Assembly: GCA_017476545.1 (NCBI GenBank) | Contig: JAFUZP010000004.1 | Span: forward strand, 1-32,215 | Direction: 5' to 3' | From: Alloprevotella sp. | GTDB lineage: Bacteria; Bacteroidota; Bacteroidia; Bacteroidales; Bacteroidaceae | DNA length: 32,215 nt | Part shown: positions 1-32,215 of the stretch, piece by piece | Position numbering within the stretch: position 1 is the stretch's first letter | Layout: the number at the start of each line of letters is the position of its first letter | Notes under the pieces: generated by a model | The model's database searches: none | Seen by the model: only the letters and a program-made list of their open reading frames with translations | What the model was told of the DNA's origin: nothing | Translations under genes and position numbers: made by a program

Positions 1-134
1 ACAGCAAGGTGTAAATCAATTTACAGCAAGGTGTAAATCAATTTACAGCAAGGTGTAAATCAATTTACAGCAAGGTGTAAATCAATTTACAGCAAGGTGT
101 AAATCAATTTACAGCAAGGTGTAAATCAATTTAT
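1..134. repeat. 22-bp tandem repeat array, six copies
   Basis: Six identical, uninterrupted 22-bp units fill positions 1-132, and the array may continue to the left of the window. Each unit holds the near-palindrome GTAAATCAATTTAC (first copy 11-24, then every 22 bp) and the 8-bp linker AGCAAGGT. A second inverted repeat, TTTACA/TGTAAA around GCAAGG, interlocks with it. The last box ends GTAAATCAATTTAT at 134. A 22-bp spacing is close to two helical turns, so boxes lie on one DNA face. The array lies beyond the stop of the DUF6078 gene. No ORF is supported inside it. Confidence 0.95.
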
Positions 135-201
135 GCCTTGGTTTGGATGCAGCTCGGTGCGGGAAAGAGGCGCGCTGCGTGCGGACAGAGGAGGCGGGGA
201 T

Positions 202-657
202 TCAATACTCGAAGTAAATCCTCTCTTCGTAGGCATCGAACTCCACCGGGGCGGGCACGCCGTAGCGCTCCAGTATGGCCGCCACGCGCTCCTGCATCTC
301 CGGCGTGAGGGGGTAGCTGCCCTCACGCATACGGTAGTAGGGGCCGAAGCTGACGCCTAGCGCGCCGCAGATGGCGCCCCGGACTGCCGCGGTGTCGCGG
401 CTGAGCACGTAGCCCAGCGCCCGGCGGAAGCCCAGCGCCATGCGCACCGGTGTGGCCGGGGCGAAGGCCGGGCAGCCCTGCTCCGTGGCCTGGCGCACAA
501 TGCGCGGCACGATGAAGGGCTCCTGCAGGGCGCCCTCCGGGATGAGGGCGGCGCAGACCCAGCGCAGGCAGTCGGCGTGGCGCGGGCAGGCGTCGTACTG
601 GCAGAAGCCGTAGTTCTTGGAAATCTTCTTCCAGGTAAGTTCTCCGATTGTCGTCAT
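202..657 (-). CDS. DUF6078 family protein
   Basis: The protein has 151 residues and no signal peptide or membrane segment. The N-terminal third carries closely spaced cysteines (C19, C24, C30, C35) in the pattern CQYDACPRHADCLRWVC, followed later by EQGCPAF. This matches my memory of the uncharacterised Bacteroidales family DUF6078, whose members begin with such a Cys-rich stretch followed by an NPR- or VPR-like region. The cysteines may bind a metal; that is inference. The ATG at 657 sits about 30 nt downstream of a good TATCTTTG -7 element. The overlapping 323-718 reading frame is a shadow. The molecular function is unknown. Confidence 0.8.
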   Translation of the reverse strand: MTTIGELTWKKISKNYGFCQYDACPRHADCLRWVCAALIPEGALQEPFIVPRIVRQATEQGCPAFAPATPVRMALGFRRALGYVLSRDTAAVRGAICGALGVSFGPYYRMREGSYPLTPEMQERVAAILERYGVPAPVEFDAYEERIYFEY

Positions 658-687
658 GGAATCTCAAATAATAATTGGTTACCGCCG

Positions 688-719
688 CAAAGATACGGGA
701 AAAGACGCGCTTCGGCAAG
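688..719 (-). promoter_or_regulatory. Promoter of the DUF6078 gene
   Basis: On the minus strand CTTG (719-716), a 20-nt gap and TATCTTTG (695-688) match the Bacteroidota -33/-7 pattern. The element lies about 30 nt before the ATG at 657. Confidence 0.65.
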
Positions 720-803
720 CGCCGGCGGGGGAATGCTGGCGCAAAAGGCGCAAAAGGGGCAAAAGTAATCCGCGCAAGAGGGCGGTTTTCCGAAACTATT
801 GAT
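720..803. other. Intergenic, no gene seen
   Basis: This is the divergent spacer between the DUF6078 gene and gcvH. It contains three near-tandem copies of GCAAAAG at about 739-766 and nothing else I can support. Confidence 0.5.
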
Positions 804-811
804 TATATTTG
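804..811 (+). promoter_or_regulatory. -7 element of gcvH
   Basis: TATATTTG fits the Bacteroidota -7 consensus TAnnTTTG, about 49 nt before the gcvH ATG. A clear -33 TTTG at the usual spacing is not present; only a TTTTC run lies upstream. Confidence 0.5.
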
Positions 812-859
812 CCCGCAGCAAACGAAAACCAATTACAACCACAAAACCAAGCAACAGTT

Positions 860-1237
860 ATGGCAGAAGTAATCAGAGGGCTCTACTACGCGGAGAGCCA
901 CGAGTATGTGAAAGTGGAGGGCGGCTTCGGCTACGTAGGCATCACGGACTACGCACAGAGCCAGCTCGGCAACGTCGTTTACGTCGATATGCCCGAACCG
1001 GGCGACGAGGTGACGGCGGGCGAAGAGTTCGGCGCCGTGGAGAGCGTCAAGGCCGCCAGCGACCTCATCAGCCCAGTGAGCGGCGAAGTCGTTGAAGTGA
1101 ACAGTGCGCTTGAGGACGAGCCCGAACTCATCAACCAAGACGCCTTCAAGAACTGGATCATCAAGGTGCGCCTCGCAGACGAGGGCGAGCTCGCCTCCCT
1201 CATGGACGCCGATGCCTACGAAGCCGCCTGCGACTGA
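860..1237 (+). CDS. gcvH: Glycine cleavage system H protein
   Basis: The product is the lipoyl carrier of the glycine cleavage complex. It shuttles the aminomethyl group between the P, T and L proteins in the cytoplasm. At 125 residues it has the usual family length. The lipoylation site is K64 in VESVKAASD, within the conserved GAVESVKAASDLISPVSGEV region. The N-terminal HEYVKVEGGFGYVGITDYAQ segment is also characteristic. The ATG at 860 is preferred over an upstream start at 809 because MAEVIRGLYY aligns with family starts and the upstream extension overlaps the promoter. gcvT and gcvP are not in the window. Two lipoproteins follow instead of the purE often seen in relatives. Confidence 0.97.
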   Translation: MAEVIRGLYYAESHEYVKVEGGFGYVGITDYAQSQLGNVVYVDMPEPGDEVTAGEEFGAVESVKAASDLISPVSGEVVEVNSALEDEPELINQDAFKNWIIKVRLADEGELASLMDADAYEAACD

Positions 1238-1289
1238 GCGGCGGAACGAATAGACACACATTTTTCACCCACATAAAACTCAAGCGACA

Positions 1290-1754
1290 ATGAAAAAGAC
1301 ACTTTTCGCACTCGCCGCGCTGGCACTGAGCCTGGCGGCATGTTCCGGCAACGGAACTGAGGGAACGAAGTACATGACCTACGGCGGCGTGACGAGCCAG
1401 TCTGGCGACTTCTGCTTCGTATTCGACGAGGCCAACAACGTGGACAGCATCCCCCTCAACGTAAACGTGAAGGGAGACTCCGCCGAGATCTCCATGGACG
1501 TCACCCTCTTCCGTACGGAAAAGGAAGTGAAGGAAGGCGCAGAGCTGAAGCCCTTCTGGGCCACCATCCACGGCCGCGACGAACAGAAAGACATCGAAGT
1601 GCGTCTCGATGCCGACCCCGCATCCGTAGAGCAGTTCCGTGCCATCTTGGATAAGCCCGGCGACTCCGTCGTAGTGACCTTCAAGGGTACCATGCTCAAG
1701 GCAGACCTAGACAGCATCAACAACAAGAAAGTATGGACCAGCCTGCTGATGTAA
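1290..1754 (+). CDS. Small putative lipoprotein
   Basis: The protein has 154 residues with a lipoprotein signal peptide. MKK is followed by an Ala/Leu-rich core and the lipobox LAAC, giving a mature lipid-modified Cys18. The mature part (SGNGTEGTKYMTYGG...) is a beta-rich, charged domain with no motif I recognise. It follows gcvH by 52 nt and precedes a second lipoprotein by 33 nt, so the three may share a transcript. Its signal peptide closely resembles that of the next gene, although the mature sequences differ. Function is unknown. The start is supported by the signal peptide beginning at this ATG. Confidence 0.85.
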   Translation: MKKTLFALAALALSLAACSGNGTEGTKYMTYGGVTSQSGDFCFVFDEANNVDSIPLNVNVKGDSAEISMDVTLFRTEKEVKEGAELKPFWATIHGRDEQKDIEVRLDADPASVEQFRAILDKPGDSVVVTFKGTMLKADLDSINNKKVWTSLLM

Positions 1755-1787
1755 GCCGGTCGCAACACAACCCAAACAAATAGCATT

Positions 1788-2297
1788 ATGAAGAAACTGA
1801 TGTATTCCTTCGCCGCACTGGCACTCACCGCATCGTTCGCGGCCTGCGGCGGCAAGACCGAAGGCGGCACAGACGCCACCGACAGCGTCAAGGACACCAC
1901 TGCCGTAATGACTCCGACCAACTATCTTGAGAACGAAGACCTCGGTGTCACCTGTCCCGACGGGTGGGAAATTAAGGACGGAGGCTTCGATTATATCGAG
2001 ATGGAGGACGTGAACTCCAAGGAAACCTTCAAGCCCATTATCAAAGTACGCACCATCAAGGACAAGGACCTGAAGTTCTATGAGGACTACTACCTGAACA
2101 AGACGAAGGGCACGGTGAAGGGAGCCGACGTTACCTACGGAGAATACACGTTCAAGACGTTCCGCGATGACAACTCCAAGCTCTATCACTGCTTCGCGGA
2201 GCTGTCTGACGGTCGCCTGCTCGAAGTGTACACCGTGTACATGGAGCCCGAAGCCGAAGTGGTGAAGCCCGTTGTGGAGAGCATCAAGCTGAAGTAA
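1788..2297 (+). CDS. Small putative lipoprotein
   Basis: The protein has 169 residues. Its signal peptide MKKLMYSFAALALTASFAAC gives a lipid-modified Cys20, followed by a flexible Gly/Thr/Asp linker (GGKTEGGTDATDS). The mature domain includes NEDLGVTCPDGWEIKDGG and several beta-strand-like stretches. I recognise no named family. It is the last gene of the gcvH cluster, and a strong hairpin follows about 34 nt after the stop. Cell-envelope location is inferred from the lipobox; function is unknown. Confidence 0.85.
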   Translation: MKKLMYSFAALALTASFAACGGKTEGGTDATDSVKDTTAVMTPTNYLENEDLGVTCPDGWEIKDGGFDYIEMEDVNSKETFKPIIKVRTIKDKDLKFYEDYYLNKTKGTVKGADVTYGEYTFKTFRDDNSKLYHCFAELSDGRLLEVYTVYMEPEAEVVKPVVESIKLK

Positions 2298-2330
2298 GCG
2301 GAAACTCCACCAGGCATATTTCCTGTTTAC

Positions 2331-2363
2331 GCGGGAGGGGGACGGCCGATGTCCTCCTCCCGC
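2331..2363 (+). terminator. Hairpin terminator after the lipoprotein pair
   Basis: A 13-bp stem (GCGGGAGGGGGAC with GTCCTCCTCCCGC, one G-T wobble) has a 7-nt loop and lies 34 nt after the stop of the lipoprotein ending at 2297. The following T-run is weak (TGTATTCTCC), so termination efficiency is uncertain. Confidence 0.65.
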
Positions 2364-2433
2364 TGTATTCTCCTCCCCCGCCCCGCGCCCCAGCACACAT
2401 ATATTATATATAGCGCACCCGCAGTATATATAC

Positions 2434-2491
2434 AAAAAGCCCGGCCCCGCCCACGGCTTCTCCCATGCGGAGAGGTACGCGGCGGGGCCGG
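2434..2491 (-). terminator. Rho-independent terminator of the DUF362 gene
   Basis: Read on the minus strand, a perfect 11-bp stem (CCGGCCCCGCC and GGCGGGGCCGG, 2491-2481 and 2451-2441) encloses a 29-nt loop with a small inner hairpin. GC and TTTTT follow. It lies 19 nt beyond the DUF362 stop. Confidence 0.8.
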
Positions 2492-2509
2492 AAATGTTTC
2501 GCGCGGCGG

Positions 2510-3454
2510 TCAGAAAACCTTGACGAGCTCGTACTGCGTGGAACCTAGGCCGATACTGGCGGCGTAGTCCACGATATACGTGCCGTGCTGGCGGTTGATG
2601 CGCTCGATGAGAGGCTTCTCGTCGTCTCCTTCCGAGGCCTTGTGATTGAATACGAGGTCGAGACACACTTTGTCCAGCGCGACAGGGTCGAGTGAGGCGA
2701 GGATGCCGATGTCCTTCATGCGCGGTGCCTCGGGCGACCCGTCGCAATCGCAGTCCACGCTCAGGTTGTTCATCACGTTTATGTACAGGATGCGTCCCGC
2801 CCCGAAGTAGTTGTGCACGGCCTGCGCGGCGGCTGCCATCGACTCGAGGAAGTGGTCCTGCTCCGGGAGGTTCTGCCAAAGCTGCGCCGCATCGGCGGTT
2901 TTGCCAGCTGTATGGATGTAGGCCTTGCCCGCAGTGCTGGCCACACCGATGCTCGCGTTCTTCAGTACACCGCCGAATCCGCCCATGGCGTGCCCCTTGA
3001 AGTGGGCGAGGTTAATCATGAAGTCATAGTGCGCCAAGTGTTCCCCCACGATGTCGTACTTCAGATGTTTGCGGTCGCTGACGGGTATGCGTATCTCGCC
3101 GAACTCATCCATCAGGTCCACGGCGAAGCGGTCGGCGAACCCGTGCTCGCGGATAGTCTCCCAGTGCAGCTTCGGATCCTGGCGTGTGCCGCCGTAAGCC
3201 GTACAGCACTCCACGATAGTGCCGTTCACGCTGTCCACCAACTGGCCGATAAGTTCGGGCTTGAGGTAGTGTGTGTTACCTCCCTCGCCAGTGGAGATCT
3301 TCACGGCTACGCGTCCCGTTGCCTCTATGCCGAGGGCCTTATAAATGCGCACGAGGGCTTCGGGCGTGATGTCGCGGGTAAAGTAAACCTTGCTCTGTGC
3401 CGCAGCTGCGGCGGTGATGGCCAGTGCCATCAGGAATAGTGTTGCTCTTTTCAT
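2510..3454 (-). CDS. DUF362 domain-containing exported protein
   Basis: The protein has 314 residues. A signal peptide (MKRATLFLMALAITAAAAAQ) predicts export. The mature part matches the DUF362 family: VAVKISTGEGGNTHYLKPELI near the N terminus, the NLAHFKGHAMGGFGGVLKN core at about 150, and GILASLDPVALDKVCLDLV near 250. Cysteines occur as CC at about 83 and CDCD at about 235, but there is no classical 4Fe-4S CxxCxxC motif, although many DUF362 proteins carry one. It lies 75 nt downstream of a TonB-dependent receptor on the same strand with no clear promoter between them, so co-transcription is likely. A role linked to the ligand of that receptor is inference only. Confidence 0.88.
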   Translation of the reverse strand: MKRATLFLMALAITAAAAAQSKVYFTRDITPEALVRIYKALGIEATGRVAVKISTGEGGNTHYLKPELIGQLVDSVNGTIVECCTAYGGTRQDPKLHWETIREHGFADRFAVDLMDEFGEIRIPVSDRKHLKYDIVGEHLAHYDFMINLAHFKGHAMGGFGGVLKNASIGVASTAGKAYIHTAGKTADAAQLWQNLPEQDHFLESMAAAAQAVHNYFGAGRILYINVMNNLSVDCDCDGSPEAPRMKDIGILASLDPVALDKVCLDLVFNHKASEGDDEKPLIERINRQHGTYIVDYAASIGLGSTQYELVKVF

Positions 3455-3529
3455 TGTTGGTGCGGTTATTGGTTTTAATAAGTATATACGAATGTGGTAT
3501 GCTGTCCTTAATGTCCGGGCGGCAAGCCG

Positions 3530-5404
3530 TCAAAGCGTCAGGCGCAGCCCGGCCATGACGGTGGCACGGGGCATGGGGTAGCCCGCCAGCACCTCGTAGC
3601 GTTGCGCCAGCAGGTTTTCGCCATGCGCGAAGAGTGTCAGCGTGTTAAGGAGACGGTAGGATACGGTAGCGTTCCACAGCAGGAAGCGTTCCGTGGGCGC
3701 ATCGGCTGCGGTCGTGGTGTGCAGCCTCCCCACGTACTGCAGCCCCGTATTGAGGGCGAAGCGGCCGGGCGTGAGGCTCGCGCCCAGGTAGAATTTATGC
3801 TCTGGCGCAGCCTCCTGCACCCGTGACATGTGAAGAAGGCTGTAGTTTGTATTGAGACGCAGAATACGGCACGGTGTGTAGTCGGCCTCCAGTTCCAACC
3901 CGCTGTTCTCCAGCCGTCCCGTGTTGATGTTCTGCGGGCGGCCTTCGCGCATCGTGGTGCTGATGAGGTTCTCTGCCTTCAGGTAGAAAAGATTTGCACC
4001 CACGTGGACACGTCCGCCGAGGAAGGCCTGTCGGTAGGACAGTTCGTAGTTCATAAGCCGTTCCGGGTCTAGGTCGGCGTTCTTCGGACGAAACAGGTAG
4101 AGTTCGCGGATGGTGGGGTTGCGGAATCCCTTGCTGACCATGAGGCGTACCTCCGCCTCTTTGTAAAGGTGGAAGGTCGCGCCGCCCTGCGGCACCCACT
4201 CCAGCCCCGCGCGGCTGTGGTAGTCGGCCCGGAGCCCGGCATTCAACGTCAGCCACGGTGCTACACGCTGCCTCACGTCAATATAGCCCGCCACTTCGTC
4301 CTCGCTGAAGTCCGTTCCGTCCGTTGCACTCAGCGGGATTTCCTCCCGCGTAGCTACGTTACGGTTGAAAGCCTTACCGCCAAAGTGCTGGTAATCCGCT
4401 CCGAGCGTGGTATGGTTGCCGGGGAACAAGCGGAAGGTCTCATAGAGGGAAACGCCCGCCACGAGGTCGTTGTGCTCATAGCGTACGCTGCGGGGTGTCC
4501 CGCCTGGAGTGTAGCCGTCGTTGATGTGATGGTGCCCCCAGTTGTAGTACACCCGCAACGCGCCGTCTGCCGTAGTGTAGCGGTTCGTCAGCGCGAGAGC
4601 TGCCATGCCGCGCGTCACTTCCTGGTCGTTGTCCAGCAGCGGTGCCGCCACCGAACCCGGGTTGGAGGACTTGAAGTAGGTAAGGCTGGCATTGCCTGTA
4701 GCGGTCCAATGCTCGGAGAAGTCGTAGCCTAACTTCACGAAGCCCGTATGTTGCAGGAAACCCATATCGGGGCGGTGGTTGTCCGAACGCCCGAAGTTAT
4801 AAGCTGCCGTGCCGGAGAAGTTTCCCCGGCGCAGGCGGCTAGTGAGGCCCGCCTCCACGGTACCGTAGCTGCCGCCCTGCGCGTGGATGTCGTGGTGTAG
4901 GCCGTCGGCTGGCCGCTGCCGTGTGACAATGTTCACGACACCACCCATCGCGTTGGATCCGTAAAGCACGGAAGCCGGACCGCGCAGCACCTCAACACGC
5001 TCGGCAAGCAGCGTCTGGTAAGCGTCTGGTACGGGGTGTCCCATCAGCCCTGCATACTGAGCCTGGCCGTCCACGAGGACTAGCAGGGAGGCCATACCGC
5101 CCACGCCGCGCACCTTCATCGTTCCGGCGGCTCCCGTGCTGACCCCATAGCCCATCAGCCCACGGCTGGAAACGAAAAGTCCCGGCACCTGCTCCGTCAG
5201 CGTGGGGAGCAGGGAGGGGCGGAAATCAGCCGTAAGGCGGTCGCGGCCTACAACGGAAAGCGTCATGGGCAGGTCGTACGCGCCATCGGCAGCACGGGTC
5301 CCAGTCACTACGGCCTCGCCCAGCGAGGTGGAACGTATACTGTCCGGCTGGGCAACGCCCGCCACAGCAACCGCTGCAAGAACTAGTACAAATGCTTCTC
5401 TCAT
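3530..5404 (-). CDS. TonB-dependent outer-membrane receptor
   Basis: The protein has 624 residues, in the size range of BtuB- and FepA-like receptors. A signal peptide covers about residues 1-18. A TonB-box-like stretch (SLGEAVVTGTR, 27-37) precedes the plug domain (about 40-161), which contains the hallmark VEVLRGPASVLYGSNAMGGV. The rest is a beta-barrel with alternating aromatic strands, ending in a hydrophobic strand (MAGLRLTL). It has no N-terminal carboxypeptidase-like domain and no SusD partner follows, so it is not a typical glycan-uptake SusC. The ligand cannot be read from sequence; metal chelates, cobamides or haem are family possibilities. It leads a two-gene unit with the DUF362 gene. 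Confidence 0.93.
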   Translation of the reverse strand: MREAFVLVLAAVAVAGVAQPDSIRSTSLGEAVVTGTRAADGAYDLPMTLSVVGRDRLTADFRPSLLPTLTEQVPGLFVSSRGLMGYGVSTGAAGTMKVRGVGGMASLLVLVDGQAQYAGLMGHPVPDAYQTLLAERVEVLRGPASVLYGSNAMGGVVNIVTRQRPADGLHHDIHAQGGSYGTVEAGLTSRLRRGNFSGTAAYNFGRSDNHRPDMGFLQHTGFVKLGYDFSEHWTATGNASLTYFKSSNPGSVAAPLLDNDQEVTRGMAALALTNRYTTADGALRVYYNWGHHHINDGYTPGGTPRSVRYEHNDLVAGVSLYETFRLFPGNHTTLGADYQHFGGKAFNRNVATREEIPLSATDGTDFSEDEVAGYIDVRQRVAPWLTLNAGLRADYHSRAGLEWVPQGGATFHLYKEAEVRLMVSKGFRNPTIRELYLFRPKNADLDPERLMNYELSYRQAFLGGRVHVGANLFYLKAENLISTTMREGRPQNINTGRLENSGLELEADYTPCRILRLNTNYSLLHMSRVQEAAPEHKFYLGASLTPGRFALNTGLQYVGRLHTTTAADAPTERFLLWNATVSYRLLNTLTLFAHGENLLAQRYEVLAGYPMPRATVMAGLRLTL

Positions 5405-5426
5405 ATTTTATTCTTATAATCCGCTG

Positions 5427-5434
5427 CGAAGATA
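5427..5434 (-). promoter_or_regulatory. Possible -7 element of the receptor gene
   Basis: TATCTTCG on the minus strand lies about 22 nt before the receptor ATG, with a CTTG 22 nt further upstream. It differs from TAnnTTTG by one base. Confidence 0.4.
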
Positions 5435-5525
5435 GCACGATTTTCGGGAGTAGGCGCAAGCAACCTGCGCTTTAGGTAAAAATATCCGCCGTTTGAACTC
5501 CCTTGACAGGCTTCCCACAAAATGC

Positions 5526-5605
5526 TAATCCTATGGTTACGATAAACTAACCCTAGGGTTGCGGAAAACAAACCGCAGGGTTACGATAAACTAACCCTAG
5601 GGTTA
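5526..5605 (-). repeat. Four-box 22-bp palindromic cluster, locus 1
   Basis: Four 14-bp boxes lie at 5526-5539, 5548-5561, 5570-5583 and 5592-5605, each separated by exactly 8 bp. On the minus strand they read TAACCCTAGGGTTA, TAACCCTGCGGTTT, CAACCCTAGGGTTA and the degenerate terminal box TAACCATAGGATTA. Two linkers are GTTTATCG. The cluster sits in the spacer between the secreted-protein gene and the receptor gene. It shares box, linker length and terminal-box form with the clusters at 13533 and 20359. Confidence 0.93.
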
Positions 5606-5611
5606 GGAAAA

Positions 5612-5646
5612 ACTTCGTGCGGGTACCCCACCCTCCCGTGCGAAGT
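5612..5646. other. Hairpin beside cluster locus 1
   Basis: ACTTCGTGCGGG (5612-5623) pairs with CCCGTGCGAAGT (5635-5646) over 12 bp with two G-T wobbles and an 11-nt loop. On the minus strand it is followed by TTTTCC and then the repeat cluster. It could be a weak terminator or part of the repeat element. Confidence 0.5.
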
Positions 5647-5653
5647 CACTACG

Positions 5654-5689
5654 AAAAGCCCTTAGGTGACGGAAGCGCACCTTTGGGGC
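5654..5689 (-). terminator. Terminator after the secreted-protein gene
   Basis: On the minus strand GCCC and AGGTG arms pair with CACCT and GGGC around a small internal loop, followed by TTTTCG. It lies about 40 nt past the stop at 5730 and closes the HU-like/SPOR-FHA-secreted gene group. Confidence 0.6.
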
Positions 5690-5729
5690 ATTCGTGGCAG
5701 AGGGGGGGGGATACCTGCCTCCTATCCGT

Positions 5730-6188
5730 TCATTTCCGGCGGAAAACCATCTCCGCTACTACTTTATAGAGCTTGCGCCGGACGGCGCGCTTCACCTCGT
5801 TCCCGCCCGTAGCCCGGTAGGCGAATGTGCCGTCGGGAAGGCTGGTGAACTCTATGGTCTGCGCATCGCTCCCTATGTCGTTGCTCATGCGGAGCACAGC
5901 CTTGTTTGCGTTTATCTTGTGGGAGAGCAGGAACCAAGTACCGTAGAGCCGCTCCTGCGTGTCGCCCGTCATATAGCCACCCGTCTTGCCCAGGAAGGGG
6001 TAGTCGGGCACGTCAAGACCATCGCCATATAAGTCCAGACGGAGCGTGATGCCTTGCTCCTCACAATAGAACGTGCCACGGAACGGCAACGAATCCGTTA
6101 CCGCAGGCGGTACTTTCCCCGCCACATCCTGTGCGGAAGCAAGGGTGAAAGCAAAGAACAGGGTGGAAAACAGGATTTTATGCTTCAT
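5730..6188 (-). CDS. Hypothetical secreted protein
   Basis: The protein has 152 residues and an N-terminal signal peptide (MKHKILFSTLFFAFTLASAQ, cleavage after AQ likely). The mature region has short beta-strand-like segments such as FRGTFYCEEQGITLRLDLYG and a basic C terminus (AVRRKLYKVVAEMVFRRK). I recognise no family. Its ATG overlaps the FHA gene's TGA in an ATGA junction at 6185-6188, so its translation is probably coupled to the FHA protein. A nine-G tract (5702-5710) lies just beyond the stop. Function is unknown. Confidence 0.8.
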   Translation of the reverse strand: MKHKILFSTLFFAFTLASAQDVAGKVPPAVTDSLPFRGTFYCEEQGITLRLDLYGDGLDVPDYPFLGKTGGYMTGDTQERLYGTWFLLSHKINANKAVLRMSNDIGSDAQTIEFTSLPDGTFAYRATGGNEVKRAVRRKLYKVVAEMVFRRK

Positions 6189-6694
6189 GAGAAGGTTTCT
6201 TCATCGCCGAGGCGCAAAATGATAGTGGCCGCGCCGATGTTGATAATGTCGCCGTCATGGAGTTCCACGCGGTCGCGGTCACCAAGAATATCACCGTGCA
6301 GAAACGTACCCGTGTTGGAGGGAGCATCGCGCAAGACGATGGAGGGACGGCCATCCTTCGTGCGGCGGACGCTGAGGATGCAGTGGGTAGTGTCAATGCT
6401 CGGGTCTACGGTACGGACGGGGGCATTGGCCTGCGTCCCTTTCACTTCACGCCCAACGATGTTTTCCCCTTCAAAGAGAGGGATTTCCTGCTTCAGTTGG
6501 AATGCGTTTTCAAGTACGACAAGCGTGGCTACGGGGGACTTCTCCGGAGCCGACGCACGCTGCTTGTCGGGCAGACGCAGGCGAAACTGCTTCGCGCAGG
6601 ACGGACAGGTGAAAATAAGGACGCGCCCGGGGGAGTACCGGGCGTCGTCAAACATAATCGGCTCGTCGCACTTCGGACAGCGGATGCGTTTCAT
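6185..6694 (-). CDS. Zinc-ribbon plus FHA domain protein
   Basis: The protein has 169 residues. An N-terminal zinc ribbon of the MJ0042/zinc_ribbon_5 kind uses C6, C9, C30 and C33 (CPKC and CPSC). A C-terminal FHA domain spans about 70-165 with VGRE, a divergent DTTHC in place of the usual SRxH, NTGTFLHG, and the LHDGDIINIG strand. FHA domains bind phosphothreonine peptides, so the protein is likely a cytoplasmic reader of Ser/Thr phosphorylation. The ATG at 6694 is preferred over a TTG at 6712 because it forms an ATGA overlap with the upstream HU-like/SPOR gene. No kinase is encoded nearby. It is translationally coupled on both sides. Confidence 0.9.
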   Translation of the reverse strand: MKRIRCPKCDEPIMFDDARYSPGRVLIFTCPSCAKQFRLRLPDKQRASAPEKSPVATLVVLENAFQLKQEIPLFEGENIVGREVKGTQANAPVRTVDPSIDTTHCILSVRRTKDGRPSIVLRDAPSNTGTFLHGDILGDRDRVELHDGDIINIGAATIILRLGDEETFS

Positions 6695-7662
6695 CTCAGT
6701 TTCTTTACCCAAGCCTCGCGGAAACGGGGGCTACTGGAACGCAACTCGGCAAGCCGCTTATAGGCTTCGCCTTCGGTGGGAAAATGGCCGTAAACAATGT
6801 GTAGCATTCGGCTGATGGTGGCCGGCTCGGCACCTGGATACCCTTCACGCGCCAGCATTTCCACGAAAGGCTGCACATTCTTCTGAGGTACTGCGGCGGC
6901 AAGCACTATTGTGTACGCACCATCCGCAGGAGCCGGAGCGACCGTGGGCTCAGAGATGGGCTGGAGGGCGGACGCTGGATGCTGTGCGATTGCAGGGGCA
7001 GAAGACTTCGGGGCTACGATGCCGGACTGCACAACAGAGGCTGCGTTTTGCAGTGATGTCGTATCGCTTCCGGGTACTGCCCACATAAAATAAAACAACA
7101 GAGCCACAACGGCTGCGGACACATAGTTCGCCAGTTCGCGATGGATGGTTATCGTATAGTAACTGCCGGTGCGCTTGATAAGCCGGAAGCGGGAAACTTT
7201 CTTTGCCTGTGCGGCCTTATCGGCGGCCTGGGTGCTGTATTCTTCCAGCTCGGGGCAAGTAAACGCAGCAAGCCCATACAGGTTTGGCGAAACCAAGCCC
7301 GAAGCGACAGGCTCGAATGCATAACATCCGTCCAACTTAAGCTTAAGCTGGCCTACGCCTTTAATCTCATAAACGCCGGCCTCCTGTAAGCGTTGCTTCA
7401 GGCGTGCCACAGCCGCGTCTATCAGCCGGACGCTTTCGCCATAGGTGGCTGCCGTTGCCGACATATAGGACTGGACGAGCAGGCCATCGTTGAGAGAAAG
7501 TTGCGGGTTGAAGCCGATGGTGCGGCATGGGGGTAGCCAAAAGTCGCCCTCACCCGCCTTCCGGGCTGGCATATACTGTGTAACAAATCCACCCAAGTGC
7601 GGAACAATTACGCAATTATGGTCTAACAAAAGTGACTCTATGTGCCTTGATAACTCTTTCAT
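6691..7662 (-). CDS. HU-like (CCDC81-type) membrane protein with SPOR domain
   Basis: The protein has 323 residues. The N-terminal part starts MKELSRHIESLLLDHNCVIVP and matches the prokaryotic CCDC81-like HU-fold domains of Bacteroidota (about 1-60 and 65-125). A basic stretch (KKVSRFRLIKR) is followed by one membrane helix at about 178-196 and a Pro/Ala-rich linker. A SPOR domain at about 255-323 probably binds denuded peptidoglycan glycan strands. Positive charges before the helix predict the HU-like part in the cytoplasm and SPOR in the periplasm. The ATG at 7662 is chosen over 7686 because homologues start with MKELSRHIE. A TACTTTTG element ends only 6 nt before this ATG, so the mRNA may be leaderless. 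It overlaps the FHA gene by ATGA. Confidence 0.9.
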   Translation of the reverse strand: MKELSRHIESLLLDHNCVIVPHLGGFVTQYMPARKAGEGDFWLPPCRTIGFNPQLSLNDGLLVQSYMSATAATYGESVRLIDAAVARLKQRLQEAGVYEIKGVGQLKLKLDGCYAFEPVASGLVSPNLYGLAAFTCPELEEYSTQAADKAAQAKKVSRFRLIKRTGSYYTITIHRELANYVSAAVVALLFYFMWAVPGSDTTSLQNAASVVQSGIVAPKSSAPAIAQHPASALQPISEPTVAPAPADGAYTIVLAAAVPQKNVQPFVEMLAREGYPGAEPATISRMLHIVYGHFPTEGEAYKRLAELRSSSPRFREAWVKKLR

Positions 7663-7668
7663 ACGCCA

Positions 7669-7676
7669 CAAAAGTA
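7669..7676 (-). promoter_or_regulatory. -7 element of the SPOR-protein gene
   Basis: TACTTTTG on the minus strand exactly fits TAnnTTTG and ends 6 nt before the ATG at 7662. No -33 TTTG is visible at the usual spacing. The preceding gene's terminator (7690-7719) abuts it. Confidence 0.5.
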
Positions 7677-7689
7677 CATAAAACATACG

Positions 7690-7719
7690 AAAATAGCACC
7701 CTGATGCGGGTGCTATTTT
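7690..7719 (-). terminator. Terminator after the HU-LysM gene
   Basis: A perfect 12-bp stem, AAAATAGCACCC with GGGTGCTATTTT, has a 6-nt loop. It lies 78 nt past the HU-LysM stop. The AT-rich ends would work as a U-tract on either strand. Confidence 0.85.
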
Positions 7720-7796
7720 TCAGTAAATCTATGGGTGTTTTTTATAACACCTTAGATAATTGTCTACAAGACAGAGTGTAGAAGTTTTTTCTTCAA

Positions 7797-9077
7797 CTAC
7801 CGCTTCACTTGCAGGCGCGGAAGTTTCAAAACAGCCCCCGTGTGTACGACATCGGGGTTCGCCATTTCATTATAAGAGATGATATAGCGCGCATATTCCC
7901 GGCTGCCATAATATTTCTGGGCTATCTTCCAGAGACTGTCACCGTCCTTCAGGGTGTACGTACCAAGGCTCCCGTTCACGACAACGCTATCATCGGGCTT
8001 CACGGGCAGGGACGCCGTTTCCGCTGCGGGAGGAACTGGCGCGTCCGGCTGGGCGTGTACAACCTCGGGAGACGGCGACGGAGCCGATGGAAGCTCGGCC
8101 TGAGCGGCGGTGGGAGGAGCGTCAGGCATCCCGTCGGGTTGCTCCGAAACGGCCTCACCATCGGGATTCAGGCTGTCGGCAGCGGTTACAAGCGTATCCG
8201 GAGCTGCCAAAGGCGTGCAGGGCGAACCGAACAGATGGCGGCTTCCCGCCAGATAGCCGAGGAAGAACAATAGAAGCGCGCCGAGTAGCAGGGCAAGGGG
8301 CTTCAACCAAGTGGAGCGGGTGTTTTCATTATTATCCATATCATCAGTTGCTGTGGGTGCAGTAATGTCGTTGTCTGTACCGGATTGAGGAGCGGAAGCC
8401 AGAGGAAGCGGTGCAGCAGGGGATGCGCTATTCTTCGGCCTTCCCTCAGCTGCCGGTGTGGCTGCCGGCGGATCTGTATGCTCTTGTGGCGCAGTGGCAT
8501 CCACTGGAGGTGCAGGTTCTGCTGCGGAACGGGGCGGCTGTGCGGGATTTGGCACCTGCAATGTGGCAAACGCGGCGGCTTCGGCCTCAGGCACGGCAGG
8601 TTTTGCAACGGCATCGGCAGGCACAGCGGCTTCCTCTGCGCCAAGCGGAACTTCCGCCGGCGGTACGGGTGCTTCGGGGGGCGTACTTGCGGCGGCCTTG
8701 GCCTGCTCGGCAGCAAAACGCTCGTCAATTGCAGTGAAGTCTTCCACCACGTTATCGTCGCTCAATACTACGGTCTGGAACTGCGAGAAGGGGCGGTTTA
8801 CAAGCTCCTTCAAGCTCGCGTCGGGCGTAAAGCTCACTTTGCTGTGGCTACCTATAGAGATACGCTCGCCCGTATTGACGTTCACGCTTTCACGCTCCTC
8901 GACTGTGACAATCTTAAACGTACCAAAACCTTTAACTTTCGCTATCTGGTCGTTTGCAATTCCTGCCGTAATAACCTCGAAGAAGTACCGGCAGAAAGCC
9001 TCTGCCTTTTTCTTTGTCACACCTTGGCGCTGGGCCAGAAGAGCGGCAAGCTCGGAAAGTGATAATTTGCGGTTCAT
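7797..9077 (-). CDS. HU-domain membrane protein with C-terminal LysM
   Basis: The protein has 426 residues. Residues 1 to about 95 form an HU/IHF-type DNA-binding fold (IAKVKGFGTFKIVTVEER, VNVNTGERISIGSHSKVSFTPD). A long Ala/Pro/Glu-rich region follows, then one membrane helix at about 257-277 (PLALLLGALLLFFLGYLAG) and a second low-complexity Pro/Ala linker. A LysM domain lies at about 375-422 (YTLKDGDSLWKIAQKYYGS...GAVLKLP). LysM binds peptidoglycan GlcNAc, and basic residues before the helix place HU in the cytoplasm. The layout implies a bridge between DNA and the cell wall. The ATG overlaps the stop of the free HU gene (ATGA, 9074-9077). Confidence 0.92.
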   Translation of the reverse strand: MNRKLSLSELAALLAQRQGVTKKKAEAFCRYFFEVITAGIANDQIAKVKGFGTFKIVTVEERESVNVNTGERISIGSHSKVSFTPDASLKELVNRPFSQFQTVVLSDDNVVEDFTAIDERFAAEQAKAAASTPPEAPVPPAEVPLGAEEAAVPADAVAKPAVPEAEAAAFATLQVPNPAQPPRSAAEPAPPVDATAPQEHTDPPAATPAAEGRPKNSASPAAPLPLASAPQSGTDNDITAPTATDDMDNNENTRSTWLKPLALLLGALLLFFLGYLAGSRHLFGSPCTPLAAPDTLVTAADSLNPDGEAVSEQPDGMPDAPPTAAQAELPSAPSPSPEVVHAQPDAPVPPAAETASLPVKPDDSVVVNGSLGTYTLKDGDSLWKIAQKYYGSREYARYIISYNEMANPDVVHTGAVLKLPRLQVKR

Positions 9078-9355
9078 GGCTGTTCGTTTATCTTATCCTT
9101 TAGTGTGGGGCTAGGCCTGAATGCGATAGCGAGCTTGGGCGGTACCAACTGACGCTGCTTCGTTGAGGGATTGACAACTACCCGCTCCATTTTCTTTTTT
9201 ACCTCGAAACTGCCGAACCCCTGCACGGGCAGGATGTCGCCCTCCTCGAGGGTGTCGGCCAAAACAGCCGAGAAATGACCGACCATCTGCTGCACCTCTT
9301 TGGGCGTTGCCCCGATGCGCGCGGCCATGTCGTTTAGGAAATCTTTGTTATTCAT
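9074..9355 (-). CDS. HU family DNA-binding protein
   Basis: The protein has 93 residues, the usual HU length. It shows the dimer helices (MNNKDFLNDMAARIGATPKE), the beta-saddle VQGFGSFEVKKKMERVVVNP and the C-terminal FRPSPTLKDKINEQP. In HU the DNA-intercalating proline lies in a RNP turn; here the corresponding turn reads VVNPSTKQ. It bends and compacts DNA in the nucleoid. It lies 39 nt after rimO and overlaps the HU-LysM gene by ATGA, so the free HU and the membrane-anchored HU are made from one message and may heterodimerise (inference). Confidence 0.93.
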   Translation of the reverse strand: MNNKDFLNDMAARIGATPKEVQQMVGHFSAVLADTLEEGDILPVQGFGSFEVKKKMERVVVNPSTKQRQLVPPKLAIAFRPSPTLKDKINEQP

Positions 9356-9394
9356 ATAGTCTATTATTTATAACGTTGCGGTTAGGTGCGCCGG

Positions 9395-10690
9395 TCAGGC
9401 CGACAGTATTGTCCCGTACAGGTCAAATTCATCGGCATCGGTGATACGGACATCGTAGAAGCGGTTGGGCTGAAGGCGCTCCGCTGCTGGTATGAGCACT
9501 TCTCCGTCCACCTCAGGCGAGTCAGCCTCGGTACGGCCGATGTAAAAGTCGCCTTCGAGGCGGTCAACCATCACCCTGCGCGTGCTACCGACCTTTTCAG
9601 CGTTCAGTTGAGCCGAGATTTTCTGTTGCAAGCGCATAAGGCGGTCAAGCCGCTGCTGCTTTACGCCGTCCGGCACATCATCGGTATAATGGAGCGCGGC
9701 ATAGGTGCCTTCCTCCTCACTGTAGGCAAAAGCCCCCATACGCTCGAAGCGCGCAGAACTTACAAAAGCCAAAAGTTCCTGAAAGTCTTCTTCAGTTTCG
9801 CCTGGGAACCCGACCATCAACGTGGTACGCAGGCTTATACCGGGCACTTCGCGGCGGATCGTGTTGAGCAACTGGACGGTCTCTTCCTTGGTTACGTGGC
9901 GGCGCATACGGGAAAGTATCCGGTCACTGATGTGTTGTAGGGCTATGTCAAGATAGTTACATACGTTCGGATACTCGCGCATGACGCGAAGCAAATCCAT
10001 GGGGAACTGGTTAGGATAGGCGTAGTGCAGGCGGATCCATTCGACACCGGGTATTTGTGCCATCTGTTCCACGAGGGGCGCAATCATCTGGCGGCCATAA
10101 ATATCCACTCCATAGTATGTAAGTTCCTGCTCGATAATCTGAAATTCGCGCGCGCCCCCCGCCGCAAGCCCACGCATCTCGGCAATAATATCTTCCATCG
10201 GGCGGCTCTTGTGGTGCCCAGTGATGAGGGGGATGGCGCAATAAGCACACTTACGGTCGCAGCCCTCGGCAATTTTTATGTAATAGGGCGGTGTTGGCTG
10301 TACTGGCTGCGCGTGGCCCGCAGCCTTTTGCAGCACCTCAGCCGGAGCCAACTCGTCAGCAAGTCCTTCCCAATCGAACTTTCCGTAGTATTTATCCACC
10401 TGGGGAATTTCCACTAACAGTTCCTCCATATAACGCTGCGAGAGGCATCCCATCACATAGACGGCCTTCAACTGCCCGTTTTCCTTTTGGTTACAAAGGT
10501 CTAGGATCATATTGACGCTTTCCTCCTTCGCGTCTCCGATGAAACCACAGGTGTTTACTACGGCCACATCACCACGGGTAGCTTGAGGGTCAAGGCAGAC
10601 ATCAATACCGCGTTGGCGGAAGAGTTTGCTGAGTCGCTGGGAGTCCACGAGATTCTTCGAGCACCCCATAGTGATAATATCTACCTTCAT
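9395..10690 (-). CDS. rimO: Ribosomal protein uS12 methylthiotransferase
   Basis: This is a radical-SAM enzyme that adds a methylthio group to the conserved aspartate of ribosomal protein S12. It has 431 residues. The N-terminal MTTase domain has its auxiliary cluster cysteines at C10, C48 and C82. The radical-SAM motif is C144, C148, C151 (GCDRKCAYC). A C-terminal TRAM domain covers about 365-431 (VMVDRLEGDFYIGRTEADSP). RimO is favoured over MiaB by the MGCSKNLVDS start and the S12-type C terminus (DADEFDLYGTI). It overlaps purN by ATGA and belongs to the ftsY-purN-rimO unit. Confidence 0.97.
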   Translation of the reverse strand: MKVDIITMGCSKNLVDSQRLSKLFRQRGIDVCLDPQATRGDVAVVNTCGFIGDAKEESVNMILDLCNQKENGQLKAVYVMGCLSQRYMEELLVEIPQVDKYYGKFDWEGLADELAPAEVLQKAAGHAQPVQPTPPYYIKIAEGCDRKCAYCAIPLITGHHKSRPMEDIIAEMRGLAAGGAREFQIIEQELTYYGVDIYGRQMIAPLVEQMAQIPGVEWIRLHYAYPNQFPMDLLRVMREYPNVCNYLDIALQHISDRILSRMRRHVTKEETVQLLNTIRREVPGISLRTTLMVGFPGETEEDFQELLAFVSSARFERMGAFAYSEEEGTYAALHYTDDVPDGVKQQRLDRLMRLQQKISAQLNAEKVGSTRRVMVDRLEGDFYIGRTEADSPEVDGEVLIPAAERLQPNRFYDVRITDADEFDLYGTILSA

Positions 10691-11256
10691 TTTGTACGGA
10701 CGGTGCTTTCGATTACTTTAGGGAAGTGTGCCTGCTCCAGTTCGTGGACTTTCTTCTCAATATCGGCAACGGTATCAGTCGCAACGAGGGGGGTCCGGAA
10801 TTGTGCGATAATCTCACCGCGATCGAACTCTGCGTTTACGTAATGTATCGTGATGCCTGTCTCCGCCTCGCCCGCAGCCTTAACAGCTTCGTGGACGTGG
10901 TGGCCGTACATTCCCTTGCCGCCATACTTCGGAAGCAAGGCGGGATGAAGGTTGATGATGCGACGGGGATATGCTTCTATGAGGTAGGGAGGAACGAGTA
11001 AGAGGAAGCCGGCAAGAACTATGAAGTCTATTCCGTGATTGCGAAGCAGGGATAATGTTTTCTCCGGCTGGGCGAAGTCGGCTTTCGGCAGGACAACGGA
11101 GGGTACGCCGAGGCGGTCCGCACGAACGAGTGCATAGGCATCGCTTCGGTTGCTCACGACCAATCCGATACTGACCTCAGCATTATTGGAGAAGTAGCGG
11201 ATGATATTTTCACAGTTGGTGCCGCTACCGGACACGAAGATGGCTATTTTCGTCAT
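10687..11256 (-). CDS. purN: Phosphoribosylglycinamide formyltransferase
   Basis: The enzyme transfers the formyl group of 10-formyl-tetrahydrofolate to GAR in purine synthesis. It has 189 residues, as is usual. The phosphate-binding SGSGTNCENII motif lies at 9-19. Catalytic residues are N102, H104 (NLHPALLPKYGGKGMYG) and D145 (EFDRGEI). It overlaps ftsY upstream and rimO downstream by ATGA junctions, so the three are translationally coupled. Confidence 0.97.
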   Translation of the reverse strand: MTKIAIFVSGSGTNCENIIRYFSNNAEVSIGLVVSNRSDAYALVRADRLGVPSVVLPKADFAQPEKTLSLLRNHGIDFIVLAGFLLLVPPYLIEAYPRRIINLHPALLPKYGGKGMYGHHVHEAVKAAGEAETGITIHYVNAEFDRGEIIAQFRTPLVATDTVADIEKKVHELEQAHFPKVIESTVRTK

Positions 11257-12221
11257 ACAGGGTCGGAAAAAAGGCTTTCCACGAAGGCTTTACGGTCAAA
11301 TGGCTGGAGGTCGGTCGGCTGTTCGCCAAGACCGATGTATTTTACAGGTACGCCGAGTTGGTGGCTGATGCCCAGGACTACGCCGCCTTTCGCCGTTCCG
11401 TCGAGTTTCGTGATGGCCAACGCGGTGACATCCGTAGCCTTGATAAACTGTTTGGCCTGCTCGAAGGCGTTCTGCCCAGTGGACCCGTCAAGCACAAGCA
11501 ATATCTCGTGAGGCGCATCGGGGACGACTTTCTTCATTACGTTCTTAATCTTTGTCAATTCATTCATCAGTCCCACCTTGTTATGCAGGCGACCCGCAGT
11601 GTCAATCAGTACGATGTCGGCACCGTTGGCCACGGCGGAGGAAAGCGTATCGTAGGCCACGCTGGCGGGGTCACTGCCCATTTGCTGCTTCACAACCGGG
11701 ACTCCCACCCGGTCACCCCAGATGCAGAGTTGTTCCACGGCGGCGGCGCGGAATGTGTCGGCGGCACCGAGATACACCTTCTTGCCCGCTTGCTTAAACT
11801 GCCATGCGAGTTTACCGATGGTTGTGGTCTTCCCGACACCGTTTACGCCTACGACCATGATAACGTAGGGGGCGGTTCCTTGACGTTCCGGCAGGCTAAA
11901 ACCTTCGCTGTCATCGTTACCGCTTTCAGTCAATAGGCTCTCTATTTCTTCTTTCAGCAGGCGATTGAGTTCCGATGCGCCGACATATTTATCGCGCGCC
12001 ACGCGCTCTTCAATGCGCCGGATAATCTCTACGGTTGTCTCCACACCGACATCGCTCGTCACAAGTACCTCTTCCAGATTGTCCAACACGTCATCGTCCA
12101 CTTTCGACTTACCCGCTACGGCGCGCGTCAGCTTGTCCAAAACGCTGGTCTTCGTACGTTGGAGGCCGGCATCAAGCACTTCCTTCTTCTCTTTCTTTGA
12201 GAAAAGATTAAAAAATCCCAT
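11253..12221 (-). CDS. ftsY: Signal recognition particle receptor FtsY
   Basis: This is the SRP receptor GTPase that docks ribosome-SRP complexes at the membrane. It has 322 residues and the NG domain only, with the acidic A domain reduced to a short charged N terminus (MGFFNLFSKKEKKE) that could act as a membrane-binding helix. G1 is GVNGVGKTT at 125-133. DTAGRLHNKVGLMNEL carries G3 and TKLDGTAKGG carries G4/G5. A TATATTTG -7 element lies upstream. A structured RNA that may be the SRP RNA starts about 115 nt away in the divergent direction. Confidence 0.97.
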   Translation of the reverse strand: MGFFNLFSKKEKKEVLDAGLQRTKTSVLDKLTRAVAGKSKVDDDVLDNLEEVLVTSDVGVETTVEIIRRIEERVARDKYVGASELNRLLKEEIESLLTESGNDDSEGFSLPERQGTAPYVIMVVGVNGVGKTTTIGKLAWQFKQAGKKVYLGAADTFRAAAVEQLCIWGDRVGVPVVKQQMGSDPASVAYDTLSSAVANGADIVLIDTAGRLHNKVGLMNELTKIKNVMKKVVPDAPHEILLVLDGSTGQNAFEQAKQFIKATDVTALAITKLDGTAKGGVVLGISHQLGVPVKYIGLGEQPTDLQPFDRKAFVESLFSDPV

Positions 12222-12242
12222 GTTTCATTTCCGTTTGAGTTG

Positions 12243-12250
12243 CAAATATA
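12243..12250 (-). promoter_or_regulatory. -7 element of the ftsY operon
   Basis: TATATTTG on the minus strand fits TAnnTTTG, about 21 nt before the ftsY ATG. I see no clear -33 TTTG at the expected distance. Confidence 0.55.
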
Positions 12251-12326
12251 GGAATTTATTCCCACTTATGCCCGCTTCCTGCGCCGTATTTCCACCTTTT
12301 CTTTCCGCTTTTTTCAGAAATGTTGG

Positions 12327-12334
12327 TAACTTTA
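12327..12334 (+). promoter_or_regulatory. Possible -7 element of the structured RNA
   Basis: TAACTTTA is one base from TAnnTTTG and ends 4 nt before the first paired base of the RNA candidate at 12339. Confidence 0.35.
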
Positions 12335-12338
12335 CACC

Positions 12339-12450
12339 CTCACAAGCCTGCAGGAGAGGCATCCGGCTCCTCCCTTCCCCGCCCTAGCTGGGGCGGAAGG
12401 TTGGACTGCAAGGACGGAAGCAGCCGCTTTGTGAGCCGTAGGAAGATATT
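12339..12450 (+). ncRNA. ffs: Structured RNA, candidate 4.5S/SRP RNA
   Basis: This gene-free stretch between ftsY and a membrane-protein gene holds strong RNA structure. GGACTGC pairs with GCAGCC around AAGGACGGAA (12403-12425). The string GGAAGCAGCC is identical to the 3' side of the conserved SRP domain IV loop in E. coli 4.5S RNA. CTCACAAGC (12339-12347) pairs with GCTTTGTGAG (12426-12435) with one bulge, and an inner hairpin forms from CCGCCC and GGGCGG. An alternative long hairpin pairs CCTA with TAGG and GAAG with CTTT. Its position beside ftsY fits, but the classical CAGG/GGAA tetraloop core is not exact. A leader structure for the gene at 12472 is the alternative. Confidence 0.5.
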
Positions 12451-12471
12451 AAAGCATAGATTAAATAGGAA

Positions 12472-13461
12472 ATGGATAATCACTTAGACTTCAATAGACA
12501 ACGGAGTATCAAATCCTGCATACTGGATGGTTGGAAAGTTTTCGCCCTGCGGTGGCGCGCATACCTTCGTTTCCAATGGCCTGCGCTACTGTTGGCGGCA
12601 CTTTTCGTCGGACTGCTACTACTTGGTGCGGCGAGTTATCTGGACGCGTACCTGCTTCCCGCTGCGGCACTGCGGGAAATTGGAACCCCCAACGAGATAG
12701 TCCGCCAGGTTGCCTTGCCCGAGAAAGGATTTCTGCTCCAAGCCACAATCGTCGCCACAGCCGCGCTTGCCGCGTGGATGCTATGGAAAGGGACACTTTA
12801 TACGCAGATGCGCGAATGCCGCCACTATGGCGAACTCCCGGCAGGACAGCCTTTCCGCCTATGGCGCTCCATCCTGCGCAATGCCGCCCGCTGCTGTGCT
12901 GCGGACGCACTACTGGCTCTGTTATGGCTACTCCCTTGTGCCGCCATCGTCTGGGCGGCGTTTGCGTGGAGCAAGTGGTTGCTCCTGCTGTTGCTCCCTC
13001 TGGTTGTCGCAGCCAAGGTGACGGGAACGGAGGTCGAGATTCGCCATGTACTTGACGGCGCTTCCCTGCACACCGCGTTCCGACAGGCATACGGCAGCGG
13101 GCTGCGGCAGGCCGGAGGCCTCTTCCTCATCCGCCTATTGACTGCTATCCCGTGGTCCCTCCTCGGCCTTGCCGCGATGCTTCCCGTCATCGCCCTGACA
13201 CTTGCCAGTGCAACGAACACTAACGGGCTGCTAATGGGCGACCCTGACGGACTTCCCAGCTATTTTTATCTGCTCTTCTATGGTGTAGCTGCTGCGGCGG
13301 CCTTCCTCATATTCCTCATCACAGGCGTACGCAGCTGGGGCTGCGCGCTGAAGCTATCTTCCGGCAATGCGGCGGAACGCGCACTGCCGGGCGCTGCGAC
13401 TGCAAAGGAGAATGAAAGGTCCGCTACTTCCGACTTGGCACAAGGCTCTGGCAGGATGTAA
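12472..13461 (+). CDS. Multi-pass membrane protein, unknown function
   Basis: The protein has 329 residues. About six hydrophobic segments are visible, near residues 35-58, 90-108, 138-165, 168-185, 220-248 and 268-292. The N terminus is basic and hydrophilic (DFNRQRSIKSCILDGWKVF), and a soluble tail rich in Ala, Glu and Ser closes the protein. I recognise no transporter or enzyme motif. It stands alone on the plus strand, 22 nt after the structured RNA candidate. A palindromic repeat cluster lies 71 nt after its stop. Function is unknown. Confidence 0.8.
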   Translation: MDNHLDFNRQRSIKSCILDGWKVFALRWRAYLRFQWPALLLAALFVGLLLLGAASYLDAYLLPAAALREIGTPNEIVRQVALPEKGFLLQATIVATAALAAWMLWKGTLYTQMRECRHYGELPAGQPFRLWRSILRNAARCCAADALLALLWLLPCAAIVWAAFAWSKWLLLLLLPLVVAAKVTGTEVEIRHVLDGASLHTAFRQAYGSGLRQAGGLFLIRLLTAIPWSLLGLAAMLPVIALTLASATNTNGLLMGDPDGLPSYFYLLFYGVAAAAAFLIFLITGVRSWGCALKLSSGNAAERALPGAATAKENERSATSDLAQGSGRM

Positions 13462-13511
13462 GGATACTCTCGTGCAGGCATCCGCCACTGAAACAGGCCC
13501 CACGAACTCAC

Positions 13512-13527
13512 GGCCGGCTTTCCGGCC
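13512..13527. other. Small hairpin before cluster locus 2
   Basis: GGCCGG and CCGGCC pair around CTTT, ending 5 nt before the first repeat box. There is no T-run, so it is not a clear terminator. Confidence 0.5.
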
Positions 13528-13532
13528 ATCCG

Positions 13533-13612
13533 TAACCCTACGGTTAGTTCGATGTAACCCTACGGTTAGTCCGATGTAACCCTACGGTTAGTTCGCCCTA
13601 ACCATAGGGACA
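13533..13612 (+). repeat. Four-box 22-bp palindromic cluster, locus 2
   Basis: Three identical boxes TAACCCTACGGTTA start at 13533, 13555 and 13577. The terminal degenerate box TAACCATAGGGACA starts at 13599. All are separated by 8-bp linkers (GTTCGATG, GTCCGATG, GTTCGCCC). The cluster lies between two convergent genes. Its boxes have an internal C-for-G change relative to loci 1 and 3 that is shared by all three copies, which points to local homogenisation. Confidence 0.93.
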
Positions 13613-13681
13613 CTCCTGCATGCAAGCAAACTACCGCGATACGCACGGGATGAGCGAAGCGGCTAAATCGGTAGTGCGAAC

Positions 13682-13717
13682 AAAAAAACGCCACGGAAAC
13701 CGCATGGTCCCCATGGC
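13682..13717 (-). terminator. Terminator of the lipoprotein gene at 13744
   Basis: On the minus strand GCCATGG pairs with CCGTGGC (one wobble) around a 14-nt loop and is followed by G and seven T residues. It lies 27 nt past the stop of the lipoprotein gene. Confidence 0.8.
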
Positions 13718-13743
13718 ACTTCTGGTCTTTTCCCGGCATTTCG

Positions 13744-14172
13744 CTACTTTGGCCGTGTGTACCAATGATCGTAGCCATAGCCGTCAAGATAGCCTACCGC
13801 CACCATACGCAGCGAATAACCCATATCAAAAGCGTAGTCGCGGCAGTCAAGTGCCACGTAATCCTCGTCCAAAACCGGAATAGGAGCCTCGATGTCCACT
13901 TTATAGGGCGAGCCATCGAAATGCATCAAGAGGCGTCCTTTACTTACACGCCAGCGACCGTATTCATGCAGGCGGAATCCCTCCACCTCAAAGCCGCCGT
14001 CACGATAAAAATAGAAGATGTCGCCGCGCTCGTAAGGCGCACCATAGGATGCCTCAACCACGCGCCAAGAGCGATTACTCAGCGTCATCTCGGCCCATGA
14101 GTCCTCGTCCGTGCAGGACGCAAGCGACAGGGTAAAAAGCAGGGGCAGCGCCCAAATCAGCATTTTCTTCAT
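13744..14172 (-). CDS. Putative lipoprotein, possibly surface-exposed
   Basis: The protein has 142 residues. The signal peptide MKKMLIWALPLLFTLSLASC gives a lipid-modified Cys20. The ATG at 14172 is chosen because the signal peptide starts there; the frame extending to 14256 would overlap the tRNA terminator. The mature sequence begins CTDEDSWAE, an acidic stretch resembling the lipoprotein surface-export signals of Bacteroidota. The mature domain (NRSWRVVEASYGAPYERGDIF, GRWRVSKGRLLMHFDGS) looks like a small beta-barrel of the lipocalin-like or META type seen in many short Bacteroidales lipoproteins, but I cannot assign a family. Confidence 0.8.
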   Translation of the reverse strand: MKKMLIWALPLLFTLSLASCTDEDSWAEMTLSNRSWRVVEASYGAPYERGDIFYFYRDGGFEVEGFRLHEYGRWRVSKGRLLMHFDGSPYKVDIEAPIPVLDEDYVALDCRDYAFDMGYSLRMVAVGYLDGYGYDHWYTRPK

Positions 14173-14195
14173 GTCTGTACTTCTTTTGTTCCCCG

Positions 14196-14203
14196 CAAAA
14201 ATA
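14196..14203 (-). promoter_or_regulatory. Possible -7 element of the lipoprotein gene
   Basis: TATTTTTG on the minus strand fits TAnnTTTG, about 23 nt before the ATG at 14172. No -33 element is evident. Confidence 0.4.
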
Positions 14204-14238
14204 AGTAAAAGCGCAGAAACTACCTCTATAGTGATACG

Positions 14239-14269
14239 AAAAAACCTCTCCCGCATGATGCAAGAGAGG
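14239..14269 (-). terminator. Terminator of the tRNA-Arg pair
   Basis: On the minus strand CCTCTC pairs with GAGAGG, with an inner GCA/TGC, and six T residues follow. It begins 11 nt after the 3' end of the second tRNA. Confidence 0.88.
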
Positions 14270-14280
14270 CAATCCCTGTG

Positions 14281-14354
14281 TGATTCCGGCGGGATTCAAA
14301 CCCACAACCTTCTGATCCGTAGTCAGATGCTCTATTCAGTTGAGCTACGGAACC
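14281..14354 (-). tRNA. tRNA-Arg(ACG), distal copy
   Basis: This 74-nt cloverleaf has acceptor GGTTCCG/CGGAATC, D-stem GCTC/GAGC, anticodon arm TCTGA-CTACGGA-TCAGA with anticodon ACG, T-arm GTGGG-TTTGAAT-CCCGC and discriminator A. CCA is not encoded. A34 is expected to become inosine and read CGU, CGC and CGA. It differs from the upstream copy only in the acceptor stem, where a T-A pair replaces C-G at 3-70. Confidence 0.97.
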
Positions 14355-14377
14355 TACAGCGTCCGGCTAGCAATGAG

Positions 14378-14451
14378 TGACTCCGGCGGGATTCAAACCC
14401 ACAACCTTCTGATCCGTAGTCAGATGCTCTATTCAGTTGAGCTACGGAGCC
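14378..14451 (-). tRNA. tRNA-Arg(ACG), promoter-proximal copy
   Basis: This 74-nt cloverleaf has acceptor GGCTCCG/CGGAGTC and the same D-, anticodon- and T-arms as its neighbour 23 nt downstream. The anticodon is ACG. CCA is not encoded. Transcription probably starts from the TTTG/TACTTTTG promoter just upstream. Confidence 0.97.
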
Positions 14452-14472
14452 GTCATTTTGTCGTAGCGAGTG

Positions 14473-14503
14473 CAAAAGTAGAGAATATTTTCCTTACAGC
14501 AAA
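14473..14503 (-). promoter_or_regulatory. Promoter of the tRNA-Arg pair
   Basis: On the minus strand TTTG (14503-14500), 19 nt and TACTTTTG (14480-14473) fit the Bacteroidota consensus exactly, about 21 nt before the first tRNA. Confidence 0.8.
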
Positions 14504-14591
14504 GCGTTTCCCTTGCTTTTTTCGCTTTTTCTTGGCGTACACGGTATGCGAAGGGTGCGGGGAACCGACGGCGGGAGCGGATAAAGATGGC

Positions 14592-14777
14592 TCAAGGCGG
14601 GCTGTCGGGAAACGCATCGCCGACAAAGAAGTCGCCGCCAAACCACGCCGTGAAGGCTTCCTCTTCCGTCAGCGGATAGCACCGCAGGAAACGGCCCTCC
14701 CGGAAGACGGCCACCTGGTTCGTAAGTACAGTTCCGTCGGACAGGTGAAGCCGGCTTACGGCTAATTTCTTCTCCAT
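14592..14777 (-). CDS. Small conserved-looking protein, 61 residues
   Basis: The protein has 61 residues (MEKKLAVSRLHLSDGTVLTN...). The pattern of a short beta-rich chain with VFREGRFLRCYPLTEEEAF and WFGGDFFVG resembles a small uncharacterised protein I recall at the end of the lspA/DUF4296 operon in Bacteroides. It lies 30 nt after the DUF4296 gene on the same strand. There is no signal peptide. Function is unknown. Confidence 0.6.
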   Translation of the reverse strand: MEKKLAVSRLHLSDGTVLTNQVAVFREGRFLRCYPLTEEEAFTAWFGGDFFVGDAFPDSPP

Positions 14778-14807
14778 CGCGCGCGCGTGTATATATAATA
14801 AGGTGTG

Positions 14808-15716
14808 TCAATGCGGACGGAAACCGCGGCTTACGGGCGACTCGGCAGGCTGAAAGTGGTCGCGCCGGGCGGTATCCAAGCGGCGGAGGCTGTCCTGTAA
14901 ACGCCGTTCCGGCGTATCGGGACGCAAGTGCAAGGAATCCTTACGCAAGGAATCGGGCCGGGCGAAAGGTGCAGCCGCGCGGATCCGGATGAGAGCCGGT
15001 TGGGTGACCGCCAGCAGTCGGGGACGCTCCACCCAAGGCGAAACTTGGTACAGGAGGCAGCTGACGCGCACTACAGCCGGCCTACCGATACTCAGCGTGA
15101 TTTCCTGATGTCCCGTGCTATAGACCATACGTGAGAAGGTGGCCGTACTGTCGTTCGCATAGCGCACGATAAGCATTGCCACGGCACTCTTTGAGCCGTC
15201 GTGATACATCCATCGGGTGTTAAACTGCCAGAGCAAGCGGTCGCCGAAGCGCAGGAGCGTGTCGGGTGAAAAGGCGTAAGTAAGACGGTTCTCGGCGTTA
15301 GATGACAGCAAGTAGGTGTCATTTCCTCCCCACAAGTCGAGCGTGTCTCCGCTAACCTGCCCTAAGGCGATGCTTCCGCGCTTCACTTCATAAGCAGTGG
15401 CGAAACGTTCGCGCACCTGCCCATAGATATCAAAAAGTTGGTCGGCGTGACGCGTATAGTACTCCATAGCGCGGTTAAAGTCCTGCTCCGTCATACTATG
15501 CTTGGCCAATGCCGCTTCCACATAGCGTGGCACTTGCAGGGAATCCTCCATGCCGGCGGCCAGTGCCTGAGCCAGGTGATAATCATACAACACCTGCACC
15601 ATTTTGGACGACGAGGGAACTCCGTCGGGCCGATCGTTACGGCAACTCACGAAGAAGCCAACGGTTGCCGCAAAGAGAAGCAATAACAGAAGGCTGTATG
15701 CGGGCAGACGCTTCAT
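14808..15716 (-). CDS. DUF4296 domain lipoprotein
   Basis: The protein has 302 residues. A lipoprotein signal peptide ends in the lipobox FVSC with Cys25. The DUF4296 domain covers about residues 38-125 (KMVQVLYDYHLAQALAAGM, MTEQDFNRAMEYYTRHADQLFDIYGQV). A beta-rich region follows, then a Pro/Arg-rich tail (RPDSLRKDSLHLRPDTPERRLQ). DUF4296 is known from Bacteroidota lipoproteins without assigned function. It starts 2 nt after the lspA stop, so this lipoprotein is co-expressed with the lipoprotein signal peptidase. Confidence 0.92.
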   Translation of the reverse strand: MKRLPAYSLLLLLLFAATVGFFVSCRNDRPDGVPSSSKMVQVLYDYHLAQALAAGMEDSLQVPRYVEAALAKHSMTEQDFNRAMEYYTRHADQLFDIYGQVRERFATAYEVKRGSIALGQVSGDTLDLWGGNDTYLLSSNAENRLTYAFSPDTLLRFGDRLLWQFNTRWMYHDGSKSAVAMLIVRYANDSTATFSRMVYSTGHQEITLSIGRPAVVRVSCLLYQVSPWVERPRLLAVTQPALIRIRAAAPFARPDSLRKDSLHLRPDTPERRLQDSLRRLDTARRDHFQPAESPVSRGFRPH

Positions 15717-15718
15717 AT

Positions 15719-16360
15719 TCAGGCGGGGGTATTTTCTGTTGGTTCTTCAGACGTGGCATCCGCTACCCCACCTCCGCTTGCGTGCAAGTACCGGGGATAA
15801 AAGAGCAAGAGCGCGACTGCACCGCACGAGATGCAGGCATCAGCGAAGTTGAACACCGCCCCAAAGAATGTGTCCCCTCCTACTAAAGGCATCCAGTCCG
15901 GCCAACTGAAGAGCGGGAAGTAGAACATATCAACGACCCGCCCTGCGAGAAAAGAGCCATAACCTTCCCCGAAAGGCACCAAAGTGGCGGTCTGAAAGGG
16001 CGTACTCTCACTGAAAACTAAGCCATAGAAGCTGTTGTCAATAATATTGCCCGCAGCACCTGCCACGATGAGGGAGATGCAGGCGAGCAACCCTGCGGGC
16101 AGACCCCGCCGGACGGCTTTGGCAAGCAGCCGCAGGAAGACACTGACCGCCAAAAGGCGGAAAATCGTAAGGAAAGCTGTTCCTATGAAGTCCATCCCGA
16201 AGGCCATGCCCTCATTTTCCGTAAAGAAAATCTGAAACCACGGTGTAATCTCGACGGATTCACGCAGGCAAAGATTCGTCTTCACGGTGTATTTTATGAG
16301 CTGATCGGCCAGCAGGACGAGACTGATGACGCAGGCCGGCAGCATCCATCGCCGCCTCAT
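15719..16360 (-). CDS. lspA: Lipoprotein signal peptidase (signal peptidase II)
   Basis: The enzyme is a membrane aspartyl protease that cleaves prolipoproteins before the lipid-modified cysteine. It has 213 residues and four membrane helices. The catalytic aspartates are D144 (GRVVDM) and D174 (FNFADACI). The GAAGNIIDN motif lies at 101-109. It is longer than the E. coli enzyme because of an insert before the second catalytic region (SESTPFQTATLVPFGEGYG and FSWPDWMPLVGG), as in other Bacteroidales. It overlaps the dksA-like gene by ATGA. Confidence 0.96.
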   Translation of the reverse strand: MRRRWMLPACVISLVLLADQLIKYTVKTNLCLRESVEITPWFQIFFTENEGMAFGMDFIGTAFLTIFRLLAVSVFLRLLAKAVRRGLPAGLLACISLIVAGAAGNIIDNSFYGLVFSESTPFQTATLVPFGEGYGSFLAGRVVDMFYFPLFSWPDWMPLVGGDTFFGAVFNFADACISCGAVALLLFYPRYLHASGGGVADATSEEPTENTPA

Positions 16361-16749
16361 CTGCGGTTTTTCTCCTGCATTTTTCCCTCAATGCTCGTTG
16401 TAGCATGAGGTACAGCGCGTAGTCGTTCTTTCGGAATCAGCTTGCCGGTAATGCGGCACACCCCGTAAGTTTTGTTTTCTATCCGGGTTAGTGCCCCTTG
16501 AAGCCCCTGTATGAACTTCAGCTGCCGCGCCGCCATGTTCGTAAGTTCCTCTTTCGTCTGCACGGCGGAGCCTTCCTCCAGCGTCTTGTACGTGGGAGAA
16601 GTGTCTATCACGTCGTTACTGTCGCGGTTCGTGAGGATTTTCATCATTTCCTCATACTCCACTTTCGCTTTATCCAGCTTGCCGACAATCAGTTCCCTGA
16701 ACTCGGCCAGTTCCGCATCACTATAACGCGGTCTTTCTTCCTTACTCAT
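16357..16749 (-). CDS. TraR/DksA-type RNA polymerase-binding protein
   Basis: The protein has 130 residues. The coiled-coil N-terminal part (about 10-90) is followed by the DksA-like C-terminal segment NKTYGVCRITGKLIPKERLRAVPHA. Only one of the four zinc-finger cysteines is kept (C in YGVCRITG). The fold is that of secondary-channel regulators that modulate transcription initiation with ppGpp in proteobacteria; the same role here is inference. The gene sits between ileS (11 nt gap) and lspA (4-nt overlap). Confidence 0.9.
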   Translation of the reverse strand: MSKEERPRYSDAELAEFRELIVGKLDKAKVEYEEMMKILTNRDSNDVIDTSPTYKTLEEGSAVQTKEELTNMAARQLKFIQGLQGALTRIENKTYGVCRITGKLIPKERLRAVPHATTSIEGKMQEKNRR

Positions 16750-16760
16750 GAATGGTTGTG

Positions 16761-19700
16761 TTATGCTTTAGTTATTTTTACGTTTACCTTGAAGGTGTCA
16801 AAGTCAAGCACATCGCCTTGAACATCGCCACCAAACTCAAAATTATCTGCCAAGACCTGCGCGCATATGTACGTATGGAATTTCTCGACAGCCCGGCGTA
16901 AGTCGTCATTACCACCCGCCATACGCACATTTATATGGTCCACGATGTCGAAGCCAGACTCCTTCCTGTAAGCCTGGATACGCTTGACAGTTTCGCGTGC
17001 CATACCCTCCAGACGCAGCTCGTCCGTGATTTCCAGATCAAGAGCCACTGTGAGCGTGCCATCGTTGGCTACCGTCCAGCCGGGAATGTCCTGACTCACG
17101 ATTTCCACATCGTCGCGTTCGATGAGGGCGGGCGTGGGGTCACCATCGTTCAGCACGAGGGACAACGCGCCGAGACCCTCTAATGCGGCAATCTGCTCCT
17201 GCGTCAGTTGGGCCACCTCGGCGGCTACGGCTTTCATACGCTTGCCAAATTTCTTGCCCATCACGCGGAAATTGCACTTCACCGTCTTCTGGAGCATTTC
17301 GCCCTCTACGAACTCTAGCTCTTTGACGTTCACCTCGCTCAAAATGAGCGGGCGCACAGCCTCAATAGCCGCCTTCTGATTTGCGTCTGTGGCTGGGATG
17401 GAAATTTTCCGCAGGGGCTGGCGCACGATGATATGCTCCTTCTTGCGGAGCGAAAGCACCATCGACGTGATTTTCTGCGCTAAGGCCATCTGCTCTTCAA
17501 GCGGCTTATTAATGAATGAAGCGTCCGCAACGGGGAACTGCGCCAGATGTACGCTATCCGCACCGTTCCCGACGGGCTGCATTAGGTCGCGGTAGAGGCG
17601 GTCGGCATAGAAGGGCGCGATAGGAGCCATCAGGCGTGCGATGGTCTCAAGACAGGTAAAGAGAGTCTTGTACGCCGAGAGCTTATCCATTGTCCGCTCA
17701 CCGGCCCAGAAGCGTTTGCGGTTCAAGCGCACGTACCAGTTGGACAAATCATCCGTTACGAAGGAGGCAATCATACGTCCGGCACGGGTCGGTTCGTAAT
17801 CATCCAGACTTTCTGTCACCTGCTGCACGAGGCTGTTCAGCGCGGAGAGTATCCAACGGTCTATTTCCGGCACGTCCGCTTCGGCTATCTCAACCTCAGG
17901 ATTACTGAACCCGTCCACATTGGCGTACATCGCAAAGAAAGAATACGTTTGGTAGAGCTTCCCGAAGAACGAACGCGTCACCTCCTTGACACCTTCCTCG
18001 TCAAATTTCAGGTTATCCCACGGCTGAGAGTTGGTTATCATGTACCAGCGGAGCGGGTCACTACCGTATTTTTCAATCGTTGAGAAGGGATCCACAGCAT
18101 TTCCCAAACGCTTAGACATTTTGTTCCCCTCCTTGTCGAGCACGAGGCCGTTACTGATGACATTCTTGAAGGCCACGCTGTCGGAAACCATCGTAGCGAT
18201 GGCGTGCAGCGTATAGAACCAACCGCGCGTCTGATCCACGCCCTCGGCAATGAAATCCGCTGGGAAAATGCGGCGGGCATCAAGCTCTGCTTTATTCTCA
18301 AAGGGGTAGTGAGCCTGCGCATAGGGCATGGCGCCGCTGTCGAACCATACATCGATAAGGTCCGGCTCCCGGTGCATGGGCTTCCCACTCGGGCTTACCA
18401 AGACAATATCGTCCACGTAAGGACGATGCAAGTCCACCTTCGCATAGTTTTCTGCCGAGAAGTCGCCCGGCACAAAGCCCTTTTCCTTGAGTGGATTGGT
18501 AGGCATGATGCCTGCTTGCACGGCCTTCTCTATTTCGTCATACAGTTCCTGGATGCTCCCGATGCAGTGTTCCGCACCATCTTCGTCGCGCCAGATGGGT
18601 AAAGGCGTTCCCCAGTAGCGACTACGGCTCAGGTTCCAGTCGTTTAAGTTCTCAAGCCATTTCCCGAAACGCCCCGTTCCTGTACTTGCCGGCTTCCACT
18701 TAATCGTCTCGTTCAGTTGTGCCATGCGTTCTTTTGCGGCGGTCGCGCGGATGAACCAGCTGTCCAGCGGATAATAGAGTACGGGCTTGTCCGTGCGCCA
18801 ACAATGGGGATAGCTATGTACGTGCTTGGCGATGTTGAACGCCCGCCCGTCACTTTTCAGTTCCATGGCGATAGCGATATCCAGCGTCTCGTCCGCATCG
18901 GTCAGTGTGTCGTCATAGGCGTTCTTGACATAGCGTCCGGCGTATTGGGCGTAAGCCTCCGTGTCCACGCTGCCACGCACAAATTCTTCGTCAAGGTCTT
19001 CCAGACGGTAGAAACGCCCTTTCAAATCCACCATAGGCACGGCCTTCCCGGCCTTGTTCACCAGCGTCAGCGAAGCGATGCCGGCCTTTTTTGCCACAAA
19101 AGCATCATCAGCACCGAATGTCGGGGCGATATGCACGATGCCCGTACCGTCCTCCGTGCTTACGAAGTCGCCCGTGATCACCTCGAAGGCACGCCCGCCG
19201 CTGGGTTTCACCCAAGGAAGCAGCTGTTCATAGGCCATCCCGGTCAGTTCTGCCCCCGTCCAATGTCCCACGATGCGGTAAGGAAGCAGCTTTGTTCCCC
19301 GTTCGTAGCCTTCCATCGGGGCTTCCGCTCCTTCGGGAGCGAAGTAGGCGGAGACGAGAGCCTGCGCCATGACTACGCTAACCGGCATAGCGGTGTAAGG
19401 ATTATAGGTGCGGACGCAGACGTAGGCTATCTTCGGGCCGACGCAGAGCGCGGTGTTCGAGGGCAGCGTCCACGGCGTAGTTGTCCATGCCGCGAAGCAG
19501 GCTGTCCCCCACCCTTGCATCTCGGGCTTCGGATCGCGGATGCGGAACAATGCTGTCAGCGTTGTGTCCTTCACATCGCGGTAGCAACCAGGCAGGTTCA
19601 GCTCGTGACTTGAAAGTCCCGTACCGGCTGCCGGGCTGTAAGGCTGTATCGTATAGCCCTTATATAGCAACCCCTTGTCGTACAGCTGGCGCAGTAGCCA

Positions 19701-20180
19701 CCAGAGGGTCTCAATGTAAGCCGTATCGAAGGTCACGTAAGGATTGTCCATATCGGCCCAATACCCCATCTTCTCCGTGAGTTCCTCCCACTCGTGCGTG
19801 TACTTCATCACATTGCGGCGGCAGGCTGCATTGTATTCCTCTACGCTTATTTTTTTCCCGATGTCCTCTTTTGTGATACCGAGTTCCTGCTCAACGCCAA
19901 GTTCCACGGGCAGTCCGTGCGTGTCCCAGCCGGCCTTGCGCTCCACGAGAAAGCCCTGCATCGTCTTGTAGCGACAGAAGAGGTCCTTGATGGTACGCGC
20001 CATAACGTGATGGATGCCGGGATGCCCGTTAGCGGACGGGGGACCGTCATAGAAGACATACGGGGTATGTCCCTCGCGCTCCTTGATGCTGCGGGCGAAA
20101 AGGTCGCCCTTCTTCCAGTCTTCCAGGACCTCCTCGTTCACGGCGTGGAGGTCAAGGCCGTTTCGTTCGGTAAATTTCAT
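16761..20180 (-). CDS. ileS: Isoleucyl-tRNA synthetase, long eukaryote-like type
   Basis: The enzyme charges tRNA-Ile. It has 1139 residues. The HIGH-type motif reads HPGIHH at 53-58 in PPSANGHPGIHHVMARTIKD, and KMSKR lies near 687-691. The editing (CP1) domain is between them, including GTGIVHIAPTFGADD. WDTHGLPVE follows the first motif, and a long anticodon-binding C terminus replaces the bacterial zinc-finger tail. The KMSKR ending and length place it with the eukaryote-like IleRS clade usual in Bacteroidota. It leads the ileS-dksA-like-lspA-DUF4296 operon. Confidence 0.98.
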   Translation of the reverse strand: MKFTERNGLDLHAVNEEVLEDWKKGDLFARSIKEREGHTPYVFYDGPPSANGHPGIHHVMARTIKDLFCRYKTMQGFLVERKAGWDTHGLPVELGVEQELGITKEDIGKKISVEEYNAACRRNVMKYTHEWEELTEKMGYWADMDNPYVTFDTAYIETLWWLLRQLYDKGLLYKGYTIQPYSPAAGTGLSSHELNLPGCYRDVKDTTLTALFRIRDPKPEMQGWGTACFAAWTTTPWTLPSNTALCVGPKIAYVCVRTYNPYTAMPVSVVMAQALVSAYFAPEGAEAPMEGYERGTKLLPYRIVGHWTGAELTGMAYEQLLPWVKPSGGRAFEVITGDFVSTEDGTGIVHIAPTFGADDAFVAKKAGIASLTLVNKAGKAVPMVDLKGRFYRLEDLDEEFVRGSVDTEAYAQYAGRYVKNAYDDTLTDADETLDIAIAMELKSDGRAFNIAKHVHSYPHCWRTDKPVLYYPLDSWFIRATAAKERMAQLNETIKWKPASTGTGRFGKWLENLNDWNLSRSRYWGTPLPIWRDEDGAEHCIGSIQELYDEIEKAVQAGIMPTNPLKEKGFVPGDFSAENYAKVDLHRPYVDDIVLVSPSGKPMHREPDLIDVWFDSGAMPYAQAHYPFENKAELDARRIFPADFIAEGVDQTRGWFYTLHAIATMVSDSVAFKNVISNGLVLDKEGNKMSKRLGNAVDPFSTIEKYGSDPLRWYMITNSQPWDNLKFDEEGVKEVTRSFFGKLYQTYSFFAMYANVDGFSNPEVEIAEADVPEIDRWILSALNSLVQQVTESLDDYEPTRAGRMIASFVTDDLSNWYVRLNRKRFWAGERTMDKLSAYKTLFTCLETIARLMAPIAPFYADRLYRDLMQPVGNGADSVHLAQFPVADASFINKPLEEQMALAQKITSMVLSLRKKEHIIVRQPLRKISIPATDANQKAAIEAVRPLILSEVNVKELEFVEGEMLQKTVKCNFRVMGKKFGKRMKAVAAEVAQLTQEQIAALEGLGALSLVLNDGDPTPALIERDDVEIVSQDIPGWTVANDGTLTVALDLEITDELRLEGMARETVKRIQAYRKESGFDIVDHINVRMAGGNDDLRRAVEKFHTYICAQVLADNFEFGGDVQGDVLDFDTFKVNVKITKA

Positions 20181-20221
20181 ATTCCGAGTCTGTGCTACGT
20201 TGTTTTACATTTTTATGCGCG

Positions 20222-20252
20222 CAAAATTAAGGCATTTTTCGGGAAGAGCAAA
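20222..20252 (-). promoter_or_regulatory. Promoter of the ileS operon
   Basis: On the minus strand TTTG (20252-20249), 19 nt and TAATTTTG (20229-20222) match the consensus perfectly. The ATG is about 42 nt downstream. Confidence 0.85.
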
Positions 20253-20350
20253 GCAATGGAGCAGATAGAATTTTCCAACACATGGTGACACGCGCCACGC
20301 ACCCCGCGTCCGACCGCCCCTCACACTGGAAAAACCGCCTACGAGCATGC

Positions 20351-20358
20351 TATCTTTG
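20351..20358 (+). promoter_or_regulatory. -7-like element at the edge of cluster locus 3
   Basis: TATCTTTG fits TAnnTTTG and directly abuts the first repeat box at 20359. If used, the repeat cluster would be at the start of a long mutS2 leader. The -33 side (CTGG, 21 nt upstream) is weak. Confidence 0.3.
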
Positions 20359-20438
20359 TAACCCTAGGGATAAGGCATCGTAACCCTAGGGATAATGCGG
20401 CGTAACCCTAGGGTTAGTTTATCATAACCCATAGGGCC
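20359..20438 (+). repeat. Four-box 22-bp palindromic cluster, locus 3
   Basis: Boxes start at 20359, 20381, 20403 and 20425: TAACCCTAGGGATA twice, TAACCCTAGGGTTA, and the terminal TAACCCATAGGGCC. All are separated by 8-bp linkers, and one linker (GTTTATCA) nearly equals the GTTTATCG linkers of locus 1. The cluster lies in the divergent spacer between ileS and mutS2. A 7-bp inverted repeat (CCTCACA at 20319-20325, TGTGAGG at 20445-20451) flanks it, which could be chance. Confidence 0.93.
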
Positions 20439-20550
20439 GTTCATTGTGAGGCTGCGGACGACTGCGGCAACCAACAGGGCAGGTACATTGACAGGACGTT
20501 CGAAGTACTCGCACGCGAACATATTTAAGTTATCTTTCCTGCACGCGGGC

Positions 20551-20581
20551 TTTGCCGTCCCCACGGAAAGCGTTACTTTCG
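20551..20581 (+). promoter_or_regulatory. Promoter of mutS2
   Basis: TTTG (20551-20554), 19 nt and TACTTTCG (20574-20581) fit the Bacteroidota pattern with one mismatch in the -7 element. The mutS2 ATG is 20 nt downstream. Confidence 0.65.
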
Positions 20582-20601
20582 CGCTACAAAAACAACAACA
20601 G

Positions 20602-23109
20602 ATGATATTCCCAGAGAATTTTGAACAGAAGATAGGATTTTCCGACATACGCCGCCTGCTGAAAGGCCGCTGCATGTCCACACTCGGAACGGAGTGGACG
20701 GACAACCAAGTGCAGTTCCTGACAGACCCGGCCGAGATTAGGGAATCCTTACAGCAAGCCCAAGAATTCGTCCGCTTCGCCGAGACGGAAGAGGACGTTT
20801 ACGAGGAGAACTTCTTTGACGTGCGCCAAGCGCTCCTGCGCATCCGCCCCGAGCGGACTTATCTGGAGGAAATCGAGCTCTTCGACCTCAAACGCTCACT
20901 CAAGACCGTGGGCGACCTCGTCGCTTTCTTTACCGGCAGCGAGGAGGACGAGCCGCCCTACCCAGCCCTAGCACGTATGGCAGCAGGTGTCGGGACGTTC
21001 CCCGAAATCGTGAAACGCATCGACAGCGTGCTGAACAAATACGGTAAGATAAAAGACACCGCTTCTCCCGAACTCCTCTCGCTGCGCCATTCCATTGAAG
21101 TCACGACGCGTAGCATCAGCCACAGCCTGCGGCAGATTATCACAGAAGCACAGACGGACGGCTATATAGACCGCGATGTGGCTCCGACCCTGCGCGACGG
21201 GCGCCTCGTAATCCCCGTGGCACCCGCGCTGAAGCGCAAGATTCGCGGCATTATCCATGACGAGAGTGCAACGGGAAAGACGGTCTTCATAGAACCTGCG
21301 GCTGTGGTGGAGGCCAACAACCGCATACGTGAGCTCAAAGCCAGTGAGCGGCGGGAAATGATGCGCATCCTGCAAGAACTCACGGCCCTGATACGCCCGA
21401 ACGCTACAGCCATGCTGGACTCGCTGCGCTTCCTGGCCCACATTGACTACCTCCGTGCGCTGGCCAACTTCTCCCAAACCTTTGAGTGCATCGTTCCCGA
21501 GGTGAAGGACGCGCCAGCACTGGACTGGGTGCAGGCTATCCATCCCATCCTGCAACAGGCATTGCGCCGGAATGGTAGCAGCCAAGTCCCTCTGGACATC
21601 TGCCTGCGGGGTGAAGAACGCATACTCCTCATCTCAGGCCCCAACGCCGGCGGCAAAAGCGTCTGCCTGAAGACCGTCGGACTGCTGCAATACATGATGC
21701 AGTGCGGTATGCCAGTACCCATGCGGGAAAATTCCACGATGGGCATCTTCTCGGACATCTTCATCAGCATCGGCGACGAGCAGAGCCTGGAGAATTCCCT
21801 CTCCACCTATAGCTCGCACCTGCTCGGCCTTAAACGGATGATGAAAAGTGCCGGACCGACATCTCTCCTGCTCATCGACGAATTCGGGGGCGGCACAGAG
21901 CCACAAATCGGCGGGGCGCTGGCGGAAGCCATACTCAACCGTTTCGTGCAGAACCAGGCCTACGGCATCATCACCACGCATTACCAGAACCTCAAGCACT
22001 ATGCCGAACAGTGCCCCAGCGTGGCCAACGGCGCGATGCTCTACGATCGCGCGCAAATGCAGCCCCTCTTCCTGCTCCGCATAGGGCATCCGGGCAGCAG
22101 CTTCGCCATTGAAATCGCCCGTAAGATCGGCATACCGGAAGACGTAATAGCCTATGCAGCGGATCTTGTTGGGAAGGACTACGTCATGAGCGACAAGTAC
22201 TTGCAGGACATCGCCCGCGACAAGATGTACTGGGAGAGCAAGCGAGCCAAAGTACACTCGCAGGAGAAACAGCTGGAACAGACTCTTGCCACCTACGAAC
22301 GGGAGATGGAAGACTTCGCCCGCCAGCGTAAGCAGGTCATGGCCAAGGCCAAAGAGGAAGCGCAGGAACTACTTCGGGAAAGTAACGCAAAGATAGAAAA
22401 CACGATACGCGCCATTAAAGAGGCACAAGCCGAAAAGGAGCGCACACGTGCTGCACGGCGCGAACTGAACGAGTTCAACGAAGCGTTGAACCAGACCGAT
22501 GCGCAAAAGAGCGAAATTGAACGGAAAATGGAAAAGATACGGCGGCGGCAGGAGCGCAAACAGCAGAGGCGCGGCGCGCAGACCGAAGCCGAAGTTCCCG
22601 GGAACACCGCCCGCCAGCAAGAGACAACCGCCCCGGAACGGCCGTTTGCCCAAGGCGACTACGTACACCTGCGCGGCCAGTCCACCATAGGGCGCATCCA
22701 AAGTATTTCCGGGAAGAACGCTAAAGTGCTCTTCGGCATGATGCATACCACCGTACCCCTTGAACGCCTACAACACGGGGAAGCTCCGAAGGCTGATACC
22801 CTCTCGAAAGTATCCACTTTCGTCAGCAAGGAAACGCGCGAAGCCGTCTATGAAAAGAAACTCCGCTTCAAACCCGACATCGACCTGCGGGGGATGCGCG
22901 GCGATGAAGCCCTCAACACGGTGGCGCACTTCATTGACGACGCCATTCTGCTGGAGCAGTCCCGTGTGCGCATCCTGCACGGAACGGGGACGGGCGCGCT
23001 ACGGGAACTTGTCCGCAACTACCTGCGCACGGTGAACGGCGTGAAGAACTTCCGCGACGAACACGTCCAGTTCGGCGGAGCAGGCATCACCGTCGTTGAG
23101 TTGGAATAG
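20602..23109 (+). CDS. mutS2: MutS2 family ATPase with Smr nuclease domain
   Basis: The protein has 835 residues. There is no mismatch-recognition domain. A core of helices and levers is followed by the ABC-type ATPase with Walker A GPNAGGKSV (346-354) and Walker B/D-loop LLIDEFGGGTEPQ. A long charged coiled coil covers about 520-660, with a KOW-like segment after it. The C-terminal Smr domain starts near 755 (DIDLRGMRGDEAL, RILHGTGTGALRE). MutS2 proteins act in suppressing recombination or rescuing collided ribosomes in other bacteria; which applies here is open. The start MIFPENFEQKIGF at 20602 matches homologues; the frame continues upstream to 20446 through the promoter. Confidence 0.96.
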   Translation: MIFPENFEQKIGFSDIRRLLKGRCMSTLGTEWTDNQVQFLTDPAEIRESLQQAQEFVRFAETEEDVYEENFFDVRQALLRIRPERTYLEEIELFDLKRSLKTVGDLVAFFTGSEEDEPPYPALARMAAGVGTFPEIVKRIDSVLNKYGKIKDTASPELLSLRHSIEVTTRSISHSLRQIITEAQTDGYIDRDVAPTLRDGRLVIPVAPALKRKIRGIIHDESATGKTVFIEPAAVVEANNRIRELKASERREMMRILQELTALIRPNATAMLDSLRFLAHIDYLRALANFSQTFECIVPEVKDAPALDWVQAIHPILQQALRRNGSSQVPLDICLRGEERILLISGPNAGGKSVCLKTVGLLQYMMQCGMPVPMRENSTMGIFSDIFISIGDEQSLENSLSTYSSHLLGLKRMMKSAGPTSLLLIDEFGGGTEPQIGGALAEAILNRFVQNQAYGIITTHYQNLKHYAEQCPSVANGAMLYDRAQMQPLFLLRIGHPGSSFAIEIARKIGIPEDVIAYAADLVGKDYVMSDKYLQDIARDKMYWESKRAKVHSQEKQLEQTLATYEREMEDFARQRKQVMAKAKEEAQELLRESNAKIENTIRAIKEAQAEKERTRAARRELNEFNEALNQTDAQKSEIERKMEKIRRRQERKQQRRGAQTEAEVPGNTARQQETTAPERPFAQGDYVHLRGQSTIGRIQSISGKNAKVLFGMMHTTVPLERLQHGEAPKADTLSKVSTFVSKETREAVYEKKLRFKPDIDLRGMRGDEALNTVAHFIDDAILLEQSRVRILHGTGTGALRELVRNYLRTVNGVKNFRDEHVQFGGAGITVVELE

Positions 23110-23139
23110 GGCCACCAAGCGAAAAACCACGCGCCACGG

Positions 23140-23171
23140 TTTGGCGCATCCAACAGAATTCCGTAATTTTG
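23140..23171 (+). promoter_or_regulatory. Promoter of the hpt-adk-obgE group
   Basis: TTTG (23140-23143), 20 nt and TAATTTTG (23164-23171) match the consensus perfectly. The hpt ATG is 25 nt downstream. Confidence 0.85.
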
Positions 23172-23196
23172 CGCAAACTATAACAAAACACCTGCC

Positions 23197-23736
23197 ATGG
23201 AAAAAGTGAAGGTAAGAGACAAGTACTTCGCGGTATCTATCCCTGAAGCCGAAATCAAACGCCGGGTGGCCGAACTTGCCGCCCAAATCAGCAAAGACCT
23301 GCAGGGGAGAAAACCCATCTTCCTCAGTGTGCTAAACGGATCTTTCGTCTTCGCAGCCGACTTGTTGCGCGGCATCACGACGGACTGTGAGATTACCTTC
23401 ATCCGTCTGGCGTCCTATAGCGGCACTTCGTCCACGGGCGAAGTGCAGCAGATACTCGGTCTGAACGAAAGTCTGGAGGGGCGTACCGTTGTCATCGTAG
23501 AGGACATTATCGACTCCGGCCTCACGATGGAACGACTCCTTGAGAGCATCCGCAGCCTGCACCCCGCCGAGGTACGCATCGCAGCCCTACTCGTAAAACC
23601 AGACAACCTGAAGACAGAGCTAGACATCCCTTACTGCTGCTTCCGCATACCGAACGACTTCATCGTGGGATACGGCCTGGACTACGATGGCGAGGGGCGC
23701 AACCTGCCCGACATCTACACGGTCGTAGCGGACTGA
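23197..23736 (+). CDS. hpt: Hypoxanthine phosphoribosyltransferase
   Basis: The enzyme salvages hypoxanthine (and usually guanine) to the nucleotide using PRPP. It has 179 residues. The PRPP-binding loop VVIVEDIIDSGLTM lies at 98-111 with the acidic pair E102-D103. The PPi loop is SVLNGSFVFAADL near 44-56, and the flexible loop SYSGTSSTGEV is at 73-83. It starts a plus-strand group with adk (49-nt gap) and obgE. Confidence 0.96.
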   Translation: MEKVKVRDKYFAVSIPEAEIKRRVAELAAQISKDLQGRKPIFLSVLNGSFVFAADLLRGITTDCEITFIRLASYSGTSSTGEVQQILGLNESLEGRTVVIVEDIIDSGLTMERLLESIRSLHPAEVRIAALLVKPDNLKTELDIPYCCFRIPNDFIVGYGLDYDGEGRNLPDIYTVVAD

Positions 23737-23785
23737 ATGACCAATTAACCGAAAACCGCACAGCGGAAAGCCAAAACTATAAGCA

Positions 23786-24367
23786 ATGAAAAATATCGTT
23801 ATCTTCGGAGCACCTGGCTCCGGCAAGGGGACACAGAGCCAGCTCCTCGTGGAAAAATACGGCTTGCGTCACATCAGCACAGGCGATGTCCTGCGTGCTG
23901 AAATCAAGAACGGCACAGAACTCGGACAGACCGCAAAGGCATATATCGATAAAGGGCAGCTCATACCCGACAGCCTCATGATAGAAATCCTTGCCACGAC
24001 CTACGATGCGCTCTGCCCGTGCAGTGGTGTTATCTTTGATGGATTCCCACGTACCATTCCCCAAGCGGAAGCGCTGAAGCAAATGCTCGCTGAGCGCGGA
24101 ACGAGGGTCAGTGCTATGCTCGAGCTGCAAGTGCCGGACGAAATGCTCCTTGAGCGACTTCTAAACCGGGGAAAGACCAGTGGCCGCGCGGACGACAACG
24201 AAGAAACTATACGTGCCCGCCTTGATGTTTATCACGCACAGACACAGCCGCTTGCCGAATGGTACGAGCGCGAAGGAAAGCGTAACACCGTGCGCGGATA
24301 CGGCGAGATAGAGGAGATTAACCGAGCACTTTGCACAATTATAGACAGCATCCCTGAGAACGCATAG
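23786..24367 (+). CDS. adk: Adenylate kinase
   Basis: The enzyme interconverts ATP and AMP with two ADP. It has 193 residues and the P-loop GAPGSGKGT at 8-16. The AMP-binding segment ISTGDVLRAEI and the FDGFPRT motif are intact. The LID is short (NRGKTSGRADDNEETI) and lacks zinc cysteines, which is the short-form adenylate kinase seen in Bacteroidota. It is followed by obgE after 22 nt. Confidence 0.97.
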   Translation: MKNIVIFGAPGSGKGTQSQLLVEKYGLRHISTGDVLRAEIKNGTELGQTAKAYIDKGQLIPDSLMIEILATTYDALCPCSGVIFDGFPRTIPQAEALKQMLAERGTRVSAMLELQVPDEMLLERLLNRGKTSGRADDNEETIRARLDVYHAQTQPLAEWYEREGKRNTVRGYGEIEEINRALCTIIDSIPENA

Positions 24368-24389
24368 CGATAGTTAGCGGTACGCAACG

Positions 24390-25550
24390 ATGGAATCCAA
24401 TTTTGTTGATTATGTGAAGATTTATTGCCGCTCCGGCAAGGGCGGACGAGGTTCCATGCACCTGCACCGCGCCAAATACCAGCCAAATGGCGGTCCGGAC
24501 GGCGGTGACGGAGGGCGAGGCGGACATATATTCCTGCGTGCCAACCACAACTATTGGACCTTACTACACCTACGCTACGAGCGCCATGCCTTTGCCGGGC
24601 ATGGAGGCAACGGCGGCAAGAGCCTGCTCCACGGAAAAGACGGCGAAGACTTATATATTGACGTACCCTGCGGCACCGTTGCCTACGATGCCGAGACGGG
24701 GAAATATATCTGTGACGTTACGGAGGACGGACAGACTGTGATGCTTCTGAAGGGAGGACGCGGCGGAAAAGGCAACTGGCACTTCCGTTCCGCAACTAAC
24801 CAAGCCCCGCGCTATGCACAACCAGGCGAACCCATGCAGGAGCTTATGGTCATCCTCGAGCTCAAGCTACTTGCCGATGTCGGCCTTGTGGGGCAGCCCA
24901 ACGCGGGAAAATCCACCCTGCTCTCCGCCTTAAGCTCCGCTCGCCCGAAAATAGCCGGCTATCCGTTCACCACGCTTGAGCCCAGCCTCGGCATTGTCCC
25001 CTACCGAGAGGGAAAGTCCTTCGTCATGGCCGACATTCCAGGTATTATAGAAGGCGCGGCGGAAGGGCGCGGCCTCGGCCTGCGCTTCCTGCGCCACATT
25101 GAGCGCAACAGCCTGCTACTTTTTATGGTTCCTGCCGAAACAGACGATATACGCGCAGAATATGAAGGCCTGCTCCATGAACTGGAACAGTTCAACCCAG
25201 CCTTGCTGCAAAAACATCGCATCCTCGCCATAACCAAAAGCGATTTGTTGGATGATGAACTGCAAGAGTTACTTCGCCCCACCCTACCCGATGACCTGCC
25301 CGTCCTCTACATTTCCGCAGTCAGCGGCAGCGGGTTACAGGAACTCAAAGATACCCTTTGGCGTGAGCTCAATAGCGAGAGCAATAAACTCCAAGCCATC
25401 AGCGAAGGGGGCTCCCTCATCCACCGCGACCGGGAAGCAGCCCAACTGCAACATGACTTCACGGACTGGCAGGCAGACTGGGAGGAAGATGATAAAAATA
25501 ACGAGGCTGACGACATTTTTGAATATGACCTCGAAGACCTTGAAGACTGA
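24390..25550 (+). CDS. obgE: Obg family GTPase
   Basis: This is an essential ribosome-associated GTPase involved in 50S maturation and stress responses. It has 386 residues. The glycine-rich OBG fold covers 1-159 ([25 protein letters not shown]). The G domain has G1 GQPNAGKST (168-176), the switch region YPFTTLEP, G3 DIPGI (215-219) and G4 TKSD (282-285). The C terminus is very acidic ([13 protein letters not shown]), as in many Obg proteins. It is the last gene of the hpt-adk-obgE group. Confidence 0.97.
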
Positions 25551-25697
25551 ACGAGTTTCTCATTCCACTCAAGCAATAAACAATCCCCACACTATTATAA
25601 TAATAAATAATAGGAACGCGCGCGCATACGAGGAGGCATCGTCACTCCATTTATTGTCCAGGTAACTACGCAAGCCAGCAGAAGGAGTGCCAAAAGA

Positions 25698-26729
25698 CTA
25701 AGGAAGAGCAGGCTGGGAGCGCACGCTGTCCGCAGTTACTACGCGCGGAAACTGAGGACGCAAGCGCGTTGGCTCAAGCAAATACCGCTTCAAGTCGCGA
25801 AGCTGCGGACGTAATGCATCAGCCGCCGCATACCCGAGCTGGTACATCTCGTCTGTCGCGCTACGGCTGAAATGGAGTGGGCCATACGGGATCTGGGGGT
25901 GGATATAAAAATCCGCGTCAAGACGATTCGTCACATAGCGGTCACGCGCCTGCCCCATCAGCATATCGCCCAAACGGGCAAAGAAGGAAACCTCTGTTAC
26001 GTCCTCTTCGCGCTGCTGCAAGTCCACGCATATAACGATGTCCGCCCCCATCTGCCGCACCACATCGACCGGCAGATTGTTAAGCGCACCGCCATCTATA
26101 AGCTGCGCACCGCCCCACTCCACGGGCATGAATATACCAGGAATGGACATACTGGCACGCATAGCGCGCCAGAGCACGCCTTCAGTGAGAACCCGCTCCT
26201 CAAGTGTCCTCAAATCTACCGCGACACAGGCAAACGGAATCGGAAGGCGGGAAAAGCGGCGGCTTTTCTTATATTTCGCGGTAAGTTCCTGTAATAACGC
26301 GGAAATATTCCGTCCCTCAACAAGCCCCGGAGAGAAAGAGGCCGCTCCGTCCGCATCCGTGCGCTGAAAGGGTAGCGGTAATCCAAAGATATAGGTGCGT
26401 CCGGCATCCGAACTCAGGAACTTGCGACGATGCTCCACAGCATAATCGGAAAATAACGCCGCCCAATCGCAATGGCGAAATAGAGAGCGCAAGAAGTCTG
26501 CGCGGTATCCTGTACTATAAAGCCCGCCCACCAAAGCGCCAATGCTAGTCCCGGCAATGTAATCCACAGGGATTTCTTCCTCCTCAAGCACCTTGAGAAC
26601 ACCCACTTCCGCAGCACCTTTCGCACCTCCGCCACCCAGTACGAGCCCAACCTTGAGGCGATGCGGACGAGAGGCCGGCACTGCGGAGGCGAACAACGCA
26701 AACAAAAGAAAGAATACTGCGCGCTTCAT
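25698..26729 (-). CDS. Patatin-like phospholipase, secreted
   Basis: The protein has 343 residues. After a signal peptide (MKRAVFFLLFALFASAVPAS) comes a complete patatin domain: oxyanion hole GGGGAKG, nucleophile elbow GTSIG, and DGG of the Ser-Asp dyad (LIDGGALNNLPVDVV). Such enzymes hydrolyse acyl chains of phospholipids. Larger Bacteroidales relatives add a POTRA and beta-barrel region; here the protein ends near where that linker would begin. The start at 26729 is preferred over 26747 because the upstream codons overlap a TATATTCG promoter element. It is divergent from cysS. Confidence 0.92.
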   Translation of the reverse strand: MKRAVFFLLFALFASAVPASRPHRLKVGLVLGGGGAKGAAEVGVLKVLEEEEIPVDYIAGTSIGALVGGLYSTGYRADFLRSLFRHCDWAALFSDYAVEHRRKFLSSDAGRTYIFGLPLPFQRTDADGAASFSPGLVEGRNISALLQELTAKYKKSRRFSRLPIPFACVAVDLRTLEERVLTEGVLWRAMRASMSIPGIFMPVEWGGAQLIDGGALNNLPVDVVRQMGADIVICVDLQQREEDVTEVSFFARLGDMLMGQARDRYVTNRLDADFYIHPQIPYGPLHFSRSATDEMYQLGYAAADALRPQLRDLKRYLLEPTRLRPQFPRVVTADSVRSQPALP

Positions 26730-26733
26730 GCCG

Positions 26734-26765
26734 CGAATATACGCCAAAAAGACCGCAGGAGCAAG
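26734..26765 (-). promoter_or_regulatory. Promoter of the patatin gene
   Basis: On the minus strand CTTG (26765-26762), 20 nt and TATATTCG (26741-26734) end only 4 nt before the ATG at 26729, which implies a leaderless or near-leaderless mRNA. Confidence 0.5.
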
Positions 26766-26792
26766 CGGTAAAGCCCAAATAACAAGAGAGAC

Positions 26793-26824
26793 CTTGCCCC
26801 TTCCCCGTATTCTTCGTAACTTTG
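26793..26824 (+). promoter_or_regulatory. Promoter of cysS
   Basis: CTTG (26793-26796), 20 nt and TAACTTTG (26817-26824) fit the consensus. The cysS ATG is 39 nt downstream. Confidence 0.75.
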
Positions 26825-26863
26825 CAGCTATAATTGCGGCGAAAGCTGCGAAGCCCTAGAACT

Positions 26864-28351
26864 ATGAAACCTAACAACTTGCTTATCTACAACACGCTCC
26901 ACCGTCAAAAAGAGCTATTCCGTCCTCTCCATGAGGGGCGAGTTGGCATGTACGTTTGCGGCCCTACCGTCTATGGTGACCCTCACCTAGGACACGCCCG
27001 TCCAGCTATCACCTTTGACCTTCTCTTCCGCTACCTCACTCATTTGGGTTATAAAGTGCGCTATGTCCGTAACATTACTGATGTGGGACACCTAGAGCAT
27101 GATGCGGATGAGGGAGATGACAAAATCCAAAAGAAGGCTAAACTCGAGCAGCTAGAGCCTATGGAAGTAGCACAACACTACTCAAACCGCTTCCACCAGG
27201 CCATGGAAAAACTTAACTGCTTGCCCCCCAGCATTGAGCCGCACGCAACGGGACACATTATCGAACAGGAAGAACTTGTCAAGGAAATCTTGGCGAACGG
27301 CTTCGCCTACGAGTCGAACGGCAGCATCTACTTCGATGTGGAAGCATATAACCACAAACACCGTTATGGCATCCTGTCCGGGCGCAATTTGGAGGACGTT
27401 ATTAACCACAGCCGCGACCTAGCGGGTACGGAAGAGAAGCATAATCAGGTGGATTTCGCCCTCTGGAAAAAAGCACAGCCTGAGCACATCATGCGCTGGC
27501 CTTCGCCTTGGGGTGACGGCTTCCCCGGCTGGCACTGTGAATGCACCGCGATGGGACGTAAATATCTCGGACGTCAGTTTGACATTCACGGCGGTGGAAT
27601 GGATCTTGTCTTCCCGCACCACGAATGTGAGATAGCACAAGCCGTTGCCGCACAAGGCGAGCCTATGGTCAGATACTGGATGCACAACAACATGATTACC
27701 ATCAACGGACAAAAAATGGGTAAGTCGCTCGGCAATTTCATCACGCTCTTTGAGTTCTTCGAGGGCACGCACGAAAAGCTGGAGCAGGCATATTCGCCCA
27801 TGACCATCCGTTTCTTCATCCTGCAAGCGCACTACCGCTCCACGGTGGACTTCAGTAATGAAGCTCTGCAGGCCAGCAAGCGCGGACTGGACCGCTTGAT
27901 GGAAGCCTTTGCAACCCTGAAGCGCATTGAAGCACGTCCCGATGGTGAACTCACCACCAGCGTAGCCGAAGAGTTGGAACGCAAATGTTACGAAGCGATG
28001 GATGATGACCTAAATTCACCTATCGTTATCAGTCACCTCTTTGACGCCTGCCGCATTATCAACCAACTGGCTGACAAGAAGGCCCACATCACACCCGAAG
28101 GCCTCAAGGCCTTGCGCGCAACCTTCCGCACAGTTACTTTCGACATCCTAGGCCTGCGGCCTGAGGCTGACGGCAGTAATGAGCGTGAGGAGAGTTTCGG
28201 CGGAGCTGTTGACCTACTACTTGAACTCCGCGCAAAAGCCAAGGCCGATAAGGATTGGGAAACCAGCGATCGCATCCGTGATGTCCTAGCCAGTCTCAAT
28301 TTTGAGATAAAGGATACCAAAGACGGCGTCACCTGGAAACTCAACCGATAA
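26864..28351 (+). CDS. cysS: Cysteinyl-tRNA synthetase
   Basis: The enzyme charges tRNA-Cys. It has 495 residues. The HIGH motif is HLGH at 41-44 in [18 protein letters not shown], with zinc ligand C32. Further zinc ligands are in WHCECTAMG and HHECEIAQ. The second signature reads KMGKS (284-288) rather than KMSKS. The C terminus has the usual helical region and DGVTWKL ending. The ATG at 26864 ([12 protein letters not shown]) follows the TAACTTTG promoter; the frame open to 26834 is not supported. Confidence 0.98.
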
Positions 28352-28397
28352 TACCAGTAGGTAAGCGTGGCGTTCGCGCCTGAACAAACTAAAATAA

Positions 28398-28440
28398 CTC
28401 GCCATTTCGTCTTCTTGCTTGGGAAAGACGAAATGGCGAG
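28398..28440. terminator. Bidirectional terminator between cysS and the regulator gene
   Basis: A perfect 16-bp stem (CTCGCCATTTCGTCTT with AAGACGAAATGGCGAG) has an 11-nt loop and sits between convergent genes. The minus strand has TTATTTT after it, the plus strand CTTATATT, so it probably serves both. Confidence 0.85.
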
Positions 28441-28494
28441 CTTATATTAAAAAGCCAGGGAACCCCAAGCCTGTGAAGCGTACGGCATTCCGCA

Positions 28495-29160
28495 TCAATT
28501 GGTCTCGGATATCGGAAGCGTCAAGTACCCCCGCTCAATGGCACGCACCACCAAATCAACAGCATTGCGTGCGCCGGACTTCATCATCAGGTTCTTCCTG
28601 TGCGTCTCCACGGTATTCTCTGAAATAAAGAGCAGGCGGGAAAGTTCGACAGAGCTATAGCCGCGTGCCATTCCCTGAAGCACATCCAATTCGCGGGGCG
28701 TAGGTGCGGACACTTTCGGACTATAGCGGACAAGCGCCCTGCGGAATTTCGGACATTTGTAATGCTCGCCTCGCGCTACGGCATTCACCGCATCTAGGAT
28801 TTCTTTGTGGGCAGAAGTGCGGAATATCACTGCGTCCACATCCAATTCCGCGAGGCGACTGGCCGCCCAACCCTCCACGCGAGAGGTGTAAGCAATGATT
28901 CGTGCGTTTGGATTGCGCGAGCGGATAGTATTTACCAGCCGGAAACCGTCCGTCCCGGGCAGCTTCATATCAACGAGATAAGCGTCAAATTTTTTACTCT
29001 CCAAGGATGATTCCAACTCGGCCCTGCTTCGGAGGAGAGAGATTGACGACACGTTCGTATTGTCCTGTAAGAGATTTCGTAATCCCTCAAGCACCAGCGC
29101 ATGATCATTCACGATGACGAGCGAAATTTTGCGCGGGGCATTTTTAATTGTCTCAGCCAT
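28495..29160 (-). CDS. LuxR/NarL-type response regulator, orphan
   Basis: The protein has 221 residues. The receiver domain covers about 12-130: acidic pocket N18-D19 (VNDH), phosphoacceptor D64 (LVDMKLPGTDG), switch Thr in AYTSR, and Arg where the invariant Lys normally sits (VIFRTSA). The LuxR-type HTH near 155-221 reads TPRELDVLQGMARGYSSVELSRLLFISENTVETHRKN in its conserved parts. It is a DNA-binding transcription factor of unknown targets. No histidine kinase is adjacent. The ATG at 29160 (MAETIKN) is preferred; an upstream ATG at 29184 is possible. Confidence 0.93.
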   Translation of the reverse strand: MAETIKNAPRKISLVIVNDHALVLEGLRNLLQDNTNVSSISLLRSRAELESSLESKKFDAYLVDMKLPGTDGFRLVNTIRSRNPNARIIAYTSRVEGWAASRLAELDVDAVIFRTSAHKEILDAVNAVARGEHYKCPKFRRALVRYSPKVSAPTPRELDVLQGMARGYSSVELSRLLFISENTVETHRKNLMMKSGARNAVDLVVRAIERGYLTLPISETN

Positions 29161-29394
29161 ATAAATTAAGTCTTTGTGTGTCAAATTATTTATATCCGAG
29201 GCAAAGGTAGGAGTTATCTACGAAGAAAAATTAACGGAGAGCCGTGATTTTTAAAAAAATCCGCCGTTTTGTAAAGAAAATGTGGCAAAAACAAAACAAA
29301 AAGGCAAGGAAAAAACAAAATTCGCCAGCCTTGAATGCTGCGAAGTGACGCATATAGCAGAAGAAAGCTACGGGGAAGAAAAAGAGACATTTGT
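29161..29394. other. Divergent spacer between the regulator and nadE
   Basis: This is an AT-rich spacer with a long A-rich stretch at about 29220-29325. Apart from the two promoters listed separately I see no gene or repeat in it. Confidence 0.5.
29202..29209 (-). promoter_or_regulatory. -7 element of the response regulator gene
   Basis: TACCTTTG on the minus strand fits TAnnTTTG, about 41 nt before the ATG at 29160. The -33 region is T-rich without a clear TTTG. Confidence 0.5.
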
Positions 29395-29425
29395 TTTGCG
29401 CTTCCCGCACCTTACCGTAACTTCG
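29395..29425 (+). promoter_or_regulatory. Promoter of nadE
   Basis: TTTG (29395-29398), 19 nt and TAACTTCG (29418-29425) fit the consensus with one mismatch. The nadE ATG is 31 nt downstream. Confidence 0.65.
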
Positions 29426-29456
29426 GCGCACAATTAAGGCATACAGGAACTACACT

Positions 29457-31439
29457 ATGGACGGATTTATCAAAGTGGCCGCAGCCGTTCCCGGCGTGCG
29501 CGTAGCGGATTGCAAATACAATACGGAACAGATTCAATCCCTTATGGTTCAGGCCGAAGGGCGCGGTGTGGAAGTGGTCTGTTTCCCTGAACTCTGCGTA
29601 ACGGCATATACCTGTCAGGATCTTTTTCAGCAGCAGTTACTACTTGACGAGGCGGAAGGTGCGTTGCTGAAACTGCTGGAGCTAAGCCGCAATTTGCGTG
29701 TAATCAGTATTGTCGGCCTGCCCATTGCATACAGGGGAATGCTGCTTAACTGCGCAGCCGTACTGCAGGGCGGAAAAATCCACGGCCTCGTCCCTAAGAC
29801 CTATCTCCCCAATTACAAAGAATTCTATGAGGGGCGCTGGTTTAGTAGTGCTGCCTTACTGCCCGATAACGCCCACCTTAAATTCTGCGGACAGAACGTT
29901 CCTCTTGGCAAGAACCTCCTGTTTGAAACACCTCACTATACGTTTGGAGTAGAACTCTGCGAGGATCTTTGGACTGCCATCCCGCCCAGTTCACACCTAA
30001 GTCTGCAGGGAGCGGAAATTATCTTCAACCTCAGTGCAAGCAACGAGCTGGTAGGGAAACACGCCTACCTGCAGAGCCTCATTTGCGGCCAAAGTGCCCG
30101 CTGTATTGGAGGCTACGTCTATGCAGGATGCGGTTATGGGGAAAGCACCCAGGATGTCGTATTCAGCGGCCTCGCCCTCATAGCCGAGAACGGCCAGATA
30201 GTGGCTGAAGGTGAACGCTTCCTTATGAAAGAGCAGCTTCTCGTCAGCGAAATAGACACGGAAAAGTTGCGAAACGAACGCCGGGTGCACACCACCTTCA
30301 CCCTACCCTCCCCGAATACCGAAAACTTCCGGCATATAGAAATCGAGACTACGCGCCCCGAATCGGCAGAAGCCACCCAAGGAGTGCTCCGCCATGCGGA
30401 TCCGCTCCCGTTCGTCCCCGAAGGCGACGAACTGGCTGCACGCTGCGAGGACATCCTCTGCATACAAAGCGCAGGACTGGCACGGCGCATAGAGCACACT
30501 GAAGCGCAGACTGTAGTCATCGGTGTGAGCGGTGGTCTCGACTCCACACTAGCCCTACTTGTCTGCGCCACAGCTTTCGACAGCCTCGGACGCGACCGCA
30601 AGGGTATTATAGGTATAACGATGCCCGGTTTCGGTACAACCGACCGCACTTACACAAACGCCATTAACCTCATGAAAGGACTTGGGGTAACCATCCGCGA
30701 AATCAGCATCAGAGATGCCTGTAGCGTACACTTCAACGACTTGGGGATTGACCCCGCCGTCCACGATGTTACCTATGAGAACAGCCAAGCCCGGGAACGC
30801 ACGCAGATTCTCATGGATGCAGCAAACCAAATGAAGGGCTTCGTTGTCGGCACTGGCGATTTGAGCGAGCTGGCCCTCGGGTGGGCTACCTACAACGGCG
30901 ACCATATGTCCATGTACGGCGTAAATTCTTCCGTCCCGAAGACACTGGTGCGACATCTCGTCCGCTACATCGCGGAAAACATTCTTGATGACGACTATGT
31001 CCGAAACACCCTATTGGACATCGCCGACACTCCCATCAGTCCCGAACTAGTTCCCGCTGCTGCCGATGGAAGCATTGCACAGCAAACGGAAGCCCTTGTC
31101 GGTCCTTACGAACTCCACGATTTCTTCCTCTATCACACGCTCCGCAACGGCTTCAGGCCAGGGAAAGTGTTTCGCCTCGCACGGCGTGCCTTTGATGGAA
31201 GCGACACACGAGTAAATCCATATACTCCAGAAGTAATACATAAATGGCTATCAATATTCTACCAACGCTTCTTCGCGCAGCAATTCAAGCGTAGCTGCCT
31301 GCCCGATGGGCCAAAGGTCGGAAGTTGCTCGCTCAGCCCTCGAGGTGACTGGCGCATGGCCAGCGATGCCAGTAGTGCAGCTTGGCTGCATGAGTGCGAA
31401 GCCCTGATGCCAAAGGACGATAGCATTGAAATGCCGTAA
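29457..31439 (+). CDS. nadE: Glutamine-dependent NAD+ synthetase
   Basis: The enzyme makes NAD from deamido-NAD, ATP and glutamine. It has 660 residues. The N-terminal nitrilase-type glutaminase has the triad E45 (FPELCVTAY), K114 (LVPKTYLPNY) and C168 (GVELCEDLW). The C-terminal synthetase domain has the P-loop SGGLDS (358-363) and GTGDLSELALGWATYNGDHM. Having its own glutaminase domain, it does not need free ammonia. The next gene begins 1 nt after the stop. Confidence 0.98.
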   Translation: MDGFIKVAAAVPGVRVADCKYNTEQIQSLMVQAEGRGVEVVCFPELCVTAYTCQDLFQQQLLLDEAEGALLKLLELSRNLRVISIVGLPIAYRGMLLNCAAVLQGGKIHGLVPKTYLPNYKEFYEGRWFSSAALLPDNAHLKFCGQNVPLGKNLLFETPHYTFGVELCEDLWTAIPPSSHLSLQGAEIIFNLSASNELVGKHAYLQSLICGQSARCIGGYVYAGCGYGESTQDVVFSGLALIAENGQIVAEGERFLMKEQLLVSEIDTEKLRNERRVHTTFTLPSPNTENFRHIEIETTRPESAEATQGVLRHADPLPFVPEGDELAARCEDILCIQSAGLARRIEHTEAQTVVIGVSGGLDSTLALLVCATAFDSLGRDRKGIIGITMPGFGTTDRTYTNAINLMKGLGVTIREISIRDACSVHFNDLGIDPAVHDVTYENSQARERTQILMDAANQMKGFVVGTGDLSELALGWATYNGDHMSMYGVNSSVPKTLVRHLVRYIAENILDDDYVRNTLLDIADTPISPELVPAAADGSIAQQTEALVGPYELHDFFLYHTLRNGFRPGKVFRLARRAFDGSDTRVNPYTPEVIHKWLSIFYQRFFAQQFKRSCLPDGPKVGSCSLSPRGDWRMASDASSAAWLHECEALMPKDDSIEMP

Positions 31440-31440
31440 C

Positions 31441-31983
31441 ATGAGTGCACGCAGTCTTTACCCCTTACTCCTCTTTCTTATCACCATAGGAAGTGCCGCG
31501 CAGCAAACGACGGACACTCCCGCCTTCTTCGTACGTACCATCGTGCAAAAACCCGAGTTCATCAAAGGCGACAGTACACTTGTATCTTTCGTCCTCTACA
31601 GCGAAGGGGAAATCCGCACCGCCTCCTGCAAACAAAAGGCACTGAAAGTGAAAGGGGCACGGGCACGCAGGCTCAACATCAACCGGGAGACGACCCGGGG
31701 ACGCGGACGCTGGGAGAACCGCCTGTATAACACGCTCGTTTGGGCGCAATACATCGTAGCAGCTGACGCGGTAGGGACACTGACCCTTCCCGCCATCGAC
31801 TTCCGCGCTACAGTGCGGCTCTATGAACGGAGCGCAGATCCTTTCGCGGAATTCTTTGGCTACAGGAGGGGCTACAAGGATTTTGAAGTGAGTGCAAGTA
31901 GCGCGAAGACAAAAATCAGCGTGACGGAAAAACCCAAGAAGACAACGCAGGAAATCATGCGCGCCAGGGGTGGCATACTCTAA
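31441..31983 (+). CDS. BatD-like exported protein, short
   Basis: The protein has 180 residues. The ATG at 31441 (MSARSLYPLLLFLITIGSAAQ) begins a signal peptide; it lies 1 nt after the nadE stop. The mature part shows features of the N-terminal BatD (oxygen-tolerance) domain: FVRTIVQKPEFIKGDSTLVSF, a GTLTLPAIDFRA strand pair, and DPFAEFFGYRRG. It is far shorter than full BatD, with no C-terminal membrane helix and no BatA/B/C/E genes visible, so it is a single-domain relative rather than a complete BatD. Function is unknown. Confidence 0.75.
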   Translation: MSARSLYPLLLFLITIGSAAQQTTDTPAFFVRTIVQKPEFIKGDSTLVSFVLYSEGEIRTASCKQKALKVKGARARRLNINRETTRGRGRWENRLYNTLVWAQYIVAADAVGTLTLPAIDFRATVRLYERSADPFAEFFGYRRGYKDFEVSASSAKTKISVTEKPKKTTQEIMRARGGIL

Positions 31984-32215
31984 TGCCGCAGGAAGAACTC
32001 CGTGCCGCAAGACATACGAAAACGCCACGCGGGAAAACCAACAGCCGCTGCGGAATATTCATCACACACATATATGGTGAGTTCTAAAAATTAATATTTG
32101 TGAGTGGAAGCCGTACCTTCTGAATCAGTTCAGTTGGTTTCAGTGCCCCAAAGGGCATCGTTGGCTCGCGAAAGTGTTCGTTTATCCACTCATTTGACTT
32201 GATTATTTGACGTTA
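31984..32215. other. End of window, no gene seen
   Basis: These 232 nt follow the BatD-like gene. No ORF, tRNA, clear terminator or repeat box is visible. Confidence 0.5.

Follow-up and report, generated by a model that had tools for sequence, protein, structure and literature searches.

A conserved gene pair of free and membrane-anchored HU proteins in Bacteroidota, a possible nucleoid-to-wall strap

In the window (the whole stretch of Alloprevotella sp. DNA analysed here, 32,215 nucleotides), genes for a free HU protein, for an HU protein with a membrane segment and a LysM domain (HU-TM-LysM), and for a tandem HU-CCDC81 protein with a membrane segment and a SPOR domain follow one another on the minus strand. 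The first-pass annotation had described these three proteins, and all of them were found where it placed them, with domains that score above the Pfam cut-offs. The features of the locus are the following.

6185..6694, minus strand: zinc ribbon and FHA protein (FHA E 2e-10), a neighbour of the CCDC81-SPOR gene, not of the HU pair
6691..7662, minus strand: tandem HU-CCDC81, membrane segment and SPOR, 323 aa; PF18174, PF18175 and PF05036 over cut-off
7690..7719, minus strand: 12-bp terminator-like hairpin between the HU pair and the SPOR gene, a consensus match only
7797..9077, minus strand: HU-TM-LysM, 426 aa; PF00216 and LysM over cut-off; proposed wall-anchored subunit
7818..7958, minus strand: LysM domain, aa 374-420, predicted to be periplasmic
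8241..8297, minus strand: single membrane-spanning segment, aa 261-279, hydrophobic (mean hydropathy 2.2)
8298..8792, minus strand: acidic Pro/Ala-rich linker, about aa 96-260, net charge about -18, preceding the membrane segment
8793..9077, minus strand: HU domain of HU-TM-LysM, aa 1-95, predicted to be cytoplasmic
9074..9355, minus strand: free HU, a dedicated paralogue, 93 aa; PF00216 E 6.8e-22; proposed soluble subunit of an IHF-like heterodimer
9395..10690, minus strand: rimO, neighbour upstream of the HU pair; TIGR01125 over cut-off
11253..12221, minus strand: ftsY, upstream neighbour; TIGR00064 over cut-off

The free HU matches PF00216 with 78.0 bits (cut-off 22.4), and HU-TM-LysM matches the same profile at aa 8-94 (E 3.8e-20, 72.4 bits, cut-off 22.4); the LysM domain at aa 374-420 scores 29.6 bits (E 6.7e-7, cut-off 20.9). 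The claimed overlap of the HU stop with the HU-LysM start is an ATGA (9077/9074) and is borne out by the coordinates. In the Pfam profile search, the HU-TM-LysM protein of the window gave no match to PF18174 or PF18175 at E 1, which places it outside the CCDC81 family, and sub-threshold hints of PF18175 were seen in some of its relatives.

Free HU and HU-TM-LysM are the conserved unit, an old and inseparable gene pair in many Bacteroidota, the phylum within which relatives were searched. A free HU gene lies directly upstream of HU-TM-LysM in 29 of 30 loci (the remaining one is a contig end), in 80 of 80 named loci, in 29 of 29 loci of a further set, and in all three divergent genomes of the order (G061, G111 and G165). 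In another class of Bacteroidota, the free HU is directly upstream of the anchored HU in 27 of 27 loci, and a further family has the free and anchored HU joined in one HU-HU-TM-LysM chain (20/20 loci read). The unit is patchy, being recognised in 34 of 198 genomes of the order, among them three with divergent pairs and two with fused proteins, and every one of the 26 order genomes whose dedicated HU scores high also has HU-TM-LysM. The earlier proposal that the free HU is the partner of the membrane HU is strengthened by this strict pairing in all informative loci and by the co-occurrence of the dedicated subfamilies, and is further backed by the fusion of both into one chain.

The neighbours of the pair vary by lineage and include rimO and ftsY, moxR, or aconitase. 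Upstream of the pair and on the same strand, rimO is found in 80 of 80 named loci and is absent from the loci read in the other class; ftsY is upstream in 78 of the 80, and the other two loci begin inside rimO. Four loci of other families have a moxR-type gene immediately downstream; where checked, DUF58 and BatA genes come after it. Because the neighbours change between lineages, no fixed regulon is apparent. In a mirror-tree comparison of HU with the anchored HU domain (76 of 80 loci), the partial correlation given RimO and FtsY was 0.22, a value reached in 0 of 2000 permutations; however, the corresponding values are 0.19 for HU with the LysM end and 0.40 for HU with RimO given FtsY, so the value of 0.22 still contains shared phylogeny.

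Judged from hydropathy and flanking charge, the membrane-crossing layout proposed previously is favoured, with the HU domain of HU-TM-LysM predicted inside the cell and its LysM domain in the periplasm. More lysine and arginine flank the membrane segment N-terminally in 81 of 109 relatives and C-terminally in 7, with equal numbers in 21 (the flank-charge set of 110 proteins comprises 105 distinct ends). Among solved structures, IHF-alpha is the best match of the anchored-family profile, and, as expected of an IHF heterodimer, two distinct subunits occur together, as gene pairs, in the same genomes and as fusions. The pairing, fusion, co-occurrence and flank charges together lend good support, at the level of sequence, to an IHF-like heterodimer in which one subunit is anchored to the wall, and the two genes very probably encode such a complex. 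The AlphaFold model of the dimer (13 rows) was obtained from one chain read through the intergenic stretch, and AlphaFold may pack any two HU domains in that way. As in the HU/IHF (DNABII) proteins, both partners carry PF00216 over cut-off and, like IHF-alpha and IHF-beta, they are distinct paralogues encoded together. Unlike HU and IHF, one subunit adds an acidic linker, a membrane helix and a LysM domain, and in Bacteroidales this anchored subunit is without the tip proline.

The arms of the two HU domains differ in residue statistics compiled for 129 anchored and 127 free HU rows (140 and 138 before rows sharing their last 60 residues were merged; L002, identical to L151, L026, whose 5' end is cut, L179 and L180 are omitted). 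The free HU has the arm-tip Pro63 in 127 of 127 relatives, K or R at each of positions 53-55 in 126 and R58 in 125, with an arm net charge of +5.75. In the anchored HU of Bacteroidales, V or I replaces the tip proline in 126 of 129 (P is found in one) and the arm net charge is -0.64. The anchored HU of the other class retains an NP tip in 27 of 27 when read by eye; a script pattern that demands E after the tip counts 24 of 27. The anchored arm is lost in G061, G111, G165 and G200, and in the first three of these the tip proline of the free HU is also gone. In the fused HU-HU-TM-LysM family, the second domain is armless and the arm of the first is not basic. These losses weaken the premise of DNA binding, and the classic HU arms must be dispensable for any function that these lineages have in common. 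Conserved basic residues do remain on the anchored domain, where lysines 43, 45, 51 and 76 would presumably face DNA.

In the mechanism that we propose, the HU domain of HU-TM-LysM would pair obligatorily with the free HU as an IHF-like heterodimer in the cytoplasm, the acidic flexible linker and the single membrane helix would connect one subunit to the periplasmic LysM, and the LysM would hold peptidoglycan. In the window's lineage, the complex would thus span the inner membrane and strap DNA, either the nucleoid as a whole or selected sites, to the wall. This strap is our best guess; it builds on the observed domains, pairing, fusion, co-occurrence and flank charge together with a modelled dimer, and it predicts DNA binding, peptidoglycan binding and a role in nucleoid position or segregation. 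That the wall-anchored heterodimer also tethers DNA is quite plausible, although we propose it tentatively, and the free HU, which mostly keeps its DNA-binding tip, speaks in favour. More tentative still is the wider proposal of an old two-gene nucleoid-to-wall strap of Bacteroidota, in which the wall end of an IHF-like heterodimer would be interchangeable between LysM and SPOR and the HU halves of one family are fused.

The main rival to DNA tethering is protein docking, in which the HU fold of the anchored dimer would be reused as an adaptor that binds a cytoplasmic partner at the wall. RodZ, which binds MreB through its HTH domain, is a precedent for docking by a fold of DNA-binding type, and we regard such an adaptor as a possibility to be taken seriously, if a somewhat doubtful one; it sits poorly with the retention of P63, of the K/R positions 53-55 and of R58 by the free HU, with the NP tip kept by the anchored HU of the other class, and with the basic residues still conserved on the anchored domain. 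The domain order and topology would also fit a one-component membrane regulator comparable to ToxR and CadC, with LysM sensing the state of the wall and HU altering transcription or DNA architecture at particular promoters, and the moxR-type gene downstream in the four loci of other families, with DUF58 and BatA next to it where checked, points in the same direction. This reading is unlikely, however, as the Pfam search found no sequence-specific DNA-binding domain in the window's protein and the neighbours (rimO/ftsY, moxR, aconitase) differ between lineages. DNABII proteins occur outside cells in biofilms, and an HU domain outside the inner membrane might bind extracellular or periplasmic DNA; such an arrangement is extremely improbable, given that, where the two flanks of the membrane segment differ, the one next to HU is the more positive in 81 of 88 cases and that the HU domain starts at residue 8 or earlier, which apparently leaves no room for a signal peptide before it.

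The first-pass annotation had instead joined HU-LysM and HU-SPOR, both of them HU-TM-wall-binding proteins, into a two-protein nucleoid tether with the free HU. Their adjacency, which is real in the window, is uncommon elsewhere: HU-LysM adjoins CCDC81-SPOR in 2 of 80 named loci, and among 37 genomes of the genus the two genes come no more than 1.5 kb apart on the same strand in 8. In other genomes they are unlinked or distant, in three of them about 136-172 kb apart on one contig. In the window they are separated by 134 nt with the terminator-like hairpin, and hence need not be co-transcribed (the scan lists 11 such sites, where chance alone would give 7.4; the folding z-score of 7660-7800 is -4.7). 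The protein of 6691-7662, for which a second in-frame ATG exists at 7686, matches PF18174 (E 2.3e-25, 88.7 bits, cut-off 26) and PF18175 (E 1.5e-15, 57.3 bits, cut-off 35), indicating tandem CCDC81-like HU domains, followed by a hydrophobic segment at about aa 181-199, counted from the 7662 start, and by SPOR (PF05036, E 1.3e-4, 22.7 bits, cut-off 21). In its AlphaFold model (three rows), SPOR has a pLDDT of about 74-83 over most of its length and the HU part a mean of 45.6, so that only the SPOR part is usable. Judged from sequence, the arms of the CCDC81 HU domains are short and non-basic, which makes DNA binding in the manner of HU doubtful; the mean charge of these domains is -5.75 (window columns 1-131; 0 in the window's own protein), and their profile finds weak HU matches only among solved structures (best E 0.015). 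PF18174 was found in 54 of 61 relatives, once each except for two matches in one genome, and in 29 of 29 high-quality relatives, of which 19 have an HU-LysM match, so it is present also where the HU-LysM search gave none. CCDC81-SPOR is accordingly taken as a separate module, a parallel envelope system with its own fused HU pair outside the HU/HU-LysM complex, and the two-protein tether, which is left with the adjacency in the window, in two named genomes and in eight of the genus, is very unlikely.

Chromosome positioning is understood in few lineages, mostly via ParABS anchors and polar scaffolds. If true, a strap from HU to peptidoglycan would directly and physically connect the nucleoid with the wall in bacteria that abound in the gut, and two easily deleted genes would give a handle on nucleoid position and wall-chromosome coupling. 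Should the HU end bind protein, the system would offer a plain example of two paired nucleoid proteins converted into an adaptor of the envelope, and the steps of this conversion, from arms kept through half lost and lost to fused, could still be seen in different lineages.

A literature search, limited to titles and abstract openings and with few subscription papers covered, yielded no paper that we recognised as dealing with HU-TM-LysM. RodZ has a similar plan, namely an N-terminal cytoplasmic fold of DNA-binding type, one membrane helix and a periplasmic C-terminus, but it has HTH rather than HU and is without LysM and a free partner gene; the N-terminal domain of HU-TM-LysM is HU, not HTH, and the protein is thus no RodZ. 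The HU-CCDC81 proteins resemble HU-TM-LysM in the order of HU fold, membrane segment and peptidoglycan-binding domain, and their tandem layout is that of the fused HU-HU-TM-LysM family; however, they have two short-armed HU domains per chain, whereas the window pair consists of two genes with PF00216 and is below the CCDC81 cut-offs. Burroughs et al. (2017) reportedly described a prokaryotic HU-CCDC81 family with SPOR and predicted a role in chromosome partition. HubP/FimV proteins share with HU-TM-LysM a periplasmic LysM, one membrane segment and a long acidic cytoplasmic part. They differ in having LysM on the N-terminal side, a C-terminal FimV/TPR domain and no HU domain; with its LysM C-terminal, its HU N-terminal and no TPR or FimV match at E 1, the window protein falls outside that family. 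HubP brings the origin of the chromosome to the pole, peptidoglycan binding was observed for the LysM of FimV, and in P. putida FimV plays no part in segregating the chromosome (PMC12918733).

The start at 6185 given for the earlier finding belongs to a fourth gene, that for the zinc ribbon and FHA protein, which overlaps the stop of the SPOR gene as ATGA. CCDC81-SPOR is followed by this FHA gene in 25 of the 40 loci inspected.

The locus lies in a host genome that is 80% complete (1.98 Mb in 46 contigs) and is ordered as follows.

12221-11253 (-), ftsY, first of the minus-strand order
11256-10687 (-), purN, between ftsY and rimO
10690-9395 (-), rimO, upstream of free HU
9355-9074 (-), free HU, a dedicated HU paralogue; Pfam HU over the curated cut-off
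9077-7797 (-), HU-TM-LysM (HU-LysM), the anchored HU; Pfam HU and LysM over curated cut-offs
(-), gap of 134 nt between HU-TM-LysM and HU-CCDC81-TM-SPOR
7719-7690 (-), terminator-like hairpin of 12 bp in this gap (consensus match only)
7662-6691 (-), HU-CCDC81-TM-SPOR (CCDC81-SPOR); both CCDC81-type HU domains and SPOR over Pfam curated cut-offs
6694-6185 (-), zinc ribbon and FHA gene; FHA over the Pfam curated cut-off, zinc ribbon below its own

The stop codon of free HU overlaps the start of HU-LysM (ATGA), as the first-pass annotation had it, and the same overlap is found at the CCDC81-SPOR stop and FHA gene start. On the 3' side of the hairpin, TACTTTTG (7676-7669, minus strand, a consensus match only) stands six bases ahead of the ATG at 7662 and resembles the Bacteroides -7 box TAnnTTTG; given these two signals, the SPOR and FHA genes may have their own promoter. 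TACTTTTG may represent a Bacteroides-type promoter whose transcript is leaderless or has a very short leader. Two further HU genes of the window genome score higher than free HU against general HU (105.7 and 88.4 vs 77.0 bits), so that free HU is, by this measure, a special paralogue. Six more HU-family matches of 28.6-32.9 bits (L036-L041, open frames of 147-162 aa) occur on contigs C15, C9, C11, C36 and C10 of genome G000 and perhaps encode HU-HIG-like proteins.

The strict unit is free HU plus HU-TM-LysM. A search with the HU-LysM protein matched 48 of 61 relatives at E 0.001, short HU and LysM matches included. In 29 of the 30 loci taken from relatives a free HU frame adjoins HU-LysM on the same strand, at a spacing of -65 to +200 nt when starts are taken as the first possible codons; the 30th locus begins at a contig end. 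A scan of named genomes yielded at least 572 stretches encoding a relative, possibly including plain HU, and the 80 best, which are the most similar ones and no random draw, came from Bacteroides, Prevotella, Paraprevotella, Alloprevotella and other Bacteroidales. Each of the 80 is preceded on its own strand by free HU, no more than 291 nt away, and by rimO; ftsY is present in 78, and the other two loci begin inside rimO. An order-wide draw of 198 genomes is a fairer sample: best profile hits gave HU-TM-LysM in 28, and with G170 (added on reading) and G061, G111 and G165 (on recheck) the two-gene pair is present in 32 genomes of 17 families. Free HU lies directly upstream in all 32, mostly overlapping by 4, 8 or 11 bases. 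Including a fused form in G119 and G205, the unit was recognised in 34 of the 198 genomes, a count that may miss more divergent ones; some genes are counted in more than one of our sets of loci. Four loci of other families (L255, L256, L258, L259) share one gene family directly downstream of HU-LysM; in L256 its member is an AAA gene of MoxR type, with DUF58 and BatA/VWA genes next in line.

The dedicated free-HU profile found 26 of the 198 order genomes at ≥87 bits, all 26 with HU-TM-LysM, and the top score in genomes without a recognised HU-TM-LysM was 66 bits (G206), a value that ordinary HU also reaches. In six divergent pairs (G061, G081, G111, G165, G170, G200) the free HU scored ≤61 bits or was not listed, so score alone cannot separate these free HUs from ordinary HU.

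Among 296 genomes drawn across the phylum, 33 matched HU-TM-LysM at E 1e-15, three from the window's family and 30 from one family of another class. Free HU is directly upstream in all 27 other-class loci read. Pfam recognised LysM there weakly (E 0.005, 0.03 and 0.16 in three of 10 proteins scanned), and a LysM profile built from Bacteroidales proteins matched 27 of 27 at 19.7-41.1 bits, the best of 540 shuffled sequences reaching 3.3; profile-profile comparison gave 98.7%. The pair's neighbours differ in other-class loci L246-L252 (L248 has aconitase and a Dabb-domain gene), and neither rimO nor ftsY was seen near the pair in them; thus only the pair itself is common to both classes. In a tree built from 83 sampled HU domains (98 columns), a single branch (SH-aLRT 94-95, below the level that the program stars) has all 40 anchored domains on the same side, and the 40 free HUs all fall in one group (SH-aLRT 97), with both classes inside each, which suggests that one old duplication gave rise to free and anchored HU.

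The family of G119 encodes proteins of ~420-510 aa that combine a pair of HU domains with a hydrophobic segment and LysM. A search of 38 genomes of this family matched 32: all 26 of one genus, and six of the 12 of another, these mostly via the LysM end. The 20 loci read (L269-L288), all from the first genus, encode proteins that align across both HU domains, one being cut before the membrane segment, and a free-HU profile search found no separate HU frame in them. Pfam gave a sub-threshold HU match in one of two fused proteins and none in the other, so these proteins are very divergent. By profile-profile comparison, domain 1 groups with free HU (97.8%, E 8.9e-13, vs 82.2% with anchored HU) and domain 2 with anchored HU (98.1%, E 1.1e-13, vs 93.1%). 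Two genes adjacent everywhere else and joined in a single chain here are the textbook mark of proteins that work together in a complex. The layout resembles that of CCDC81-SPOR, which may have arisen through a similar fusion.

Lysine plus arginine beside the membrane segment is higher on the N-side in 81 of 109 HU-TM-LysM proteins (C-side 7, equal 21; the hydrophobic maximum is weak or misplaced in two) and in 28 of 32 CCDC81-SPOR proteins (C-side 1, equal 3), a bias that speaks for a cytoplasmic HU and a periplasmic wall-binding end. Similarity searches placed LysM at the C-terminus of 102 of 110 anchored-HU proteins; five carry a divergent end that resembles LysM (four of them with Pfam LysM matches below threshold), two are truncated by contig ends, and in locus L024 SPOR, over the Pfam cut-off, replaces LysM with free HU kept. 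This exchange suggests, from one case, that peptidoglycan binding is what matters in the wall end. The HU-TM-SPOR gene (L024:850-2136, minus strand, genome G027) occupies its relatives' HU-TM-LysM position, with free HU upstream, and G027 also carries its own CCDC81-SPOR gene (L069).

PF18174, one of the HU domains of CCDC81-SPOR, occurs in 54 of the 61 relatives, among them all 29 that are ≥90% complete and ≤5% contaminated (one match each, two in G050); a draw of 198 genomes over the phylum gave 32 with it, all of the window's class. The Pfam check for SPOR covered three of these proteins. Both CCDC81 HU domains keep the fold motifs; in place of the 25-residue HU arm the first carries ~17 residues that average -1.2 in net charge, and a short turn takes that place in the second. 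Across window columns 1-131, net charge averages -5.75 in 32 proteins and is 0 in the window's own. Of 40 loci, 25 have the FHA gene downstream; these all belong to the 31 from relatives and two named genomes, where one miss ends 70 bases on, and the nine from other families of the class have none. It often overlaps CCDC81-SPOR (window 6185-6694; L042-L070, L072, L082), and its product may act as a phospho-dependent partner for the SPOR module. HU-LysM and CCDC81-SPOR adjoin in two of the 80 best named loci. In eight of 37 genus genomes (G000, G004, G011, G014, G016, G018, G031, G035) they share a strand and lie no more than 1.5 kb apart, four of these genomes (G004, G011, G018, G035) having no FHA gene downstream; in G007, G015 and G032 they share a contig at a distance of ~136-172 kb from each other. 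The two proteins described as a pair in the first-pass annotation are indeed neighbours in the window, but by these frequencies the "pair" is two separate modules that lie side by side locally, and their joint action as a tether is very unlikely.

There is good support for an IHF-like heterodimer in which one subunit is anchored to the wall; IHF-alpha (2iie) is the best solved relative of the anchored family (E 4.4e-15). What its HU end holds is less certain. In Thermotoga HU numbering, free HU (127 rows) has P63 in 127, R58 in 125, K/R74 in 127 and K/R at 53, 54 and 55 in 126 each, with an arm net charge of +5.75. Anchored HU (129 rows) has K/R43 in 127, K45 in 113, K/R51 in 127, R58 in 126, H74 in 124 and K/R76 in 128; residues 43, 45, 51 and 76 we take to lie on the DNA-facing surface of the saddle. 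Its position 63 is V or I in 126, and its arm net charge is -0.64. NP is kept at the arm tip in the anchored HU of the other class and of G170; the anchored arm is lost in G061, G111, G165 and G200, and the tip proline of free HU in G061, G111 and G165. In the fused family domain 2 is without an arm and that of domain 1 is acidic or neutral. From these arm states, both members of the pair appear to have started with canonical arms, one of which changed in Bacteroidales, with more loss in some lines. Divergent pairs and the fused family strengthen the heterodimer and weaken DNA binding as its shared purpose. We place first, at somewhat below an even chance, an HU end that would hold DNA and so strap the nucleoid to the wall. 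Next comes a docking adaptor whose HU end would hold a protein, a possible but more doubtful reading. A wall-sensing regulator is improbable, below it stands the joint action with HU-SPOR, and DNA binding outside, set against the predicted cytoplasmic HU, is scarcely credible. The nearest functional likeness of HU-TM-LysM is HubP, of which it is no member; HubP is described as having LysM, one membrane pass, an acidic cytoplasmic part and a role in chromosome-origin placement (PMC12918733).
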